Origin: Clostridia bacterium
GTDB lineage: Bacteria > Bacillota > Clostridia > Oscillospirales > CAG-272
Assembly: GCA_017463865.1 (NCBI GenBank)
Contig: JAFTOI010000003.1
Coordinates: 69,219-122,581 of the forward strand
Reading direction: 5' to 3'
Length of the DNA stretch: 53,363 nucleotides
How positions within the stretch are numbered: position 1 is the first letter of the stretch; each line of letters begins with the position of its first letter. Both the position numbers and the translations under genes were made by a program. Below, piece after piece: positions 1-53,363 of the stretch. A model generated the notes under the pieces. The model did not search any database. It saw only the letters and a list, made by a program, of their open reading frames with translations, and had not been told where the DNA came from.

Positions 1-153
1 GCAGGGCACGCGCCAGGTGACGGTCACCGGCTGCGGGACGCAGCGCGTACCGAAGTCGATGTCGACATCGAGGATGGTGATGCCGTCGGCCGGCGTGCGA
101 GGGGTGAGGGTGACGGCAGCGGATTCGTTTTTGGCGGAAAAGGTGAAGTTCAT
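1..153 (-). CDS. N-terminus of an unidentified protein (partial)
   Basis: The first 51 codons of a minus-strand gene lie here and the rest runs off the window. The ATG at 153 follows a GGAGG ribosome binding site 6 nt upstream and a consensus promoter at 183-211. The visible residues (MNFTFSAKNESAAV, then TPADGITILDVDIDF) show no signal peptide and suggest a beta-rich start. Sugar-active enzymes such as alpha-galactosidases often begin this way, but too little is visible to assign a family. Placed downstream of the MFS transporter gene but separated from it by a terminator, so it is transcribed independently. Confidence 0.6.
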   Translation of the reverse strand, partial: MNFTFSAKNESAAVTLTPRTPADGITILDVDIDFGTRCVPQPVTVTWRVPC

Positions 154-182
154 GGCATACCTCCGTGGGGGGAATTTTCTCT

Positions 183-211
183 ATTGTAGCCGATTCCTGC
201 GGATTTGTCAA
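183..211 (-). promoter_or_regulatory. Sigma-A promoter of the left-edge gene
   Basis: On the minus strand a perfect TTGACA (206-211) and TACAAT (183-188) are separated by 17 bp, about 30 nt ahead of the ATG at 153. Confidence 0.85.
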
Positions 212-214
212 GGC

Positions 215-250
215 AAAAAACTCGCCTGTGCGGCATGCCGCACAGGCGAG
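215..250 (-). terminator. Rho-independent terminator of the MFS gene
   Basis: A perfect 30-bp palindrome (221-250, arm CTCGCCTGTGCGG) is followed on the minus strand by six T (215-220). It ends the MFS transcript before the next promoter. A weaker T-rich run on the other side makes it possibly bidirectional. Confidence 0.9.
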
Positions 251-258
251 TTTTCCTT

Positions 259-1437
259 TTATTTCTTCCGCCAAAGCATCAGCGGGATGGAGAGTACGCA
301 CAGGCCGATCCACACGGCGATCATGCCCGTGTAACCGGTGGCGGCGATCATGACACCGAAGACGGCCGAGCCGATGGCCGAGCCGGTGTAGGTCGCGGCG
401 TCCATAAAGCCGGCGACGGTCGAGACACAGCCTTCCTTTGCGTAGTCGGCCGGGTAGATCGAGAGGAAGACGGCGTTGATCCACGAGGTTGCGATGGCGA
501 CCAGCGCCAGCAGCAGGGCCGACACCAGCGCGGGCGGCGTGGTGACGAGGAAGGGCGCCAGCGCGGCCACGCAGAGGCCAAAGGAGGCGGCGACCGTCAC
601 GCCCTGCTTCTCGCGGAAGAGGCGGAAAACGACCGGGAAGAGCAGGCGGCCGACAAAGTTGGCCAGCGGCATGATGAAGACGAAATAGGCCGCGTTTTTC
701 AGATCAAGGCCGTACTGCGTCATGAAGAGGGTCGGCACCCACAGGATGAGATTATCCTTGACCACGCCGTGCGCCGCCGCGGGAAAGAGCAGCCGCCACA
801 ACTTGGGATCACGCAGGATGACGCGCAGCTGGGCGAAGAGGTCGGTCTTGGCGCCGTCGGTCTTGCGCAGGCCGTCGGCGGGGAGGAAGATCAGCAGCGC
901 GCCGAAAAAGAGGATCAGTGCAGCGGGGATCCAGAAGACAGCGCTCGCACCGCCCTTGGCGGCCAGCGTCGCGATGACGACGGCGATGAAGCTGCCCAGA
1001 CCGACGCCGGTGGACATGGTCATCAGCGCGCGGCTCTTCCCGGGCGAGCCCTCGTAGGCGGTGACGACCGTCTTGAGCGCCGGGCCCCAGAGCATCGACT
1101 GGAAGAAGCCGTTGACGCCCCACAGCACGATCATGGCGGGCAGCGGGGGCATGAAGCCGACGATGAGGTTGGACAGGCCCGCCGCACCCATACCGACCAT
1201 CAGCATGACGCGCGCATTGACGCGGTCGCCGATGTAGCCGTTGAGCAGGCGCCCGATGGCGTAGACGAAGAAGAAGGCCGAGCTCATGACGCCGATGCCG
1301 ACACTGTCGGTGATACCGGCCTCCTGCATGAGCGGGGAGGCGATGGAGAGGTTCTGCCGGCCGGTGTAGATGATGGCGTAGGCCATCGCGCAGAGGGAGA
1401 GAGTCAGGCGCTGCCGCGCGGTGAGGGAGAGTTTCAT
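259..1437 (-). CDS. MFS transporter, organophosphate:phosphate antiporter-like
   Basis: A 392-residue inner-membrane permease with about 12 hydrophobic segments. The first helix carries YTGRQNLS, like the Y-x-R-x-N signature of the GlpT/UhpT (OPA) branch of the major facilitator superfamily, and the loop between helices 2 and 3 reads NGYIGDR. OPA members exchange sugar phosphates or glycerol-3-phosphate for phosphate; the substrate here is not known. I chose the ATG at 1437 because AAGGAG lies 6 nt upstream; a longer in-frame extension to 1494 runs into the promoter. It is a single-gene unit between promoter 1483-1511 and terminator 215-250. Host gene left of the prophage. Confidence 0.85.
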   Translation of the reverse strand: MKLSLTARQRLTLSLCAMAYAIIYTGRQNLSIASPLMQEAGITDSVGIGVMSSAFFFVYAIGRLLNGYIGDRVNARVMLMVGMGAAGLSNLIVGFMPPLPAMIVLWGVNGFFQSMLWGPALKTVVTAYEGSPGKSRALMTMSTGVGLGSFIAVVIATLAAKGGASAVFWIPAALILFFGALLIFLPADGLRKTDGAKTDLFAQLRVILRDPKLWRLLFPAAAHGVVKDNLILWVPTLFMTQYGLDLKNAAYFVFIMPLANFVGRLLFPVVFRLFREKQGVTVAASFGLCVAALAPFLVTTPPALVSALLLALVAIATSWINAVFLSIYPADYAKEGCVSTVAGFMDAATYTGSAIGSAVFGVMIAATGYTGMIAVWIGLCVLSIPLMLWRKK

Positions 1438-1482
1438 GATGGCTCCTTGGCGTGGTAATAAATATGAAGAGAAACTGTCTAT

Positions 1483-1511
1483 ATTGTACCGCACAGTGTG
1501 GGTTTTGTCAA
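1483..1511 (-). promoter_or_regulatory. Sigma-A promoter of the MFS gene
   Basis: Minus-strand TTGACA (1506-1511), a 17-bp spacer and TACAAT (1483-1488) lie about 45 nt ahead of the ATG at 1437. Confidence 0.85.
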
Positions 1512-1582
1512 GGGGGCGTGAAAAATATTTATTATTGTTGATTTCGATAATGTTTCGTTTTGGTTATGCTTTGCCTTGTGCA

Positions 1583-1614
1583 ACAAAAAAACAGGCACCC
1601 GATTGGGTGCCTGT
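1583..1614 (-). terminator. Original tRNA-Ser terminator, stranded at the left prophage end
   Basis: Hairpin with arms ACAGGCACCC (1591-1600) and GGGTGCCTGT (1605-1614), followed on the minus strand by a T-run (1584-1590). It ends exactly where the attachment core begins (1615). Before integration it would have lain directly behind the tRNA-Ser 3' end now at 42604, so it is most likely that gene's original terminator. Confidence 0.8.
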
Positions 1615-1637
1615 TCTGGCGGAGAAGCAGAGATTCG
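1615..1637. other. attL core
   Basis: 23 bp (TCTGGCGGAGAAGC through AGATTCG) identical to 42602-42624. The bases on either side differ (T/C at the left, C/A at the right), which sets the core limits. It is the left crossover product of integrase-mediated insertion into the tRNA-Ser 3' end. Confidence 0.92.
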
Positions 1638-1736
1638 CCCAGACGCGGCTTTGCGGTAAAATACAGCCTATATTTCCCCTTAAAATCAAGCATTATCAGC
1701 CAAAATACAGGCAAAATCGAAGCAAATCAAAATAAA

Positions 1737-1759
1737 TGTACCCAACCTTGTACCCAAAT
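1737..1759. repeat. Left integrase arm-type repeats (candidate)
   Basis: Two tandem copies of a TTGTACCCAA-type element (TGTACCCAACC at 1737, TTGTACCCAAAT at 1748) lie about 100 bp inside attL. Two more copies in the same orientation lie inside attR (42505-42527). Paired short repeats flanking the core are typical of tyrosine-recombinase arm sites. Confidence 0.6.
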
Positions 1760-1767
1760 TTGCCCCA

Positions 1768-2847
1768 TCAGAACCCCGCAAATGCGGCGCTCATTCTGTC
1801 CGCGTCTGACGGCATCATGTGGCTGTAGGTGTTCAGCGTCTGCTCGATATTCGTATGCCCGAGATGCCGCGAGACAGCGACGATCGACACGCCGGATGCG
1901 ATCAGCAGACTGGCGCAGGAGTGCCGGAAATCGTGCAGGCGGATCTTCTTCACACCGCTGTGCGCGCACCAGTCGGACAGCCGACGGTCGATGGTGCGGT
2001 CGGTGAAGGGATCCTCGCCGCCGAACACGAACAGACTGTCATCGCGCTTATCGAGGCCGTCATGCCATGCGGCGAGGTCGGCGGCAAGGCTCTGCGGGAT
2101 GGCGACGTCGCGGACGCTGGATCGATTCTTTGGCGTCGTGACGGCGTAGGCGGCGTCCTTGGTCTTGCGTGTGATCGACTTTGTGATGCTGATCTTGCAT
2201 GCGTCGAAGTCGATATCGTTCCATGTGAGCGCCAGCGACTCCCCCTTGCGGCAGCCGGTGACGTAGAGCAGGCGGAAGTACAGTGCCCAGAGTGGGTCAT
2301 CGACGGCGGCGAGGAAGGTATGAAATTCGTCCGGCGTCCAGAACTGCATCTCCTTCTTCGGCTCGAGGTTGCGGAAGCCCTCGACGCGGTTCATGATATT
2401 CTTGACGTCGTGATAGCGCTCGCCGAATTTGTAGATGGACGACAGCTGCGTGCGCAGGCCGGTTTTGTATTTGTAGCTGTAGGATTCGAGCGACTGCTGC
2501 CAGCCGAGGATATCGCGCGGGGTGATCTCGTCGACAATGCGCCCGGCGAAGTACGGCGCGATGTGCTGATTGATCTTCGACTCGATGCTGTAGACCGACG
2601 ACGGCTTGATGCGCGTCCGCTGGTGTGCGAGGTAGTCGGCGAGCAGATCATCGAAGCGGAGGCGGTCGTCGGGTGTCTCATCCGGGGCACTCCCCTGCTC
2701 TGCCATGTACTCGACATAAGCCCGCTGGGCTTCTTTTTTTGTTTTGTAGCCGGACAGGCGCTTGTTCTGCGTCGTGCCGTCCCGCAGCTTCTCGCGGAAG
2801 CGGACAGACCAGAGCTTGTCCTTGCCGCGCTGGTCGTAGCTGGGCAT
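1768..2847 (-). CDS. int: Phage tyrosine integrase
   Basis: 359-residue site-specific recombinase that integrates and, with a directionality factor, excises the prophage. The N-terminus (residues 1-50) resembles the AP2-like arm-binding domain, a SAM-like core-binding domain follows (about 65-160), and the catalytic domain is complete: R200 in VTGCRKGE, probable beta-hairpin K240, H305-x-x-R308 in LHDFRHS, H331 in LGHTNIE and nucleophile Y341 in NTYSHM. AAGGAGG precedes the ATG at 2847. It lies 130 bp from attL and points towards it, which is the standard arrangement. The divergent neighbour is the Panacea-type gene at 2962. Confidence 0.95.
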   Translation of the reverse strand: MPSYDQRGKDKLWSVRFREKLRDGTTQNKRLSGYKTKKEAQRAYVEYMAEQGSAPDETPDDRLRFDDLLADYLAHQRTRIKPSSVYSIESKINQHIAPYFAGRIVDEITPRDILGWQQSLESYSYKYKTGLRTQLSSIYKFGERYHDVKNIMNRVEGFRNLEPKKEMQFWTPDEFHTFLAAVDDPLWALYFRLLYVTGCRKGESLALTWNDIDFDACKISITKSITRKTKDAAYAVTTPKNRSSVRDVAIPQSLAADLAAWHDGLDKRDDSLFVFGGEDPFTDRTIDRRLSDWCAHSGVKKIRLHDFRHSCASLLIASGVSIVAVSRHLGHTNIEQTLNTYSHMMPSDADRMSAAFAGF

Positions 2848-2880
2848 GGTGGAGCCTCCTTAGAGTTTACAGAAAATGTA

Positions 2881-2909
2881 TTGACTTCGCGTTAAGTTTT
2901 TGCTATAAT
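2881..2909 (+). promoter_or_regulatory. Sigma-A promoter of the Panacea-type operon
   Basis: TTGACT (2881-2886), a 17-bp spacer and a perfect TATAAT (2904-2909) lie about 50 nt upstream of the ATG at 2962. It is a host-type promoter, so the pair behind it should be expressed in the lysogen. Confidence 0.85.
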
Positions 2910-2961
2910 GATATTGCATATGAGATACACTGATATAGATGAGTATGAAAGGAGGGCGCAT

Positions 2962-3411
2962 ATGGTTAATGTTCGCGATGTCGCAGAATGGTTCTTGAGC
3001 CATGCACCGATGACACACAAGAAAGTACAGAAGCTATGTTACTATGCGCAGGCGTGGTATTGTGCGCTGTATGACGGAAGTCCTCTTTTTGGCGACGAAA
3101 TACAGGCGTGGGTGCACGGCCCGGTTATCCCCTCGCTTTATCCGCTGTATGCGGACTATAAATGGATGTCTATCCCACAGGCAAACGTGTGCCCGGAACT
3201 GCCCGATAATGCGGTCGCTGTTCTTGAAGCAGTTTATAACACCTATGGCGCATTGAGCGGCGATGAGTTAGAGCGTCTGACGCACTCTGAAGAGCCGTGG
3301 AAAGCAGCGCGCGGCGATCGCATGCCGTGGATGACCTGCAATACCCCGATCAGCTGTGCGAGCATGAGACGGTTCTACCGCGATTTGTATGACAAAGACC
3401 AAGCAGATTAA
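2962..3411 (+). CDS. Panacea (SocA/GepA, DUF4065) domain antitoxin candidate
   Basis: 149 residues. The sequence VNVRDVAEWFL, then KKVQKLCYYAQAW and VHGPVIPSLY, matches the Panacea domain, named for antitoxins that neutralise many unrelated toxins and also found in SocA and phage GepA-like proteins. The ATG at 2962 is preceded by AAAGGAGG at 2948-2955; an earlier in-frame start at 2908 lies inside the -10 region and is less likely. The next gene starts inside its last codons (23-nt overlap), a tight coupling typical of toxin-antitoxin pairs. Family assignment is firm; the antitoxin role is inferred from the family and the pairing. Confidence 0.8.
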   Translation: MVNVRDVAEWFLSHAPMTHKKVQKLCYYAQAWYCALYDGSPLFGDEIQAWVHGPVIPSLYPLYADYKWMSIPQANVCPELPDNAVAVLEAVYNTYGALSGDELERLTHSEEPWKAARGDRMPWMTCNTPISCASMRRFYRDLYDKDQAD

Positions 3412-3979
3412 GCCGTTCAAGCTGCCGCCGGTCGAGCAGAGGCCTGCGATACCACAGCTCCCGTTCAATGGCAGTGCCGTTCTTGACAAAGGGTTCTCAT
3501 TTTCTTTTTCCTGCTTCGACCGAACACACGGCTTGTTCAATCTTGGTGACGACAGACACGGTGGCGTGGTCGGCGGCGACTGGTTCGTCGCGCTGCTCGA
3601 TTGCCTGAAAAGTGTGAGCGGAAAAACCATGCCGGAGTTAAAAAGTTCGTTACACGACTTGCACCCGGTCGATTGGGAACATGCCAATGCATCGCCACCG
3701 GGGAACAGCGAACAGTATCAGTATTGGCAATTCCGAATCGACAAATCAAATGGGCGCGTGATTGGCATCATCATTGACGGCGTGTTTTATGTGGTGTGGT
3801 TAGACCCTCACCACAATCTTACCGACAGCGTCGGATACGAAAAAGCATATTGGCATAGCCCTGCGCTGAGCCCGTATGAGAAGCAAGAACAGAGAATCGC
3901 CGCGCTTGAAAAAGAGGTCGCCAGATTAGCCGACGAGAATGCGGCTTGTCTATCGTTGCTGGAAGAAGCAACAAAATAA
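3389..3979 (+). CDS. Putative toxin partner of the Panacea gene
   Basis: 196 residues with two parts. An alpha/beta domain (about 30-155) contains LDCLKSVSGKTMPEL and, near its end, GRVIGIIIDGVFYVVWLDP. A charged coiled coil follows (about 165-196, EKQEQRIAALEKEVARL). The alpha/beta part resembles a group of uncharacterised proteins often found with Panacea antitoxins; a HigB/RelE-like RNase fold is possible but I cannot show catalytic residues. It has no good ribosome binding site and overlaps the upstream gene by 23 nt, so its translation is probably coupled. A terminator follows directly. Confidence 0.55.
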   Translation: MTKTKQIKPFKLPPVEQRPAIPQLPFNGSAVLDKGFSFSFSCFDRTHGLFNLGDDRHGGVVGGDWFVALLDCLKSVSGKTMPELKSSLHDLHPVDWEHANASPPGNSEQYQYWQFRIDKSNGRVIGIIIDGVFYVVWLDPHHNLTDSVGYEKAYWHSPALSPYEKQEQRIAALEKEVARLADENAACLSLLEEATK

Positions 3980-3991
3980 TTTCATCAGCCG

Positions 3992-4052
3992 CCCCACGGT
4001 AAGTAAGCCCTCCACTATCCGGAGAGTGCCGAATCCGTGGGGTATTTTTTTA
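3992..4052 (+). terminator. Terminator of the toxin-antitoxin operon
   Basis: Arms CCCCACGG (3992-3999) and CCGTGGGG (4035-4042) enclose a smaller CTCC/GGAG hairpin and are followed by TATTTTTTT. It overlaps the 3' end of the convergent Xre gene (4050). Confidence 0.75.
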
Positions 4053-4655
4053 CCACTTCAAGATCGGATTCGTCGGGAAGAAGATATTGAGGATCAGCAG
4101 GGCGACGAGGCAGATGGACATGACGCCGATGACGAGAAACAGGCGGTTGATGGTTTTCGCGCGGGCATCGATGATCTTCATCAGGTTATCGATGCGCTGC
4201 TGGTGGATGGCGTCTTTATCGGCAGACAGCTGGGCATAGTGCTCCTTATGCTGTTCGAGCATGCGATCAAAATGTGCCTTTTCGTCGGCGATGCGGGCCT
4301 CTGAGATGCGTTTGTACTCGGCGACACGGTTATTTGTGGTCTCGATGATATCCCGGCGGATCTCCTCGGTGTAAAATGCGAGAAATTCCTCTTGCATTGC
4401 TGCATGTTTGGGGCAATCGGTGCAATTATGGTCTGCATTGGCGCAAGAATTTGTTGCAGAGATGAGTCCGCAGGCTTCATCGATGCTGCCTCCGAGGGCG
4501 CGGATGACTTCTACGACGGTCGCATAGTCTACACTTTTGGCATCTCCTTTGAGCAGTCGTGAGACGGTTGACTCTGAGATACCACTCATGGATCCAATCT
4601 GCGCATTGGTCAAATTTCGTTGATTTTTCAGGGTTTTCAGGTACTCGGAGAGCAT
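4050..4655 (-). CDS. Membrane-anchored Xre-family regulator
   Basis: 201 residues. An N-terminal helix-turn-helix domain (about 1-60; LTNAQIGSMSGISESTVSRLL) is followed by a Cys cluster (NCTDCPKH), a long charged coiled coil (about 100-165) and one C-terminal transmembrane helix (LFLVIGVMSICLVALLIL). The domain order suggests a DNA-binding protein tethered to the membrane, possibly sensing an envelope or redox signal. I chose the ATG at 4655 because the helix-turn-helix begins there and an AAAGGA site precedes it. Two palindromic operators at 4681-4715 lie just upstream, between this gene and the divergent small genes, suggesting autoregulation. Confidence 0.75.
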   Translation of the reverse strand: MLSEYLKTLKNQRNLTNAQIGSMSGISESTVSRLLKGDAKSVDYATVVEVIRALGGSIDEACGLISATNSCANADHNCTDCPKHAAMQEEFLAFYTEEIRRDIIETTNNRVAEYKRISEARIADEKAHFDRMLEQHKEHYAQLSADKDAIHQQRIDNLMKIIDARAKTINRLFLVIGVMSICLVALLILNIFFPTNPILKW

Positions 4656-4680
4656 AGATGAAAGTCCTTTCTTACATGTA

Positions 4681-4715
4681 TGCAAGAAAACTTGCAGCTG
4701 TGCAAGTCGCTTGCA
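4681..4715. promoter_or_regulatory. Twin palindromic operators (TGCAAG-n-CTTGCA)
   Basis: Two perfect inverted repeats stand 4 bp apart: TGCAAGAAAACTTGCA (4681-4696) and TGCAAGTCGCTTGCA (4701-4715). They lie between the divergent Xre gene start (4655) and the -35 at 4726, the expected place for its operators. Confidence 0.75.
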
Positions 4716-4725
4716 GCAATGACTA

Positions 4726-4754
4726 TTTACAATCACGGCGATGTCGTGTATGAT
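4726..4754 (+). promoter_or_regulatory. Promoter of the small gene at 4778
   Basis: TTTACA (4726-4731), 17 bp, TATGAT (4749-4754). The adjacent TGCAAG palindromes end 10 bp upstream of the -35, so bound regulator could modulate it. Confidence 0.7.
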
Positions 4755-4777
4755 GGAGGCACAAAGGAGGTGCGGAC

Positions 4778-4957
4778 ATGCACGACAGAGACAAGGTACT
4801 GCGGAAGCAGCGCGAAAAGAAGGCGGCGATCATCCTTGCGGCGCAGAGACGCGCGAAGGCAGCCGCGCGATACGCAGAGATGCACATGGATGATACGCCG
4901 AAAAAATTACACAAAAATGTGTCAAATGTGCTTGACAAACACGAAGATGTGTGTTAA
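4778..4957 (+). CDS. Small basic protein, unknown function
   Basis: A 59-residue protein rich in Lys, Arg and Ala (RDKVLRKQREKKAAI, then AAQRRAKAAARYAEM), probably helical. AAAGGAGG precedes the ATG at 4778. It is the first gene under the promoter at 4726-4754 and is divergent from the membrane Xre gene, so it is a candidate target of that regulator. A second promoter lies inside its last codons. No family recognised. Confidence 0.65.
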   Translation: MHDRDKVLRKQREKKAAIILAAQRRAKAAARYAEMHMDDTPKKLHKNVSNVLDKHEDVC

Positions 4958-4960
4958 AAT
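4932..4960 (+). promoter_or_regulatory. Sigma-A promoter for genes 5013-5391
   Basis: TTGACA (4932-4937), 17-bp spacer and TAAAAT (4955-4960), overlapping the stop codon of the preceding gene and about 50 nt ahead of the next ATG. Confidence 0.75.
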
Positions 4961-5012
4961 AAGATACAACAAGATGTACCACGGAAACACAAAACATAAA
5001 GGAGACCGCACA

Positions 5013-5156
5013 ATGACTACTATTACCAATACCGTACATCATGATTCCGCCGTTGTGCGGGAGAAACAAACTTTTATTATGGATCGCGCTCGGCAGATGG
5101 CACCGGAACAAAGAAAGGCATTGATCACGTTGCTTGAGGCAATCGTGGGAAAGTGA
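5013..5156 (+). CDS. Small hypothetical protein (47 aa)
   Basis: The ATG at 5013 follows AAAGGAG. The product is mostly helical and ends MAPEQRKALITLLEAIVGK. No family recognised. It lies 7 nt ahead of the next gene and shares the promoter at 4932-4960. Confidence 0.6.
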   Translation: MTTITNTVHHDSAVVREKQTFIMDRARQMAPEQRKALITLLEAIVGK

Positions 5157-5163
5157 GGAATAA

Positions 5164-5391
5164 ATGGCCGAAAACATTGGCAGAAGAATCCCATCGCCTT
5201 TTCCCGAACCAAAAGTAATCACGGGAACGATACCGAATGAGCCGGTCATGCCGAAAAAATGGTATCAACACACAGAAGAGCAGAGAATCAAAAATGAAGC
5301 AAATGCAGAAGAACTATATCTGTTATCACAAAAAATTCTTGCTGATTCGGATATAAACGAAGAGGCGCTTGCGAAAGATTTTTGGTTATAG
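5164..5391 (+). CDS. Small hypothetical protein (75 aa)
   Basis: A proline-rich N-terminal half (IPSPFPEPKVITGTIPNEP) is followed by an acidic helical part (EEQRIKNEANAEELYLL). It has a weak AGGAA site at the end of the preceding gene and is probably co-transcribed with it. The stop is only 2 bp from the stop of the convergent gene at 5394 and I see no terminator between them. No family recognised. Confidence 0.6.
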   Translation: MAENIGRRIPSPFPEPKVITGTIPNEPVMPKKWYQHTEEQRIKNEANAEELYLLSQKILADSDINEEALAKDFWL

Positions 5392-5393
5392 AT

Positions 5394-5981
5394 TTATTGG
5401 TTGACAGAAATAATAAGTTGTCTTACATTGGTGTTGACATACTTATTTACCAGAGATGTTTCGTAAATGTACTTTTCCATAGATTCGATTATCCACTCTT
5501 CGTTTGATTTATAATTCGTTCGTCCAAGATGGTTTGACATATCATGGAAAGATTCTTCCGGGTAGATATCGGTATGTATAATATAGGAATAACCGTCTCC
5601 GGAGTGTTTATTTCTCGAATAAGAAAAATCACGCGCGTTGTATGAATACGAAATGATTTCGTTTGCAGACGATATTCCGGTTATAATCATATTGAATTCA
5701 AAAATGCAATTGAGTTCTTTTTGAGCTTCTTGGGTCAGCTTGTTAATTTGTTCGAAGACAAGATCGATGTCAGATGTGTTCAAATTCAGGCGCTGCAATC
5801 TTCCTAAAATTCCACGTGCGATCGAACCGTTGCCTGTTATACCTACTCCGATATTTTTTATCGGAACAATTATCTTCATGGCAATTTCATCAACAATGGT
5901 TTCGGCGTTATGGTCCATTGCTCTGCCGTCAGCCATTACGTAAGACTTGTTTTGCGTAAACACGTTTACAACGATACTCAC
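5394..5981 (-). CDS. Ntn-hydrolase (proteasome/HslV-like) family protein candidate
   Basis: 195 residues. The N-terminal pattern SIVVNVFTQNKSYVMADGRAM, then AETIVDEIAMKI, then IGVGITGNGSIARGI resembles the paired strands of proteasome-like Ntn hydrolases (a 'hydrophobic strand, ASDGR, ... KI ... G' layout). There is no free N-terminal Thr; a Ser at position 2 could serve if the Met is removed. GTG start at 5981 with GGAGG 7 nt upstream. It is markedly AT-rich compared with the lytic genes and lies 40 nt behind the repressor on the same strand, so it is probably made in the lysogen. The function is unknown; a proteolytic or degenerate structural role is inference. Confidence 0.5.
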   Translation of the reverse strand: MSIVVNVFTQNKSYVMADGRAMDHNAETIVDEIAMKIIVPIKNIGVGITGNGSIARGILGRLQRLNLNTSDIDLVFEQINKLTQEAQKELNCIFEFNMIITGISSANEIISYSYNARDFSYSRNKHSGDGYSYIIHTDIYPEESFHDMSNHLGRTNYKSNEEWIIESMEKYIYETSLVNKYVNTNVRQLIISVNQ

Positions 5982-6000
5982 GATTCAACCTCCATTTAAT

Positions 6001-6028
6001 ACCGCTCCTTATGGGGCGGTTTTATTTT
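6001..6028 (+). terminator. Hairpin between the repressor and Ntn-like genes
   Basis: ACCGCTCC-TTAT-GGGGCGGT (6001-6020) is followed on the plus strand by TTTTATTTT. The minus-strand side lacks a clear T-run, so it should stop plus-strand readthrough from entering the repressor gene while letting repressor transcripts continue. Confidence 0.6.
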
Positions 6029-6435
6029 GCCATGTTTTTGATTACTTCTGCGATGGAACTCAGTTGATCGGGATTTAGTCTGGGCATGTTTTCGATCATG
6101 GTTATGACAGGGTCAAGCTGTTCTGGAGTTAATCTGGAGACAAGTTCTGCAATGATTGCCATATCTTCTGCAAGCTCGCCATCTTCGGCGGGCTTTTTGT
6201 TTTCTTCGCGGCTCTTGCGCTCCATCGGTACGTCGTAGCCCATCAGCCATCCTTCGCTGACGTCGAGGGCTTTTGCAAACTCATCAAGTCGGTCTTGCTT
6301 CGGCTCATATTTTCCGCTGCGGTATTGACTGATCACCGCCTCGGATATGCCCATACGTCTACTAAACTCCGCTGCGGTAATTCCTCGAATTTTCAATGCT
6401 TGGGTCAGCCGCTTAGCGAAAGTAGTATTTTTCAC
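6022..6435 (-). CDS. CI-like phage repressor (Xre family)
   Basis: 137 residues: an N-terminal helix-turn-helix (about 8-65; ITAAEFSRRMGISEAVISQYRS) and a short acidic C-terminal helical region with LTPEQLDPVITMIENM. It lacks the peptidase S24 domain of LexA-type repressors, so induction must use another route, perhaps the antirepressor at 6864. GTG start at 6435 with AAAGGA upstream. It is divergent from the Cro-like gene at 6608 across promoters and CTTAGGAT operators, the classic genetic switch layout. Confidence 0.85.
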   Translation of the reverse strand: MKNTTFAKRLTQALKIRGITAAEFSRRMGISEAVISQYRSGKYEPKQDRLDEFAKALDVSEGWLMGYDVPMERKSREENKKPAEDGELAEDMAIIAELVSRLTPEQLDPVITMIENMPRLNPDQLSSIAEVIKNMAK

Positions 6436-6466
6436 AATTCAACATCCTTTCGTTCGATGTGCTTCT

Positions 6467-6495
6467 ATTATAATTCATTTCTTAGGATATTGCAA
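6467..6495 (-). promoter_or_regulatory. Repressor promoter
   Basis: Minus-strand TTGCAA (6490-6495), 17 bp and a perfect TATAAT (6467-6472). A CTTAGGAT element (6481-6488) lies inside the spacer, a good position for repression or autoregulation. Confidence 0.8.
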
Positions 6496-6585
6496 TAGAT
6501 TTTTGCAAAAAAATAAAAAAAGTTTGGAAAAACCTATTGACAAGGATTTCAAACTGTGCTATACTTTACTTAGTAAAATCCTAAG
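6481..6585. promoter_or_regulatory. Immunity operators (CTTAGGAT elements)
   Basis: CTTAGGAT (6481-6488) lies in the repressor promoter spacer. Its inverse ATCCTAAG (6578-6585) lies just downstream of the early promoter, where CTTAG (6569) and CTAAG (6581) form a palindrome. Both divergent promoters are thus covered by the same motif. Confidence 0.6.
6537..6565 (+). promoter_or_regulatory. Early lytic promoter
   Basis: A perfect TTGACA (6537-6542), 17-bp spacer and TATACT (6560-6565), ahead of the Cro-like gene. The palindromic operator begins directly behind the -10. Confidence 0.85.
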
Positions 6586-6607
6586 TTTAAAATTGGAGGT
6601 GATAAAA

Positions 6608-6820
6608 ATGGCTGAGTACAATTACGCAAAATTGCTCGGGCGCATGCGTGAGAAGGGCGTAACGCAGGAAGAAGTTGCAAGCAAAATGGGGCGTAACGCG
6701 GCCACATTCAGCCGAAAGCTGAATAATATGGGCTATTTTACGCAAAGTGAAATCAGTTGTCTTTGTGATTTCTTGCAAATTCCGGACAACGAAATCGGCA
6801 ATTATTTTTTTACAAAATGA
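6608..6820 (+). CDS. Cro-like DUF739 regulator
   Basis: 70 residues forming a helix-turn-helix domain (NYAKLLGRMREKGVTQEEVA, then GRNAATFSRKLNN). It resembles the DUF739 family of small phage Cro-type proteins. GGAGGTGATA precedes the ATG at 6608. It is the first gene of the early lytic operon and divergent from the repressor. Confidence 0.85.
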   Translation: MAEYNYAKLLGRMREKGVTQEEVASKMGRNAATFSRKLNNMGYFTQSEISCLCDFLQIPDNEIGNYFFTK

Positions 6821-6863
6821 CTTTGGAAATTCATAAGTCCAAAACAGAAAAGGAGAACCCAAC

Positions 6864-7649
6864 ATGAACGAACTTCAAATCTTCCACAACGACACCTTTG
6901 GAGAAATCCGAACAATTACCCGCGACGGCGAACCTTGGTTCGTAGCTGCTGACGTGTGCAAAGCCCTCGAAATTGACCCGACGGCAACCAGACGCCTTGA
7001 TGATGACGAAAAAGCTGCCCTGCGTTTAACGCAGACCAGCTCCAACGGTGTCACGCAGGATCGAGAATGCACCATCGTCAACGAACCCGGCCTGTACACC
7101 CTCGTGCTCGGCAGCCGCAAAAAGGAAGCCCGCGCATTCAAGCGCTGGATCACCCACGAGGTCATCCCCTCCATCCGTCGCAACGGCGGCTACATCGCCG
7201 GGCAGGACAGCCTCAGCGACGACGAGCTGATCGCCCGCGCCCTCGTGGTCGCGCAGAACAAGATCCGCGACCGCGACAACCTCATCGCCAAGCAGGAGCA
7301 GATCATCGGCGAGCTGACGCCCCGCGCCAACTACTGCAAGATGATCCTCGACAACCACGGTCTGGTTAGCATCACGCAGATTGCCAAGGATTACGGCATG
7401 TCCGGCAATAAAATGAATCGTCTGCTCGCCGAGCGCGGCATCCAGTACAAGCAGTCCAAGCAGTGGCTCCTCTACAGCGCCCACCACGGCAAGGGCTGGA
7501 CGCACTCGAAGACCATCAACATCACCCGCAGCGACGGCAGCCCCGACATTGTGATGGAGACCAAATGGACGCAGCTCGGCCGCCTCGCCATCTACGAGCT
7601 GCTCAAAGCCGACGGCATCCTGCCGGTGATCGAGCGGGAGACAGCTTAA
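6864..7649 (+). CDS. Phage antirepressor (BRO-N plus KilAC)
   Basis: 261 residues. The N-terminal BRO domain (about 1-110) shows GEPWFVAADVCKALEI, DDEKAAL, VNEPGLYTLVLGSRK and WITHEVIPSIRR. The C-terminal part (about 140-255) is a KilAC/ANT domain with SITQIAKDYGMSGNKMNRLL. Such proteins antagonise phage repressors and so promote lytic growth. AAAGGAG precedes the ATG. It is the second gene of the early operon, consistent with a switch role; the partner repressor is inferred to be the product of 6022-6435. Confidence 0.9.
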   Translation: MNELQIFHNDTFGEIRTITRDGEPWFVAADVCKALEIDPTATRRLDDDEKAALRLTQTSSNGVTQDRECTIVNEPGLYTLVLGSRKKEARAFKRWITHEVIPSIRRNGGYIAGQDSLSDDELIARALVVAQNKIRDRDNLIAKQEQIIGELTPRANYCKMILDNHGLVSITQIAKDYGMSGNKMNRLLAERGIQYKQSKQWLLYSAHHGKGWTHSKTINITRSDGSPDIVMETKWTQLGRLAIYELLKADGILPVIERETA

Positions 7650-7665
7650 CGAAAGGAGAATTACC

Positions 7666-7884
7666 ATGTTCAAGACCGGAACTGTTACCTTCAAAGAAGT
7701 TGACCCCTACGCAGTCGCACGCAACTACATGAACGCCGCCACCAGAGCCCGCTACAGCCTCTACAAGCTCAACGACCGCTCGGACGAGTACTGGGCACTG
7801 CAGGCCGCATTCGACCGCTACATCGCCGCCAGCGCCCGCAGAATGGCCGATCTGGCCGACGCAGAAGCGGAGGCGATGGAATGA
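7666..7884 (+). CDS. Hypothetical early protein (72 aa)
   Basis: A helical protein with no recognised domain (DPYAVARNYMNAATRARYSLY, acidic C-terminus). AAAGGAG precedes the ATG at 7666 and its stop overlaps the next start (ATGA at 7881), so it belongs to the early operon. Confidence 0.65.
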   Translation: MFKTGTVTFKEVDPYAVARNYMNAATRARYSLYKLNDRSDEYWALQAAFDRYIAASARRMADLADAEAEAME

Positions 7885-8198
7885 GAATCATCCTGACAGC
7901 CGCAAGATCGGACGACATTGAGAAGATCATCGCCAACGCAAGAGCGCTCGAGGAGCGCGGCGTGACCGAGGTGGAGATCGTCGTCGACTACAGCGCGGAC
8001 AAGAAGCCCTACCTCGTCAACGATGATGTGATGGCGCGCTACAACGTATGCCGCACGGCGGCGCAGGCGATCGTGAACTCGGTCAAGGAATACTGCGGCG
8101 ACACGCTCGGCAAGGGGAAGATCCTCATGAATGAACTGTTGGCGTGGGAGAGAAGATCGCTCGACCCCAATCCGCTGACGGAAAGGAGACGCGCATGA
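7881..8198 (+). CDS. Excisionase-like helix-turn-helix protein candidate
   Basis: 105 residues. The second half reads MARYNVCRTAAQAIVNSVK, then LGKGKILMNELLAWE, like the winged-helix pattern of small phage excisionase or MerR-type DNA-binding proteins, where LGKGK precedes the last helix. The first half (DIEKIIANARALEERGV) is alpha/beta and unassigned. Translation is coupled to the previous gene by an ATGA overlap, and the next gene overlaps by 4 nt. If it is the directionality factor, it lies unusually far from int; it could equally be an early regulator. Confidence 0.5.
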   Translation: MRIILTAARSDDIEKIIANARALEERGVTEVEIVVDYSADKKPYLVNDDVMARYNVCRTAAQAIVNSVKEYCGDTLGKGKILMNELLAWERRSLDPNPLTERRRA

Positions 8199-8419
8199 CC
8201 ACCGATGAACTGCTCGCCGTATATCCTGCCGCGCGGCTCGCGCTGATCGAAGCCCGCCGCGCGAGAGGGATCACGCAGAAGGCCGCATCGTCGATGCTTA
8301 ACGTCAGCTGGCCGTATTACAGCATGGTCGAGCTGGGCGAAGTCACGCCGGAGCCGCGTATCGCGGGCAAGATCGCGCGGCTGTTTGGAATTGATATTTT
8401 GGAAGGAGAACAACAATGA
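8195..8419 (+). CDS. Small Xre-like helix-turn-helix protein
   Basis: 74 residues. [20 protein letters not shown], then [17 protein letters not shown], fits a Cro/C1-type helix-turn-helix. AAAGGAG precedes the ATG at 8195; the stop overlaps the next start. It is one of several small DNA-binding proteins in the early operon; its target is unknown. Confidence 0.75.
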
Positions 8420-8868
8420 CGCAAGATGAGATCAAGCTGATCCTGGACAAGCACAAGAAGTGGCTTAACGACGAAGAAGGCGGTGAACGCGCTAACCTGC
8501 GCGGCGCTGACCTGCGCTACGCTGACCTGCGCGACACTGACCTGCGCGGCGCTGTCCTGTGCGACGCTGTCCTGCGCGGCGCTGACCTGCGCGGCGCTAA
8601 CCTGTGCGACGCTGACCTGTGCGACGCTGACCTTGACTATTCCTGCTGGCCGATTTGGTGCGGATCGCTCGGGGTACATATCGACGAACGCATTGCGCTG
8701 CAGCTGCTCTACCACACGCTGTATAACATCGCATACAGCAAATACATCTCCGCCGAGATCAAGCGCGTCTTGCTCACGCCGGAGATCGTGGAGATCGCCA
8801 ACCGTTCGCATGTCGTGCATGAGCACGGTAAGCCGAAGATCGAACCTTACAAGGAGGAACAAGCATAA
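8416..8868 (+). CDS. Pentapeptide-repeat protein
   Basis: 150 residues. Residues about 24-73 are ten A(D/N/V)LxX pentapeptides ([15 protein letters not shown]), which in the family fold into a right-handed quadrilateral beta-helix. The C-terminal part (about 75-150) is non-repetitive and helical ([17 protein letters not shown]). Some pentapeptide proteins mimic DNA and bind gyrase; most phage members have no known role. The DNA itself is a 15-bp tandem repeat (8485-8634), so the repeat number could change by slippage. Coupled to its neighbour by a 4-nt overlap. Confidence 0.85.
8485..8634 (+). repeat. Ten 15-bp tandem repeats coding pentapeptides
   Basis: Ten units of a CGCGGCGCTGACCTG-type 15-mer, differing by only a few bases each (such as CGCGGC or TGCGAC starts). 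The similarity extends to synonymous positions, so the array has expanded recently at DNA level. Confidence 0.9.
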
Positions 8869-9152
8869 TGGGAGATATGCTGTTTGTCGTGCTCGGCATC
8901 AGCGGCGGGACCCTGCTGCTCTGCGGGGCATGGGGATTGCGCTGTCTGGTCATGGGGCTGCTTGGCTATGAGGAGCTGCCGAAGCTGCGGCGGAAAAGAA
9001 AAATCCCGCGCAAGGCGGCAACCAAGCGCGGGATCGTCGGCCAGCGGGTACGCCGGTCGGCATGTGAGTACAGTAAAATTATAATCGATTATGGAACAAA
9101 TGTCAAGAGTAAACCGCAAGTTTTTGTCGATTGGCGATATATGAGGGGGTGA
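8868..9152 (+). CDS. Small membrane protein, unknown
   Basis: 94 residues. One N-terminal hydrophobic segment (MLFVVLGISGGTLLLCGAWG) is followed by a strongly basic cytoplasmic stretch (KLRRKRKIPRKAATKRG). AAGGAGG precedes the ATG at 8868. The last 30 codons are AT-rich and less phage-like in codon use. No family recognised. Confidence 0.6.
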   Translation: MGDMLFVVLGISGGTLLLCGAWGLRCLVMGLLGYEELPKLRRKRKIPRKAATKRGIVGQRVRRSACEYSKIIIDYGTNVKSKPQVFVDWRYMRG

Positions 9153-9156
9153 AGGG

Positions 9157-10866
9157 ATGCCTGAACTCTTCATCGACAACTTCGCCGGAGGGGGCGGAGC
9201 CTCTACCGGCATCGAGGCGGCGATTGGCCGCAGCGTAGATATTGCGATCAACCACGACCCGGACGCGATCGCGATGCACCGGGCGAATCACCCCACGACG
9301 CGGCATTACTGCGAGGATGTGCGGGCGGTGGATCCTGTTGAGGCGTGCGGCGGTGAGCCTGTCGCGCTGGCGTGGTTCTCGCCTGACTGCAAACATTTCA
9401 GCCGCGCGAAGGGCGGCAAGCCGGTGGACAAGAATATTCGCGGCCTTGCGTGGGTTGCGATCCGCTGGGCGTATCTGGTGCGGCCCCGTGTGATCATGAT
9501 GGAAAATGTACCTGAGATCCAGACCTGGGGGCCGCTCGGCGAGGACAACAAGCCGATTGCCGAGCATGCCGGCGAGACTTTCGACGGATTTATCAACGCA
9601 CTATCGTGCGGTATTTCGTATGATCACCCGGCTTTTGCCGAGATGTGCAATGCGCTGGGGATCGACGAGGATTCGGAGATAGCCGACGCGTTGGTTTGCG
9701 GTCTCGGCTACACCATCGAGTGGCGGGTGCTTCGCTCCTGCGACTACGGCGCACCGACAACGCGGACGCGGTTTTACATGATCGCCCGATGCGACGGTGA
9801 GCCGATCATCTGGCCGGAGGCAACGCATGCGCCTCGCAAGAGCCGCGAGGTGGCCGAGGGCAAGCGCAAGGCATGGCGCTCGGCGGCGGAGTGCATTGAC
9901 TGGAGTATACCGGCGCAGTCGATCTTCGAGCGGGACAAGCCGCTGGCCGAGAACACCCTGCGCCGCATCGCGCGGGGGATTCAGAAGTTTGTGATTGAGA
10001 ATCCCGAGCCGTTTATTGTGCGGTATAAATTTGACAACGAGCCGGAAAGCATCAATGAGCCGTTGTCAACGGTGACGGCGGTGAACAGCCATTATATAGC
10101 AATCCCCACAATTGTTCCTATAGGATATGGCGAGCACGAAAAGCAATCTCCGCGCGTGAACAGCATCGAAGAACCTCTCGGAACTGTTGTTTCGAGCGGG
10201 AAGCACTATCTTGCCATGCCTACGCTGATTCAATATCACAGCGAGCAAAGCGAACGCGAAGCACGCGGCCAGGCGCTCGATGAGCCGCTGATGACGGTTG
10301 ACACCTCGCCGCGCTATGCGCTGTCGGTGGCGCACATTATGAAGAATTATGCCGGCAACTACACGGGGCCGGGTAGCGATGCCGCGGAGCCTCTTGACAC
10401 GGTCACAGCGAAGGATCACAACAGCCTGATCACAGCGCACATTATGACGATGCGCAACAACATGGACGGACAGTCAATGGATGAGCCGCTGACTACGATC
10501 TCGACCAGCGGGGCGCATCATGCCGAGGTGCAGGCGTTTCTGGTGAAGTATTTTTCAAACGGCGCACCGAAGCCGGTGGACGAGCCGCTCGACACCGTAA
10601 CAACGAAAGACCGCTTTGCCGTGGTGACGATCCACGGCGAGGACTACATCATCACTGACATCCGGATGCGTATGCTGCAGCCTCGAGAGCTGTTCCGTGC
10701 GCAGGGGTTTCCAGAGGAGTACATCATCGACCGGGACGCGGATGGGCGTCCGTATCCGAAGAGCAAGCAGGTCGCGCGCTGCGGCAACGCTGTTACGCCG
10801 CCGGTGCCGACAGCGCTGGTGCGGGCGAATCTGCCGGAGTATTGTGTGAGTGAGGTGACGCCATGA
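9157..10866 (+). CDS. DNA (cytosine-5) methyltransferase
   Basis: 569 residues. It transfers a methyl group to cytosine C5, probably protecting phage DNA from restriction. Motif I FAGGGGASTG (about 9-18), motif IV SPDCKHFSRAKG with catalytic C78 (75-86), motif VI MMENVPE (114-120), motif VIII TTRTRFYMIA (201-210), and motifs IX-X RELFRAQGFPEEY (510-522) and CGNAVTPPV (542-550) are present. The part between VIII and IX holds six spaced copies of an EPL-x-T-V/I element (residues 301, 339, 376, 411, 443, 476). No restriction endonuclease is adjacent, so it is probably an orphan enzyme. Confidence 0.92.
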   Translation: MPELFIDNFAGGGGASTGIEAAIGRSVDIAINHDPDAIAMHRANHPTTRHYCEDVRAVDPVEACGGEPVALAWFSPDCKHFSRAKGGKPVDKNIRGLAWVAIRWAYLVRPRVIMMENVPEIQTWGPLGEDNKPIAEHAGETFDGFINALSCGISYDHPAFAEMCNALGIDEDSEIADALVCGLGYTIEWRVLRSCDYGAPTTRTRFYMIARCDGEPIIWPEATHAPRKSREVAEGKRKAWRSAAECIDWSIPAQSIFERDKPLAENTLRRIARGIQKFVIENPEPFIVRYKFDNEPESINEPLSTVTAVNSHYIAIPTIVPIGYGEHEKQSPRVNSIEEPLGTVVSSGKHYLAMPTLIQYHSEQSEREARGQALDEPLMTVDTSPRYALSVAHIMKNYAGNYTGPGSDAAEPLDTVTAKDHNSLITAHIMTMRNNMDGQSMDEPLTTISTSGAHHAEVQAFLVKYFSNGAPKPVDEPLDTVTTKDRFAVVTIHGEDYIITDIRMRMLQPRELFRAQGFPEEYIIDRDADGRPYPKSKQVARCGNAVTPPVPTALVRANLPEYCVSEVTP

Positions 10867-11189
10867 AAGCCCGCCTTCCCGCGCGGTACAGCGTACCCGC
10901 GAACAAGCAAGCCGCCTTTGATGCGGCGGTCGCGGAGGAGTCGCGCCGGCTGTTCCGCGAATATGACAGCTACACCATTGACATCGTCATCATCGCCGTG
11001 GTGCTGGTGATGATCCGCGTCTTCGGCTGGGGCAGCGGCGAGCACGCAACGCGTGTCCCGCGCCTCATCGAGGAGGTGCGCAAGACGATCGAGCACTACT
11101 GCAGCCGCTACGGCCACGACTGCGCGATGGTCGCCATGCGAAGAGATCTGGCCGAGTATGGCGTTGAATATGAAGGGAGATCGGAATGA
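10863..11189 (+). CDS. Hypothetical protein with one hydrophobic segment
   Basis: 108 residues. A central hydrophobic stretch (IDIVIIAVVLVMIRVFGWG) is flanked by charged helical regions (AAFDAAVAEESRRLFREYD; IEEVRKTIEHYCSRYGHDC). It starts inside the methyltransferase stop (4-nt overlap) and overlaps the next gene likewise, so the three are translated in series. No recognised family. Confidence 0.65.
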   Translation: MKARLPARYSVPANKQAAFDAAVAEESRRLFREYDSYTIDIVIIAVVLVMIRVFGWGSGEHATRVPRLIEEVRKTIEHYCSRYGHDCAMVAMRRDLAEYGVEYEGRSE

Positions 11190-11542
11190 AACATACCTGC
11201 CGCGATTGCGGTCGCGAGACCGACAACGAAAAAGTAATAAAAAGTATTGTGGACGGCAAACCGCTTTTTACTGTTCACCGATGCGACGAATGCCAAGCAA
11301 AATGGGACGCGGAATTCGAGTTTCAAAGCGAGGGAAAGAAATTTCGCGAAGATAACTTGATTTGCCCCTGGTGTGATTTTGCGTTTGAAGATTACGATGC
11401 CTGCCGTTATGAAGAGGGCGAAGAAACAGAGATAGAATGCCCTGAATGCGGGCGAAAGTTTGATCTCGAAGTTGAAATTCAGCGTGTCTATAGCACAAAA
11501 CGAAGTCTCTGCGAGATGGACAAGGAGCCCGCCTATGTGTAA
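11186..11542 (+). CDS. Zinc-ribbon protein
   Basis: 118 residues with four CxxC pairs (CRDC, CDEC, CPWC, CPEC), forming probably two zinc ribbons separated by an acidic segment. It is likely a small nucleic-acid- or protein-binding accessory factor; no specific role is known. It is somewhat AT-richer than its neighbours and overlaps genes on both sides. Confidence 0.65.
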   Translation: MKHTCRDCGRETDNEKVIKSIVDGKPLFTVHRCDECQAKWDAEFEFQSEGKKFREDNLICPWCDFAFEDYDACRYEEGEETEIECPECGRKFDLEVEIQRVYSTKRSLCEMDKEPAYV

Positions 11543-11762
11543 CCTCTGCCACCACCACCCCTGCCCCAGCGCATGCCCGAACGCGCCTGACCCCGTCGTC
11601 GGCGTGTGCGCGATCTGCCGGCAGCGCATCTATTCCAGCGAGCCCGGCGTCATCGTTGACGGCGAGGCTTACCACGCTGAGTGTCTGGACGACCTCAGCA
11701 CCCGCGAAAAGCTCGAGCTGTTCGGGCATGACGTCGCGGAGATCATCACAAAGGAGGAATAA
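11535..11762 (+). CDS. Small zinc-finger protein
   Basis: 75 residues. Cys/His-rich N-terminus (CNLCHHHPCPSACPN) and a second finger (CAICRQRIYSSEPGV, then YHAECLDDL) resembling half a LIM or RING-like knuckle. The ATG at 11535 overlaps the previous gene by 8 nt with AAGGAG upstream. Acidic C-terminal helix. Unknown role. Confidence 0.65.
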   Translation: MCNLCHHHPCPSACPNAPDPVVGVCAICRQRIYSSEPGVIVDGEAYHAECLDDLSTREKLELFGHDVAEIITKEE

Positions 11763-11764
11763 CC

Positions 11765-12079
11765 ATGGCAGCATTCCCCGAACGTCTGCGGCAGCTCCGC
11801 GAGGAGCGCTGCATGTCACAGCGCGAGTTATCGGCGGCGATTCATACCAACCACTGCACGATTTACATGTTCGAGTCCGAGAAATCCCAGCCGCGCGCCG
11901 ACACGATTCTCGAGCTCTGCCGATACTTCGACGTCAGCGCCGACTATCTGCTCGGCCTGTCCGATGTGCGGCATGCCGAAGCGGACGCCATCGCGCCGCG
12001 GCTCGAGCAGGTCTACGCCGCGCTGTTCGACATCCGCAAGCTGGCGCAGGACGCCATCACCACCGTAAAGGAGGCTTGA
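11765..12079 (+). CDS. Xre-family helix-turn-helix regulator
   Basis: 104 residues: a standard Cro/C1-type domain (about 6-66; LRQLREERCMSQRELSAAI, then YFDVSADYLLGLSD) and a short C-terminal helix. AAGGAGG precedes the ATG. It probably controls part of the early or middle operon; its operator is not visible here. Confidence 0.85.
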   Translation: MAAFPERLRQLREERCMSQRELSAAIHTNHCTIYMFESEKSQPRADTILELCRYFDVSADYLLGLSDVRHAEADAIAPRLEQVYAALFDIRKLAQDAITTVKEA

Positions 12080-12082
12080 TCG

Positions 12083-12271
12083 ATGATCGCTGCACCCTGC
12101 AAGAACTGCGAAAGTCGCAGCGAACGATGTCACGGGCGCTGTGAGAAATACCGCGATTGGGCGGAAGATCGACGAACCGAGCTTGATCTGCGCATGGTCT
12201 CCCGACAGGCGGACGAGATGCAGATCGAGGCGATCGACAAATTCAAGCGAAAGCAAAGGAGTAAGTTATGA
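12083..12271 (+). CDS. Small Cys-rich protein
   Basis: 62 residues. The N-terminal CKNCESRSERCHGRCEKY looks like a compact zinc-binding knuckle (four to five Cys plus His) common in small Clostridia phage proteins; the rest is a charged helix. GGAGG lies upstream and the stop overlaps the next start. Role unknown. Confidence 0.65.
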   Translation: MIAAPCKNCESRSERCHGRCEKYRDWAEDRRTELDLRMVSRQADEMQIEAIDKFKRKQRSKL

Positions 12272-12780
12272 GTTATCTATACACCATCGAAACGGCGCTG
12301 CTGTCGCTGTTTGACCGCATCGACGAGGGTGAGGTCTCGGCGGAGGATGCCGCTGACACCGTTGAGGCGCTGGAACTCGAATACGAGGCAGCGATCGACG
12401 GCGCGGCGACGCGTGTCAAGGAGCTTCTGGCCAACGCAGAAGCGATCAAGGCCGAGATCGAGACGCTGATGGCGCGCAGAACAGCCAAAGTCGAGCAGGC
12501 AGAGCGCTATCGCCAGCTGATCCTCGAATCGCTTCGTCGGCTGGACAAGACAAAGGTTGAGACACCTCGCAACTGTGTAGCCATTCGCCGGAACCCGCCG
12601 AAGGTCGTCATCGAGAACGAGGCCGTCTTCATCGACTGGGCGCGGCATCTTGCGCCCGATCTGCTGACCCGGAACGAGACATACAAGCCAAACCGCGACG
12701 CCATCAAAGACGCAATCGAGCACGGCGAGGCCGTCCCGGATGTACATATCGAGCAGGGCGAGTCCCTGCGCATCAAGTAA
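12268..12780 (+). CDS. Siphovirus Gp157-family protein
   Basis: 170 residues. A long helical coiled coil (about 25-95; ALELEYEAAIDGAATRV, then ETLMARRTAKVEQAERY) followed by LDKTKVETPRNCVAIRRNPPKVVIENE matches the Gp157 family found in recombination gene clusters of Gram-positive phages, with a proposed link to phage resistance. It directly precedes the ERF recombinase, as usual. Confidence 0.85.
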   Translation: MSYLYTIETALLSLFDRIDEGEVSAEDAADTVEALELEYEAAIDGAATRVKELLANAEAIKAEIETLMARRTAKVEQAERYRQLILESLRRLDKTKVETPRNCVAIRRNPPKVVIENEAVFIDWARHLAPDLLTRNETYKPNRDAIKDAIEHGEAVPDVHIEQGESLRIK

Positions 12781-12793
12781 AGGAGTGATACAT

Positions 12794-13420
12794 ATGGCAC
12801 AAATTCATGAAGCCATCTGCGCCGCAATGGGGCGCACGGGGGCGATCGGCAAGGACAAAAAGAACCAGCAGCAGGGGTTCAAATATCGAGGCGTAGACGA
12901 CGTGATGAACGCCTTGCAGCCGGTGTTCGCTGAATTCATGATCTTCTGCACCCCGCGCGTCATCGAGATCAAGCGTGAGGAGCGGCAAACGAAGAACGGC
13001 GGCGCGATGACCTACACTGTCGTCACAGTCGAGTACACCTTCTATGCCGCCGACGGCTCATCGGTGTCCTGCGTGGTCTGCGGTGAGGGCATGGATTCGG
13101 CGGACAAGTCCACATCGAAAGCGATGTCCATTGCGTTCAAATATGCCTGCTTCCAGCTGCTCTGTATTCCCACCGAAGAAACAGCGCCCGACCCTGACCG
13201 CGAATATCACGAGAAGCTGCCGCACGAGACTGAACCGCCCGTGACATGCACGAAATGCGGCAAGGCCATTGCGCCGGTAAAGGGCAAGGATGGCACTGTC
13301 AAGGCCCCCAAGGACGTCGCAGAACAGCTCGGTGGCCTGTGCCCTGACTGCTGGCGTGCCGCCAAGTCTGAGGCCGCTCAGGCGGCTGTAGAGGCCGCAC
13401 GGGAGACGGCGCAGGCATGA
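12794..13420 (+). CDS. ERF-family single-strand annealing protein
   Basis: 208 residues. The family core reads IHEAICAAMGRTGAIGKDK, then GFKYRGVDDVMNALQPVFAE, with the later GMDSADKSTSKAMSIAFKYA segment. ERF proteins anneal complementary single strands in phage recombination and genome circularisation. A C-terminal zinc-ribbon-like CTKCGK ... CPDC is followed by an Ala-rich tail. The ATG at 12794 has AAAGGAGTG 8 nt upstream. It acts with the SSB, Gp157 and HNH gene products of the same cluster. Confidence 0.9.
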   Translation: MAQIHEAICAAMGRTGAIGKDKKNQQQGFKYRGVDDVMNALQPVFAEFMIFCTPRVIEIKREERQTKNGGAMTYTVVTVEYTFYAADGSSVSCVVCGEGMDSADKSTSKAMSIAFKYACFQLLCIPTEETAPDPDREYHEKLPHETEPPVTCTKCGKAIAPVKGKDGTVKAPKDVAEQLGGLCPDCWRAAKSEAAQAAVEAARETAQA

Positions 13421-14070
13421 ACCTTCTCGCCGACGTTGTCAGCTACGGCGACGATACCGTGACCCTGCGGCTGCCGGTCGACGTGCGGCGGGTAATGCTC
13501 CAGCGGGAGGTGCGGCAATGCGAGGTACGCCTCGACGATGGCCGCACCATCTCGGGGGAGCAGCGACGCAAGATATACGCCACCATCGGCGACATCGCAC
13601 GGTGGAGCGGGGATGACCCGGAATGGATCAAGCTGTGCCTCAAATGGCGCTACTGCATCGCCGCCGAACGCGAAGAATTCTCACTGTCCGACACGGACAT
13701 GAGCACCGCATCAGACTTTCTCGGCTACCTCATTGACTTCTGCCTGCGCTGGAACGTGCCGTGCAGTGACCCGCTCTATGAGCGATGCGAGGATATCGGG
13801 CGCTACATCTACCGCTGCGTCGAGCGCCGCATCTGCGCCATCACCGGGCGAGAGGGCGCGGACATCCACCATGTCGACCGCGTAGGCCGCCGAAAGCGCG
13901 CCGAGATATGCCACATCGGTATGCGCGTGATGCCCCTCTGCCGCGAATGGCACGACCGGGTACACGCCGAAAACGAACAGCAGATATACCAAGATCACCA
14001 TCTCGAACCGATCGCACTTGACGCATATCTCGGCAAGCGGCTGCAGATCGGCAAATATAACATCGAATAA
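13417..14070 (+). CDS. Putative HNHc nuclease (recombination cluster)
   Basis: 217 residues. N-terminal beta-rich domain (about 1-55), a helical middle, and a C-terminal HNH-like core with CAITGREGADIHHVDRVG, then MPLCREWHDRVHAE. It corresponds to the family annotated as putative HNHc nuclease in Gram-positive phage recombination modules (YqaN-like). It overlaps the ERF stop by 4 nt and precedes ssb. Confidence 0.8.
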   Translation: MNLLADVVSYGDDTVTLRLPVDVRRVMLQREVRQCEVRLDDGRTISGEQRRKIYATIGDIARWSGDDPEWIKLCLKWRYCIAAEREEFSLSDTDMSTASDFLGYLIDFCLRWNVPCSDPLYERCEDIGRYIYRCVERRICAITGREGADIHHVDRVGRRKRAEICHIGMRVMPLCREWHDRVHAENEQQIYQDHHLEPIALDAYLGKRLQIGKYNIE

Positions 14071-14084
14071 CGGAGGATAATTCC

Positions 14085-14495
14085 ATGGCAAACTTCAACC
14101 TGAACAAAGTCATGCTGGGCGGCAGACTGGCCACCCAGCCCGAGCTCAAGCAGACCCAATCGGGTATCGCAGTCACGTCCTTTCTCGTCGCGGTGAACCG
14201 CCCGAAGGCGAAGGACGGCGAGAATGCCGCCGACTTCATCAACGTCACCGCGTGGCGTGAGCAGGCCGAGTTCGTCGACAAGTATTTCGACAAAGGCAAT
14301 TCCATTTTCATTGAGGGCACGATCAACACCCGCACCTGGACGGACAAGGACGGGGGCAAGCGCAAGGAGACCGAGGTCATTGCACAGCGCGTCAGCTTCG
14401 TCGACAGCAAGGGGGAGACGCACAGCGACACATATGTTCCCGAATCCTACACAGCGCCCGCGATGGAGGATATCGACGGAGATCTTCCGTTCTGA
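14085..14495 (+). CDS. ssb: Phage single-stranded DNA-binding protein
   Basis: 136 residues. The OB-fold (about 1-108) has FNLNKVMLGGRLATQPELKQ, then FLVAVNRP and INVTAWREQAEFV. The acidic tip ends in DIDGDLPF, the peptide that binds partner proteins in bacterial SSBs. It coats single strands during phage replication and recombination. Cluster context (ERF, HNH, replication protein) agrees. Confidence 0.95.
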   Translation: MANFNLNKVMLGGRLATQPELKQTQSGIAVTSFLVAVNRPKAKDGENAADFINVTAWREQAEFVDKYFDKGNSIFIEGTINTRTWTDKDGGKRKETEVIAQRVSFVDSKGETHSDTYVPESYTAPAMEDIDGDLPF

Positions 14496-14510
14496 TGGGC
14501 GGTGGAGTGA

Positions 14511-15281
14511 ATGGCGAATAATAAAGGGTTTGTTTTCTTCTACGACTGGAAGAAACCGCTCGCGAAAATACCGCCAAAAGAGTTTAAGGAGCTTATCCTT
14601 GCGATGATTGAATACGCAGAAAGTGGAACTATGCCAGAAGAAATCAGTCCGAAGGCGGAAATCGCTGCTGACTTCGTGTTTTCATCCATCAAACGCGGCA
14701 CTGAGCTTAGCAAAAAGCGAAGCATGGCAGGAAAAGCCGGTAACGCTACGCGATGGAACGATGAAGAATCATCGCAAACTATCGCAAGTTATCGCAAATC
14801 ATCGCAAACTATCGCAAATGATTCCGATGCGATAGATGCAGAATCGCAAGCCATCGCTACAAAACAAAACAAAATAAATACAAAACAAAATAAAGACAAT
14901 ACAATACTCCCCCCTAACCCCCCGCAGGGGGGGCAGGGCGAGGGAGCGCGAGATGAGCTGTTTGAGAGATTCTGGGAGGAATACCCAAAGAAGGTCAAGC
15001 GAGCAGAAGCCGAGGAGGCATGGAAGGCCATCGCCCCCGACGAGGCACTGCTCGAGCGCATGCTCTCTGCTATCTCGACGCAAAAGGCGGACGAGGGCTG
15101 GCGGCGAGAGGGCGGGCGGTATATCCCGCTCCCCGCAAACTGGCTGCGCAACCGTCGTTGGGAGGATGTGCCGGTCGTGCAGACGACGCCGCATGCGGAG
15201 CAGTCCGGCACCTTCGACACCGACGACTTTTTCCTCGAGGCGCTCAAACGCACCTACGGCGAGGAGGTGCCGAAGTGGTGA
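14511..15281 (+). CDS. DUF6291-type phage replication protein
   Basis: 256 residues. The N-terminal domain (about 1-65; GFVFFYDWKKPLAKIPPKE, then ILAMIEYAESG) matches the DUF6291 family. A low-complexity middle (about 85-140; SQTIASYRKSSQTIAND) is encoded by DNA iterons. The C-terminal domain (about 148-220; FERFWEEYPKKVKRAEAE, then LPANWLRNRRWED) is common in phage replisome-organiser proteins. It probably recognises the origin inside its own gene and recruits host helicase. GGAGTG precedes the ATG at 14511. Confidence 0.75.
   Translation: MANNKGFVFFYDWKKPLAKIPPKEFKELILAMIEYAESGTMPEEISPKAEIAADFVFSSIKRGTELSKKRSMAGKAGNATRWNDEESSQTIASYRKSSQTIANDSDAIDAESQAIATKQNKINTKQNKDNTILPPNPPQGGQGEGARDELFERFWEEYPKKVKRAEAEEAWKAIAPDEALLERMLSAISTQKADEGWRREGGRYIPLPANWLRNRRWEDVPVVQTTPHAEQSGTFDTDDFFLEALKRTYGEEVPKW
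14771..14908. other. Candidate prophage replication origin (iterons plus A-rich tract)
   Basis: Five contiguous 10-mers of the form ATCGCAAAYT (14771-14820, for example ATCGCAAACT twice) are followed by a sixth partial copy at 14843. A 48-bp tract almost free of G and T-poor (14861-14908, repeats of AAAACAAAAC type) comes next, and then a C6/G-run hairpin. Iterons beside an easily melted tract inside the initiator gene is the lambda O layout. Confidence 0.65.
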
Positions 15282-15670
15282 CTATCACCGAGCCCGCGTG
15301 CATCGTCATTCCCGGCGACCCGCGCACCAAGAAGAATTCCCAGCGCATCATCCGCACCGGCGGCAGGCGCATCCCGATTCCCTCTGAGGCCTTCGCGGCG
15401 TATCAGACGGCATGTGGGTATTATCTTCGCCCGCTCGGCATCGACGCGCCGGTGAACGTCGCCTGTCGCTTCTACATGGCGACACGGCGGCGGGTCGATC
15501 TGGTCAATCTGCTCGAGGCGGTTGACGACATCCTCGTCCACTACGGCGTCATCGCCGACGACCACTGCGGCATCGTTGTCTCGCACGACGGCAGCAGCGT
15601 CCATTGGGACAAGCAGCGCCCGCGCGTGGAGATCGAGATCACGCCGAAAGAATGGCGGTGGATGCTGTGA
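15275..15670 (+). CDS. RusA-family Holliday junction resolvase
   Basis: 131 residues. N-terminal PGDPRTKKNSQRI and the acidic metal site RRVDLVNLLEAVDDILVHYGVI-type segment (D near 69, 77 and 78, with IADDHCGIV) match RusA endonucleases, which cut four-way junctions before packaging. GTG start at 15275 with GGAGG 7 nt upstream; a second GTG at 15278 is possible. It overlaps the replication gene by 7 nt and the next gene by 4 nt. Confidence 0.88.
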   Translation: MVTITEPACIVIPGDPRTKKNSQRIIRTGGRRIPIPSEAFAAYQTACGYYLRPLGIDAPVNVACRFYMATRRRVDLVNLLEAVDDILVHYGVIADDHCGIVVSHDGSSVHWDKQRPRVEIEITPKEWRWML

Positions 15671-16194
15671 CGCCGGAAGAACTTTACATGCAGAATCGCC
15701 CGCTCATCAAGATCGGCCTGCGCATCGCGGGTATCGATGAGCCAGACGAGGATTGGATGCAAAATGGCCGCATGTGGCTGTGGAAAGCCTGTCTTACCTA
15801 CGACCCGGAGAAAGGCTATAAATTCTCGACGCTTGCGGTGACGGCTGTTTATCGTGCCGCAAAGAATATGCGCATTTATCAGGAGCGACTCCGCCGCCGG
15901 GGAAGCGTGTCGAGCCTCACGCACGAGAACGAAGAGGGCGAGGACGAGCAGATCGACATCACCGACGATGACTGGGACCCGGACGCGCGTCTTCGCCTCG
16001 ATGATTTTTGGCATGCCGCCGAGCAGAAGCTCAAGCCGCGCGAACTGGATATGCTCAGGATGAGCGCGCAGGGCTGCACATACGCCGATATCGGGCGCGC
16101 GTTCGGTATCAGCACTCAGCGCGTCAGCCAGATATACAAAAAGCGAATCAGGCCCATCGCCGACGCGAATATTGATCGTCGGCACAGCCGATAA
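15667..16194 (+). CDS. Sigma-70-like factor, candidate late-gene regulator
   Basis: 175 residues. A region-2-like part (about 38-70; YKFSTLAVTAVYRAAKNMR) and a region-4 helix-turn-helix (about 125-165; LKPRELDMLRMSAQG, then YADIGRAFGISTQRVSQIY) make this a small sigma-70-type protein. Phages of Firmicutes use such factors (PBSX Xpf type) to switch on late operons. I prefer the GTG at 15667, whose GTGA overlaps the preceding stop, over the in-frame ATG at 15652. It is the last gene of the replication block, the usual place for the late switch, and three matching late-type promoters occur downstream. Confidence 0.8.
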   Translation: MTPEELYMQNRPLIKIGLRIAGIDEPDEDWMQNGRMWLWKACLTYDPEKGYKFSTLAVTAVYRAAKNMRIYQERLRRRGSVSSLTHENEEGEDEQIDITDDDWDPDARLRLDDFWHAAEQKLKPRELDMLRMSAQGCTYADIGRAFGISTQRVSQIYKKRIRPIADANIDRRHSR

Positions 16195-16211
16195 CGGCAG
16201 AAAGGAGCAAT

Positions 16212-16430
16212 ATGAACGAGAAGAAAATGACGATGCGTGAGCTGTTTTTCCAAAGGAACCCCGACGCACCAAGACATAAGGACGGCAATCCGCTTTGCTG
16301 TCCTTGGCATATGGGCTATGACCAGCACACCTGGGACACCTTCGCCGACCATTGCGAAGCGATCGGCGGCTGTGAAAACTGCTGGTCGCGCGAGATGCGG
16401 AAGGAGGGCGAGACGCATGACGGCAATTGA
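16212..16430 (+). CDS. Hypothetical Cys-rich protein (72 aa)
   Basis: Contains CCPWHMGYDQHTWDTFADHC and CENC, a possible single zinc site. AAAGGAG precedes the ATG at 16212. The last codons overlap the next gene. No family recognised. Confidence 0.6.
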   Translation: MNEKKMTMRELFFQRNPDAPRHKDGNPLCCPWHMGYDQHTWDTFADHCEAIGGCENCWSREMRKEGETHDGN

Positions 16431-16569
16431 ACGGATCGTGGTCGCTGTCCGAAACGGGCTCCGCCACGTCGCGCTGCCTGAGGCGGCGCCGGTGCGAATC
16501 GGCATCGTGATCGAGTATGCGGGGTGTACCGTGCGGCGTGAGATCGAGGTAGGGGAGGTGAGCGTATGA
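16417..16569 (+). CDS. Small hypothetical protein (50 aa)
   Basis: The ATG at 16417 follows AAGGAGG inside the preceding gene; the stop overlaps the next start. The product is a short mixed alpha/beta peptide (ERIVVAVRNGLRHVALPE). Conserved overlap style and phage-like codon use support it; function unknown. Confidence 0.55.
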   Translation: MTAIERIVVAVRNGLRHVALPEAAPVRIGIVIEYAGCTVRREIEVGEVSV

Positions 16570-16844
16570 CCCGCAAACAACGCCGCCTCATCCGCTCTAC
16601 CATCATTCGCATCGCCGTGGTCGCCATCTTCGCGACTGCCGCGCTCGCGATCACGACCAACGCCACCATCACAAACGACATCGCCATCGCCCAGCTCAAT
16701 GGCGGCGATGAGGCATATTTGGCCATGCAGGCCTATTCCGTCTATCAACGGGTCGCGCCCGTCGTCGGCACATTGCTGACCGTCTGGGCCGCGTTCCCGA
16801 TCATCAAACTCATCTACAACAAAATCAAGGAGGCAACAAAATGA
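16566..16844 (+). CDS. Two-helix membrane protein beside the SPFH lipoprotein
   Basis: 92 residues with a basic start (TRKQRRLIRS), a first transmembrane helix (about 14-30) and a second (about 65-85; VVGTLLTVWAAFPIIKLIY). Its stop overlaps the ATG of the SPFH lipoprotein, so the two are co-translated and may act together at the membrane. A holin is unlikely at this position, far from the lysis genes. Confidence 0.6.
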   Translation: MTRKQRRLIRSTIIRIAVVAIFATAALAITTNATITNDIAIAQLNGGDEAYLAMQAYSVYQRVAPVVGTLLTVWAAFPIIKLIYNKIKEATK

Positions 16845-17749
16845 AAAAGCTGCTTATCACTCTCGTACTTATCGCAATGACCCTTACCTTTACCGGCTGT
16901 GTCCGGCCCTATGACACGCCCGAATTTGTCACCATCGAGCCGTCGCAGACTGCATTCCTCATCCCGCTCGTCGGTGACACCGAGCAGCAGGCGTCCTTCG
17001 AGTCGGAGGAGCTGCTTGCCAATGCCAAGGTCGCAATGAAGGAGGTACAGATCCCGCACCGCTGGGTACAGACCGGGCGCTGGGACTGGGTTGGTGAGTG
17101 GCGTCCGACTGCGAAGCTGGTCATCGTCGAGCGCAAGCCTGAGACGCGCGAATGGTGTTCGACCGATGGCGTGGGCACATCAGCGCAGAATCAGGCCATT
17201 TATGCGGAGAGTGCCGAGAGCATCGGCTTCTCGGTCGGTATGAACTGCTCGGCACAGATCGACAGCGAAAAGGACGCTGTGCGCTTCCTCTACTCCTACA
17301 ACAACAAGACCCTTGCCGATATCATGGACAGCGAAATTCGCGCCCGGGTTGAAAGTAATTTCGTGGAACAGTGTGCCAAGCGGACGCTGAACGAGATTCT
17401 TGTCGAGAAAGAGGAGATCATGGCCGCCGTCCGTGCCGATGTAGAGGCGTACTTCTCGGCGAAGGGCATCACGATTACGGTGCTCGGTATGAAAGACGGC
17501 CTTGAGTACGATGACCCGCAGATCCAGACGTCGATCAATGAAAAGTTTTCGTCCGAGCAGAAGCTGGTGACACAGGAGAACGAGAACAAGCGCATCCTGT
17601 CCGAAGCGCAGGCGATCGCGGAGGCCAATCGGATCCTGAGCGAGTCGATCACCGATGACGTGCTGCGTCAGCAGTACATCGAGAAGTGGAACGGCGTCCT
17701 GCCGCAGTATGTCGGCGGCGAGGCAAGTGTGATGGTGGGGTTGGAGTGA
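16841..17749 (+). CDS. Lipoprotein with SPFH/Band 7-like domain
   Basis: 302 residues. A lipoprotein signal (KKLLITLVLIAMTLTFTGC) with lipobox cysteine C20 anchors it outside the membrane. The body shows the Band 7 layout: beta-rich N-terminal part (IEPSQTAFLIPLVGDTEQQA), then RVESNFVEQCAKRTLNEIL, and the helix with QKLVTQENENKRILSEAQAIAEANRIL typical of prohibitin/stomatin relatives. SPFH proteins form membrane scaffolds, but they are usually anchored by a helix rather than lipidated. Its role in a phage is unknown; lysogenic conversion or envelope change are inferences. Confidence 0.75.
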   Translation: MKKLLITLVLIAMTLTFTGCVRPYDTPEFVTIEPSQTAFLIPLVGDTEQQASFESEELLANAKVAMKEVQIPHRWVQTGRWDWVGEWRPTAKLVIVERKPETREWCSTDGVGTSAQNQAIYAESAESIGFSVGMNCSAQIDSEKDAVRFLYSYNNKTLADIMDSEIRARVESNFVEQCAKRTLNEILVEKEEIMAAVRADVEAYFSAKGITITVLGMKDGLEYDDPQIQTSINEKFSSEQKLVTQENENKRILSEAQAIAEANRILSESITDDVLRQQYIEKWNGVLPQYVGGEASVMVGLE

Positions 17750-17751
17750 CA

Positions 17752-18096
17752 ATGATGCAGAGCGGCACGCCTGTTGTGTTGACGACCGCCATTTCCAAAG
17801 GCAAACTGCATTATTATGTCGGACTGCACGGGAGCGATATTCGCTTCCGTGTCGAGCCGGACGAGCTGCCGACCTTCGGCTTTCGTGCAGATGAGCTGAC
17901 ACATCCTGCAGAAGCTGCGCTTGACAAGCGTGGCTGCTGGGCGTTCTACGCTATGCTTGACCGGCATAACGCTGCGCATTGCCCCGATCGCCGCGTCGCA
18001 CATTTGGCTTTGCACGCACGAAAGGCGAGGACACGAAAAAAGAATATCGGGCGAATGCACCGTTTGACCGAGATGGCGAGGTGGAAACATGTCTGA
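17752..18096 (+). CDS. Hypothetical phage protein (114 aa)
   Basis: Residues about 10-60 look like a small beta-rich domain (VVLTTAISKGKLHYYVGLHG, then FRVEPDELPTFGF); the C-terminal half is very basic (ALHARKARTRKKNIGRMHR). TTGGAG lies 5 nt ahead of the ATG at 17752. No family recognised. Confidence 0.55.
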   Translation: MMQSGTPVVLTTAISKGKLHYYVGLHGSDIRFRVEPDELPTFGFRADELTHPAEAALDKRGCWAFYAMLDRHNAAHCPDRRVAHLALHARKARTRKKNIGRMHRLTEMARWKHV

Positions 18097-18259
18097 AAAA
18101 CGCAGATACAAGAAATTCATTCCGCGGCAGTCCGCGTTTTCTCGGAATTTCGCCACATGGGCGCGCAATCATCGCGGATGGGCGAAGATGAAGAAGGCCA
18201 ACAGACGGTTGGCGAAGAGACGGTATGATCGAGAAATGGGGGTACGAGACGATGGCTGA
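18089..18259 (+). CDS. Small basic protein (56 aa)
   Basis: The ATG at 18089 overlaps the previous gene. About 40 percent of residues are Lys or Arg (SEKRRYKKFIPRQSAF, then KANRRLAKRRYDRE), suggesting nucleic-acid binding. The stop overlaps the next gene. No family recognised. Confidence 0.5.
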   Translation: MSEKRRYKKFIPRQSAFSRNFATWARNHRGWAKMKKANRRLAKRRYDREMGVRDDG

Positions 18260-18464
18260 GACAAGATTTGAGCCATGCCCGTTTTGCGGGTGTAATGATC
18301 GTCGAGTTGGAATTCGTAGGCAAGGCAACCGAGGATACCGAGTCGTTTGTGGCTCGTGTGGCGCGTCTGGGCCATATGTCGCAATTAAGGTGTGGCACGA
18401 TAACAAGTTTATCGCGCAAGGACAAGCAATCGAAGCATGGAACAGGAGGACTGGCAATGGCTGA
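18252..18464 (+). CDS. Lar-like zinc-ribbon protein
   Basis: 70 residues with FEPCPFCGCNDRRVGI, then VVCGSCGASGPYVA and ending with AIEAWNRRTG. This is the pattern of the Lar/restriction-alleviation-like family, common in Firmicutes and enteric phages. Lar of Rac modulates type I restriction; most relatives are only similar by zinc ribbon. The ATG at 18252 has a G-rich site upstream; 18225 is an alternative. Confidence 0.7.
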   Translation: MAETRFEPCPFCGCNDRRVGIRRQGNRGYRVVCGSCGASGPYVAIKVWHDNKFIAQGQAIEAWNRRTGNG

Positions 18465-18762
18465 GAAGGAATACATCGAGCGAGCGGCACTGCTCGCCGA
18501 ATATGACCGTGTGCACGTCGGCCCGCCCGGCGGTGCGCGGAAGTTGATCGAGGAAGCTCCCGCCGCTGATGTGGTGGAGGTGGTGCATGGCGAGTGGGAG
18601 GAGAAATACAAAATAATTCCGCTTTATGGAGACAAGCACCTTAGGGGGACATTCCCGGTGTGCAGCAAATGCGGGTTTATTCATGCCGCAGAGGCAAGCG
18701 TCCCACTTAACTACTGCCCGAACTGCGGAGCGAAGATGGACAGGAAGGAGAACAGAGAATGA
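18457..18762 (+). CDS. Zinc-ribbon protein of common Clostridia phage type
   Basis: 101 residues: EYIERAALLAEYD and an APAADVVEVVHGEWEEK block, then a zinc ribbon CSKCGFI ... YCPNCGAKM. Proteins of this shape occur widely in Clostridia prophages with no assigned role. AGGAGG precedes the ATG at 18457; it overlaps genes on both sides. Confidence 0.7.
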   Translation: MAEKEYIERAALLAEYDRVHVGPPGGARKLIEEAPAADVVEVVHGEWEEKYKIIPLYGDKHLRGTFPVCSKCGFIHAAEASVPLNYCPNCGAKMDRKENRE

Positions 18763-18983
18763 ACATTGAACGAACGCGATATATCATCGTCCGGCGCAAG
18801 GATTGCGCTGTCATGTGCGGCACGATGAAAAGCACCGAGTTTGTACAGCCGGAAATGATTGATAATCGGATTGTGAGGCTTTACCGCTCGGCAGATACCG
18901 CGCTTGCGGCGGCTGAAATGGCCGGATACAGCAGAAACGCAGTCCGCGCCGAAATGGTGCTTGAAAAGATTGCGACGGTGTGA
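18759..18983 (+). CDS. Hypothetical phage protein (74 aa)
   Basis: A compact alpha/beta protein (RYIIVRRKDCAVMCGTMKS, then ALAAAEMAGYSRNAVRAEM). AAGGAG precedes the ATG. It sits in the chain of overlapping small genes before the packaging operon. No family recognised. Confidence 0.6.
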   Translation: MNIERTRYIIVRRKDCAVMCGTMKSTEFVQPEMIDNRIVRLYRSADTALAAAEMAGYSRNAVRAEMVLEKIATV

Positions 18984-18991
18984 GGTGCGAC

Positions 18992-19393
18992 ATGACAGAT
19001 AATGAGATTATCAAGGCGTTAGAGTATTGTTCGGTTTTAGGCAATGATCGTTGCGATGCAAACTGTACGATGTTCTATAATGGCATTACAACAAAATCAG
19101 CTTGTATGAAAAAATTACACGAGCTTTCCCTCGACCTCATCAACCGCCAAAAGGCAGAGATTGAGAGACTGACAATCAACATGAATGCTTTCGGCTTGGG
19201 TATGAAGCGAGAAAAAGAAAGGGCTGACACCGCCAGAGCCGAAGCCATCAAAGAGTTTGCGGAGAGGTTGGAAAGCAATTTTGGGTATGGCTGGGTGTTA
19301 GGTAGTGCTGTTAAAACCCATATTGACAACCTCGCGAAAGAAATGACGGAGGAAACAACAAAATACATACTTAACCGGGAGGCCACCACATGA
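18992..19393 (+). CDS. Conserved phage coiled-coil protein (133 aa)
   Basis: It begins TDNEIIKALEYCS with a Cys cluster (DRCDANC ... C), followed by a long coiled coil (INRQKAEIERLTINMNAFG, then REKERADTARAEAIKE). This is a recurrent Firmicutes phage protein of unknown role. The ATG at 18992 is preferred over the GTG at 18980. The stop overlaps the next start. Confidence 0.65.
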   Translation: MTDNEIIKALEYCSVLGNDRCDANCTMFYNGITTKSACMKKLHELSLDLINRQKAEIERLTINMNAFGLGMKREKERADTARAEAIKEFAERLESNFGYGWVLGSAVKTHIDNLAKEMTEETTKYILNREATT

Positions 19394-19548
19394 TCATCCT
19401 CGGCATCGGATACATCGCCCTCGGGCTGTTCGTCGCGGGCGAATTCATCGTTGAGCGTCGATGGCGAGAGGGCGGAGACAATGTGTTCCGCTACTTGCTC
19501 TTGATTATATCGTTGGTCGCTGCCGGCGTCGTCCACTTATTCGCATAA
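19390..19548 (+). CDS. Small two-helix membrane protein (52 aa)
   Basis: The ATG at 19390 overlaps the preceding stop (ATGA). Two hydrophobic segments (IILGIGYIALGLFVAGEF and YLLLIISLVAAGVVHLF) flank a short charged loop. It is too short for a domain assignment; a membrane-active accessory peptide is possible. Confidence 0.55.
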   Translation: MIILGIGYIALGLFVAGEFIVERRWREGGDNVFRYLLLIISLVAAGVVHLFA

Positions 19549-19583
19549 CAACCACACTACACATACACAGGAGGTGCATACTT

Positions 19584-19910
19584 ATCCACAACAACGACAT
19601 CGAAAAGCTTCCTTCCGGCATCATCAAGGCGTGCGCGGGAATCGTCGAATCGGTTCCGCATGAGCCATGGCGCAGCTTTATTCTCGAGGCAGAGAAGGTG
19701 ATCGGACGCAATTTCGCCGATAATCCGGCAGCACAGCGTACCCGCGCGGCGTTGGTCGAGGCGGTCAAGCTGAATCTGATCAACCGCAAGGACAACCCTT
19801 ACGAACGGCTTGTGCGTTACTACAGTCTGCCCATCGACTACAAAGCATTTCACCGCGAGAAGATCCGCTTCTGCCGCCGTCTGGCTGAGCTGTGCGGTTG
19901 GCTGAGATGA
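19584..19910 (+). CDS. Conserved phage protein before the terminase, unusual start
   Basis: About 108 residues with LPSGIIKACAGIVES, then LVEAVKLNLINRKDNPYERL and RFCRRLAELCGWLR, resembling conserved proteins placed just upstream of terminase genes in Firmicutes phages. An excellent CAGGAGG (19568-19574) is present, but the codons 4-10 nt behind it in this frame are ATA, CTT and ATC, none a normal start. The first ordinary ATG in frame (19461) lies inside the previous gene and has no ribosome binding site. I give the ATC at 19584; a sequencing error or non-standard initiation are both possible. A terminator follows. Confidence 0.55.
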   Translation: MHNNDIEKLPSGIIKACAGIVESVPHEPWRSFILEAEKVIGRNFADNPAAQRTRAALVEAVKLNLINRKDNPYERLVRYYSLPIDYKAFHREKIRFCRRLAELCGWLR

Positions 19911-19914
19911 TGCA

Positions 19915-19946
19915 AGGGCGCTCCCGAAAGGAGCGCTCTTTTTTTG
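19915..19946 (+). terminator. Terminator closing the early/middle operon
   Basis: The GGCGCTCC / GGAGCGCT hairpin with a CGAAA loop is followed by seven T. It abuts the late-type promoter that starts at 19944, cleanly separating early from late transcription. Confidence 0.88.
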
Positions 19947-19979
19947 TCCCGTTATCCAAGTGAAAATGTGTTAAGATAG
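19944..19979 (+). promoter_or_regulatory. Late-type promoter 1 (packaging operon)
   Basis: TTGTCC-C-GTTATCCA (19944-19958) is followed by an extended -10, TG-T-TAAGAT (19969-19977), 22 nt ahead of the terminase small subunit ATG. Identical box and spacing recur at 23851 and 34224. The -35 region is not sigma-A-like. Confidence 0.7.
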
Positions 19980-19998
19980 CCCTGAAGGAGGTGGCTTT

Positions 19999-20427
19999 AT
20001 GGCGAAAGACGGTGCAAAACCAAAATACGAAACAGCGGAACAGATGCAGGCTGCGATTGATGCTTATTTTGCGTCCTGCGAGGGAAAGGTGCTGACCAAC
20101 GCGGAAGGCGAACCTATGCTGAACAAATACGGCATGCCGATCATCTACGGCGAGAAACCGCTGACCATGTCCGGCCTCGCGCTTGCGCTCGGATTCAAGT
20201 CGCGTCAGTCGCTCCTCAACTACAAGGCAAAGGCAGAGTTTTTGGACACGGTAACGCGCGCGAAGCAGAAAGTCGAGGAGTATGTCGAAGGCCGCCTGTT
20301 CGACAAGGACGGCTCCGCCGGCGCGAAATTCTCGCTTGAAAACAACTTCGGCTGGGCGTCGAAGCAGGAGACGAAGGTCGAGGCCGAGGCGCGCGTGGTC
20401 ATCATCGACGACATTCCCGATGCCTGA
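19999..20427 (+). CDS. terS: Terminase small subunit
   Basis: 142 residues. The N-terminal helical domain (ETAEQMQAAIDAYFASCEG, then GLALALGFKSRQSLLNYK) is the gp3-like DNA-recognition helix-turn-helix of small terminases; the rest oligomerises (RAKQKVEEYVEGRLFDKD). It selects phage DNA for packaging. GGAGGTGG precedes the ATG at 19999. It overlaps the large subunit by 8 nt. Confidence 0.9.
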   Translation: MAKDGAKPKYETAEQMQAAIDAYFASCEGKVLTNAEGEPMLNKYGMPIIYGEKPLTMSGLALALGFKSRQSLLNYKAKAEFLDTVTRAKQKVEEYVEGRLFDKDGSAGAKFSLENNFGWASKQETKVEAEARVVIIDDIPDA

Positions 20428-21667
20428 TAACAAGACGCGCTTATCTGAGATCATCGCACAGCCGTTCTATCCTGTCCACGCGGCGATCCGCTCGCATGCC
20501 TATACGCATTACTGGCTGCGCGGAGGGCGCGGCTCGACCAAATCGTCCTTTGTGTCGCTTGAGATCATCAACCTCATTCTGCGCAATCCGGGCGTCAATG
20601 CGATGGTGCTGCGCAAGGTCGGTGCAACGGTCGGGACAAGCGTGTGGGCGCAGATGCTGTGGGCGGTCGAGACAATGGGACTGAGCGAGCAATTCACAGC
20701 GCGCTCGAGCCCGTACAGCCTCACTTACAAGCCGACCGGGCAGAAGATTCTTTTCCGCGGCCTCGACGACAAGCTGAAACTGAAATCCATCAAGCTGCCT
20801 CGCGGCTATTTCGGCATCATCTGGTACGAAGAGCTTGACCAATTCGCAGGTGACGACGAGCTGCGCAGTGTCAACCAGTCGCTGATGCGCGGCGGCGATA
20901 AATACTGGGCGTTCTACACCTACAACCCGCCGAAATCGCGGGACAGCTGGGTCAATGTCTCAGTCATGGAAGAGCGCCCCGACCGCCTCACGCACGGCTC
21001 GACTTACCTCGGTGTGCCGCCGGCGTGGCTTGGCGAGCAGTTCATCCGCGAGGCCGAATTTCTGCGCGACACGCGCCCCATGCAGTACGCCCACGAATAC
21101 CTCGGAGAGGCCACGGGAACAGGCGGCGCGGTGTTTGACAATGCCGTCGACACGCCGCTCTCGGATGCCGATATCGCGGCGCTGGGCGGGGCCTATGAGG
21201 GCATCGACTTCGGATTCGCGGTCGACCCGTTCTGCTGGCTGCGTATGTCGTACCGTCCGGCGCGGCGGGAGCTGTTCATTTACGACGAGATATACGAGAC
21301 CCGCCTCACGCTGCGCGCCTTCGATGAGCAGCTGCGCGCCAGGAAGTGGCCGAGTGAGATCATCACCGCAGACAGCGAAGACCCGCGCTCGATTGCCGAA
21401 CTGCGCGGCATGGGACTTGCCATGCGCGAGACCAAGAAAGGTCCCGACAGCGTGCGCCACGGCATCAAATGGCTGCAGGACCTCGCCGCGATCCACATTG
21501 ACCGCCGCCGATGCCCCAACGCATGGCGGGAGTTTTCGCTGTACGAGTACGAGCAGAACAAGGACGGGCAATTCATCTCTGCCTATCCCGACAAAAACAA
21601 CCACGCCATTGACGCGACCCGCTATGCCATGGAGAACGTCATCCGGGCGAAGAAAATTCAGACCTGA
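20420..21667 (+). CDS. terL: PBSX-family terminase large subunit
   Basis: 415 residues. The ATPase motor has Walker A RGGRGSTKSS (34-43) and Walker B FGIIWYEELDQF with catalytic E137/E138 (about 131-142). The C-terminal RNase H-like nuclease begins at GIDFGFAVDP (about 258) and ends with NHAIDATRYAMEN. It cuts concatemers and drives DNA into the prohead. The ATG at 20420 lies within the small-subunit gene, the normal coupling. Confidence 0.95.
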   Translation: MPDNKTRLSEIIAQPFYPVHAAIRSHAYTHYWLRGGRGSTKSSFVSLEIINLILRNPGVNAMVLRKVGATVGTSVWAQMLWAVETMGLSEQFTARSSPYSLTYKPTGQKILFRGLDDKLKLKSIKLPRGYFGIIWYEELDQFAGDDELRSVNQSLMRGGDKYWAFYTYNPPKSRDSWVNVSVMEERPDRLTHGSTYLGVPPAWLGEQFIREAEFLRDTRPMQYAHEYLGEATGTGGAVFDNAVDTPLSDADIAALGGAYEGIDFGFAVDPFCWLRMSYRPARRELFIYDEIYETRLTLRAFDEQLRARKWPSEIITADSEDPRSIAELRGMGLAMRETKKGPDSVRHGIKWLQDLAAIHIDRRRCPNAWREFSLYEYEQNKDGQFISAYPDKNNHAIDATRYAMENVIRAKKIQT

Positions 21668-21681
21668 CAGGAGGATACTGC

Positions 21682-23073
21682 ATGTTCTACATGTCACGGG
21701 ACGAATTGTCCCGCTATCTCACCGAACCGGCAAGGCTTTCGGCGCTGATCGAGCCCATGCTTGCGCATCGCCGCGAGCTGTACTATGACCGATACCGCCG
21801 CGGACGCGACCGCACGGCAATGATGGGGAGCAGCCGCAAGAAGAAAAACGCGCCGAGCGAGTATTACATCGTCAACATGGCGGCGGGATACCTCGGCGGT
21901 AAGGCGCCCATGTACCGCGTATCGCCCAAGGCCAACGGTGCGGCCGCGCTGGCAGAACTGATCGAGACCGTGCGCCGATACAACGACGATGAGGCCACCT
22001 TTACCGAGCTGATCCGCGATTACCTCATCAAGGCGGCGGCTTACCTCTACATCTGGCAGAACGACGAGAATGAGATCGCCTATGCACCGCTTGACGCGAT
22101 GGAGACGGCAGCCATCTATGATCGCAGTGTCGAGCGCAATCTGCTTGCCATCGTGCGCAAGTGGGAGGAGACCGACGCGGACAGCAAGGTGCATGCCGTG
22201 CTCGAGGTCATCGACGACAAGGCGATCCGTCGCTGGCGGGACAATCAGCCTACGGGTTTTGCGTTGCACCACTGGGGCGACGTGCCGGCTTGTGCGTTCG
22301 AGAACCCCGACGGGCTGTCGATTTTTGAACCGGCCATCGACTCCATCGACGGCTACGAGCAGATCATGACCAATATCCTCAGCATGACGCAGTACAACGA
22401 CGACGCCAAGCTGCTGTTGGTCGGCTATACGCTCCCGAAGGCGACGATCAAGGACGAGAACGGCAAAGACATTCCCAATCCTGAGCGGAAAGCGGTGGAG
22501 GACGAGCTGCTGAAAGCGAAGGTTATTGCCGTGCAGGATGATGACGGCGGCATCGAGTGGCTGCTGAAAGACGTGAATTATGATGGGCTCGAGAGCGTGC
22601 TGAAAACCGAGCTCGAGCAGATCACCATGTTTACCGGCGTGCCGAACATGACCGACGAGGCATTTGCCAGCGCCGACAACGCGACCGCGCTTGGGTACAA
22701 GCTGTACGCGCTTGACCAGTATTCAGCCACGTCTGACCGCGTGTTTAAGAAGGGTTACAACCGCCTGTGGGAGCTGATCTGTGCGCGCGTCAAGCTGCGC
22801 GGGCGCGGGACATACGACTTCCGCGACATCGAGATCACCATGCAGCGCAATCTCCCGACCGACCGCGACAAATCCATCGACCGCGCGGCGCGGATGAAGT
22901 CGTCGGGGCTGTTCTCGGACGAGACCTGCATCAACGAGTCGCAGGTGGAGGTTGACGCCAAGGACGAGCTGAAACGCCGCGACGAAGAGGCCCAGCGCGA
23001 GTATGACGCCATGGCGGCCCGCGTGGGGGAAGTAACCGAGGAGATCGGCAATGACGGCAAGCGAAGCGCGTGA
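21682..23073 (+). CDS. Portal protein (SPP1 Gp6-like)
   Basis: 463 residues. YYDRYRRGRD, IVNMAAGYLGGKAPMY and the later FTGVPNMTDEAFASADNA are features of the SPP1 Gp6 portal family, which forms the dodecameric DNA channel at one capsid vertex. The acidic C-terminus is typical. It follows the terminase directly (GGAGG 8 nt ahead of the ATG) and overlaps the minor head gene by 23 nt. Confidence 0.93.
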   Translation: MFYMSRDELSRYLTEPARLSALIEPMLAHRRELYYDRYRRGRDRTAMMGSSRKKKNAPSEYYIVNMAAGYLGGKAPMYRVSPKANGAAALAELIETVRRYNDDEATFTELIRDYLIKAAAYLYIWQNDENEIAYAPLDAMETAAIYDRSVERNLLAIVRKWEETDADSKVHAVLEVIDDKAIRRWRDNQPTGFALHHWGDVPACAFENPDGLSIFEPAIDSIDGYEQIMTNILSMTQYNDDAKLLLVGYTLPKATIKDENGKDIPNPERKAVEDELLKAKVIAVQDDDGGIEWLLKDVNYDGLESVLKTELEQITMFTGVPNMTDEAFASADNATALGYKLYALDQYSATSDRVFKKGYNRLWELICARVKLRGRGTYDFRDIEITMQRNLPTDRDKSIDRAARMKSSGLFSDETCINESQVEVDAKDELKRRDEEAQREYDAMAARVGEVTEEIGNDGKRSA

Positions 23074-23848
23074 CGCGCTGACCGCATACTGGCAGCCAAT
23101 CGACGCCATTGAGGCGAAGATGCTGGAAAAGCTCCGCGCAAAGCTGCCGAAGCTGAAACGCACGCTGCGTGAGACCGCCTCGGCCTGGTCGCGTGGCGGC
23201 ACGATCCTCGCGCACGACGAGGTGGAGATGCTGCACGACGCACTGAAAGACCGCGACCAGACCTATCGCCCGGCAGAGCTCGCGCGGCGTGACCAGCTCA
23301 CCCGCCGCCGTATCCGGCGTGACGAGGCGCTGCGCCTGCTGTTGCTGCTGAACATGCTCGATTGGGAGGTTGAGGCCGCCGAGATTTACGAGCAGTACGT
23401 TGGGCGCATGGTGCGGCATGTCGCAGGAGATGCAAAGATACCCGAACACGGCGACCCGCCCGGCCTGCCGCCGCTGCATGACGCAATGGGGGAGTCGGCG
23501 GAGTACCGCGCAAGGCAGATCGCATTTGCGCCAGACCCGGCGGTGAACGCGGTCAAGCAGGCGGAGTCGCTGTTGAAAGATCTCCTGCGGGTCTCCGGCA
23601 CCGGCAATTTCGGCGGGGTACTCGACCGCTCGGTGCTTTGGGCGCTCGGCTATGCGCGTGTCGCACGGCTCAGAGCGGACGGCGTCAAGCGGGTGCGGTT
23701 CGTGGCTGTCCTCGACAACGCCACGACCGACGAGTGCCGCGAGCTGCACGGAAAAATATTCGATGCGGACGAGCTTATCGTGGGCAAAAACGCGCCGCCC
23801 ATCTACCCGCCGCCGCATCCGTGCCGGTCAATTCTTGTCCCGGTGTAA
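23051..23848 (+). CDS. Minor head protein (SPP1 gp7 / Mu F-like)
   Basis: 265 residues. A helical N-terminal two thirds ends in the family signature RVRFVAVLDNATTDECREL, then PPIYPPPHPCRS, seen in head morphogenesis proteins ejected with or bound to the portal. The last codons contain TTGTCCCGG, resembling the start of the late-promoter box that follows at 23851. Confidence 0.9.
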   Translation: MTASEARDALTAYWQPIDAIEAKMLEKLRAKLPKLKRTLRETASAWSRGGTILAHDEVEMLHDALKDRDQTYRPAELARRDQLTRRRIRRDEALRLLLLLNMLDWEVEAAEIYEQYVGRMVRHVAGDAKIPEHGDPPGLPPLHDAMGESAEYRARQIAFAPDPAVNAVKQAESLLKDLLRVSGTGNFGGVLDRSVLWALGYARVARLRADGVKRVRFVAVLDNATTDECRELHGKIFDADELIVGKNAPPIYPPPHPCRSILVPV

Positions 23849-23850
23849 AC

Positions 23851-23886
23851 TTGTCCAGTTATCCAAATACATTTGTGCTACCATAG
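23851..23886 (+). promoter_or_regulatory. Late-type promoter 2 (capsid operon)
   Basis: TTGTCC-A-GTTATCCA (23851-23865) and extended -10 TG-C-TACCAT (23876-23884), with the same spacing as the sites at 19944 and 34224. It is intergenic, 50 nt ahead of the scaffold gene. Confidence 0.68.
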
Positions 23887-23934
23887 CCCCAGAACGGGTG
23901 GGCAGCGAACCGCCCGGCGAAAGGAGCGATACAT

Positions 23935-24543
23935 ATGACCAACACACTCATGCGCCGCATTGGCCTGCAATTCTTCGCCGAGGGCGAAGGAGGCGAGCCG
24001 AGCGGTAACCAGACCACGCCCCCCGATTACGAAGCGCTGTTCCAGTCTGACGCGATCCTGCGCGCTTTCGTTGATCGTCGTGTCAACGCCGCATGCAGCA
24101 CCGCGGTAGCAAACGCGCGTGCAAAATGGCAGAGACAGAACGATGAAACGCTGGAGGAGGCCGAACGCCTCCGCGAAATGTCCGCTGACGAGCGGGCGAA
24201 TTACTTCCAGCGCAAGTACGAGACCGCCCAGCGCGAGACGGCAGCCCGTGAGGCCGCAGCGGCCAAGCGCACCCAGACCGCCGCGAAGCTGCGTGAGCGG
24301 AACATCCCCGATGCCATGCTTGACCTGTTCGACTTTGGCGCGGAGGATGACGCCATTGCGGCGCGGCTCGAGCTGCTCGGCGGGTTTGAATACCGCAAAC
24401 CGGGCGAATTTGATGCCGCCGTGCAGACCGCGCTCGACGAAAAGCTAAAGCAGCAGCCCCCCGCATCCGGCGGCGGCAGCACCACGGGCGGCGAGGATGC
24501 CGCCCTGCGGGAATCCATGGGGCTCCCGCCCATCAAAACCTAA
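23935..24543 (+). CDS. Capsid scaffold protein (DUF4355-like)
   Basis: 202 residues. It begins MRRIGLQFFAEGEGG, a start shared by many Firmicutes phage scaffolds, then is a long charged coiled coil (EEAERLREMSADERANYF, AREAAAAKRTQTAAKLRER) with a Gly/Ser-rich tail. It guides capsid shell assembly and leaves before packaging. AAAGGAG precedes the ATG and the major capsid gene follows. Confidence 0.88.
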   Translation: MTNTLMRRIGLQFFAEGEGGEPSGNQTTPPDYEALFQSDAILRAFVDRRVNAACSTAVANARAKWQRQNDETLEEAERLREMSADERANYFQRKYETAQRETAAREAAAAKRTQTAAKLRERNIPDAMLDLFDFGAEDDAIAARLELLGGFEYRKPGEFDAAVQTALDEKLKQQPPASGGGSTTGGEDAALRESMGLPPIKT

Positions 24544-24562
24544 CGAAAAGGAGATTTAACAC

Positions 24563-25453
24563 ATGCCCAACACGATTGCACTTGCACAGGCGTTTCTGCC
24601 TCTGCTCGACGAAGTTTACAAGGTCGCGTCCTGCACCTCCGTGCTCGACGCAATGCAGAAGCGACTCCGCTTCATCAACGCCAATACCGTTCAGGTCTTC
24701 GAGACCAGCATGAGCGGCCTTGCCGACTATGACCGCAACAACGGCTTTGTCGACGGCGAGGTGACCGGCGAATGGAAGCCTTACGTCCTCGAGCAGGACA
24801 GAGGCCGCTCCTTCATGGTCGATGAAATGGACGACGAGGAGACGCTTCGCATGGCGTTCGGTACGCTGGTCAGCGAGTTCATGCGCCGCCATGTCGTGCC
24901 TGAGATCGACGCCTACACCTTCGCCAAGATCGCCGGCACCGAGGGGATCAAGAGCGTATCCGCCGATGTGACTGCCGACACCAACATCGCCAAGGCCATC
25001 GACGAGGCTGACGCGCAGCTCAACGATGCCGAGGTCCCGCAGGAGGGCCGCCTGCTCTTCATCTCCGAGCCTTCCTACACCGCGTTTGTCGGCAACACCA
25101 ACAGAACCATCCTCAATGGTGAAGGTGCGCTGAACAACGCCATCACCAGCTACAACGGCAAGCGGATCATCCGTGTCCCGCAGAATCGCTTCAACACCGC
25201 CATCACCATGGCGACGAACGGCGAGGGCGGCTACACCCCGACTGCCGGCGGCTTCAAGATCAACTTCATGCTGATGCATCCCTCCGCCGTGTCGAAGATC
25301 GTCAAGCACGCAAAGCCCAGAATCTTTGCGCCCGACACCAACCAGAAGGCCGATGCATGGAAGTTCGACTACCGCATTTATCACGATACCTTCGTGATGA
25401 ACAACAAGAAGTCGGGCATCTACGTCCACCACGCCGCCGCGGCGAACGCGTAA
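24563..25453 (+). CDS. Major capsid protein
   Basis: 296 residues, HK97-fold type by features: QVFETSMSGLADYDRNNGF and VTGEWKPYVLEQDRG (E-loop region), SYNGKRIIRVPQNRF (P-domain strand) and INFMLMHPSAVSKIVKHAKPR (A-domain), ending YHDTFVMNNKKSGIYVH. AAAAGGAG precedes the ATG. It is placed directly after the scaffold. Confidence 0.93.
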   Translation: MPNTIALAQAFLPLLDEVYKVASCTSVLDAMQKRLRFINANTVQVFETSMSGLADYDRNNGFVDGEVTGEWKPYVLEQDRGRSFMVDEMDDEETLRMAFGTLVSEFMRRHVVPEIDAYTFAKIAGTEGIKSVSADVTADTNIAKAIDEADAQLNDAEVPQEGRLLFISEPSYTAFVGNTNRTILNGEGALNNAITSYNGKRIIRVPQNRFNTAITMATNGEGGYTPTAGGFKINFMLMHPSAVSKIVKHAKPRIFAPDTNQKADAWKFDYRIYHDTFVMNNKKSGIYVHHAAAANA

Positions 25454-25456
25454 CCG

Positions 25457-25546
25457 ATGGGTACGCGCGTGATTGGCTTGGTCGGCAAGCCCAAACCGCA
25501 GCCGAAGCCCAAGCCGGAGGAAAAGCCCAAGTCCGATAAGGAGTGA
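25457..25546 (+). CDS. Tiny Lys/Pro peptide after the capsid gene (29 aa)
   Basis: The ATG at 25457 stands 3 nt behind the capsid stop. The product is a short hydrophobic start (TRVIGLVG) and a KPKPQPKPKPEEKPKSDKE tail. Similar tiny Lys/Pro peptides occur behind capsid genes of related phages. It could be a rarely translated decoration or only a linker segment; it has no strong ribosome binding site. Confidence 0.5.
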   Translation: MGTRVIGLVGKPKPQPKPKPEEKPKSDKE

Positions 25547-25550
25547 TCAC

Positions 25551-25874
25551 ATGGCATACGAAATCAGTGTCATCAACATCGCAGCCGAGGCGCGCAGACG
25601 CCTCGGCACCGACGCGGGCGACGATGCCAGGCAGCCCCTCGAGCGGCTGACCAAGCAGTATCTCGATGCCGCGCTCGCCTACTGCAATGCCGATGATGCA
25701 GATCCGGCGATGGATGCCATCGTCTGCGAGGCGGTCATGGCGGCGTGGCTCCGAGGCGGTGATGAGGGTGTCAGCGCGTCGTCGGCCGGCGGGCAGTCGG
25801 CCACCTATTCCGACCAATGGAACGACATGTTCACCCGCCTGCGCCGTGCTGGACTGCGGAGGTGGCGCACATGA
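25551..25874 (+). CDS. Head-tail connector (gp15-like)
   Basis: 107 residues, mainly helical (EARRRLGTDAGDDARQPLE, YLDAALAYCNAD), matching by size and position the SPP1 gp15-type adaptor that docks under the portal. GGAGTGATC precedes the ATG at 25551. The next gene starts inside its stop. Confidence 0.75.
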   Translation: MAYEISVINIAAEARRRLGTDAGDDARQPLERLTKQYLDAALAYCNADDADPAMDAIVCEAVMAAWLRGGDEGVSASSAGGQSATYSDQWNDMFTRLRRAGLRRWRT

Positions 25875-26221
25875 GGCGGCGCGATACCGTCACCATCTGG
25901 GCGGCGACGCCGGTCAAGGCCGTCGTACAAGGCGAGCCGCAGATCACGGGCTGGTCGAGCGTCAGGGAGGTCACCGGCGCAAACTGGCAGACCGACCGAG
26001 ACGCCGCAGATGTGGCCGCGTATGGCGAGCAGCTGAACCAGATCATTAAGCTGCGGTTTGTGTCCTGTCCGTCAATCGCGCAGGGCGACCATATTTTCAC
26101 CGCAAAGCCTGCCGACGACGCAAATCGCGGAGAATATGAGGTGAACGAGGTTCGCCCGGGCTACACGCCGACCGCGCGCCGCCGAAATCCAACCGTTGTG
26201 ACCGTGAGGAAGCTGGTATGA
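25871..26221 (+). CDS. Head closure / head-tail joining protein
   Basis: 116 residues, beta-rich (DTVTIWAATPVKAVVQGEP, then IKLRFVSCPSIAQGDHIF and YTPTARRRNPTVVTVRK). Its size and position match gp16-type stoppers that close the portal channel after packaging. It has 4-nt overlaps on both sides. Confidence 0.75.
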   Translation: MRRRDTVTIWAATPVKAVVQGEPQITGWSSVREVTGANWQTDRDAADVAAYGEQLNQIIKLRFVSCPSIAQGDHIFTAKPADDANRGEYEVNEVRPGYTPTARRRNPTVVTVRKLV

Positions 26222-26766
26222 TGGAGCTGAGCGTGACCCGCACCGTCCACGGCGGCGGGCTTGAGGCTGTCGTCAAGCGCCTCGCATCGGCTGCCGAGAC
26301 CGGCGTCACCGCGGCCGCCGAGGCTACCCGCATGGAAGCCGCCGACCGCGCAAAAATGCCGGCTGTGCGTGCTTCGCTTCGGGTATCGACGGCAGAGCAC
26401 GAGGGCGACACGGTATCTGTGCGAGTCTACAACGACACAGCGCTTGTCCCGTGGTCGTCCTACGTCGAGTTCGGCACCGGCCTCAACGTCGACAACGAGG
26501 GTATCGAGGACGCGATCAGGCTCCATCGCCCGTGGCGTATCCCGCGCTATCTTGACCTCGACGCCCTGCCGCCCGGCTATGAGGAATCGGTCGCATACAG
26601 CGACAGCCACGGCGGCTATGAACGTACCATGGACGGCAAGCTCGTCTTTGACGGCCTCTACCCGACGCCGTACATGAAGCCCGCCGCCGTCGTGCGGCGC
26701 ATGCTCAACCGCGAAGAGGTCGCGCAGGCCCTGCGCGAGGCGATCAGAAGGGAGGTAGGCCAATGA
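26218..26766 (+). CDS. HK97 gp10-family tail completion protein
   Basis: 182 residues. EAVVKRLASAAETGVTAA, then YNDTALVPWSSYVEFGTGL and PYMKPAAVVRRMLN match the HK97-gp10-like family at the head-tail interface. It has a longer central insertion than the usual 120-150 residues. It overlaps the neighbours by 4 nt. Confidence 0.85.
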   Translation: MMELSVTRTVHGGGLEAVVKRLASAAETGVTAAAEATRMEAADRAKMPAVRASLRVSTAEHEGDTVSVRVYNDTALVPWSSYVEFGTGLNVDNEGIEDAIRLHRPWRIPRYLDLDALPPGYEESVAYSDSHGGYERTMDGKLVFDGLYPTPYMKPAAVVRRMLNREEVAQALREAIRREVGQ

Positions 26767-27143
26767 CCCTGCCCAATACCGAGCTGCTGATGCAGACCGT
26801 TCTCGCGCCTGTGGCCGAGGTCGTCGGCGCAGATAGTGCACTGCGCACCAATCCCGACATGACCGCCGCATTCCCGGTCGCCACGGTACAGCCGCCCATC
26901 CAGACGCCGCTGTACATGGGCGCGGCGTGGCAGCTCGTCTTTACCGTCGAGGTATGGGCGGCGACCCAGAGCGAGGCGGCGACCGTCTTTGACCGGATCC
27001 GCTGCGAGCTGGCGGCGCTCAATCTCTGGCACAACGGCAACACGCCGCTGATGTACGACAAGATCACCAAGAAATACCGCTTCGGCGGCTACTTTGAGGG
27101 GCGCTGGAACGCCGTGTACAACACGCTTGAGCGCTCAATTTAA
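26763..27143 (+). CDS. Tail terminator protein
   Basis: 126 residues. MQTVLAPVAEVVG, FPVATVQPPI and VWAATQSEAATVFDRIRCEL fit the alpha/beta tail terminator (gp17-like) that caps the tail tube. The assignment rests on position between gp10-like and major tail genes plus fold pattern. Confidence 0.75.
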   Translation: MTLPNTELLMQTVLAPVAEVVGADSALRTNPDMTAAFPVATVQPPIQTPLYMGAAWQLVFTVEVWAATQSEAATVFDRIRCELAALNLWHNGNTPLMYDKITKKYRFGGYFEGRWNAVYNTLERSI

Positions 27144-27160
27144 CATGGAGGTAACAACCT

Positions 27161-27598
27161 ATGGCAGAATTCAATCCCGCATTCACGCCGCCTGTCGCGA
27201 CGGCGACGACCGAACTGTGGTATGCAGAGACCGAGACCGGCGCGGCGACGCAGATCTTCGGCGTGCAGGGCATCCCGAACCCGGACACGCCGCCCGATGA
27301 TATCACCTACAAGACGCTGGAATCGACCGAGGGCTTCTCGGCGCCCGGCACCAAGCCCGCGACGACCATCGAGATCGAGCTGATCCTGTACAAGGAGCAG
27401 TACGAGACGCTGAAGACACTCGACCGCACGGCGCTGTGGTGGTATGTCAAGTACCCCGAGAGCTACGGCATCATCCGCAAGTGGAAGGGCAAGTTTGTCC
27501 TGTCACTGTCCGACATCACGCTCGACGACATGTGCAAGTGCCGCATCAAGCTGTACCGCGACACCAAGCCGACCGACGTCGACCAGATCCCCGCGTAA
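27161..27598 (+). CDS. Major tail (tube) protein
   Basis: 145 residues. YKTLESTEGFSAPGTKPAT, TIEIELILYKEQYETLKTL and WKGKFVLSLSDITLDDM fit tail tube proteins that stack as hexameric rings around the tape measure. GGAGG precedes the ATG. It is followed by the tail assembly chaperones. Confidence 0.85.
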   Translation: MAEFNPAFTPPVATATTELWYAETETGAATQIFGVQGIPNPDTPPDDITYKTLESTEGFSAPGTKPATTIEIELILYKEQYETLKTLDRTALWWYVKYPESYGIIRKWKGKFVLSLSDITLDDMCKCRIKLYRDTKPTDVDQIPA

Positions 27599-27609
27599 GG
27601 AGGTAACGC

Positions 27610-28041
27610 ATGGAACTGCATTTTAATGACAAGACCTACCGCGTCGAGCTGACCAACCGCCGCATGGTGGCCGTTCTGGACGCCCTTGGCGCGGACGACA
27701 TCAGCGATGTGATCTTCACCGGCGCAACGAAGAACGACGTCAAGACGCTGGCTACGCTGATTGCCGGGTTTACCGATGTGGGCAACGCCGGGAACGCGCT
27801 CGATCTGCTTGACGAATACCGCCGAACGGGCCATACGCCCGCAGAGCTGTACGGCGAGCTGGCCAAGGCGCTCAACGACGAATATTTTTTCGCGAAGAGG
27901 ATGACCGACGAGGAGCTTGCCGCCGAGCTTGCGAATCCTCTGCGCATGGTGGACATGGAAGCGATGGTTCGTCAGGCCGCCGAGGACGCGATCCGATCGA
28001 TGGCGACGTCGCGGCTGAAAGCAAAAGCACGAGGGAAATGA
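27610..28041 (+). CDS. Tail assembly chaperone 1 (gpG-like)
   Basis: 143 residues, acidic and helical (DVIFTGATKNDVKTLATLI, GNALDLLDEYRRTGHT), placed between the tube and tape measure as lambda gpG. Its stop is covered by the ATGA of the next gene in the -1 frame. I see no clean slippery heptamer, so translational coupling is more likely than frameshifting. Confidence 0.75.
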   Translation: MELHFNDKTYRVELTNRRMVAVLDALGADDISDVIFTGATKNDVKTLATLIAGFTDVGNAGNALDLLDEYRRTGHTPAELYGELAKALNDEYFFAKRMTDEELAAELANPLRMVDMEAMVRQAAEDAIRSMATSRLKAKARGK

Positions 28042-28352
28042 TCACCGAGGCTGAACATTCAGCCTATCGATACGGCATGCGCCCGTCCGAATACTGGGAA
28101 ACGACCCAGCGCCGGGCGGGCGTTTTTATCCGGGCAAGAGAACAGTGCGAGCTTGACAGCATGCGTCGCGGTGCGCTGCTGTGCGGCGGTCTGGCACGAA
28201 TGGCGGCATCCTATGCGATGTCGATCATGACCCAAGGCAAGAGGCAGCCGCAGGGGCTTGCGCAGACCTTCCCGGGATTGTTTGAAGAAGCAGAACCGCC
28301 AAGTCAGGCAGCCGCCGAGGTGGCCGCCTGGGAAAAATTCTTCACCATGTAG
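28038..28352 (+). CDS. Tail assembly chaperone 2
   Basis: 104 residues with HSAYRYGMRPSEYWETTQR, then LLCGGLARMAASYAMSIMT, resembling the second chaperone (T part or SPP1-like gp17.5) before tape measure genes. It is coupled to the previous gene through ATGA at 28038. Confidence 0.7.
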   Translation: MITEAEHSAYRYGMRPSEYWETTQRRAGVFIRAREQCELDSMRRGALLCGGLARMAASYAMSIMTQGKRQPQGLAQTFPGLFEEAEPPSQAAAEVAAWEKFFTM

Positions 28353-28365
28353 GAGGTGACAAAAC

Positions 28366-31272
28366 ATGGGCGCACCGGTAACGGTAGAAGAACTGGAAAT
28401 AGTCATACGTGCCAAGGTTGGTGAGGCGCTGGCGAATATGCAGCAGGTCATCAATCGCATGGAGAAGCTGATCAATCAGCAGATTCCGCAGCTCCAGCCC
28501 AAACTCGATGCCGCCATGCAGAAAGCAGATCGGGTGATTGATCGTGATGCTGACAAGATCATTGCCTCAATCGACCGACTTGATCGTGCGCAGACACACT
28601 TGAACCAACAGTTGCAGCGAACTGCCCGCCTGTATGATGATACATTCGACAGAGCGCGAGAGTATTTCACTGCTGTCAACGATGCAAACAAAATTTCCGT
28701 GTCTGTCGGAAATATGGCGGATTCCTATACTGACTTAAATCAACGCTTGGAGAAAACGGCTGATCTTTTTGACAAGGCATATTTCCACGCGAGCAGCTTC
28801 ATGAATGCGAACCTTGACGCGCTGAAAATCGTTGATTCAATTGAACAGCTGACAAGAGTACAGATCAAGCTAAATCAGCAGTTAGAGATAACCGCGAAAC
28901 TTTATGACAAGGCTTTTGATTACAGAAGAGGACAAAGAAATGCCGACAAGGAAAGTCGGCAGGTTATTGCTGCGCTGAAAAAAATAGCCGATCAGCAAGA
29001 AAAGTTGAATAAGCGAATAGACCAGACGGCAGACCGTTATGACAATGCGTTAAAACATGCTCAAAACTTCTTGGGCGGTGTTGTCAAAGGCATGGCGCAA
29101 GGCATGAAGAATGTCGAAAAAAACACAGAACGCGCCGGAAAGGAAACGGATAAGTTAAACCAAAGGGTCAAAAAGACTGGAAGCAGCTACAACTGGCTCA
29201 CCGGTCAGATCCGCGGCATGATCGTATCCATGGCGTTGTATGGCGTGATCGACCTGTTCACCACATCGGTATCGACCGCCGCGACCGAGATGGCGAAGCT
29301 GGACGAAGAGACAAACAAGATGCTTTCGTCGTACAAGAGCAGCTTTGAATATGCGCAGATGTCGTTTGGTACTGCCATGCTTCCTCTGCTCGAGGCGGCG
29401 GAACCGTTGGTAACTTCCCTTGCGGATGGATTTGCCGAGGTATCGAACTATATCGGCATGTTCTTTGCCGCGCTGAACGGGCAGACGCAGTACAACAAGG
29501 TCGTCAAGAAAACGGCGGATTTCCTCGAGGACACGGCGGACGCCGCCGAGGAAGTCAAGCGGTCGATTGCAGGCTTCGACGAGCTGAACATCATCGGGCA
29601 GGAGGAGGAGACCAGCGGATGGGAGACCGAGCTGGTCGATATTCCGCAGTGGATGCAGACGCTGGGCAAATATATTGACGCGGAAACGCTGGCAATGGCA
29701 GCGCTGACTGCTGGAACTGGCCTGCTGCTTGGAAAAGTGATTGACCTCAAAAAAGGGATGCTTGAAAAGAATGATGCGCTTGACAAGCAGACAAAGAAGA
29801 CCAAAACCGATGCCGAGGCAGTTAAGGAATTGGCAGAATCGTTTGTTCCCGCACTGCTGGAGGCTGGCGATTTAACACAGGCTCTCGTATCACTCGGTTC
29901 GTTGTCTATTCTGCCTACGATTGATTTGAGTCTATTCGATGAATCGACCGGGCGCATGTTGGAATCGATTGATCTTGGCGCTGAACGTCTGGACGAGTTG
30001 GGGCTGCTTCGCCCGGCTCCGCAGATGGACACTGCGCCGATGCTGGAATCTGCGGATGAAGTTGAACAGCGCATTACCGAACTTGACGAAGTCGAACCGG
30101 CACAAAAGATAATGCCGGAGATCGATCGTGAAAGCGAATTTGATCCGTCTGCGCAGGATATAACGCAGACGGTTGATGATTTGAATTCGTTGGAATTTGA
30201 GCAAATGGTGTTCAAAGCCATTGAAACAACCGGCTTGCAGACATCGGTAGGTGAGATAAGCAGCCTTTTGAGCGAAATTGCGCAGGATATTGCCGAAACA
30301 ATCAATGCTTACAATCAATTGCAACAGGCAATCGGAGGAAGTGGCGTTTCTGTCAGTCAGCCTTCTTCTGGAAAGCAGTTGGAATGGATGGCGGAAGAGA
30401 GCAGTGCAAATAATATTGTGATGCAAAGCGGTATAACCGCAATTCGGACAGCCGCCGCGCAGAAATCAACAGCCGAAGCCATCCAAAATGCGAATGAATT
30501 TGCAGAAGAGGCGGCAAAAGCTGCGGAAGAAGCCGCGAAAGCTGCTGCCAAGGCAGCGGAATCAACTGCAGAAACAAAGATTAACCCTGATTTATATCAA
30601 TCCATTATTTCAAGCCCGGTTGGCCAACTCGTTGCAAATCCTTATGACACGCACGGCGGTAGATATAATCAAGCCGAAATAACCGCAAGTGAACTTGAAT
30701 CAGCAATTGATGCGGTTGGAACGACTGCAAAATACGGAGCGAAAATTGCCGTTGATCTTGCCGCTTCCGCCTTGGGAGGTGCAATTGCTGGTATAGCGGC
30801 CGAGGCGGTGCAATCATCTGGAAGCAAGGCTATGGATGTGCTTAATGATGCAATTGGAAACGCTAACGCACAGACGACGGCAGATGATATTGTGAAAGTA
30901 GTGGTCGATGAGGGGGCGATTACAGAAATTGTGAATAAATTTAAGAAGCTTCCCAACGCAATGCGTGGTGGAAGTATTCCCCAAATGGCGAATGGTGGTG
31001 TAGCGTTCTCAAATATGCTTGCCAATATTGGTGAATATCCGGGAGTAGCTATGAATCCTGAAATCGTCGCTCCGCAAAACTTGATATATGATACTGTCGT
31101 ACAGGCAAACGGCGAGCTTGTGAGTGCCATGCACAGTATGATCCGCGAGGTGATTGCGGCAATCGAAAACAATGCCAGTGGCGATGTGTATCTCGATAGC
31201 CGAAAGATCACCGGCAGTGTCATCGAAGGAATAAAAGCTGAGAAACGGCGTACTGGCAAAAGTCCAATATAA
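28366..31272 (+). CDS. Tail tape measure protein
   Basis: 968 residues; sets tail length and is ejected with the DNA. The N-terminal coiled-coil region carries four degenerate 45-residue repeats with LN(Q/K) at residues 79, 124, 169 and 214 and T-A-x-(L/R)-(Y/F)-D afterwards. A hydrophobic stretch near 290 (IRGMIVSMALYGVIDLF) and an Ala/Gly-rich one near 800 may cross the membrane. The C-terminus has MANGGVAFSNMLANIGEYPG, common in these proteins. By the usual 0.15 nm per residue the tail would be about 145 nm. The DNA is AT-richer than the head genes. Confidence 0.93.
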   Translation: MGAPVTVEELEIVIRAKVGEALANMQQVINRMEKLINQQIPQLQPKLDAAMQKADRVIDRDADKIIASIDRLDRAQTHLNQQLQRTARLYDDTFDRAREYFTAVNDANKISVSVGNMADSYTDLNQRLEKTADLFDKAYFHASSFMNANLDALKIVDSIEQLTRVQIKLNQQLEITAKLYDKAFDYRRGQRNADKESRQVIAALKKIADQQEKLNKRIDQTADRYDNALKHAQNFLGGVVKGMAQGMKNVEKNTERAGKETDKLNQRVKKTGSSYNWLTGQIRGMIVSMALYGVIDLFTTSVSTAATEMAKLDEETNKMLSSYKSSFEYAQMSFGTAMLPLLEAAEPLVTSLADGFAEVSNYIGMFFAALNGQTQYNKVVKKTADFLEDTADAAEEVKRSIAGFDELNIIGQEEETSGWETELVDIPQWMQTLGKYIDAETLAMAALTAGTGLLLGKVIDLKKGMLEKNDALDKQTKKTKTDAEAVKELAESFVPALLEAGDLTQALVSLGSLSILPTIDLSLFDESTGRMLESIDLGAERLDELGLLRPAPQMDTAPMLESADEVEQRITELDEVEPAQKIMPEIDRESEFDPSAQDITQTVDDLNSLEFEQMVFKAIETTGLQTSVGEISSLLSEIAQDIAETINAYNQLQQAIGGSGVSVSQPSSGKQLEWMAEESSANNIVMQSGITAIRTAAAQKSTAEAIQNANEFAEEAAKAAEEAAKAAAKAAESTAETKINPDLYQSIISSPVGQLVANPYDTHGGRYNQAEITASELESAIDAVGTTAKYGAKIAVDLAASALGGAIAGIAAEAVQSSGSKAMDVLNDAIGNANAQTTADDIVKVVVDEGAITEIVNKFKKLPNAMRGGSIPQMANGGVAFSNMLANIGEYPGVAMNPEIVAPQNLIYDTVVQANGELVSAMHSMIREVIAAIENNASGDVYLDSRKITGSVIEGIKAEKRRTGKSPI

Positions 31273-31274
31273 CG

Positions 31275-31306
31275 AAATAAGCCCCCGAAATGGGGGCTTA
31301 TTTAAT
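31275..31306. terminator. Bidirectional terminator between late genes and the minus-strand island
   Basis: AAATAAGCCCCC and GGGGGCTTATTT form a symmetric stem around a short loop, with A/T runs on both sides. It ends the tape-measure transcript from the left and the island transcript from the right. Confidence 0.85.
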
Positions 31307-32006
31307 CGAATGTGCTCTTACTTGATTGTGATACACCGCCGGAAATACTACTTCCTTTGGCTAATGTGAATTGTAATCCGTTGGGTGGGATGGTCATGGT
31401 ATCGACATAATAACTTGTACCGCCAACGAACCGATCGTTTTTACCATACCACTTGAAATCGTCTGTCAGATTTCCAATTGCATAGCATACCATATATTTC
31501 CCGCTTGGCACTGTGAATTCAGCGGTTGAATCCGGCCACATACATATCTCGAATAAGGTAGTATTGCCGTCTTCCGATTTGAACCTTATATAAAGGCAAT
31601 CGCTCCTCTGATTAGTAAATGAAAAATAGGCAGAACGAATGCACGGGGAGATAACTTCGAAGTTTCCGTTTTGTGGAAAGACTTCTGTCGGACGGCTTGT
31701 GCTTACAGAAGGCGTATCAACATTATCGTACATGCTAAAAAGCGCCAATCCGACGCCTAATACTGCGAATAATACCAGAACGCCAAACGCTTTTAGCAAG
31801 TCCAATATGTCTTTTGCCGGACTTTCCTTTGCCGGAATTTCCTTTTTTTTCGTATCATTCGAATGCGCAGTAGGCGATGTATGCAGTGGCTTCGTCTGGC
31901 GCTCATTCACAGGGAAAGGAGTCTTGCAAATTGGACATGTGTCACAAGCAAAATATGCTCCGCAATTCGGACATTTATTAACATATATTTTTCCGCTGTC
32001 AGCCAT
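31302..32006 (-). CDS. Zinc-ribbon single-pass membrane protein A
   Basis: 234 residues: N-terminal zinc ribbon (KCPNCGAYFACDTCPICKT), a polar linker, one transmembrane helix (about 68-90; AFGVLVLFAVLGVGLALFS) and a beta-rich outer domain (about 110-234; AYFSFTNQRSDCLYIRFKS, then VPSGKYMVCYAIGNL). The AT-rich composition differs from the flanking late genes. It shares its N-terminal zinc ribbon with the gene behind it and lies 26 nt from it on the same strand. Role unknown; surface exposure in the lysogen is inferred. Confidence 0.7.
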   Translation of the reverse strand: MADSGKIYVNKCPNCGAYFACDTCPICKTPFPVNERQTKPLHTSPTAHSNDTKKKEIPAKESPAKDILDLLKAFGVLVLFAVLGVGLALFSMYDNVDTPSVSTSRPTEVFPQNGNFEVISPCIRSAYFSFTNQRSDCLYIRFKSEDGNTTLFEICMWPDSTAEFTVPSGKYMVCYAIGNLTDDFKWYGKNDRFVGGTSYYVDTMTIPPNGLQFTLAKGSSISGGVSQSSKSTFD

Positions 32007-32032
32007 ATTCTTACTCTCCGTTCATGGTTCCG

Positions 32033-32971
32033 CTATTGAGCATTCACAAGATCAATACGATCAACTTTGATAAGCGGAATCGTGACTGTCGTACTCCAGA
32101 TAGATGTGTAGCTATGTAATCCATATACCGTGCCGTAGATAATCAACTTATCATCTTCGAGAATTCGCCCGTCAAATATATTGGGGTTAAAAACACAGTA
32201 TACCGTATCGGAAGAGTAATCTCCTGTTGAAAAACGCATTTGATTTTCGCTGGCGCTTACTTCGAGGATTTGCAATACCTTACCTTCAAATTTAACCTTT
32301 GATCCTTTATATTTTTCGGGATATCTGGCTATTTCCTCATAAGTAATACCTGTCTCATATCCCTTGGCCTCTTCCGCAAGTCGAGCTTCTTCTTCAGATG
32401 CTTTTCGTTCGGCTTCTATCCTCGCCTGTTCTTCTTTTTGCTTGCGAAGTTCTTCATCCGCCTTCATCTTGGCGGCTTCTGCCTCGGCTTTATCTGCCTC
32501 CGCCTGCGCAATCGCTGCAGCTTTTTGTGCCTCGTCGAGTTGTGAAAAACTATCCGCATCCTTCTTGAAATCGGCATATTCGTGCCGAACATCCGCAAGC
32601 TGCTGCCGAATTGTTTCCGCATTGTGCTCTGCGCTTGTGAGTTTCGCTTGCAAGCTATCGTTTTCGCCGCGTTGATCAGCATACAGAAGCACGGCCCCAT
32701 AAAGAATCACAGACAACGCAATATTCAGCAAAATAGACAGAACAAAGAATATAATCAGCGCAACCGGCTTTTTCGCCTTCTGCCGCACAATGACCGTCTG
32801 AGGCGCGGCGGCTTGCTTTACCCGTCTGTCTGCGCAAACCGTTTTGCAGATCGGGCATGTCGTTCCGTCAAACAGCGCGCCGCAATTCGGGCATTTATTC
32901 AGATTTGGGTTGTCGTAGTTGTTTCCGTCCGGCGAAAACACACCGATCTGAGGGGAACCAAATTTACCCAT
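32033..32971 (-). CDS. Zinc-ribbon membrane protein B with OB-fold-like outer domain
   Basis: 312 residues: zinc ribbon (KCPNCGALFDGTTCPICKT, about 25-45), a transmembrane helix (about 70-95; ALIIFFVLSILLNIALSVI), a long Lys/Glu/Ala coiled coil (about 105-215), and a C-terminal domain (about 225-312; YEEIARYPEKYKGSKVKFEG, DGRILEDDKLIIYGTVYGL) like OB-fold domains of Firmicutes surface proteins. I take the ATG at 32971, behind GGGAGG; upstream in-frame starts lie in the promoter. First gene behind the promoter at 32991-33019. Confidence 0.72.
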   Translation of the reverse strand: MGKFGSPQIGVFSPDGNNYDNPNLNKCPNCGALFDGTTCPICKTVCADRRVKQAAAPQTVIVRQKAKKPVALIIFFVLSILLNIALSVILYGAVLLYADQRGENDSLQAKLTSAEHNAETIRQQLADVRHEYADFKKDADSFSQLDEAQKAAAIAQAEADKAEAEAAKMKADEELRKQKEEQARIEAERKASEEEARLAEEAKGYETGITYEEIARYPEKYKGSKVKFEGKVLQILEVSASENQMRFSTGDYSSDTVYCVFNPNIFDGRILEDDKLIIYGTVYGLHSYTSIWSTTVTIPLIKVDRIDLVNAQ

Positions 32972-32990
32972 CACACATCCCTCCCGCCCC

Positions 32991-33019
32991 ATTATACACC
33001 AATCGCGGTGCGGTGTCAA
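32991..33019 (-). promoter_or_regulatory. Sigma-A promoter of the zinc-ribbon pair
   Basis: Minus-strand perfect TTGACA (33014-33019), 17-bp spacer and perfect TATAAT (32991-32996), only 20 nt ahead of the start at 32971. Confidence 0.88.
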
Positions 33020-33045
33020 GCGCTGCGCGAACTGTTCTCACAGTT

Positions 33046-33747
33046 TTAATACGCGTAAGGCAACCGCGTTAATACAAGCTGTTCTGTCGATAGGCTCGGC
33101 AGTTGCCCTGTGTTCGCAAGAAAATATACTCGATTCGCCACAATGTCTGCGGCTCGAATCAAAATTTTAGAAGATGAATTGCAAAATTCAAGTTTCACAG
33201 CACGCAAGTTTGGGAAAATGGGAGGATAAAAGGAAGAATAGTCCCGGTTATATGTACCGAGCCGGAATTCCTGCTCTAACGCCTCCCGCAACTCATAGAT
33301 ACCATTTGTCGCGGTGGTATGTTCGTCTACAAAGAAAAAGAGATATTCGACTTCGAGTGGGTTGATATAATTTTTCATAATCAGATACTGAAATTGTCGC
33401 TTGATCGCAATCTTGTAGGCATAGTCCAGATAGCGTTGTTTGTCCTTTTTGCTGGCAAAAATTCGCTCGAGAAGCTTGTCCTCATCGATTACTGCGCCGA
33501 ATTTATGGACGTTGTTCAACGAGTGATAAAGCTTGTTTTTACTTTTATTGGTGATCGTTGTGGCCTTCGCTTCGCAAGATGTATCGAGGCCTTCGGCCTG
33601 TCTTATTGTTTTTTCGATAGAAGAATAACGACGCGAACAAATGTCACGATCTTCACGGCTTAGAAACGTAACGCCACCAAACACATAGTATCGATTATGT
33701 ACCCGGTCAAATACGCCAGATTCATCGGAGTAGACAAAAATATTCAT
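33046..33747 (-). CDS. DUF3800-family protein
   Basis: 233 residues. It begins MNIFVYSDESGVFD, then YYVFGGVTF; a central YLFFFVDEHTTATNG and a C-terminal ILIRAADIVANRVYFL give the acidic positions characteristic of DUF3800, thought to have an RNase H-like core. Its activity is uncharacterised. The ATG at 33747 has AGGAGA upstream. It is preceded by a promoter, an RNA of about 98 nt and a terminator, so its mRNA must come from terminator readthrough or processing, as in RNA-antitoxin modules. AT-rich like the rest of the island. Confidence 0.8.
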   Translation of the reverse strand: MNIFVYSDESGVFDRVHNRYYVFGGVTFLSREDRDICSRRYSSIEKTIRQAEGLDTSCEAKATTITNKSKNKLYHSLNNVHKFGAVIDEDKLLERIFASKKDKQRYLDYAYKIAIKRQFQYLIMKNYINPLEVEYLFFFVDEHTTATNGIYELREALEQEFRLGTYNRDYSSFYPPIFPNLRAVKLEFCNSSSKILIRAADIVANRVYFLANTGQLPSLSTEQLVLTRLPYAY

Positions 33748-33767
33748 GGAATTGGATCTCCTGACAA

Positions 33768-33791
33768 AGAAAAAAGCCGCCCGAAGGCGGC
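33768..33791 (-). terminator. Terminator between leader RNA and the DUF3800 gene
   Basis: Minus-strand GCCGCC-TTCG-GGCGGC followed by six T, 20 nt ahead of the DUF3800 start. It should stop most transcripts from the promoter at 33872-33900. Confidence 0.88.
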
Positions 33792-33865
33792 CTCGCGGGT
33801 GGCGACAGTACATGCCGCTTAAGCGTTAACTCACTGACGCGAGTATGCAGCGCATTTCTGCCTGC
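33768..33865 (-). ncRNA. Structured leader RNA of the DUF3800 gene (candidate)
   Basis: Runs from a predicted start near 33865 to the terminator T-run. On the minus strand ACTC (33844-33841) pairs with GAGT (33832-33829) while GCGT (33840-33837) pairs with ACGC (33826-33823). These stems interlock as an H-type pseudoknot. A hairpin GCGGCA...TGTCGC and the terminator hairpin follow. RNA motifs found ahead of DUF3800 genes are already known as a group in Rfam; this one may be a member or a new variant. Function unproven. Confidence 0.65.
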
Positions 33866-33871
33866 AATTAT

Positions 33872-33900
33872 ATTATACGTAATTCTTATGAAAATGTCAA
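33872..33900 (-). promoter_or_regulatory. Sigma-A promoter of the DUF3800 leader RNA
   Basis: Minus-strand perfect TTGACA (33895-33900), 17 bp, perfect TATAAT (33872-33877). It lies only 22 bp beyond the stop of the small gene at 33923. Confidence 0.88.
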
Positions 33901-33922
33901 TAGAAAATAAAAAAAATAATTA

Positions 33923-34102
33923 TTAATAATTTGTACCGCCGAAAATACTTTTGATCTGCTGCGAAGATGCGACCTGATAATTCGGCGTTTTCTCTGTATA
34001 GCCAGCAGAGCGTTTCTCGCTTCGCTCGACGGCACCGATTAAACGACTAACCGCACGTCTATCCTTGACGACAATATTTTTAAGCATACTTTTCGTTGCC
34101 AT
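33923..34102 (-). CDS. Small protein associated with the DUF3800 gene
   Basis: 59 residues: ATKSMLKNIVVKDRRAVSR, then LIGAVERSEKRSAGYTEKT and a C-terminal QIKSIFGG. Small proteins of this shape occur beside DUF3800 genes in other Firmicutes, so it may be a partner; the link is from memory of gene neighbourhoods and not proven here. GAGGTGATA precedes the ATG at 34102. It has its own promoter (34146-34175). Confidence 0.6.
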   Translation of the reverse strand: MATKSMLKNIVVKDRRAVSRLIGAVERSEKRSAGYTEKTPNYQVASSQQIKSIFGGTNY

Positions 34103-34145
34103 CGTTATCACCTCACTATCATACTATGCGCAACTTAGCATCTTG

Positions 34146-34175
34146 ATTATACAACAGATCGTCCATTTTTGTCAA
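34146..34175 (-). promoter_or_regulatory. Sigma-A promoter of the small gene
   Basis: Minus-strand TTGACA (34170-34175), 18-bp spacer and TATAAT (34146-34151). It is the outermost of three host-type promoters in the island and stands back to back with the late-type promoter at 34224. Confidence 0.82.
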
Positions 34176-34223
34176 GGAAAACGGGGCGAAATTTACAATT
34201 TGTACAATATGCCAGACGAATTC

Positions 34224-34259
34224 TTGTCCCGTTATCCATTTGCATTTATGCTACAATGA
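34224..34259 (+). promoter_or_regulatory. Late-type promoter 3 (tail-tip operon)
   Basis: TTGTCC-C-GTTATCCA (34224-34238) and extended -10 TG-C-TACAAT (34249-34257), same geometry as 19944 and 23851, 22 nt ahead of the next ATG. It restarts late transcription behind the minus-strand island. Confidence 0.7.
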
Positions 34260-34280
34260 CGCCACAAAGGAGGTGACGCC

Positions 34281-34652
34281 ATGGAGCGCCCGATGTCGAG
34301 TATCTACAAAATCGACGGCAAGCCAATCCCCGAGCCGTCCGGCGCGCCGGTGGAGATCATCCCGCTGGAAGGGCCACGGACTGGCCGAAATCGAAACGGG
34401 ACAATGCACATTGAACTTATCCATAACGGAAAGCGAAAGGTAACACTGTCCTATGATTATATCAGTCAGGAACAGCTATCGGATATCCTTGTCGCAATCA
34501 ACAAGCAATATTTTACCTTTACATTCCTCGATCCTGAGAAAGGCGTCATCGTTATCGAGTGCTACAAGACGCCATCGAAATCGACGCTATACCATGGTGT
34601 CCTGTACGGCGGCCTGTGGCGGGATGTGACCATTTCCATGATCGAGAGGTAA
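34281..34652 (+). CDS. Distal tail-like protein (DUF6711-type)
   Basis: 123 residues with MHIELIHNGKRKVTLSYDY and TFTFLDPEKGVIVIECYKT, a short beta-rich tail protein placed directly before the tail-associated protein, where Dit-like hub proteins lie. AAAGGAGGTG precedes the ATG at 34281. First gene of the third late operon. Confidence 0.75.
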   Translation: MERPMSSIYKIDGKPIPEPSGAPVEIIPLEGPRTGRNRNGTMHIELIHNGKRKVTLSYDYISQEQLSDILVAINKQYFTFTFLDPEKGVIVIECYKTPSKSTLYHGVLYGGLWRDVTISMIER

Positions 34653-34656
34653 CCCG

Positions 34657-36348
34657 ATGCGCGAAAAATTAGTTTTTGACGACAAGACCGTAACTGGAGA
34701 AGACCTCTTCGAGGGTGTGACGCAGATCGAAGATGTTGGTTCCGGCGGGGACTTGCAATACGGCACCGCCGCGATGGGAGAAGTCAGCTTCTCGACCATG
34801 ACAAAGCTTGCCGAGGGGGAGCAGTTTTCGCTATTCTTCGACCAGACGGAGGACGGTACAGGCGAGTTTGTGCAAGCAGGAACTTATTATGTCTCGTCGT
34901 GCAAGAACAACGGCGGGCGGTATGCCGTCGTGGCGCACGACAGCATGGCGCTGTTCGAAGTTGATGTGTCGGCGTGGGTGAATGGCCTGACCTACCCCAT
35001 CACGCTCTACGCGCTGTTATCGAGCCTCTGCGGCCATATCGGCGTCACGCTGGCGACGGCATCTATTCCGAACGGCGAGAGGGAGATACCGAAGAATTTT
35101 TCGGCGTCCGGCATTACCGGGCGTCAGGTGCTTTCGTGGATCGCGGCTGCGGCGGCGTGCTTCGCTTTGTTCCGCGCTGACGGAAAGCTCTATCTGAGCG
35201 GATATTCTGCGGCAGAGATCGCGCTTGACGAGACAAACACGACCGAATACATCGCCGAGGGATACACGACAGATCTGATCGACCGGGTACAGGTACGGTC
35301 GGCAGAAGCGGATATCGGCGTCGTGGTCGGGGATGGCGAGAACGCTTATATTGTCGAGTCCAATCCGCTCCTGCTGGCCGAGACCGACGCCGAGCTGAGA
35401 CCGTTTGCCGAAACGATCTATACGATGGTATCGAATCTTGCGCATGTGCCGTACAGCTGTCACATGCTCAGCGACAACGGCGTACAGGTGGGCGATATCA
35501 TCACCATCGACGGTGCGGTGTCGTATGTCATGCGCATTGAGCGGACGCCGAGCGGCGTGACGATCAGTGCGACCGGCGACAAGCGCCGAGCGGTGCAAGG
35601 CAGTGATACAAATGCCGAGATCATCGCCCTTCGCGGCAAAACCAACGAACTCACCCGCACGGTCGAGGAAAACACCCTACGCATAGCAGACGCCGAAGGC
35701 AACCTATCCCAGCTATCCCAAACCGTGTCCGGCTTCGACGCGCGCATCGAGAACGCCGAGGGCGAGATCACGACGCTGTCTGCGACGGTGGCGGGGCTGT
35801 CGACGCGGGTCACCGACGCGGAGGGGAACATCTCCAACCTTGATCTGACGGCGTCATCGCTGGCGAGCCGCATCACGAACGCGGAGGGCGACATCTCGAC
35901 GCTGGAGCAGACGGCGTCGAATATCTCGGCGCGGGTGGGGCAGAACGAGGTCGCGATCTCGAATCTGGGCATCCAGCTGACGGGGTATGTGACGTTCAGC
36001 AATCTGTCGACGGCGGGGCAGACGACCATCAATGGCGCGAACATTACAACGGGCACGATTACGGCGATCACGTTGAGCGGCTGCCGGTTCGTTTCTGCGA
36101 ACAGTGCAAGTGGCGGCACCACGATGGAGTTGGACGGCGGCATGCTGATGTTCTATGACCTGTACGGGAACGTGATCGGCGGTGTATACGCCAACGGGTC
36201 TGGCCGTCTTATGGCGTATGGCACGAACGGGAACATTCTGACGCTCGGCAGCGGATCGCAGATAGCATATGGCAGCAGTTACTACGACATCATCCACGCG
36301 GGCAACATCAGCAACTACATCAGCAACGTCTACGCGGTGTTCGGGTGA
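34657..36348 (+). CDS. Tail-associated baseplate protein with coiled-coil stalk
   Basis: 563 residues. The N-terminal 320 residues resemble a Tal/gp27-like hub (LYALLSSLCGHIGVTLATA, QVGDIITIDGAVSYVMRIE). A stalk of 21-residue repeats (about 340-430; R-(I/V)-x-x-AEG-x-(I/L)-x-x-L-x-x-T) forms a trimeric coiled coil, and a Gly/Ser/Tyr-rich beta tip (about 440-563) follows. It probably connects the tail to the receptor-binding proteins that come next. Confidence 0.82.
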   Translation: MREKLVFDDKTVTGEDLFEGVTQIEDVGSGGDLQYGTAAMGEVSFSTMTKLAEGEQFSLFFDQTEDGTGEFVQAGTYYVSSCKNNGGRYAVVAHDSMALFEVDVSAWVNGLTYPITLYALLSSLCGHIGVTLATASIPNGEREIPKNFSASGITGRQVLSWIAAAAACFALFRADGKLYLSGYSAAEIALDETNTTEYIAEGYTTDLIDRVQVRSAEADIGVVVGDGENAYIVESNPLLLAETDAELRPFAETIYTMVSNLAHVPYSCHMLSDNGVQVGDIITIDGAVSYVMRIERTPSGVTISATGDKRRAVQGSDTNAEIIALRGKTNELTRTVEENTLRIADAEGNLSQLSQTVSGFDARIENAEGEITTLSATVAGLSTRVTDAEGNISNLDLTASSLASRITNAEGDISTLEQTASNISARVGQNEVAISNLGIQLTGYVTFSNLSTAGQTTINGANITTGTITAITLSGCRFVSANSASGGTTMELDGGMLMFYDLYGNVIGGVYANGSGRLMAYGTNGNILTLGSGSQIAYGSSYYDIIHAGNISNYISNVYAVFG

Positions 36349-36359
36349 GGTGATCTTGT

Positions 36360-36974
36360 ATGGCTACACCAACCGCAAGCATTGGCGGAATCGTGCGATA
36401 CCGAAGTGCGTTTCTGCAGTTTCTTTATACAGATGGCGGAAGTTATTTTCCATATGGCGGATTTGTAGACTGGTTTATTGACGGTGATCGGTACGGAACA
36501 TCAAATTATCCGGCATATACAGAAGCATGCGAAGGTATCCAGATCATTGGGCTGACACCCGGAACAATTTATACAATTATGGCTCAGGTGTGGGTATATA
36601 CATCTGCGGATCATTCCAATATAAATTTCGGAGGCTATCTGGAAACGACGCTTACAACCGGCGGGAGGCCGTCCGCTTTTTCTTGGACAGTCCCCAAGAC
36701 GGCAGGCGGACAATATTATGTCGGTGCAACCGAATGGATGTCACTTATCAACAATATCATGAATGTCCTCGAATACGCCGGATATACATATTCATTCACG
36801 CAATCGCAGCCGCAAACCGGCGAAATCCTCACCGCCGCCCGCTACAACGACCTGCGCGCCGCGATCCAGTCCGTGCCGGGCTACGGCTACTACATCCCGC
36901 AAGTTTCGTCCGGGCAGATCGTCACCGCGCAGCAGCTCAATCTGCTCGTTTCCGAACTCAATGCTATCCCATAA
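36360..36974 (+). CDS. Tail fibre / receptor-binding protein candidate
   Basis: 204 residues. The N-terminal two thirds is a beta-rich, aromatic domain with LTPGTIYTIMAQVWVYTSA, like a fibronectin-type strand pattern; the C-terminal part (about 150-204) is helical (TAARYNDLRAAIQSVPGYG). The first 480 bp are AT-rich and the last 170 bp GC-rich, a step that suggests domain exchange. It lies in the tail-tip operon. Confidence 0.65.
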   Translation: MATPTASIGGIVRYRSAFLQFLYTDGGSYFPYGGFVDWFIDGDRYGTSNYPAYTEACEGIQIIGLTPGTIYTIMAQVWVYTSADHSNINFGGYLETTLTTGGRPSAFSWTVPKTAGGQYYVGATEWMSLINNIMNVLEYAGYTYSFTQSQPQTGEILTAARYNDLRAAIQSVPGYGYYIPQVSSGQIVTAQQLNLLVSELNAIP

Positions 36975-36986
36975 GGAGGTACACAC

Positions 36987-37370
36987 ATGACCACGACCTA
37001 CCGCAAAATCGCAGCCGCCGTCAAGGCGCTGCAGCCGCTTATGATGGTGAAGGGCTTCACCGGGCGCACACAGCTTCTGCTCATGCGCCTGTGGAACGAG
37101 CTCGAGCCCCATAACAAGACGCTGGGTGAATCCGAGGTCGCCGCGATCCGCGCCGTCGGCGGCGTGATCGGCGAAAAAGACACCATCACCTTCCCCGACG
37201 CCGAGGCAAAGGCCGAATTCCTTGCCAAGCACGAGGACATGCTCGCCGTAGAGACTGAGATCAAGCCCATCCAACTCAAGCCCGAGCCCGCGCTGTTTGC
37301 GGCATCTACGCCCGAGACGTGGGCGGCGCTCGATGGCTTCATCATCATTGAAGGGAGTGAAAACGCATGA
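36987..37370 (+). CDS. Hypothetical tail-region protein (127 aa)
   Basis: Helical start (KIAAAVKALQPLMMVKGFT), then a segment with ITFPDAEAKAEFLAKHEDM and a C-terminal PETWAALDGFIII. AAGGAGG precedes the ATG and the stop overlaps the next start. Conserved position between fibre genes; function unknown. Confidence 0.65.
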   Translation: MTTTYRKIAAAVKALQPLMMVKGFTGRTQLLLMRLWNELEPHNKTLGESEVAAIRAVGGVIGEKDTITFPDAEAKAEFLAKHEDMLAVETEIKPIQLKPEPALFAASTPETWAALDGFIIIEGSENA

Positions 37371-37678
37371 CGACTACCGTACATACCACCAGCTACGACC
37401 GCGAGGCCATGACCCGCACGGTCGAGCAGACGGTGACCTACACCCGCGCCGACGATGTTCGCGCGCTGGCGCAGGCGCAGATGGCGCTCTCGAATCTCTA
37501 CGGCGCGCTGTCGACCGCGACGCATCCGACCATCGCCGCGCAGGTCGAGAGCCAGATCGCCGAGAAGGAGGCCGAGGTCGCCGCGCTGCAGGCTATTGTG
37601 AACGGCTACAGCGGCGAGACCTCGGGCGATTATGAGACCGCCTACAACATCGTCACGGGGGAGAGTGAGGGCGCATGA
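37367..37678 (+). CDS. Hypothetical tail-region coiled-coil protein (103 aa)
   Basis: DREAMTRTVEQTVTYTRADD, then an Ala/Glu-rich helix (AQVESQIAEKEAEVAALQA). ATGA overlaps on both sides. Perhaps a small fibre chaperone; nothing specific supports this. Confidence 0.6.
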   Translation: MTTTVHTTSYDREAMTRTVEQTVTYTRADDVRALAQAQMALSNLYGALSTATHPTIAAQVESQIAEKEAEVAALQAIVNGYSGETSGDYETAYNIVTGESEGA

Positions 37679-37968
37679 TTACGCGCGGCACGACCCCGCC
37701 TGTGACCATTGAGCTGCCCTTTGACGCCGCAGAGCTGGTCGACGGCGAGATCCGTTTCGCGCAGGCGGGCGAGCTTCTGTTCGTCCGTTCGCTGGATGAC
37801 TGCGAGGCGTCGGGGAATTCCCTCACCCTCTATCTGACCGAGGACGAGACGCTGTCGCTCAGTGCGCTTGCTGTGGTCGAGGCGCAGATCATCGCCACCA
37901 ACACGGCTGGCGTGAAGATCGCGTCGGAGGTCATGGAGGCGGATGTCGGGCGGCTGTTGGGGGTGTGA
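37675..37968 (+). CDS. Hypothetical phage structural protein (97 aa)
   Basis: A beta-rich protein (ITRGTTPPVTIELPFDAAE, LTLYLTEDETLSLSAL, VEAQIIATNTAGVKIAS) of a type common next to tail fibre genes of Clostridia phages, where it may attach to or fold with fibre proteins. It overlaps the previous gene by 4 nt. Confidence 0.65.
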   Translation: MITRGTTPPVTIELPFDAAELVDGEIRFAQAGELLFVRSLDDCEASGNSLTLYLTEDETLSLSALAVVEAQIIATNTAGVKIASEVMEADVGRLLGV

Positions 37969-37971
37969 CCG

Positions 37972-38256
37972 ATGAGCAGAACACGCGACCCGACCTTTAC
38001 TGCGGTGTTTGCCGATTCGCCCGATTTTTCGGCGAAGCTGCGCGCGGGTGCGACATTTACTGCGAAATTCGCAAGCGGCAGCGGCGGCGCGGCAACCCCG
38101 CCCTACACCGGCGAGACGCGCGTAACGCCGAAATTCGAGGAGGTCACGCTGGCCACGAAGAATCTGCGGATGCAGGAGGATGTCGTGGTCGAGCCAATCC
38201 CCATCACCGAGGTATCCAACCCGGCGGGGGGAATTACGTTTATCATAGGAGGATAA
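37972..38256 (+). CDS. Tail-fibre-associated protein (94 aa)
   Basis: SRTRDPTFTAVFADSPDFS, then TRVTPKFEEVTLATKNLRM and a C-terminal ITEVSNPAGGITFIIGG. The ending TEVSNPAGG-T-x-x-IG is common in phage tail proteins placed ahead of fibre genes. GGTGTGACC is a weak ribosome binding site; coupling to the upstream gene is likely. Confidence 0.65.
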   Translation: MSRTRDPTFTAVFADSPDFSAKLRAGATFTAKFASGSGGAATPPYTGETRVTPKFEEVTLATKNLRMQEDVVVEPIPITEVSNPAGGITFIIGG

Positions 38257-38260
38257 AGCA

Positions 38261-38848
38261 ATGGCAAATCTGTATATCAATAAAGTCACAAAATCGAACG
38301 GCGACGTCCTGATCGACCTGACGCTGGACGATGTCACTCCCGACAAGGTCGCCAAGGGTCTGAAATTCCACGACAAGACCGGCGAACAGAAGACCGGCAC
38401 GAACACCTTCACGGTGGACGCGAGCGAAGCGACGGCGACGGCTGCCGAAATTCTTGAGGGCAAGACGGCGGGCGTCGGTGACAGCATGATACCTGGCACC
38501 ATGAAGAACAACGGCGCGCTGACGCTGTACATCAGCGCGGCGACCGGCAAGGTGATGATCCCGATCGGCTTCCACGACGGCACCGGCTATGTCGCCATCG
38601 ACCCCGCCGAGCTTGCCAAGCTGGTTCCGGGCAACATCAAGGAGGGCGTCAGCATCCTCGGTGTCACCGGCGAATTTGGCGCGGATGATATTTCGTCCCA
38701 GTCCAAGGAAGTAGACCCGACCTTTGAGGATCAGACCATCCAGCCGGACGAGGGCGTATCCTTCCTCAGCTCGGTGCTGATCAAGGCGATCAAGATGACC
38801 TACACCGACAACGCCGCAGGAGGCCAGACGCTGACGATCGGAGCGTGA
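38261..38848 (+). CDS. Tail fibre-like protein (195 aa)
   Basis: A beta-structured fibre protein with VLIDLTLDDVTPDKVAKGL, ATAAEILEGKTAGVGDSMI and IKEGVSILGVTGEF. The K-x-G-V-x-I-x-G-V-x-G-x-(F/Y) element recurs in many phage tail proteins. GGAGG precedes the ATG. It shares the 'AAAEILEGKT / AAADVAAGKK' style with the next gene. Confidence 0.7.
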   Translation: MANLYINKVTKSNGDVLIDLTLDDVTPDKVAKGLKFHDKTGEQKTGTNTFTVDASEATATAAEILEGKTAGVGDSMIPGTMKNNGALTLYISAATGKVMIPIGFHDGTGYVAIDPAELAKLVPGNIKEGVSILGVTGEFGADDISSQSKEVDPTFEDQTIQPDEGVSFLSSVLIKAIKMTYTDNAAGGQTLTIGA

Positions 38849-38852
38849 CGCA

Positions 38853-39524
38853 ATGGCGGTCAATCGTGTGCAGCGGGCGGATGGCACGATCGAGCTTGAC
38901 GTGACCGGCGTCACCGCCGCTGCGGCAGATGTGGCGGCGGGGAAGAAGTTTGTCACGGCGGCGGGTGAGCTGGCTGACGGGGCGATGCCGAGCGTCACGC
39001 AGGCGACGCCGAGCATATCGGTGTCGTCGGGCGGGCTGATCACGGCGAGTGCGACGCAGGCGGCGGGCAAAGTCGCGGCGGGCACGAAGTCGGCGACCAA
39101 GCAGCTGACGGTGCAGGCAGCGAAGACGGTGACGCCGACCACGACTGAGCAGGTCGCCGTCGCGGCTGGGGTGTATACGACGGGTGCGGTCAAGGTGGCG
39201 GCGGTTGGAGCTGATAAGGTTGTGCAGGGGTCATTTGCAACAACATCGTATCAGACGTTTACAATATCCGGTTTAACATTTAGCAAAGTCAAATGCGTAT
39301 TTATTGGAACAACTGTTACAAATGCTGGTAGCAATATGAAATATGCATATTTTTTTCACAATGGAGAGGGAAAAGCCTATGTATATTTCTATAATGGCGG
39401 GGTTACTACAATTAACGGTTCGGATGCATCGACGTTCACTTATTCCAACGGTACGCTAACAATAAATACCGGTGGATATATGGATCTTAGAGTGACGGCT
39501 AAATATACCATTATAGGAGAGTGA
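38853..39524 (+). CDS. Tail fibre / receptor-binding protein with exchanged tip
   Basis: 223 residues. The N-terminal 125 residues are Ala/Thr/Val-rich repeats (AAADVAAGKKFVTAAGELA; ITASATQAAGKVAAG) encoded by GC-rich DNA. From about 39230 the DNA becomes AT-rich and codes a distinct beta domain (TSYQTFTISGLTFSKVK, FFHNGEGKAYVYFYNGG). The sharp composition step suggests a modular receptor-binding tip gained by recombination. Confidence 0.72.
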   Translation: MAVNRVQRADGTIELDVTGVTAAAADVAAGKKFVTAAGELADGAMPSVTQATPSISVSSGGLITASATQAAGKVAAGTKSATKQLTVQAAKTVTPTTTEQVAVAAGVYTTGAVKVAAVGADKVVQGSFATTSYQTFTISGLTFSKVKCVFIGTTVTNAGSNMKYAYFFHNGEGKAYVYFYNGGVTTINGSDASTFTYSNGTLTINTGGYMDLRVTAKYTIIGE

Positions 39525-39528
39525 CAGC

Positions 39529-39864
39529 ATGAAATATATTTTCCGTATTTTCTACGACCTTACCACCGGTGAGATCATCTTCTTTTATACACAAACCGGC
39601 GAAGCCATCAACATTATGCCGCTGTCGCACGATTTTGCCGTATATCCTCAGCTTGCCGACCGTACCGAAGCCGACACGGGCTGCCTCGAATGGCTCGAGC
39701 GTGACGAAGACCTCGAAACAAAGCTGACCAGCGGCGAATACATCGCCACAGTCGACGTCACACAGACTCCGCACGCACTCGTCTTCACCGAACCGCCGGT
39801 CGATCCCAACCCAACCCTAACCGCCGACGAAGCCCTCGCCATCATCACGGGCGAGGCAGAATAA
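39529..39864 (+). CDS. Hypothetical tail-tip protein (111 aa)
   Basis: FRIFYDLTTGEIIFFYTQT and ALVFTEPPVDPNPTLTADE. Its position directly behind the fibre gene suggests a fibre accessory or chaperone. The first part is AT-rich like the exchanged tip upstream, so the two may have moved together. Confidence 0.6.
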   Translation: MKYIFRIFYDLTTGEIIFFYTQTGEAINIMPLSHDFAVYPQLADRTEADTGCLEWLERDEDLETKLTSGEYIATVDVTQTPHALVFTEPPVDPNPTLTADEALAIITGEAE

Positions 39865-39876
39865 CAGGAGGAACCT

Positions 39877-40299
39877 ATGGAATCCATGAAATTATCAGAA
39901 GCCCGCGCTCTGCGCGCGCTGCTTGTCGCGGCGTCGGCGAATGTCGACGACCGCACCGCATCGACTGCGCCAAAGGCGTTCCCCCGCCTGCGCGGAGGCG
40001 GCGAGCTGATCGCCGCCGGGACGCGCATCTGCTGGCCGGTGGATGGCCGCACCTGCGTCAAGCGTGCCGCCGTCGACCTGTGGGACACCGCTGAGAACGC
40101 GCCCGACGCCGCGCCGACGCTGTGGGAGGACATCGCCTACCGCGACGGCGAGCGCATCATCCCCGAGACGATCACCGCCGGCACAGCCTTCGCCGAAGGG
40201 GAGCTGGGCTGGTGGGGCGATGTGCTCTACCGCTCAAAGCAGGACGCCAACGTCTGGACGCCCGAGGCCTACCCCGATGCATGGGAGGTGGCGGAATGA
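39877..40299 (+). CDS. Phage protein with C-terminal carbohydrate-binding-like segment
   Basis: 140 residues. The N-terminal helical part (KLSEARALRALLVAASANV) precedes a C-terminal GELGWWGDVLYRSKQDANVW-type segment (about 108-140) resembling the Trp-rich CBM5/12 (chitin-binding type 3) fold in phage tail proteins. It may aid adhesion to cell-wall sugars. GGAGG precedes the ATG at 39877 and the next gene overlaps by 4 nt. Confidence 0.7.
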   Translation: MESMKLSEARALRALLVAASANVDDRTASTAPKAFPRLRGGGELIAAGTRICWPVDGRTCVKRAAVDLWDTAENAPDAAPTLWEDIAYRDGERIIPETITAGTAFAEGELGWWGDVLYRSKQDANVWTPEAYPDAWEVAE

Positions 40300-40622
40300 C
40301 GTGGGAGATCGTGTCGGCGATCGTGAAGTGGCTCGTCCCGGCGGTGCTGGGCGGCATCGTGACGTGGTGCATCACCTATGTCAAGATGAAGACCAAGCGC
40401 AACACCGCCGTCGAGGACGGTCTGCAATGCCTTCTGCGCGCCGATATCATCCACATGAACGACAAGTGCATCGACCGGGGGTACTGCCCGATTTATGCCA
40501 AGGAAGCGCTCGAGCGCGAGTACGCCGCCTACCACGCACTGGGCGGCAACGACGTCGCGACGGCGCTGTATCACAACATGATGGCGCTGCCGGTCGAGCC
40601 TCCGGCGGCGGGGAAGGAGTAA
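40296..40622 (+). CDS. Single-pass membrane protein at the start of the lysis block
   Basis: 108 residues: one N-terminal transmembrane helix (about 5-28; IVSAIVKWLVPAVLGGIVT), a basic stretch (KMKTKRN) and a helical cytoplasmic part (ADIIHMNDKCIDRGYCPIY, YHALGGNDVATALYHNMM). This is a recurrent protein just before endolysin genes of Clostridia phages, sometimes annotated as holin-like; the single helix makes that uncertain. Confidence 0.7.
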   Translation: MTWEIVSAIVKWLVPAVLGGIVTWCITYVKMKTKRNTAVEDGLQCLLRADIIHMNDKCIDRGYCPIYAKEALEREYAAYHALGGNDVATALYHNMMALPVEPPAAGKE

Positions 40623-40626
40623 GGTT

Positions 40627-41235
40627 ATGGCACAATTGCCTTTTGCATCGCGCATCCGCGTTACGTCGCCCTACGGGTGGCGCACACTGAATGGCAAGCG
40701 GGGATGGCACGGCGGAATTGATCTGGTCGGCGAGGACTATGTCATCCGTGCATCGGTCGGCGGCACGGTGGTCGTGTCGCAGATCGTTACCGACACATCA
40801 AATGCCACCTGGGAATGGGGCAATTACGTCTGTGTCCTCGGCGACGACGGATACTACATCTACTACTGCCACATGGCCGAGCGCCGCGTCGTGGCCGGAC
40901 AGCGCGTCCGCGCCGGTGACATCCTCGGCATCATGGGCAACACGGGATTCAGCCAGGGCGACCATCTGCATTTTGAGGTGCGCAACGGCCAGAACCAGAC
41001 GCTTGATCCCGCGGCCTATCTCGGCATCGAGAACAAGGTCGGCGAGCTGCGCACGGACGAGCCCGAGCCGGAGGAATCCAACACCGCATGGAGCGACGAG
41101 GCCGTCGCGTGGGCGACCGAGAACGGCATCATCTACGGTGACGGAAACGGTAACCTCATGCTGGACGAGCCCTGCACGCGGCGGCAGATGGCGACCTTCC
41201 TGCACCGCTTCGCGCAGTCGATCGGCAAGGCATGA
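40627..41235 (+). CDS. M23 endopeptidase endolysin with SLH domain
   Basis: 202 residues. The LytM/M23 domain (about 5-135) has the zinc ligands in WHGGIDL (H29, D33) and the GDHLHFEV motif (H116, H118), and cleaves peptidoglycan cross-links at lysis. A C-terminal S-layer homology-like module (about 152-195; WSDEAVAWATENGIIYGDG, then CTRRQMATFLHRFAQ) likely binds secondary wall polymer. AAGGAG precedes the ATG. It has no signal peptide, so it depends on a holin. Confidence 0.9.
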   Translation: MAQLPFASRIRVTSPYGWRTLNGKRGWHGGIDLVGEDYVIRASVGGTVVVSQIVTDTSNATWEWGNYVCVLGDDGYYIYYCHMAERRVVAGQRVRAGDILGIMGNTGFSQGDHLHFEVRNGQNQTLDPAAYLGIENKVGELRTDEPEPEESNTAWSDEAVAWATENGIIYGDGNGNLMLDEPCTRRQMATFLHRFAQSIGKA

Positions 41236-41564
41236 TGGGGCGCGTTGACCAGCGTCGTGATTCCACGGACGGAATTACGACGAAGAAAAGCACCGCCGGG
41301 CGCATCGACAGCTTCACGAAGCTGGCGGTGGCGGTGGTGCTCATCAATGCCTGCGCGTGGGTGTGGTGCAGCTACATCCTCGCGTACCTCGGGCGGTACG
41401 AGATCGCGGAAAGCCTATCGCAGACCGCCGTGACGGCGATTATTGGGACGTTTGTGACCTACGCGGTCAAGAGCTTGTTCGAGAACGTGAACAAGAATGG
41501 TGTAAATTTGCCGACGGCGGTGAAAAGGCCGGAGGCGAAAACGAATTTGAAACGGGATATCTAA
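41232..41564 (+). CDS. Holin-like two-helix membrane protein
   Basis: 110 residues: charged N-terminus, two transmembrane helices (about 30-50, AVAVVLINACAWVWCSYIL; about 62-82, QTAVTAIIGTFVTYAVKSL) and a basic tail. It overlaps the endolysin gene by 4 nt. The position and topology suit a holin or antiholin working with the LLH holin at 42039. Confidence 0.7.
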   Translation: MMGRVDQRRDSTDGITTKKSTAGRIDSFTKLAVAVVLINACAWVWCSYILAYLGRYEIAESLSQTAVTAIIGTFVTYAVKSLFENVNKNGVNLPTAVKRPEAKTNLKRDI

Positions 41565-41579
41565 TCCCTGCGAAAAAAC

Positions 41580-41691
41580 AAAAAAGAACAGGGTGACGAA
41601 TCCTGTCCTTCTTTGGCGGGCTGGCGTAACAGGTAGCAAATCTGTTACATTGGATATTTTCGATGAAAGAATACTTTGCCAGAAATATCTC
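41580..41691 (-). ncRNA. Candidate small RNA in the lysis region
   Basis: From a perfect promoter (41698-41726) a minus-strand RNA of about 112 nt would run to a hairpin with T-run near 41573-41586. It contains a 7-bp hairpin GTAACAG / CTGTTAC and no ribosome binding site or convincing peptide. The terminator hairpin (ACAGG / CCTGT) also works on the plus strand for the lysis operon. It is not antisense to the toxin-like gene at 41870, so its target is unknown. Confidence 0.55.
41586..41616. terminator. Terminator shared by lysis operon and small RNA
   Basis: GAACAGG...CCTGTCC with TTCTTT on the plus strand, and an A-run (41573-41585) that gives TTCTTTTTTG on the minus strand. Short stem of five to seven base pairs. 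Confidence 0.55.
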
Positions 41692-41697
41692 ACTTGC

Positions 41698-41726
41698 ATT
41701 ATAGCACGATGACATCATTTTGTCAA
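41698..41726 (-). promoter_or_regulatory. Sigma-A promoter of the candidate small RNA
   Basis: Minus-strand perfect TTGACA (41721-41726), 17-bp spacer and perfect TATAAT (41698-41703), with no gene in a position to use it other than a short RNA. Confidence 0.8.
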
Positions 41727-41869
41727 GCAAAAAATTCGGAAAAACGCGGCAAAACACACCAAGGCATGAGCATGATCGAATTGACCGTAGTCACCGGTCA
41801 GCGGCAGAGCTGCTAATTCTGTGCCCTCAATCATTTTGCCGTGTTTCCCGCCGTGGTCACGCGGCTGAA

Positions 41870-41962
41870 TTACCGCTTATGATTGTTTGATGTAACATCG
41901 TACACGAACTTCGCGACGCAAAGGAGCAGCGCAAGAAGCTCGTAAATTGATATCTCTGGCAT
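41870..41962 (-). CDS. Hydrophobic toxin-like peptide (Hol-Tox/type I toxin type), 30 aa
   Basis: A 30-residue product with a membrane-spanning segment IYELLALLLCVAKFVYDV and a polar basic end (SNNHKR). This is the shape of the Firmicutes holin-like toxins (TxpA/Fst relatives) of type I toxin-antitoxin systems. GAAAGGG precedes the ATG at 41962 and a good promoter lies at 41998-42026. It is antisense to the late operon. An antisense antitoxin RNA is expected, but I do not see a clear plus-strand promoter for one. Confidence 0.6.
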   Translation of the reverse strand: MPEISIYELLALLLCVAKFVYDVTSNNHKR

Positions 41963-41997
41963 AGTGTACCCTTTCTCGCTCACCGCCGGTAAACAAC

Positions 41998-42026
41998 AGT
42001 ATACCACAAAATTATCCAAAAATCAA
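41998..42026 (-). promoter_or_regulatory. Promoter of the toxin-like peptide
   Basis: Minus-strand TTGATT (42021-42026), 17 bp, TATACT (41998-42003). The -35 overlaps the ribosome binding site of the divergent holin gene (42039). Confidence 0.7.
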
Positions 42027-42038
42027 GGAGGAACACAC

Positions 42039-42359
42039 ATGGACTACATCATCTCAACCCTCATCGGCGCGGCGATTCTGATCATCACCGCGGCTGTCAC
42101 GGTCTACGTCATTCCGTGGCTGAAGGAAAAGCATTTGCTCGGCACCGTCAAGACGCTGGTCGAGGCGGCGGAGAAGCTGGCCGAGAATCAGCCGCTCGAC
42201 AAGAAGGCATGGGTCGTGGCGCAGCTTGAGAACCTCGGCGTCAAGGTCACGCCGTTTGTCGAGGCGGCGATCGAATCGGCGGTGAAACAGCTCGATATTG
42301 CGATGGGTGTCGTCGAGCTTGATGCGCTGATGGCCGATCTGGCCGTCGAGAAGGAGTGA
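42039..42359 (+). CDS. LLH-family holin
   Basis: 106 residues: an N-terminal transmembrane helix (about 3-27; IISTLIGAAILIITAAVTVYV) followed by a helical part with LVEAAEKLAENQPLDKKAW and VAQLENLGVKVTPFVEAAIE, as in the phage_holin_LLH family. AAGGAGG precedes the ATG at 42039. It forms membrane lesions that release the endolysin. It is separated from the other lysis genes by the minus-strand RNA and peptide loci. Confidence 0.85.
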   Translation: MDYIISTLIGAAILIITAAVTVYVIPWLKEKHLLGTVKTLVEAAEKLAENQPLDKKAWVVAQLENLGVKVTPFVEAAIESAVKQLDIAMGVVELDALMADLAVEKE

Positions 42360-42463
42360 TTCACCGCAACCGCTCACGTTGACCTCAAACACGAGCTTGA
42401 CGACATCGCCGACTTGGCGAGAAATATCCGGGCGAGAATCACAGCGTTTAAGGCATAAAAAAT

Positions 42464-42502
42464 ATATCTGCGAGGGCAATTGTTGAATGCCCTCGCAGAT
42501 AT
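42464..42502. terminator. Terminator at the right end of the prophage
   Basis: Perfect 15-bp stem (ATATCTGCGAGGGCA / TGCCCTCGCAGATAT). The minus-strand side is followed by ATTTTTT, the plus side by GTTTG, so it isolates the phage late operon from the tRNA transcript in both directions. Confidence 0.8.
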
Positions 42503-42504
42503 GT

Positions 42505-42527
42505 TTGTACCCAAATTGTACCCAACC
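42505..42527. repeat. Right integrase arm-type repeats (candidate)
   Basis: TTGTACCCAAAT (42505) and TTGTACCCAACC (42516) match the pair at 1737-1759 in sequence and orientation, here about 75 bp inside attR. Confidence 0.6.
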
Positions 42528-42544
42528 ATGGATATATAGCAATT

Positions 42545-42602
42545 TTAGTCCAAAAAGAGCAAAAATAAAGCGAGAAAGCGCAATTTTTGTCGCTTTCTCG
42601 CT
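42545..42602 (-). terminator. Phage-supplied terminator for tRNA-Ser
   Basis: AGCGAGAAAGCG (42569-42580) and CGCTTTCTCGCT (42591-42602) form a 12-bp stem directly behind the tRNA 3' end; on the minus strand a TTATTTTTG tract follows. It replaces the host terminator displaced to 1583-1614. Confidence 0.82.
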
Positions 42603-42624
42603 CTGGCGGAGAAGCAGAGATTCG
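42602..42624. other. attR core within tRNA-Ser
   Basis: The same 23 bp as 1615-1637; it covers the tRNA 3' acceptor strand, T-arm 3' half and encoded CCA. Integration here leaves the tRNA intact. Confidence 0.92.
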
Positions 42625-42695
42625 AACTCTGGAGGCGCTTTTAACGCCTACACGATTTCCAGTCGTGCGCCCTCGACCAACTAGGCGACTTCTCC
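42604..42695 (-). tRNA. tRNA-Ser(GGA)
   Basis: A 92-nt minus-strand gene including CCA. Acceptor stem GGAGAAG / CTTCTCC, anticodon loop CTGGAAA with anticodon GGA (42658-42660), long serine-type variable arm (around GGCGTTAAAAGCGCC) and T-loop TTCGAAT. The CCA is encoded (42604-42606), and its 3' part is provided by the attachment core. It reads UCC/UCU serine codons. Confidence 0.97.
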
Positions 42696-42736
42696 ATATT
42701 CGCGTCGCGACGGTTGGTTCGCCTGTCGACTTGTTT

Positions 42737-42765
42737 ATTATACACCATCTCGAAAAAAAAATCAA
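42737..42765 (-). promoter_or_regulatory. tRNA-Ser promoter
   Basis: Minus-strand TTGATT (42760-42765), 17 bp, perfect TATAAT (42737-42742), about 40 nt ahead of the tRNA 5' end. Confidence 0.8.
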
Positions 42766-42837
42766 GCCCTTTTGCAAAATTTTTTTGACTTTTTTCAAAT
42801 ATTTTTTCAAAACATCCCGTCTTTCGTAAAATTCCGC

Positions 42838-42866
42838 TTGACAAAGCGGCCGAAAACGGATATAAT
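42838..42866 (+). promoter_or_regulatory. yceD-rpmF promoter
   Basis: Perfect TTGACA (42838-42843), 17-bp spacer and perfect TATAAT (42861-42866), about 70 nt upstream of yceD. Confidence 0.9.
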
Positions 42867-42933
42867 ATAAGGCAGTCTGGGTCTCGGCCCGGCGTTTTAC
42901 GGAAAGGAGCCGCTCTGCGGCGTTTGATTTGCG

Positions 42934-43458
42934 ATGATTCTCGATCTCCGTCCGCTTCTGCGCGGTGAGGTTCCCGCGCTGGAGGTAGACTACACCCTGA
43001 CCCCGCCGCCGATGGAGGGTATCATCTTCCCCGAACCGGCGCGCGTTACCGGCAAGATCGCGGACAACACCGGCTATATGAGCCTGACGCTGTCCTGCGA
43101 CGTTCCCTACACCGGTGAGTGTGCCCGCTGTCTGGCTCCCGTCGAGGGGCGGCTGGTCTTTGACTTCTGCCGTACCGTCGTCGACGAGAAGGGCTACCGT
43201 ACCGTCAGCGACACCGACGATTTCGACGAGGATGAATATGTGGTCGTCCGCGACGGCCTGCTCGATATCGACGAGCAGCTCGAGGAGGCACTGCTGCTGG
43301 AGTTTCCCTTCCGGCTGCTCTGCTCGGAGGACTGTCCCGGCCTTTGTCCCAAGTGCGGCAAGCCCCTGCGCGACGGGGATTGCGGCTGCGTGACAAAAGA
43401 AATTGATCCGCGCTTCGAAATTTTGAAAAAACTACTTGAAAAAGATGAAAATGTGTGA
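42934..43458 (+). CDS. yceD: YceD/DUF177 family protein
   Basis: 174 residues. ILDLRPLLRGEVPALEVDY, GECARCLAPVEGRLVFDF and the C-terminal zinc-like CSEDCPGLCPKCGKPL identify DUF177/YceD, almost always encoded directly before ribosomal protein L32 and linked to 23S rRNA maturation in plants and bacteria. The start is taken as the ATG at 42934; the ribosome binding site is not strong. Promoter at 42838-42866; rpmF follows 51 nt later. Confidence 0.9.
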   Translation: MILDLRPLLRGEVPALEVDYTLTPPPMEGIIFPEPARVTGKIADNTGYMSLTLSCDVPYTGECARCLAPVEGRLVFDFCRTVVDEKGYRTVSDTDDFDEDEYVVVRDGLLDIDEQLEEALLLEFPFRLLCSEDCPGLCPKCGKPLRDGDCGCVTKEIDPRFEILKKLLEKDENV

Positions 43459-43509
43459 TACAATAGAGTGTAAACTGAGTGTCACCGAAGGATAAGGAGG
43501 GAATAAGCA

Positions 43510-43692
43510 ATGGCAGTACCGAAGAAAAAGGTATCGAAGGCGCGCAGAGACAAGAGACGTTCCAATGTGTGGAAGCTCGATCTGCCCGGCATGACGAAGT
43601 GCCCGAAGTGCGGTGAGTACAACCTCGCGCACAGAGTGTGCAAGGCTTGTGGCTCTTACAACGGCAAGGAAGTCATTAAGCAGGATGCGTAA
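43510..43692 (+). CDS. rpmF: 50S ribosomal protein L32
   Basis: 60 residues: [19 protein letters not shown] and a zinc finger CPKC (31-34) ... CKAC (44-47). It is the zinc-binding (C+) form of L32. AAGGAGG precedes the ATG. Cotranscribed with yceD; a strong terminator follows. Confidence 0.97.
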
Positions 43693-43710
43693 GCCCAGCG
43701 CGGCTGAGCC

Positions 43711-43758
43711 AGAGATCCTCCCGTATTGATGCGGTGAGGATCTCTTTTCCTTTTGTCC
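43711..43758 (+). terminator. rpmF terminator
   Basis: AGAGATCCTC and GAGGATCTCT pair around a 15-nt loop that can form an inner CCG/CGG stem; TTTTCCTTTT follows. Confidence 0.85.
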
Positions 43759-43816
43759 GACTTTGAACACCCGCCGAAAGCTTTGTGACGAGAGTGTTAA
43801 TTCTCGCGGCGCACTC

Positions 43817-43845
43817 TTTCTTTTTTTTGCGATTGATGGTATAAT
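43817..43845 (+). promoter_or_regulatory. Probable promoter of the lipoprotein gene
   Basis: A perfect TATAAT (43840-43845) lies 45 nt ahead of the ATG; the best -35 at 17 bp is only TTTCTT (43817-43822) in a T-rich stretch. Confidence 0.55.
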
Positions 43846-43889
43846 AATGGCGTGTTTTCTGAAAATTCAAGAGAGAAAAGGATAATTCC

Positions 43890-45041
43890 ATGAACATCAT
43901 CAACCTTCGCGCCAATCGGCGCATCCTTGCGGCTGCGGCGGCGCTGCTGCTCGGCGCCGTTTCGCTTACCAGCTGCGGCCAGGCAAGCGGCGACAACGAC
44001 ACACCGCTGGCGCTTGACCCCGACAACCCCAGCCTTATCGCCGGTGAGAAGAAGATCTCCACCGACCCCTTCATTTACTGGGAGGAGGATCTCACCCCCT
44101 ATGTCACGCTGGGCAATTACAAGGACATCCCCGCCACCTGCACCTCGGCCGTCCTGACCGACGCCGAGTTTGAGGAGCAGATCCAGGTGCTGCTCGAATA
44201 CTACGCCGAGCCGGTGCAGATCACCGACCGCGCTGCGGCTGAGGGCGACACCTGCAACTTCGACTACAGCGGCTTTGTCGACGGCGTGCAGTTCGACGGC
44301 GGCACAGCCGCCGGTCAGACCATCACCCTGACCGGCAACGGCGGCTTCATCGAGGGCTTTGTCCCCGCCATCATCGGCAAGAAGCCGGGCGAGTCCTTCG
44401 ACATCGTGACCACCTTCCCTGCCGACTACGGCGTGGAATCGCTCAACGGCAAGGAGGCCACCTTCAAGTGTACCCTCAACTACATCGAGGGCGAGGCAAT
44501 CCTGCCCGAGTTCAACGATGAATTCGCGAAGGAGATCTCCGAATTCGACACCGCCGAGGCCCTGCGCGCCGATCTGCGCGCCTCGCTGGAGGAGGAAAAG
44601 GCCGCGCAGGCCGAGAACCAGCTGTACAGCGATATCTGGACGCAGGTCGTGGCCAACGCCACCATCCATCAGTACCCCGAGGACAAGGTCACCTATATTT
44701 ATCAGCAGTATGTGACAGAGTACGGCTCCTACGCCGCGATGGCTTACGGCGTGACCTACGAGGAATACCTCAACATGATGGGCGCCAGCGACGAGCAGGT
44801 CAGACAGATGGCGCGCGATCAGGTCAAGGAAGATCTGATTTTCTACGCCATCACGCAGGCTGAGAACATCACCGTCAGCGATGCGGAATATGAAGCTGAA
44901 CTGCCCACCTTCGCCGAGGCCTTCGGCATGGAAGCCGAGGCACTGGTCGAGCAGTACGGCGAGGAGGCTATCCGCGACGGCATCCTCTGGAACAAGACGC
45001 AGGATCTGATCGTCTCCTGGGCGAAGATCACGGAGGCATAA
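43890..45041 (+). CDS. Trigger-factor-like peptidyl-prolyl isomerase lipoprotein
   Basis: 383 residues. A lipoprotein signal with lipobox LTSC (C29) anchors it outside the membrane. An FKBP-type domain (about 115-200; GDTCNFDYSGFVDGVQFDGG, GFIEGFVPAIIGKKPGE) is followed by the long helical trigger-factor C-terminal domain (about 205-383). Secreted relatives are common in Clostridia and are thought to help fold exported proteins. AAAAGGA precedes the ATG at 43890. Single gene with terminator behind. Confidence 0.9.
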   Translation: MNIINLRANRRILAAAAALLLGAVSLTSCGQASGDNDTPLALDPDNPSLIAGEKKISTDPFIYWEEDLTPYVTLGNYKDIPATCTSAVLTDAEFEEQIQVLLEYYAEPVQITDRAAAEGDTCNFDYSGFVDGVQFDGGTAAGQTITLTGNGGFIEGFVPAIIGKKPGESFDIVTTFPADYGVESLNGKEATFKCTLNYIEGEAILPEFNDEFAKEISEFDTAEALRADLRASLEEEKAAQAENQLYSDIWTQVVANATIHQYPEDKVTYIYQQYVTEYGSYAAMAYGVTYEEYLNMMGASDEQVRQMARDQVKEDLIFYAITQAENITVSDAEYEAELPTFAEAFGMEAEALVEQYGEEAIRDGILWNKTQDLIVSWAKITEA

Positions 45042-45047
45042 GCACAG

Positions 45048-45088
45048 AAAAAAATTCCCGAAGCGTTTGCTTCGGGAATTTTTTCTTT
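45048..45088. terminator. Bidirectional terminator between lipoprotein and manA
   Basis: ATTCCCGAAGC and GCTTCGGGAAT pair around a short loop with seven A on one side and six T on the other. It ends both convergent units. Confidence 0.9.
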
Positions 45089-46016
45089 ACCCCGCCTGGC
45101 TGAGCAGGAGGGTCGCAGTTCCGCCGATATGGCAGTCGCCGAGCCCGGCGGGGAGATACCAGCTCTGGCCCGGGCGGACGGTGTACCGCTGGCCGTCGCA
45201 GGTGAGGGTGCTCTCGCCGTCCAGGCAGAGCAGCGACACGAAGCGGTCGGTGACGGTGAAGTCGGCGGCACCAGTGAGGCGGCTGACCGCGAAATACTCG
45301 GCGGTGCAGATGCACTCGCCCGGCAGGTCGCAGGGGCGGGTAAAGCATAGGGCGGCGATCTCGGCGTCGGCATAGGGGTGGATGACATCGAGAGCGCGGT
45401 CGGTGTGCAGCTGGCGGAGATTGCCGTTGGCATCGCGGCGTGCGTAGTCCCAGACGCGGTAGGTGAGAGCGGAGTTCTGCTGAATCTCGGCCAGCAGGAT
45501 GCCGGCGCCGGCGGGCGAACCGATGGCGTGGAGCAGGCCGGCCGGGACAAAGTAGCTCTCGCCGGCATGCACCTCGACTTCGCGCAGCAGGGGGGCGGGG
45601 TCGCCGGCGCGCAGGGCGGCGGCGAATTCGCCGACCGTGACGCCCTCACGCAGGCCGAGGATCAGCCGTGCGCCGGGGTCGGCCTCGACGATATACCACA
45701 GCTCGGTCTTGCCCCCGTCGCGCTCATGCGCGGCGGCGTAGGCGTCGTCTGGGTGAACCTGCACCGACAGGGGCAGGTTGGCGTCGATGAATTTGACCAG
45801 CAGCGGGAAGCGGCTCTCCCCCGTGACAGCCGACAGCGGCTGCCCGGCCAGGGGGCCGTTTTGGATGATGCTCATGCAGTCGTCCCGCACCGACAGCTCC
45901 CAGGTCTCAGCCAGCTGGCCAGGGCCTGCCTTGCCGTAGCGGGTGCGGAGCCGGCTGCCGCCCCACAGTGCGGTGTGGGGCTCTGCACTCAACAGGAGGG
46001 GATAGAGGCGGCTCAC
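45087..46016 (-). CDS. manA: Mannose-6-phosphate isomerase, class I type
   Basis: 309 residues. It interconverts mannose-6-phosphate and fructose-6-phosphate. The zinc site is visible: Q86-V-H88 in SVQVHPDD, E105 in GGKTELWYI and H163 in GLLHAIG, with the later EIQQNSALTYRVWDY and the cupin C-terminus. It has the short bacterial length. The start overlaps the stop of the PHP gene upstream (ATGA-type), so the two are one operon. Confidence 0.93.
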   Translation of the reverse strand: MSRLYPLLLSAEPHTALWGGSRLRTRYGKAGPGQLAETWELSVRDDCMSIIQNGPLAGQPLSAVTGESRFPLLVKFIDANLPLSVQVHPDDAYAAAHERDGGKTELWYIVEADPGARLILGLREGVTVGEFAAALRAGDPAPLLREVEVHAGESYFVPAGLLHAIGSPAGAGILLAEIQQNSALTYRVWDYARRDANGNLRQLHTDRALDVIHPYADAEIAALCFTRPCDLPGECICTAEYFAVSRLTGAADFTVTDRFVSLLCLDGESTLTCDGQRYTVRPGQSWYLPAGLGDCHIGGTATLLLSQAG

Positions 46017-49000
46017 TTGCGGCCCCCATTTTTGCCCATCAGGACGGCCAGCAGCGTCGTACCGACGCCGATGGCGGCACCGGCGGCAGCCGCGCCGATG
46101 CTCAGCCCGGCCACAGCGGCCGGCTTGACACCCGGCTTGGCGGGCTTGCGGGACTGCTTGACCGCCTTCTTATTGGCCTTCTTGGCACGGCGAAGCTCGA
46201 CCGTGGCGGTCTGGTGGATGCGGGCGGCCGGCATCTGCGCGGCCTCGAGGGTGCCGGGCGCGGGGGCGGCGGTCTCGTCGACGAGGTCGGCAGTGGCCGT
46301 CATGCCGCCGCGATAGCCGTAGCGGAGGGCGCAGTCGGGGTTGGGCTGGGTGCCCTGCCGGTCGGTGTAGTTCCAATGGACGCGGCTGACCACCTCACTG
46401 CCGACGGCCAGATCAAGGCGGCGGGCGGCGATGTGACTGCCCGAGAGAGGCTTGCCGGTGAGGATGAAGAGGTTCTCCCCCTCGACGAGGTCAACGCCAA
46501 AACGGGCACAGAAGTCGGCGGCAGTGAGGGGGGAGTCAGGCTGCTTGAACCAGAAGACGGCCGGCATGCGGGCGGGGATGGTGATGCCGTCCAGCGGGTG
46601 GATATGCTCGGGCGAAGGTGCCTTGCCGGTGGTCGTCCACTGGCGAAGCGCCATGCCGTCGAGGCTGAGGGGCTTGTTCTCGTGGTTGAAGAGGACAGCG
46701 TAGGTGTAGGGGCTGTCGACCTTGGTCCCGTCGGGGAGGGTGACCGACGTGCTCTCGGGGAGCGCCTCGACGATGGAGGCGGGGGTGACGAGGAGATAGC
46801 GGGTATCGACAAAGCGCTTCTTGCCGATTCTGCCGCTGACGATGATGCTAACACGGCGGCGGTTGGCCAGATTCGGGAAGGTGCGGGCAGTCCGCGCCGT
46901 CTCGCCGGCACCCAGCTTGCCCAGGTAAACGGTGCGGTAGGGACGGGCATTGGCCAGGTTGAAGCCGCCGACGGGGGTGAGATAGAAGTCGGCACGCAGG
47001 TCGGTGAGGGCGGCATCCGCGCGGTTCTCCACCGCGATGCTAACCAGATTGGGCAGCTCGCCGCCGGTCAGCGACAGTTCCATCTCGGTAATAGCCAGCG
47101 CGTCTCGGCCCTCGATCCAGACGGGAGCGCTGATGGTGTAGTCCTTCGGCACCAGCGGGTTGATGGCTTTAATGTAATAGTAGTCAAAATCGCAGGGGAC
47201 GTGGATGCGCTGCTCGAAGTGCTGGATGGCGCCAAGATCCCACTCGGCGACGGTGATGTTGTCCTCGCCGATGAGGCTGACGACGCCGAGGCCCTCGGGA
47301 CGTTCGGTGTCGAGGCGCAGGTCCACGGTCAGCATGTCGGTGGCGGGGATGCGCGAGCCGAGCCATGCGCCGTTGATGCGGAAGCGCAGGTGCAGCGACG
47401 GATCGGAAGTGGTGTAGGTGCGGCGGGCGTGCATGGCCTCGACGACGTTCTGGCGGGTCAGGCCGGGGGCGACGACGTAGCCGGTCTGGTTGGTGGCTGT
47501 CGTCCAGTTGTAGCCGTGGTTGTCCTCGTTGGAGACAGGCGCAAGGTGCCAGCCCTTCGCGAGGGAGAGGGCATGCTCGCCGTCGGCGTAGGCGCCCTTG
47601 ATCTCGTTCAGGCACATGACGGCATCGGCCTCGGGGGTTCGGTGGCCGAAGTCGTCAAAATTGCCCCAGTTGTAGCCGGGGTGGTTGAACATGCCGATGG
47701 CGCCGGGACGCGCGCTGAGAAAATCGAAGAGCTGGGGCATGCTCATATCGCGGATGTCGTAGTGGGCGTCGGCCGTCTCGAGGACGTTGATGTGGCCCCA
47801 GTAGCCGGTCTCGTTGTTCCAGGTCATCTCCCAGCCGCGCAGGACGGCGTACTTCCCTGCCTCGTTATAGCGGTCGGCCAGCTCGAGCTGGGCGGCGTAG
47901 CGGTCGTCGGAGAGGTAGTGGCCGTGGTCGGTGACGGCGAAGTAGTCGGCCTTGCCCTCGTCGCGGGCGTAGATGAGGGCGTCCTCGGGGGTGGCAACGC
48001 CGTCCGAGTCACCGGTGTGGGCGTGGACCTCGCCGCGGTAGCAGTACATGGCGCCGGGCTCGGCAACGGTGAAGTAGGAGACGGTACGGCTGGCGTTGCC
48101 GAGGCAGTCGTAGAGCTTGAGCGCCAGCTTATGCTTGCCGGGCTTGAGCTTTTCGAGGGTGCAGCGGACGCCCTTGGGCGTCCAGGCGGCCTTGGCGCTG
48201 ATCTCCTTGCCATCGAGGTAAAGGTGGCTGGCGTGGGCGTCAACGCCGGCGCGGTCGAAGTAGGCAGCTTCAAGCTCGACCGGCGCGTCGGCGAAGGCGG
48301 CGTAGCCGTTTTCAGGCTTGAGCGCCGTAATGACGGGGCCGGCGTTGTCCACGAGCTTGACTGCCGGCATCGCGAAGCGGGTGATATAGGTGCCGCTATC
48401 GGCCTCGATGCAGCCGGAAAGCGACTCGATGCGGGTGAGCAGCGATGCAGGGAGGGTGACCGACCAGACGCCGTCGGCGAAGTCGGCCATGAGCGGCTTG
48501 CCGCCGTCGAGCAGGACGCGGCAGCAGCCCGCGCCCTCGGCGAGGAAGCGCAGGGTCAGCGCGCCGTCGGCCAGCGGATGGCTCTCGGGCCAGCCGAGGG
48601 GGATCACACAGGCCGGCTTGTCGGCGCTGAGGTTGGGGACGGTCTGCCCCTTATCCAGCGTGCCGGGGGTAATGTCGGCCGCACGGACGACACAGCGCAT
48701 GTCTGCACCGCCGCAGGGATCGGGCTGCCAGAGCGACGCGCGGCGGATGGGGGTGTGCCAGTCCCAGATATCGGGGGTGAGGTCGTTGATGGTCAGGCGG
48801 CAGACGGCGCTCTCGAAGCTGCCGCCGAGAGGAGCGACGCAGATGCGCGCCGTGTCCCACGGGCGCAGCTTGGGGAACTCGACCACGCCGTCCTTGTCGC
48901 GCCAGACCAGCTGGCCATCGACCTCGACCTGCTCGGCACCCTCGACGCGGAAGATGCGGATGGTGTCGGGCGCGAGGTGATAGTTTCGCCAGCTGAAATC

Positions 49001-49564
49001 AGCCTCAAGGCGGGCGCAGAAGTCCTCGGCCGTCAGGCATGGGGCCTTGGGATTGTGGCTCGAGGCGTAGGCCAGCCAGAGGACGCCCACCTCATGCGGG
49101 GGCAGGATGGCCTCGCCCATGGCGGGCGCGATGGGCATGGTGTAGACGGGGGTCTCCTTGCCCTCGATGAGGCGCTGGTACATGACCTGATAGCCGCCGA
49201 GGTCGATGGGGGCATCGGTGGTGTTGACCACCTCGAGATAGACGGCGGGAGTGGCCTTCATGTTGGCGGCCAGTTCGGTGATGGCGAGGGGGGCGAGGTT
49301 GGCGTCGGCCAGCGGGACGATATAGCTGCCAACGGCGTCAAGGTCGGCATAAAGGGTGTAGCTCAGCGCCTCGGCGTCGGGGGCGGGGGTAATGCTGCCC
49401 TGCCAGAGGGTAAGCCCCTCCCGCGTGCCGACAGGGGCGAGGGCGATCTTCTCGCCGGTCGAGACAGCCGAGACCGCACCCACCGACGCATCGGTGGCCA
49501 CGGTGAGCACATGTGCCATGCCGCGGAGGCCGCGGCGGGCGGGTGAATGGTAGAATTTTTCCAT
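46013..49564 (-). CDS. Large PHP-domain protein with CehA-like metal site
   Basis: 1183 residues. A long N-terminal region of beta domains (about 1-500) is followed by a PHP/CehA-like metallohydrolase core with GEVHAHTGDSDG (about 510-522), FAVTDHGHYLS (about 538), FNHPGYNWG (about 625) and NEDNHGYN (about 680). Further beta domains follow and a Lys-rich stretch leads to a C-terminal transmembrane helix (about 1150-1178). No signal peptide is apparent. The substrate is unknown. The second half resembles the N-terminal half in lamin-tail-like blocks with AEDFCARLEADF and AADFCARFGVDL. ATG at 49564 with GGAAAGG upstream. Operon with manA. Confidence 0.78.
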   Translation of the reverse strand: MEKFYHSPARRGLRGMAHVLTVATDASVGAVSAVSTGEKIALAPVGTREGLTLWQGSITPAPDAEALSYTLYADLDAVGSYIVPLADANLAPLAITELAANMKATPAVYLEVVNTTDAPIDLGGYQVMYQRLIEGKETPVYTMPIAPAMGEAILPPHEVGVLWLAYASSHNPKAPCLTAEDFCARLEADFSWRNYHLAPDTIRIFRVEGAEQVEVDGQLVWRDKDGVVEFPKLRPWDTARICVAPLGGSFESAVCRLTINDLTPDIWDWHTPIRRASLWQPDPCGGADMRCVVRAADITPGTLDKGQTVPNLSADKPACVIPLGWPESHPLADGALTLRFLAEGAGCCRVLLDGGKPLMADFADGVWSVTLPASLLTRIESLSGCIEADSGTYITRFAMPAVKLVDNAGPVITALKPENGYAAFADAPVELEAAYFDRAGVDAHASHLYLDGKEISAKAAWTPKGVRCTLEKLKPGKHKLALKLYDCLGNASRTVSYFTVAEPGAMYCYRGEVHAHTGDSDGVATPEDALIYARDEGKADYFAVTDHGHYLSDDRYAAQLELADRYNEAGKYAVLRGWEMTWNNETGYWGHINVLETADAHYDIRDMSMPQLFDFLSARPGAIGMFNHPGYNWGNFDDFGHRTPEADAVMCLNEIKGAYADGEHALSLAKGWHLAPVSNEDNHGYNWTTATNQTGYVVAPGLTRQNVVEAMHARRTYTTSDPSLHLRFRINGAWLGSRIPATDMLTVDLRLDTERPEGLGVVSLIGEDNITVAEWDLGAIQHFEQRIHVPCDFDYYYIKAINPLVPKDYTISAPVWIEGRDALAITEMELSLTGGELPNLVSIAVENRADAALTDLRADFYLTPVGGFNLANARPYRTVYLGKLGAGETARTARTFPNLANRRRVSIIVSGRIGKKRFVDTRYLLVTPASIVEALPESTSVTLPDGTKVDSPYTYAVLFNHENKPLSLDGMALRQWTTTGKAPSPEHIHPLDGITIPARMPAVFWFKQPDSPLTAADFCARFGVDLVEGENLFILTGKPLSGSHIAARRLDLAVGSEVVSRVHWNYTDRQGTQPNPDCALRYGYRGGMTATADLVDETAAPAPGTLEAAQMPAARIHQTATVELRRAKKANKKAVKQSRKPAKPGVKPAAVAGLSIGAAAAGAAIGVGTTLLAVLMGKNGGRK

Positions 49565-49606
49565 ACAGTTCAACCTTTCCTGTTTGCTTCAGATTAACGT
49601 CAATGC

Positions 49607-50293
49607 TCACGGCCAAACGGCGCAGAGCAGAATGGGCAGAAAAATCGCGGGCAGGTAGTTCATGATCTTGAGCTTGGTCACGCCCAGCATGTTGAGGCCG
49701 ATGCCGATGATGAGCAGTGAGCCCACCGCCGTCATCTCGGTAACAGCGCCCCGCAGAAGGGGCTCAGCCCAGTCAGCCAGCAGGGTGATGGCGCCCTGAT
49801 AGAGCAGGACGCAGACCCCCGAGAAGGCCACGCCGATGCCGAGACCGGAGGCCATCATGATCGCCGACGCGCCGTCGATGAGGGCTTTGGTCAGCTGGAC
49901 GGTGTGGTCGCCCTCGAGGCCGCTGTCAAGCGGGCCGAGGACAGCCATCGCACCGACGCAGAAGAGCAGGCTGGCCGAGACGAAACCCTCCGACACGCTG
50001 CCGCCCCGCCCGTGCAGCGCGGCTTGCAGCCTGTCGCCGAGGCCGCGAAGCCGCCGGTCGAGGTCGCACAGCTCGCCGAGCAGTGCGCCCAGCACGACCG
50101 AGAGGATCATCAACAGCGTATTCTCCCCCTCAAGCGCCCCCGATATGCCGATGATGAGCACACAGAGGCCGAGGCCCTTCATGACGATGTCAGAAAAGCG
50201 CTCGGGCAGTCCGCGGCCGATCAGCGTGCCGATCAGGCCGCAGACGATGATGGCGGCGGCATTGACCACCGCACCGAGGAGGGGGAAATCCAT
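49607..50293 (-). CDS. DUF554 family membrane protein
   Basis: 228 residues with about seven hydrophobic segments. LGAVVNAAAIIVCGLIGTL, GLCVLIIGISGALEG and a C-terminal LLIIGIGLNMLGVTKLKIM are typical of DUF554 (YdfK/YqgA). These may be small transporters, but function is not established. I take the ATG at 50293 (GAAGGT upstream). It may be the first gene of the PHP-manA operon; the gap is only 42 nt. Confidence 0.88.
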   Translation of the reverse strand: MDFPLLGAVVNAAAIIVCGLIGTLIGRGLPERFSDIVMKGLGLCVLIIGISGALEGENTLLMILSVVLGALLGELCDLDRRLRGLGDRLQAALHGRGGSVSEGFVSASLLFCVGAMAVLGPLDSGLEGDHTVQLTKALIDGASAIMMASGLGIGVAFSGVCVLLYQGAITLLADWAEPLLRGAVTEMTAVGSLLIIGIGLNMLGVTKLKIMNYLPAIFLPILLCAVWP

Positions 50294-50433
50294 GGTGTGT
50301 ACCTTCTTTGCTGTTTTCCTCATTATATCATAATGCGTCGGGTTGTGCAAGGTTTTGCGGCAAAAAAGAATTAGCCCACGCTAATTTTTCCCGCTGCCGT
50401 CTTTACAATCCCTACAATTTATGTTACACTTAG

Positions 50434-50610
50434 TTTAACCGCCCAGCGGAATTCATCAAAGGAGTATATCATAAATTTCTCGCCATCGGATTGAAGCTTC
50501 TCTTCGCGATTACCATCTACCACGACACCCTGCTCGCTGTCCACAACCGCATGTGCGCCGCGGGCATCGAGATCCCCTTCCCGCACCTGGATGTGCATCT
50601 CGACAAATAA
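50434..50610 (+). pseudogene. MscS-type channel C-terminal remnant
   Basis: An open stretch from behind a TAG (50431) to the TAA at 50608 codes LAIGLKLLFAITIYHDTLLA, then CAAGIEIPFPHLDVHLDK. The 'agIEIPFP-x-x-DVHL' ending is characteristic of the cytoplasmic end of small mechanosensitive channels. The pore region and any start are absent, so this looks like a decayed gene. It fills much of the 449-bp gap between the DUF554 gene and the secreted protein. Confidence 0.55.
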
Positions 50611-50662
50611 GATTCAAACATGCGATTATGGCACTATTCTATGCGATTTTGTTACAAATTTG

Positions 50663-50691
50663 TTGACAAAACAATCGACCCATGGTAGAAT
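50663..50691 (+). promoter_or_regulatory. Promoter of secreted paralogue 1
   Basis: Perfect TTGACA (50663-50668), 17 bp, TAGAAT (50686-50691), about 50 nt ahead of the ATG at 50743. Confidence 0.85.
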
Positions 50692-50742
50692 ATGCTTAAT
50701 CGGGGCACCCCGACAAAAATCATTTTAGAAAGGATCTTCACC

Positions 50743-51750
50743 ATGAAAAAGATTCTCGCAATGCTCCTGATGCTCGGCATGATCGCCAGCATGATGGTCA
50801 TCACGTCCTCCGCCGCTGATGACAAGCTCTACAAGACCATGGAAGAAGCCAAAGACGGCGATCTGCTTTGGATCGTCGACTTTAACGCCAAGGATATCTA
50901 CGATCCCGTATACTCTGAGGCTGGCGCACCGAACATCCAGATCGCCATCGGCGATGACGGCCGTTCCGCTACCCTGACTCCCACTGCGAATGCCGCTGCA
51001 TCCGGTAAGTGGTTCTGGGGCGCTCCCATCAAGGGTCTAAACATCGACAACAACTCCCAGTACACCATGACCTTCAAGATCAAGGCCTTTGGCAACACCG
51101 GCTCCAACAACTCCACCGGCGCGTTCGGCTTCCGCTACAACGCCGCTGAGGGCGAGACCACCTTCAATGAGAAGTGCCTCGGTATGTACGGCAACTGGAA
51201 CTCCATGAATTCCGACGGTACCGACATCAAGAACCGTTCCGCACTCTTCCAGGGTGCCTCCAGAAAGACCAACTATGCCAATGTCATCGACGAAATCGAG
51301 GCTGACGACGAGGGCTTCATCACCGTCCAGATCGAGTACAACGTCAAGGAAGCTGAGTTCTCCGCTTCTTACATGGGCAAGGACGGCAAGTGGATCGAGG
51401 ACGAGACCGCGTTCTTCATCTTCGAGTCGCTCGACGACACTCCCGACGAGCTGGTCTTCATCTTCTACAGCTATTACAAGGAAGGCAATGCAACCATCAA
51501 GGACGTTAAGTTCTTCAAGGGTGTCAACCTGACCGCCGCTCAGCTGGCTGCTGAGGCTCCCAAGGCTGCTGAGACCACCACTGCTGCTCCTGTGACCACC
51601 GCAGCTCCCACCACTACCGCAGCTCCCGCAGCAACCACCGCTGCTCCCGCCGCTACCCCCTCCACCGCTGATGCGACTACCTACATCGTTCTCGCCTGCG
51701 CCGCTCTGGCTCTGACTATGAGCGTTGTCCTCAAGAAGAAAGAGAACTGA
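50743..51750 (+). CDS. Secreted beta-sandwich protein, paralogue 1
   Basis: 335 residues. Signal peptide about 1-24 (MKKILAMLLMLGMIAS ... SSA). A single beta-rich domain (about 27-285) has DLLWIVDFNAKDIYDPVYS, MTFKIKAFGNTGSNNSTGA and FITVQIEYNVKEAEFSASY, resembling concanavalin/jelly-roll sugar-binding folds. A Thr/Ala/Pro linker follows (TTTAAPVTTAAP), then TPSTADATT, a hydrophobic helix and a KKKEN tail, the layout of a wall-sorting signal but without LPxTG. Function unknown. Tandem copy at 51951. Confidence 0.8.
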   Translation: MKKILAMLLMLGMIASMMVITSSAADDKLYKTMEEAKDGDLLWIVDFNAKDIYDPVYSEAGAPNIQIAIGDDGRSATLTPTANAAASGKWFWGAPIKGLNIDNNSQYTMTFKIKAFGNTGSNNSTGAFGFRYNAAEGETTFNEKCLGMYGNWNSMNSDGTDIKNRSALFQGASRKTNYANVIDEIEADDEGFITVQIEYNVKEAEFSASYMGKDGKWIEDETAFFIFESLDDTPDELVFIFYSYYKEGNATIKDVKFFKGVNLTAAQLAAEAPKAAETTTAAPVTTAAPTTTAAPAATTAAPAATPSTADATTYIVLACAALALTMSVVLKKKEN

Positions 51751-51765
51751 TCACCTGCACATCCG

Positions 51766-51795
51766 AGAGGCGCTCATTTGAGCGCCTTTCTTTTG
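51766..51795 (+). terminator. Terminator of secreted paralogue 1
   Basis: AGGCGCTC-ATTT-GAGCGCCT followed by TTCTTTTG. Confidence 0.88.
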
Positions 51796-51878
51796 TGCGC
51801 TGTGTCAAATTCGATGATGTGATTTTGTGTATTTGCACAAAATCACAAAACACAAAAAAGTTTTCTATACAAATTGAC

Positions 51879-51907
51879 TTGACAAATCTCCCCAAAGCGT
51901 GTATCAT
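51879..51907 (+). promoter_or_regulatory. Promoter of secreted paralogue 2
   Basis: Perfect TTGACA (51879-51884), 17 bp, TATCAT (51902-51907), preceded by an A/T-rich stretch of about 40 bp that could act as an UP element. Confidence 0.85.
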
Positions 51908-51950
51908 ATAGCCAGCGATTCCAAATCTATCTTTTGAAAGGATACATACC

Positions 51951-52964
51951 ATGAAAAAGTTCCTCGCAATCCTCATGATGCTCGCCCTGGTCGCAAGCAT
52001 GATGGTCGTCTCCACCTCCGCGGCAGATGACAAGCTTTACAAGACGATGGAAGAGGCCCAAAAGGGCGATCTGCTCTGGATGGTCGACTTCAACGCAACG
52101 AACATCCTCTCTCCGGTTTACAATGAACTTGGTGCAAAGAGCATCGTTGTTACCGTCGGCGATGATGGCCGCTCTGCTACCATGCTGCCCGCTGCTAACG
52201 GCGCCGAAAAAGGCGCTTGGTACTGGGGCGGTAAGATCAATGGTCTGAACCTCACAAACGAATCCCAGTACACGGTTGTCTTCAAGATCAAGGCGTTCGG
52301 TGACACCGGCGCCAACAACTCCACCGGTGTTTATGGTTTCCGTTATGACAATACCGAAAAGGCTCAGGCTGAACCCAAGGAAGACGGTGCTCTGGGCATC
52401 TACGGCAACTGGAACTCCAATGACGCGGGCGGCGCGGACATCCAGAACCGCGCTCGTCTTATGGTCAAGGGCACCGGTAAGTCCCCCTATTCGAATGTGA
52501 TCGACACCATCCAGCCCGATGCTGAGGGCTTCATCACTGTTCAGATCGAGTACAATGTTGCCGAGGCTGAATATACCGCATCTTTCATGGGCAAGGACGG
52601 CAAGTGGGTCGAAGATCCCGATGCGTTCTGGATCATGGAAGGCCTGGACGATACTCCCGACGAAGTTTGCTTCCTGTTCTATGGCTACTACAACAAGGTC
52701 AGTGCTACTGTCAAGGATATCAAGTACTTCAAAGGTATCAACCTGACCGATGCTCAGCTGGCCGCTGAGGCTCCCAAGGCTGCTGAGACCACCACTGCTG
52801 CGCCTGTGACCACCGCAGCTCCCGTGACCACTGCTGCTCCCGCAGCAACCACCGCAGCTCCCGCTGCTACCCCCTCCACCGCTGATGCAACCACTTACAT
52901 CGTTCTCGCCTGCGCCGCTCTGGCTCTGACCATGAGTGTCGTGCTCAAGAAGAAGGAAAACTAA
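51951..52964 (+). CDS. Secreted beta-sandwich protein, paralogue 2
   Basis: 337 residues with the same architecture as paralogue 1: signal peptide to about residue 24, beta domain (DLLWMVDFNATNILSPVYN; VVFKIKAFGDTGANNSTGV; TVQIEYNVAEAEYTASFMG), Thr/Ala/Pro linker and identical last 60 or so residues. The end regions are almost identical in DNA while the centres differ, so they have been homogenised or duplicated recently. Each copy has its own promoter and terminator. AAAGGA precedes the ATG at 51951. Confidence 0.8.
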   Translation: MKKFLAILMMLALVASMMVVSTSAADDKLYKTMEEAQKGDLLWMVDFNATNILSPVYNELGAKSIVVTVGDDGRSATMLPAANGAEKGAWYWGGKINGLNLTNESQYTVVFKIKAFGDTGANNSTGVYGFRYDNTEKAQAEPKEDGALGIYGNWNSNDAGGADIQNRARLMVKGTGKSPYSNVIDTIQPDAEGFITVQIEYNVAEAEYTASFMGKDGKWVEDPDAFWIMEGLDDTPDEVCFLFYGYYNKVSATVKDIKYFKGINLTDAQLAAEAPKAAETTTAAPVTTAAPVTTAAPAATTAAPAATPSTADATTYIVLACAALALTMSVVLKKKEN

Positions 52965-52985
52965 GCGGTCAATCGCATAATCTCC

Positions 52986-53015
52986 AAGGCGCGTCCCACT
53001 GGACGCGCCTTTTTG
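52986..53015 (+). terminator. Terminator of secreted paralogue 2
   Basis: AAGGCGCGTCC-CACT-GGACGCGCCTT followed by TTTT, directly ahead of the next promoter. Confidence 0.9.
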
Positions 53016-53016
53016 C

Positions 53017-53045
53017 TTGACGCGCGCCCGCTTTTGTGCTATGAT
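53017..53045 (+). promoter_or_regulatory. Promoter of the CinA-type gene
   Basis: TTGACG (53017-53022), 17 bp, TATGAT (53040-53045), with AAGGAGG 20 nt further downstream ahead of the ATG. Confidence 0.8.
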
Positions 53046-53072
53046 TATGGCAAACCCACAAGGAGGCATCCC

Positions 53073-53363
53073 ATGAACATTGAACACACCCTCATCCCCG
53101 CCCTGGCTGCACGCGGCCTGACCCTCGCCACTGCCGAATCCTGCACCGGCGGCCTCATCGCCAAGCGCATCACCGACGTCCCCGGCGCATCGGCCGTCTA
53201 CCTCGGCAGCGTCGTCTCCTACGCAAACGAGGTCAAGACCGGCCTGCTGGGCGTCGATCCCGATACCCTCGCTGCCCACGGCGCGGTCAGCGCTGAAAAT
53301 GCCCGCACCTGCAATATTCATCAGAGACATGCGGTTCCACACAGCGGGTTGGGTATAGGTTTG
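53073..53363 (+). CDS. CinA C-terminal domain (NMN amidase-type) protein, partial
   Basis: A stand-alone CinA_C/PncC-type start: [20 protein letters not shown], then [19 protein letters not shown] and [19 protein letters not shown]. The family deamidates nicotinamide mononucleotide; the catalytic Ser lies in ESCTGG. After NAR (about 53310) the reading continues as [19 protein letters not shown], unlike the expected family continuation (helix plus a T-G-x-A-GP motif). The last 50 bases may be an insertion boundary or an assembly join. The gene also runs off the window. Confidence 0.75.

Follow-up and report, generated by a model that had tools for sequence, protein, structure and literature searches.

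The locus and its prophage setting

The window (the whole stretch of 53,363 nucleotides analysed here, from a Clostridia bacterium) contains a gene of the DUF3800 family, and a small RNA is encoded ahead of it on the same strand. The features of the locus are:

33872..33900, minus strand: sigma-A type promoter of the RNA, TTGACA-17-TATAAT (-35 at 33900-33895, -10 at 33877-33872), 12 of 12 consensus letters
33766..33872, minus strand: DUF3800-I RNA (RF02969), matched over the whole model with 98.6 bits
33846..33866, minus strand: P1, the 5' hairpin of the RNA (Rfam alignment; covariation)
33792..33843, minus strand: P2 outer stem, CUCGCG:CGCGAG, around a three-way junction with the small hairpin P3 and the hairpin P4 (Rfam alignment; covariation)
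33770..33791, minus strand: intrinsic terminator, GCCGCC-UUCG-GGCGGC-UUUUUU (sequence and Rfam alignment)
33046..33747, minus strand: DUF3800 gene, 233 aa, predicted nuclease resembling type-2 RNase H (PF12686; structure model; Foldseek)

The perfect sigma-A promoter described in an earlier note on this DNA was confirmed, and the coordinates given there are correct for promoter plus RNA. The RNA would be about 98 nt long, with a putative start near 33866, and its GC-rich hairpin and U-run end near 33770. This terminator, which had also been noted shortly before the DUF3800 start, lies 22 nt from the start codon; the spacer includes an AGGAG, and the ATG is at 33747 on the minus strand.

The neighbouring genes include terminase, portal, major head, tape-measure and tail genes, together with an endolysin-like gene on the plus strand. 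Because phage structural genes surround both the RNA and the DUF3800 gene, the pair is regarded as a prophage cassette; it lies in the tail module of the prophage and is oriented against the tail genes. A tRNA is located at 42607-42695 of the window, and a trigger-factor gene at 43890. Two further minus-strand ORFs 3' of the DUF3800 gene (31302-32006 and 32033-33019) also run against the tail genes. Both open with a zinc-ribbon-like CPNCG...CPIC motif and gave no Pfam match to E 0.01. The PADLOC matches of the neighbour gene 32036-32971 (best LmuB, E 3.6e-6) are probably coiled-coil matches and were set aside. Directly upstream of the RNA promoter is a small ORF (33923-34111, minus strand, 59-62 aa), with weak PHROGs matches to function-unassigned families.

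RNA family and secondary structure

A check with the Rfam covariance models identified the RNA as DUF3800-I: RF02969 matched 33766-33872 of the minus strand from model position 1 to 115, with 98.6 bits against a curated cut-off of 44.2 (E 1.2e-14). Since this match covers the full length of the model, the RNA family is one already catalogued; the DUF3800-I RNA was reportedly described by Weinberg et al. in 2017. Folding of 33765-33870 gave -43.3 kcal/mol (z -2.82), and 3 of 200 shuffled sequences folded equally well.

The Rfam structure was well supported by the alignments. Aligned with MAFFT, 14 relatives gave standard pairs in 97.6% of the cells and two-sided change in 14 of the 27 pairs; slid partners, used as control, paired in only 23-45%. 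The 48 matches aligned to model R1, which was built in this analysis and to which their alignment is fitted, gave 95.8% of cells paired, two-sided change in 18 of the 27 pairs, and slid controls of 28-36%. These 48 rows include a doubtful second match in L114 (3873-3967, 25.7 bits), which did not fit the conserved core and was rejected as a second RNA; it was counted in the pairing figures and excluded from the distance-correlation and letter-conservation analyses. All six pairs of the P2 outer stem showed two-sided change. The near-invariant letters are located at the base of P1 (CAG:CUG) and in the three-way junction (GA, UUAAGCG and CG.C), and to judge by this conservation they look like a binding surface. 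Beyond position 6, conservation is similar at the 21 unpaired positions and at the paired ones; the UUAA does not vary at all, and strong variation, including variation in length, is confined to the tip of P1. A guide RNA with a variable spacer was considered and rejected, as the aligned relatives contained no long variable unpaired stretch. No direct repeats of at least 8 bases were found within 33766-33880, in agreement with the earlier observation that the RNA has no obvious tandem repeat.

The H-type pseudoknot proposed earlier (ACTC:GAGT and GCGT:ACGC) was not supported. Among the 48 matches 64.3% of its cells were paired, against 95.8% for the Rfam structure; on several measures the pseudoknot was slightly above the shuffles (2 of 500 reached as much by cells paired and 6 of 500 by score). 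The tests covered the two stems as proposed. Their 5' strands fall inside the 5' strand of the conserved outer stem, whose partner is the downstream CGCGAG. In the 14 close relatives, stem 1 had 67.9% of its cells paired, and its second pair was standard in 2 of 14 rows; stem 2 had 85.7% paired, with no two-sided change. A covariation check on both stems together gave 76.8% paired in these 14 rows, no better than the shuffles. The proposed pseudoknot is therefore taken for what appears to be a local coincidence of the sequence.

The DUF3800 protein

The only Pfam match of the gene product was PF12686 (DUF3800), with 44.3 bits against a gathering threshold of 21. An AlphaFold2 model made with ten relatives had a pLDDT of 88.3 and a pTM of 0.87. 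In a Foldseek search against the PDB, the best 25 of 251 matches were all RNase HII, H2 or HIII entries; the best one had an E of 1.1e-5, a query TM of 0.50, an rmsd of 7.1 and 17% identity, and 13 matches had E up to 0.001. No titles of type III toxins were seen among the best 50 of the 251 matches. A viral fold library gave another DUF3800 protein as top match (E 7.6e-6) and little else. No relative by sequence was found among solved structures, and PADLOC gave no match for the protein. Four acidic residues (D8, E59, D141 and D201) were kept in 45 of 45 aligned rows, and the DESG on the first strand may correspond to the DEAG of RNase HII.

RNase H-type folds also occur in RNA-guided effectors. 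According to the available part of one report, an AlphaFold model of another DUF3800 protein has an RNase H fold with catalytic rearrangement, and DUF3800 is associated with putative ncRNAs (PMC10910872). The RNase H-type model, the conserved acidic residues and this published model together make it likely that the DUF3800 protein is a nuclease.

Two rival explanations of the RNA draw on this predicted fold. The RNA might be a scaffold or cofactor that activates the nuclease in an RNP effector, possibly an anti-phage RNP. This is the main rival of an antitoxin role, and we consider it a serious but unlikely one. The occurrence of RNase H-type folds in RNA-guided effectors counts in its favour. 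So does the description of DUF3800 proteins as companions of Cas12a2 and type VI-F loci (PMC10910872, PMC12669027). Against it, the RNA has no long variable unpaired stretch to serve as guide. Alternatively, the RNA might be a substrate or product of the nuclease, in self-processing or autoregulation, with no antitoxin function. The fold of the model is compatible with this explanation, and ToxN is described in part of another report as cutting its own antitoxin RNA (PMC12373285); however, the RNA lacks repeat units that could be cut apart, and we regard the explanation as highly improbable.

Association of the RNA with the gene

Searches by protein and by RNA both suggest that the two belong together. 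With the window protein as sole query, the RNA was present at 3 of 3 viral loci. Among phage and plasmid records, nine of the ten with a relative were examined (H3 was left out), with relatives reaching down to 25% protein identity. Seven of the nine carry RF02969 over the cut-off; the remaining two are L171, with 41.2 bits, and L172, with a partial match of 14.5 bits. A ten-row alignment as query (A1) gave 50 viral loci, and model R1 detected a same-strand RNA beside the gene at 49 of them (33 with the RNA 5' and 16 with it 3'), a figure that includes four loci with broken genes (L119, L161, L162 and L163). Six of the ten A1 rows came from loci found by the RNA pattern, so that the figure of 49 of 50 depends in part on the RNA itself. 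It also counts loci rather than independent events, because loci overlap between searches; the contigs of L116, L119, L125, L139 and most of L150-L163 had already been sampled. At the 50th locus, L144, the gene starts at the contig end. The weakest of the 49 is L146, with 24.7 bits by R1 and below the Rfam cut-off, though its gene is close.

Genome sets gave a similar picture; scans of more than 40 genomes used stricter filters, by which weak matches are lost. A scan of 391 genomes of the class recovered the RNA from 7 genomes, 6 of them with a match over the cut-off. The protein was found in 4 genomes of this set; each of the 4 carries the RNA, and in one of them the gene is broken. Among 345 genomes from the order to which an Enterococcus genome belongs, 8 have the RNA (7 over the cut-off) and 8 have the protein. 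Six of these proteins are close and have the RNA after the gene, and two are distant (80.7 and 49.3 bits) and have no RNA. Taking both sets together, the RNA lies beside 9 of 9 intact close genes (at least 213 bits). Wherever an intact close gene had room on both sides, at least a trace of the RNA was seen. Of the 52 genome stretches from an RNA pattern scan, many appear to match by chance; 13 of them and five viral loci were compared with Rfam, and 14 of these 18 carry RF02969.

Moreover, the distances between RNAs and between proteins are correlated in the clade with the RNA 5' of the gene (28 rows, Mantel r 0.478, 0 of 2000 permutations); the correlation is not significant in the clade with the RNA 3' (6 rows, 319 of 2000). 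The near-constant adjacency, the covarying RNA, the correlated distances and a promoter mostly kept with the RNA agree with the earlier proposal that RNA and protein form one functional unit. The opposite case, in which such DUF3800 genes would mostly be without the RNA, was not found, although the two distant genes have none. On this comparative evidence, it is well supported that the RNA and DUF3800 act as one unit.

Position of the RNA relative to the gene

A tree of 42 proteins was reconstructed after four rows had been dropped (the near copies L140, L164 and L169, and L167, whose gene is in two pieces). The RNA is 5' of the gene for 31 proteins and 3' for 11, and a single change of side (support 100/99) explains the distribution; none of 500 shuffles required as few. 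The 3' clade includes Enterococcus, Ligilactobacillus, Exiguobacterium and the Streptococcus phage Javan110. The side is not set by the host alone; for example, Lactobacillus gasseri and a Streptococcus satellite phage have the RNA 5'. The order described earlier, with the RNA first and a terminator separating it from the gene, thus holds for the window clade (31 proteins), and does not apply to the sister clade (11 proteins), where the RNA comes after the gene.

For the most part, the promoter moves with the RNA. A -10/-35 pair with at least 9 of 12 consensus letters is present at a fixed place relative to the RNA in 26 of 33 cases with the RNA 5' and in 7 of 11 with the RNA 3', whereas 1.5-2.5% of shuffled upstream sequences reach the same criterion. 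A search for the gene's own promoter in the 3' clade gave nothing clearly above the shuffles.

These data bear on a third explanation, in which the RNA is a cis-acting leader that responds to some signal by regulating termination ahead of DUF3800. The window clade has its terminator 22 nt from the start codon, so that read-through is the evident route to transcription of the gene, and the RNA may also act in cis in the 5' clade. A leader role cannot be general, because 11 of the 42 tree proteins, those of the sister clade, have the RNA 3' of the gene, mostly with its own promoter. The classification of the DUF3800-I RNA as an sRNA gene in Rfam and the existence of RNAs without a gene also argue against a leader, which we judge to be very unlikely as the main function. 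As an RNA 3' of the gene cannot be its leader, action in trans would be the simplest common function; the same adjacency and trans evidence apply equally to an RNA that activates the nuclease.

In four plasmid records of the 3' type (L168-L171), the gene comes after holin and lysin genes, which is a usual place for lysogenic-conversion genes. In Streptococcus phage Javan110 (L165:1619-2681), where the RNA comes after the gene, a gene annotated as a Cro/CI-type regulator overlaps the DUF3800 start; it is possibly an extra regulator.

RNAs without a gene and broken genes

The RNA was found without the gene at seven loci (L021, L035, L041, L069, L086, L088 and L097), according to tblastn with 15 relatives, and 3 of the 13 genomes with the RNA over the cut-off in the 391 and 345 genome sets lack the gene. 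A profile search of the seven genomes or records gave no match in six and a distant 37.4-bit match for L021; by Pfam, the genome of L035 has a distant DUF3800 in a 413-aa frame. The solo RNA of L069 is preceded by a phage amidase gene and that of L035 by a VapE-like gene, and the one of L041 is followed by a terminase gene. Four of the seven retain the promoter at its fixed place; L086, L088 and L097 lack it and may be relics. The solo RNAs of L041, L021 and L086 are near contig ends, and contig ends together with incomplete MAGs weaken some of these cases. Separately, the solo RNA at L069 is followed by an ORF of 171 aa (3821-4333), which is unrelated and has no Pfam match over the cut-off; it could be a different partner of the RNA.

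At seven other loci (L004, L044, L052, L085, L072, L075 and L080) the gene is broken and the RNA is kept. In the Enterococcus-type prophages L072, L075 and L080, transposase-like genes of different kinds, named by eye, interrupt the DUF3800 gene (L072:8077-9288, L075:2021-2974 and L080:2076-4507); the insertion sites differ, and the RNA is retained each time. Some of the broken genes may be sequencing errors, and a gene of 690 bp is an easier target for insertions than an RNA of 100 nt. Read from these sequences, such a one-way dependence would be the relic pattern expected of a toxin with its antitoxin, and the numbers are small. The RNAs without a protein count against an activating RNA, and those that still bear a promoter would be left unexplained if the RNA were a substrate or product of the nuclease.

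Proposed mechanism and comparison with known systems

We somewhat favour a prophage-borne RNA-protein module of two parts, in which the RNA restrains an RNase HII-like nuclease in trans. The module would be a lysogenic-conversion ('moron') cassette of the prophage, and the RNA would form a separate transcription unit with its promoter, about 98 nt and a terminator. The RNA would bind the DUF3800 nuclease in trans and keep it in check. In the window clade, terminator read-through would allow expression of the gene, and because the gene would be transcribed by this read-through, the RNA should be in excess; in the sister clade, the RNA would be made from its own promoter directly after the gene. 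If the RNA ran short, either because another phage shut off its supply or because the prophage was lost, the nuclease would be released and arrest growth. This might protect the lysogen or stabilise the prophage.

Among tested systems, AbiF and its RNA RCd22 (RF03085) from a C. difficile prophage come closest, the likeness being one of anatomy. In the available part of the report, RCd22 neutralises AbiF in trans through direct binding, and the locus has a SigA promoter, an RNA of about 100 nt, a terminator and a toxin made by read-through (PMC12373285); the same order is here read from the sequence. Both are prophage cargo, and in some prophages AbiF is next to lysis genes (PMC12373285). The abiF RNA, like the DUF3800-I RNA, comes from the 2017 survey. 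The differences, as far as that description extends, are that AbiF is a HEPN protein whereas DUF3800 has an RNase H-type fold, and that RCd22 has two repeated motifs whereas the DUF3800-I RNA has no repeat; an RNA-after-gene arrangement is not mentioned in the part available (PMC12373285). By analogy with AbiF, the RNA is most likely a trans-acting antitoxin or an RNP partner of the nuclease.

The type III toxin-antitoxin systems (ToxIN, AbiQ, TenpNI and CptNI) also combine an RNA with a nuclease gene and a terminator between them, as in the window clade. However, the DUF3800-I loci have no tandem repeats, an unsupported proposed pseudoknot, another protein fold and a variable gene order. The module is therefore not type III by the features tested, on account of the repeats, the pseudoknot and the fold. 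An RNA antitoxin similar to those of type III remains the leading reading and a plausible one, for which we infer toxicity and binding.

The DUF3800 proteins that accompany V-A2 and VI-F CRISPR loci belong to the same family and have the RNase H fold, in the parts of those reports available (PMC10910872, PMC12669027); unlike them, the gene studied here belongs to a stand-alone prophage cassette with its own RNA. A more speculative extension, which we hold to be rather doubtful, has three parts: the DUF3800-I loci would form another kind of RNA-protein module, for toxin-antitoxin function or abortive infection, with an RNase HII-fold toxin; the solo RNAs on phage- or satellite-like contigs (L069, L041 and L035) would be neutralising mimics directed against a resident prophage module; and CRISPR V-A2 and VI-F loci would have recruited nucleases of this same family. 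RNA mimicry is known to defeat ToxIN, according to the available part of one report (PMC3475682).

With respect to the window element itself, the match to RF02969 covers the whole model, structure and gene neighbour are alike, and no difference was found. The RNA is thus a catalogued family, and novelty would lie in the kind of system. DUF3800-linked RNAs have no established function in the parts of the literature covered, and a search by titles and abstract openings found no paper on the stand-alone DUF3800 RNA-gene pair. Taken together, the switch of side, the promoter at a constant position and the dependence in one direction lead to a testable claim, namely that the RNA is a trans-acting partner of an RNase H-type nuclease. 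If true, this would add a new toxin fold to the RNA-neutralised systems, and would link prophage cargo to a nuclease family that is also present in CRISPR loci.
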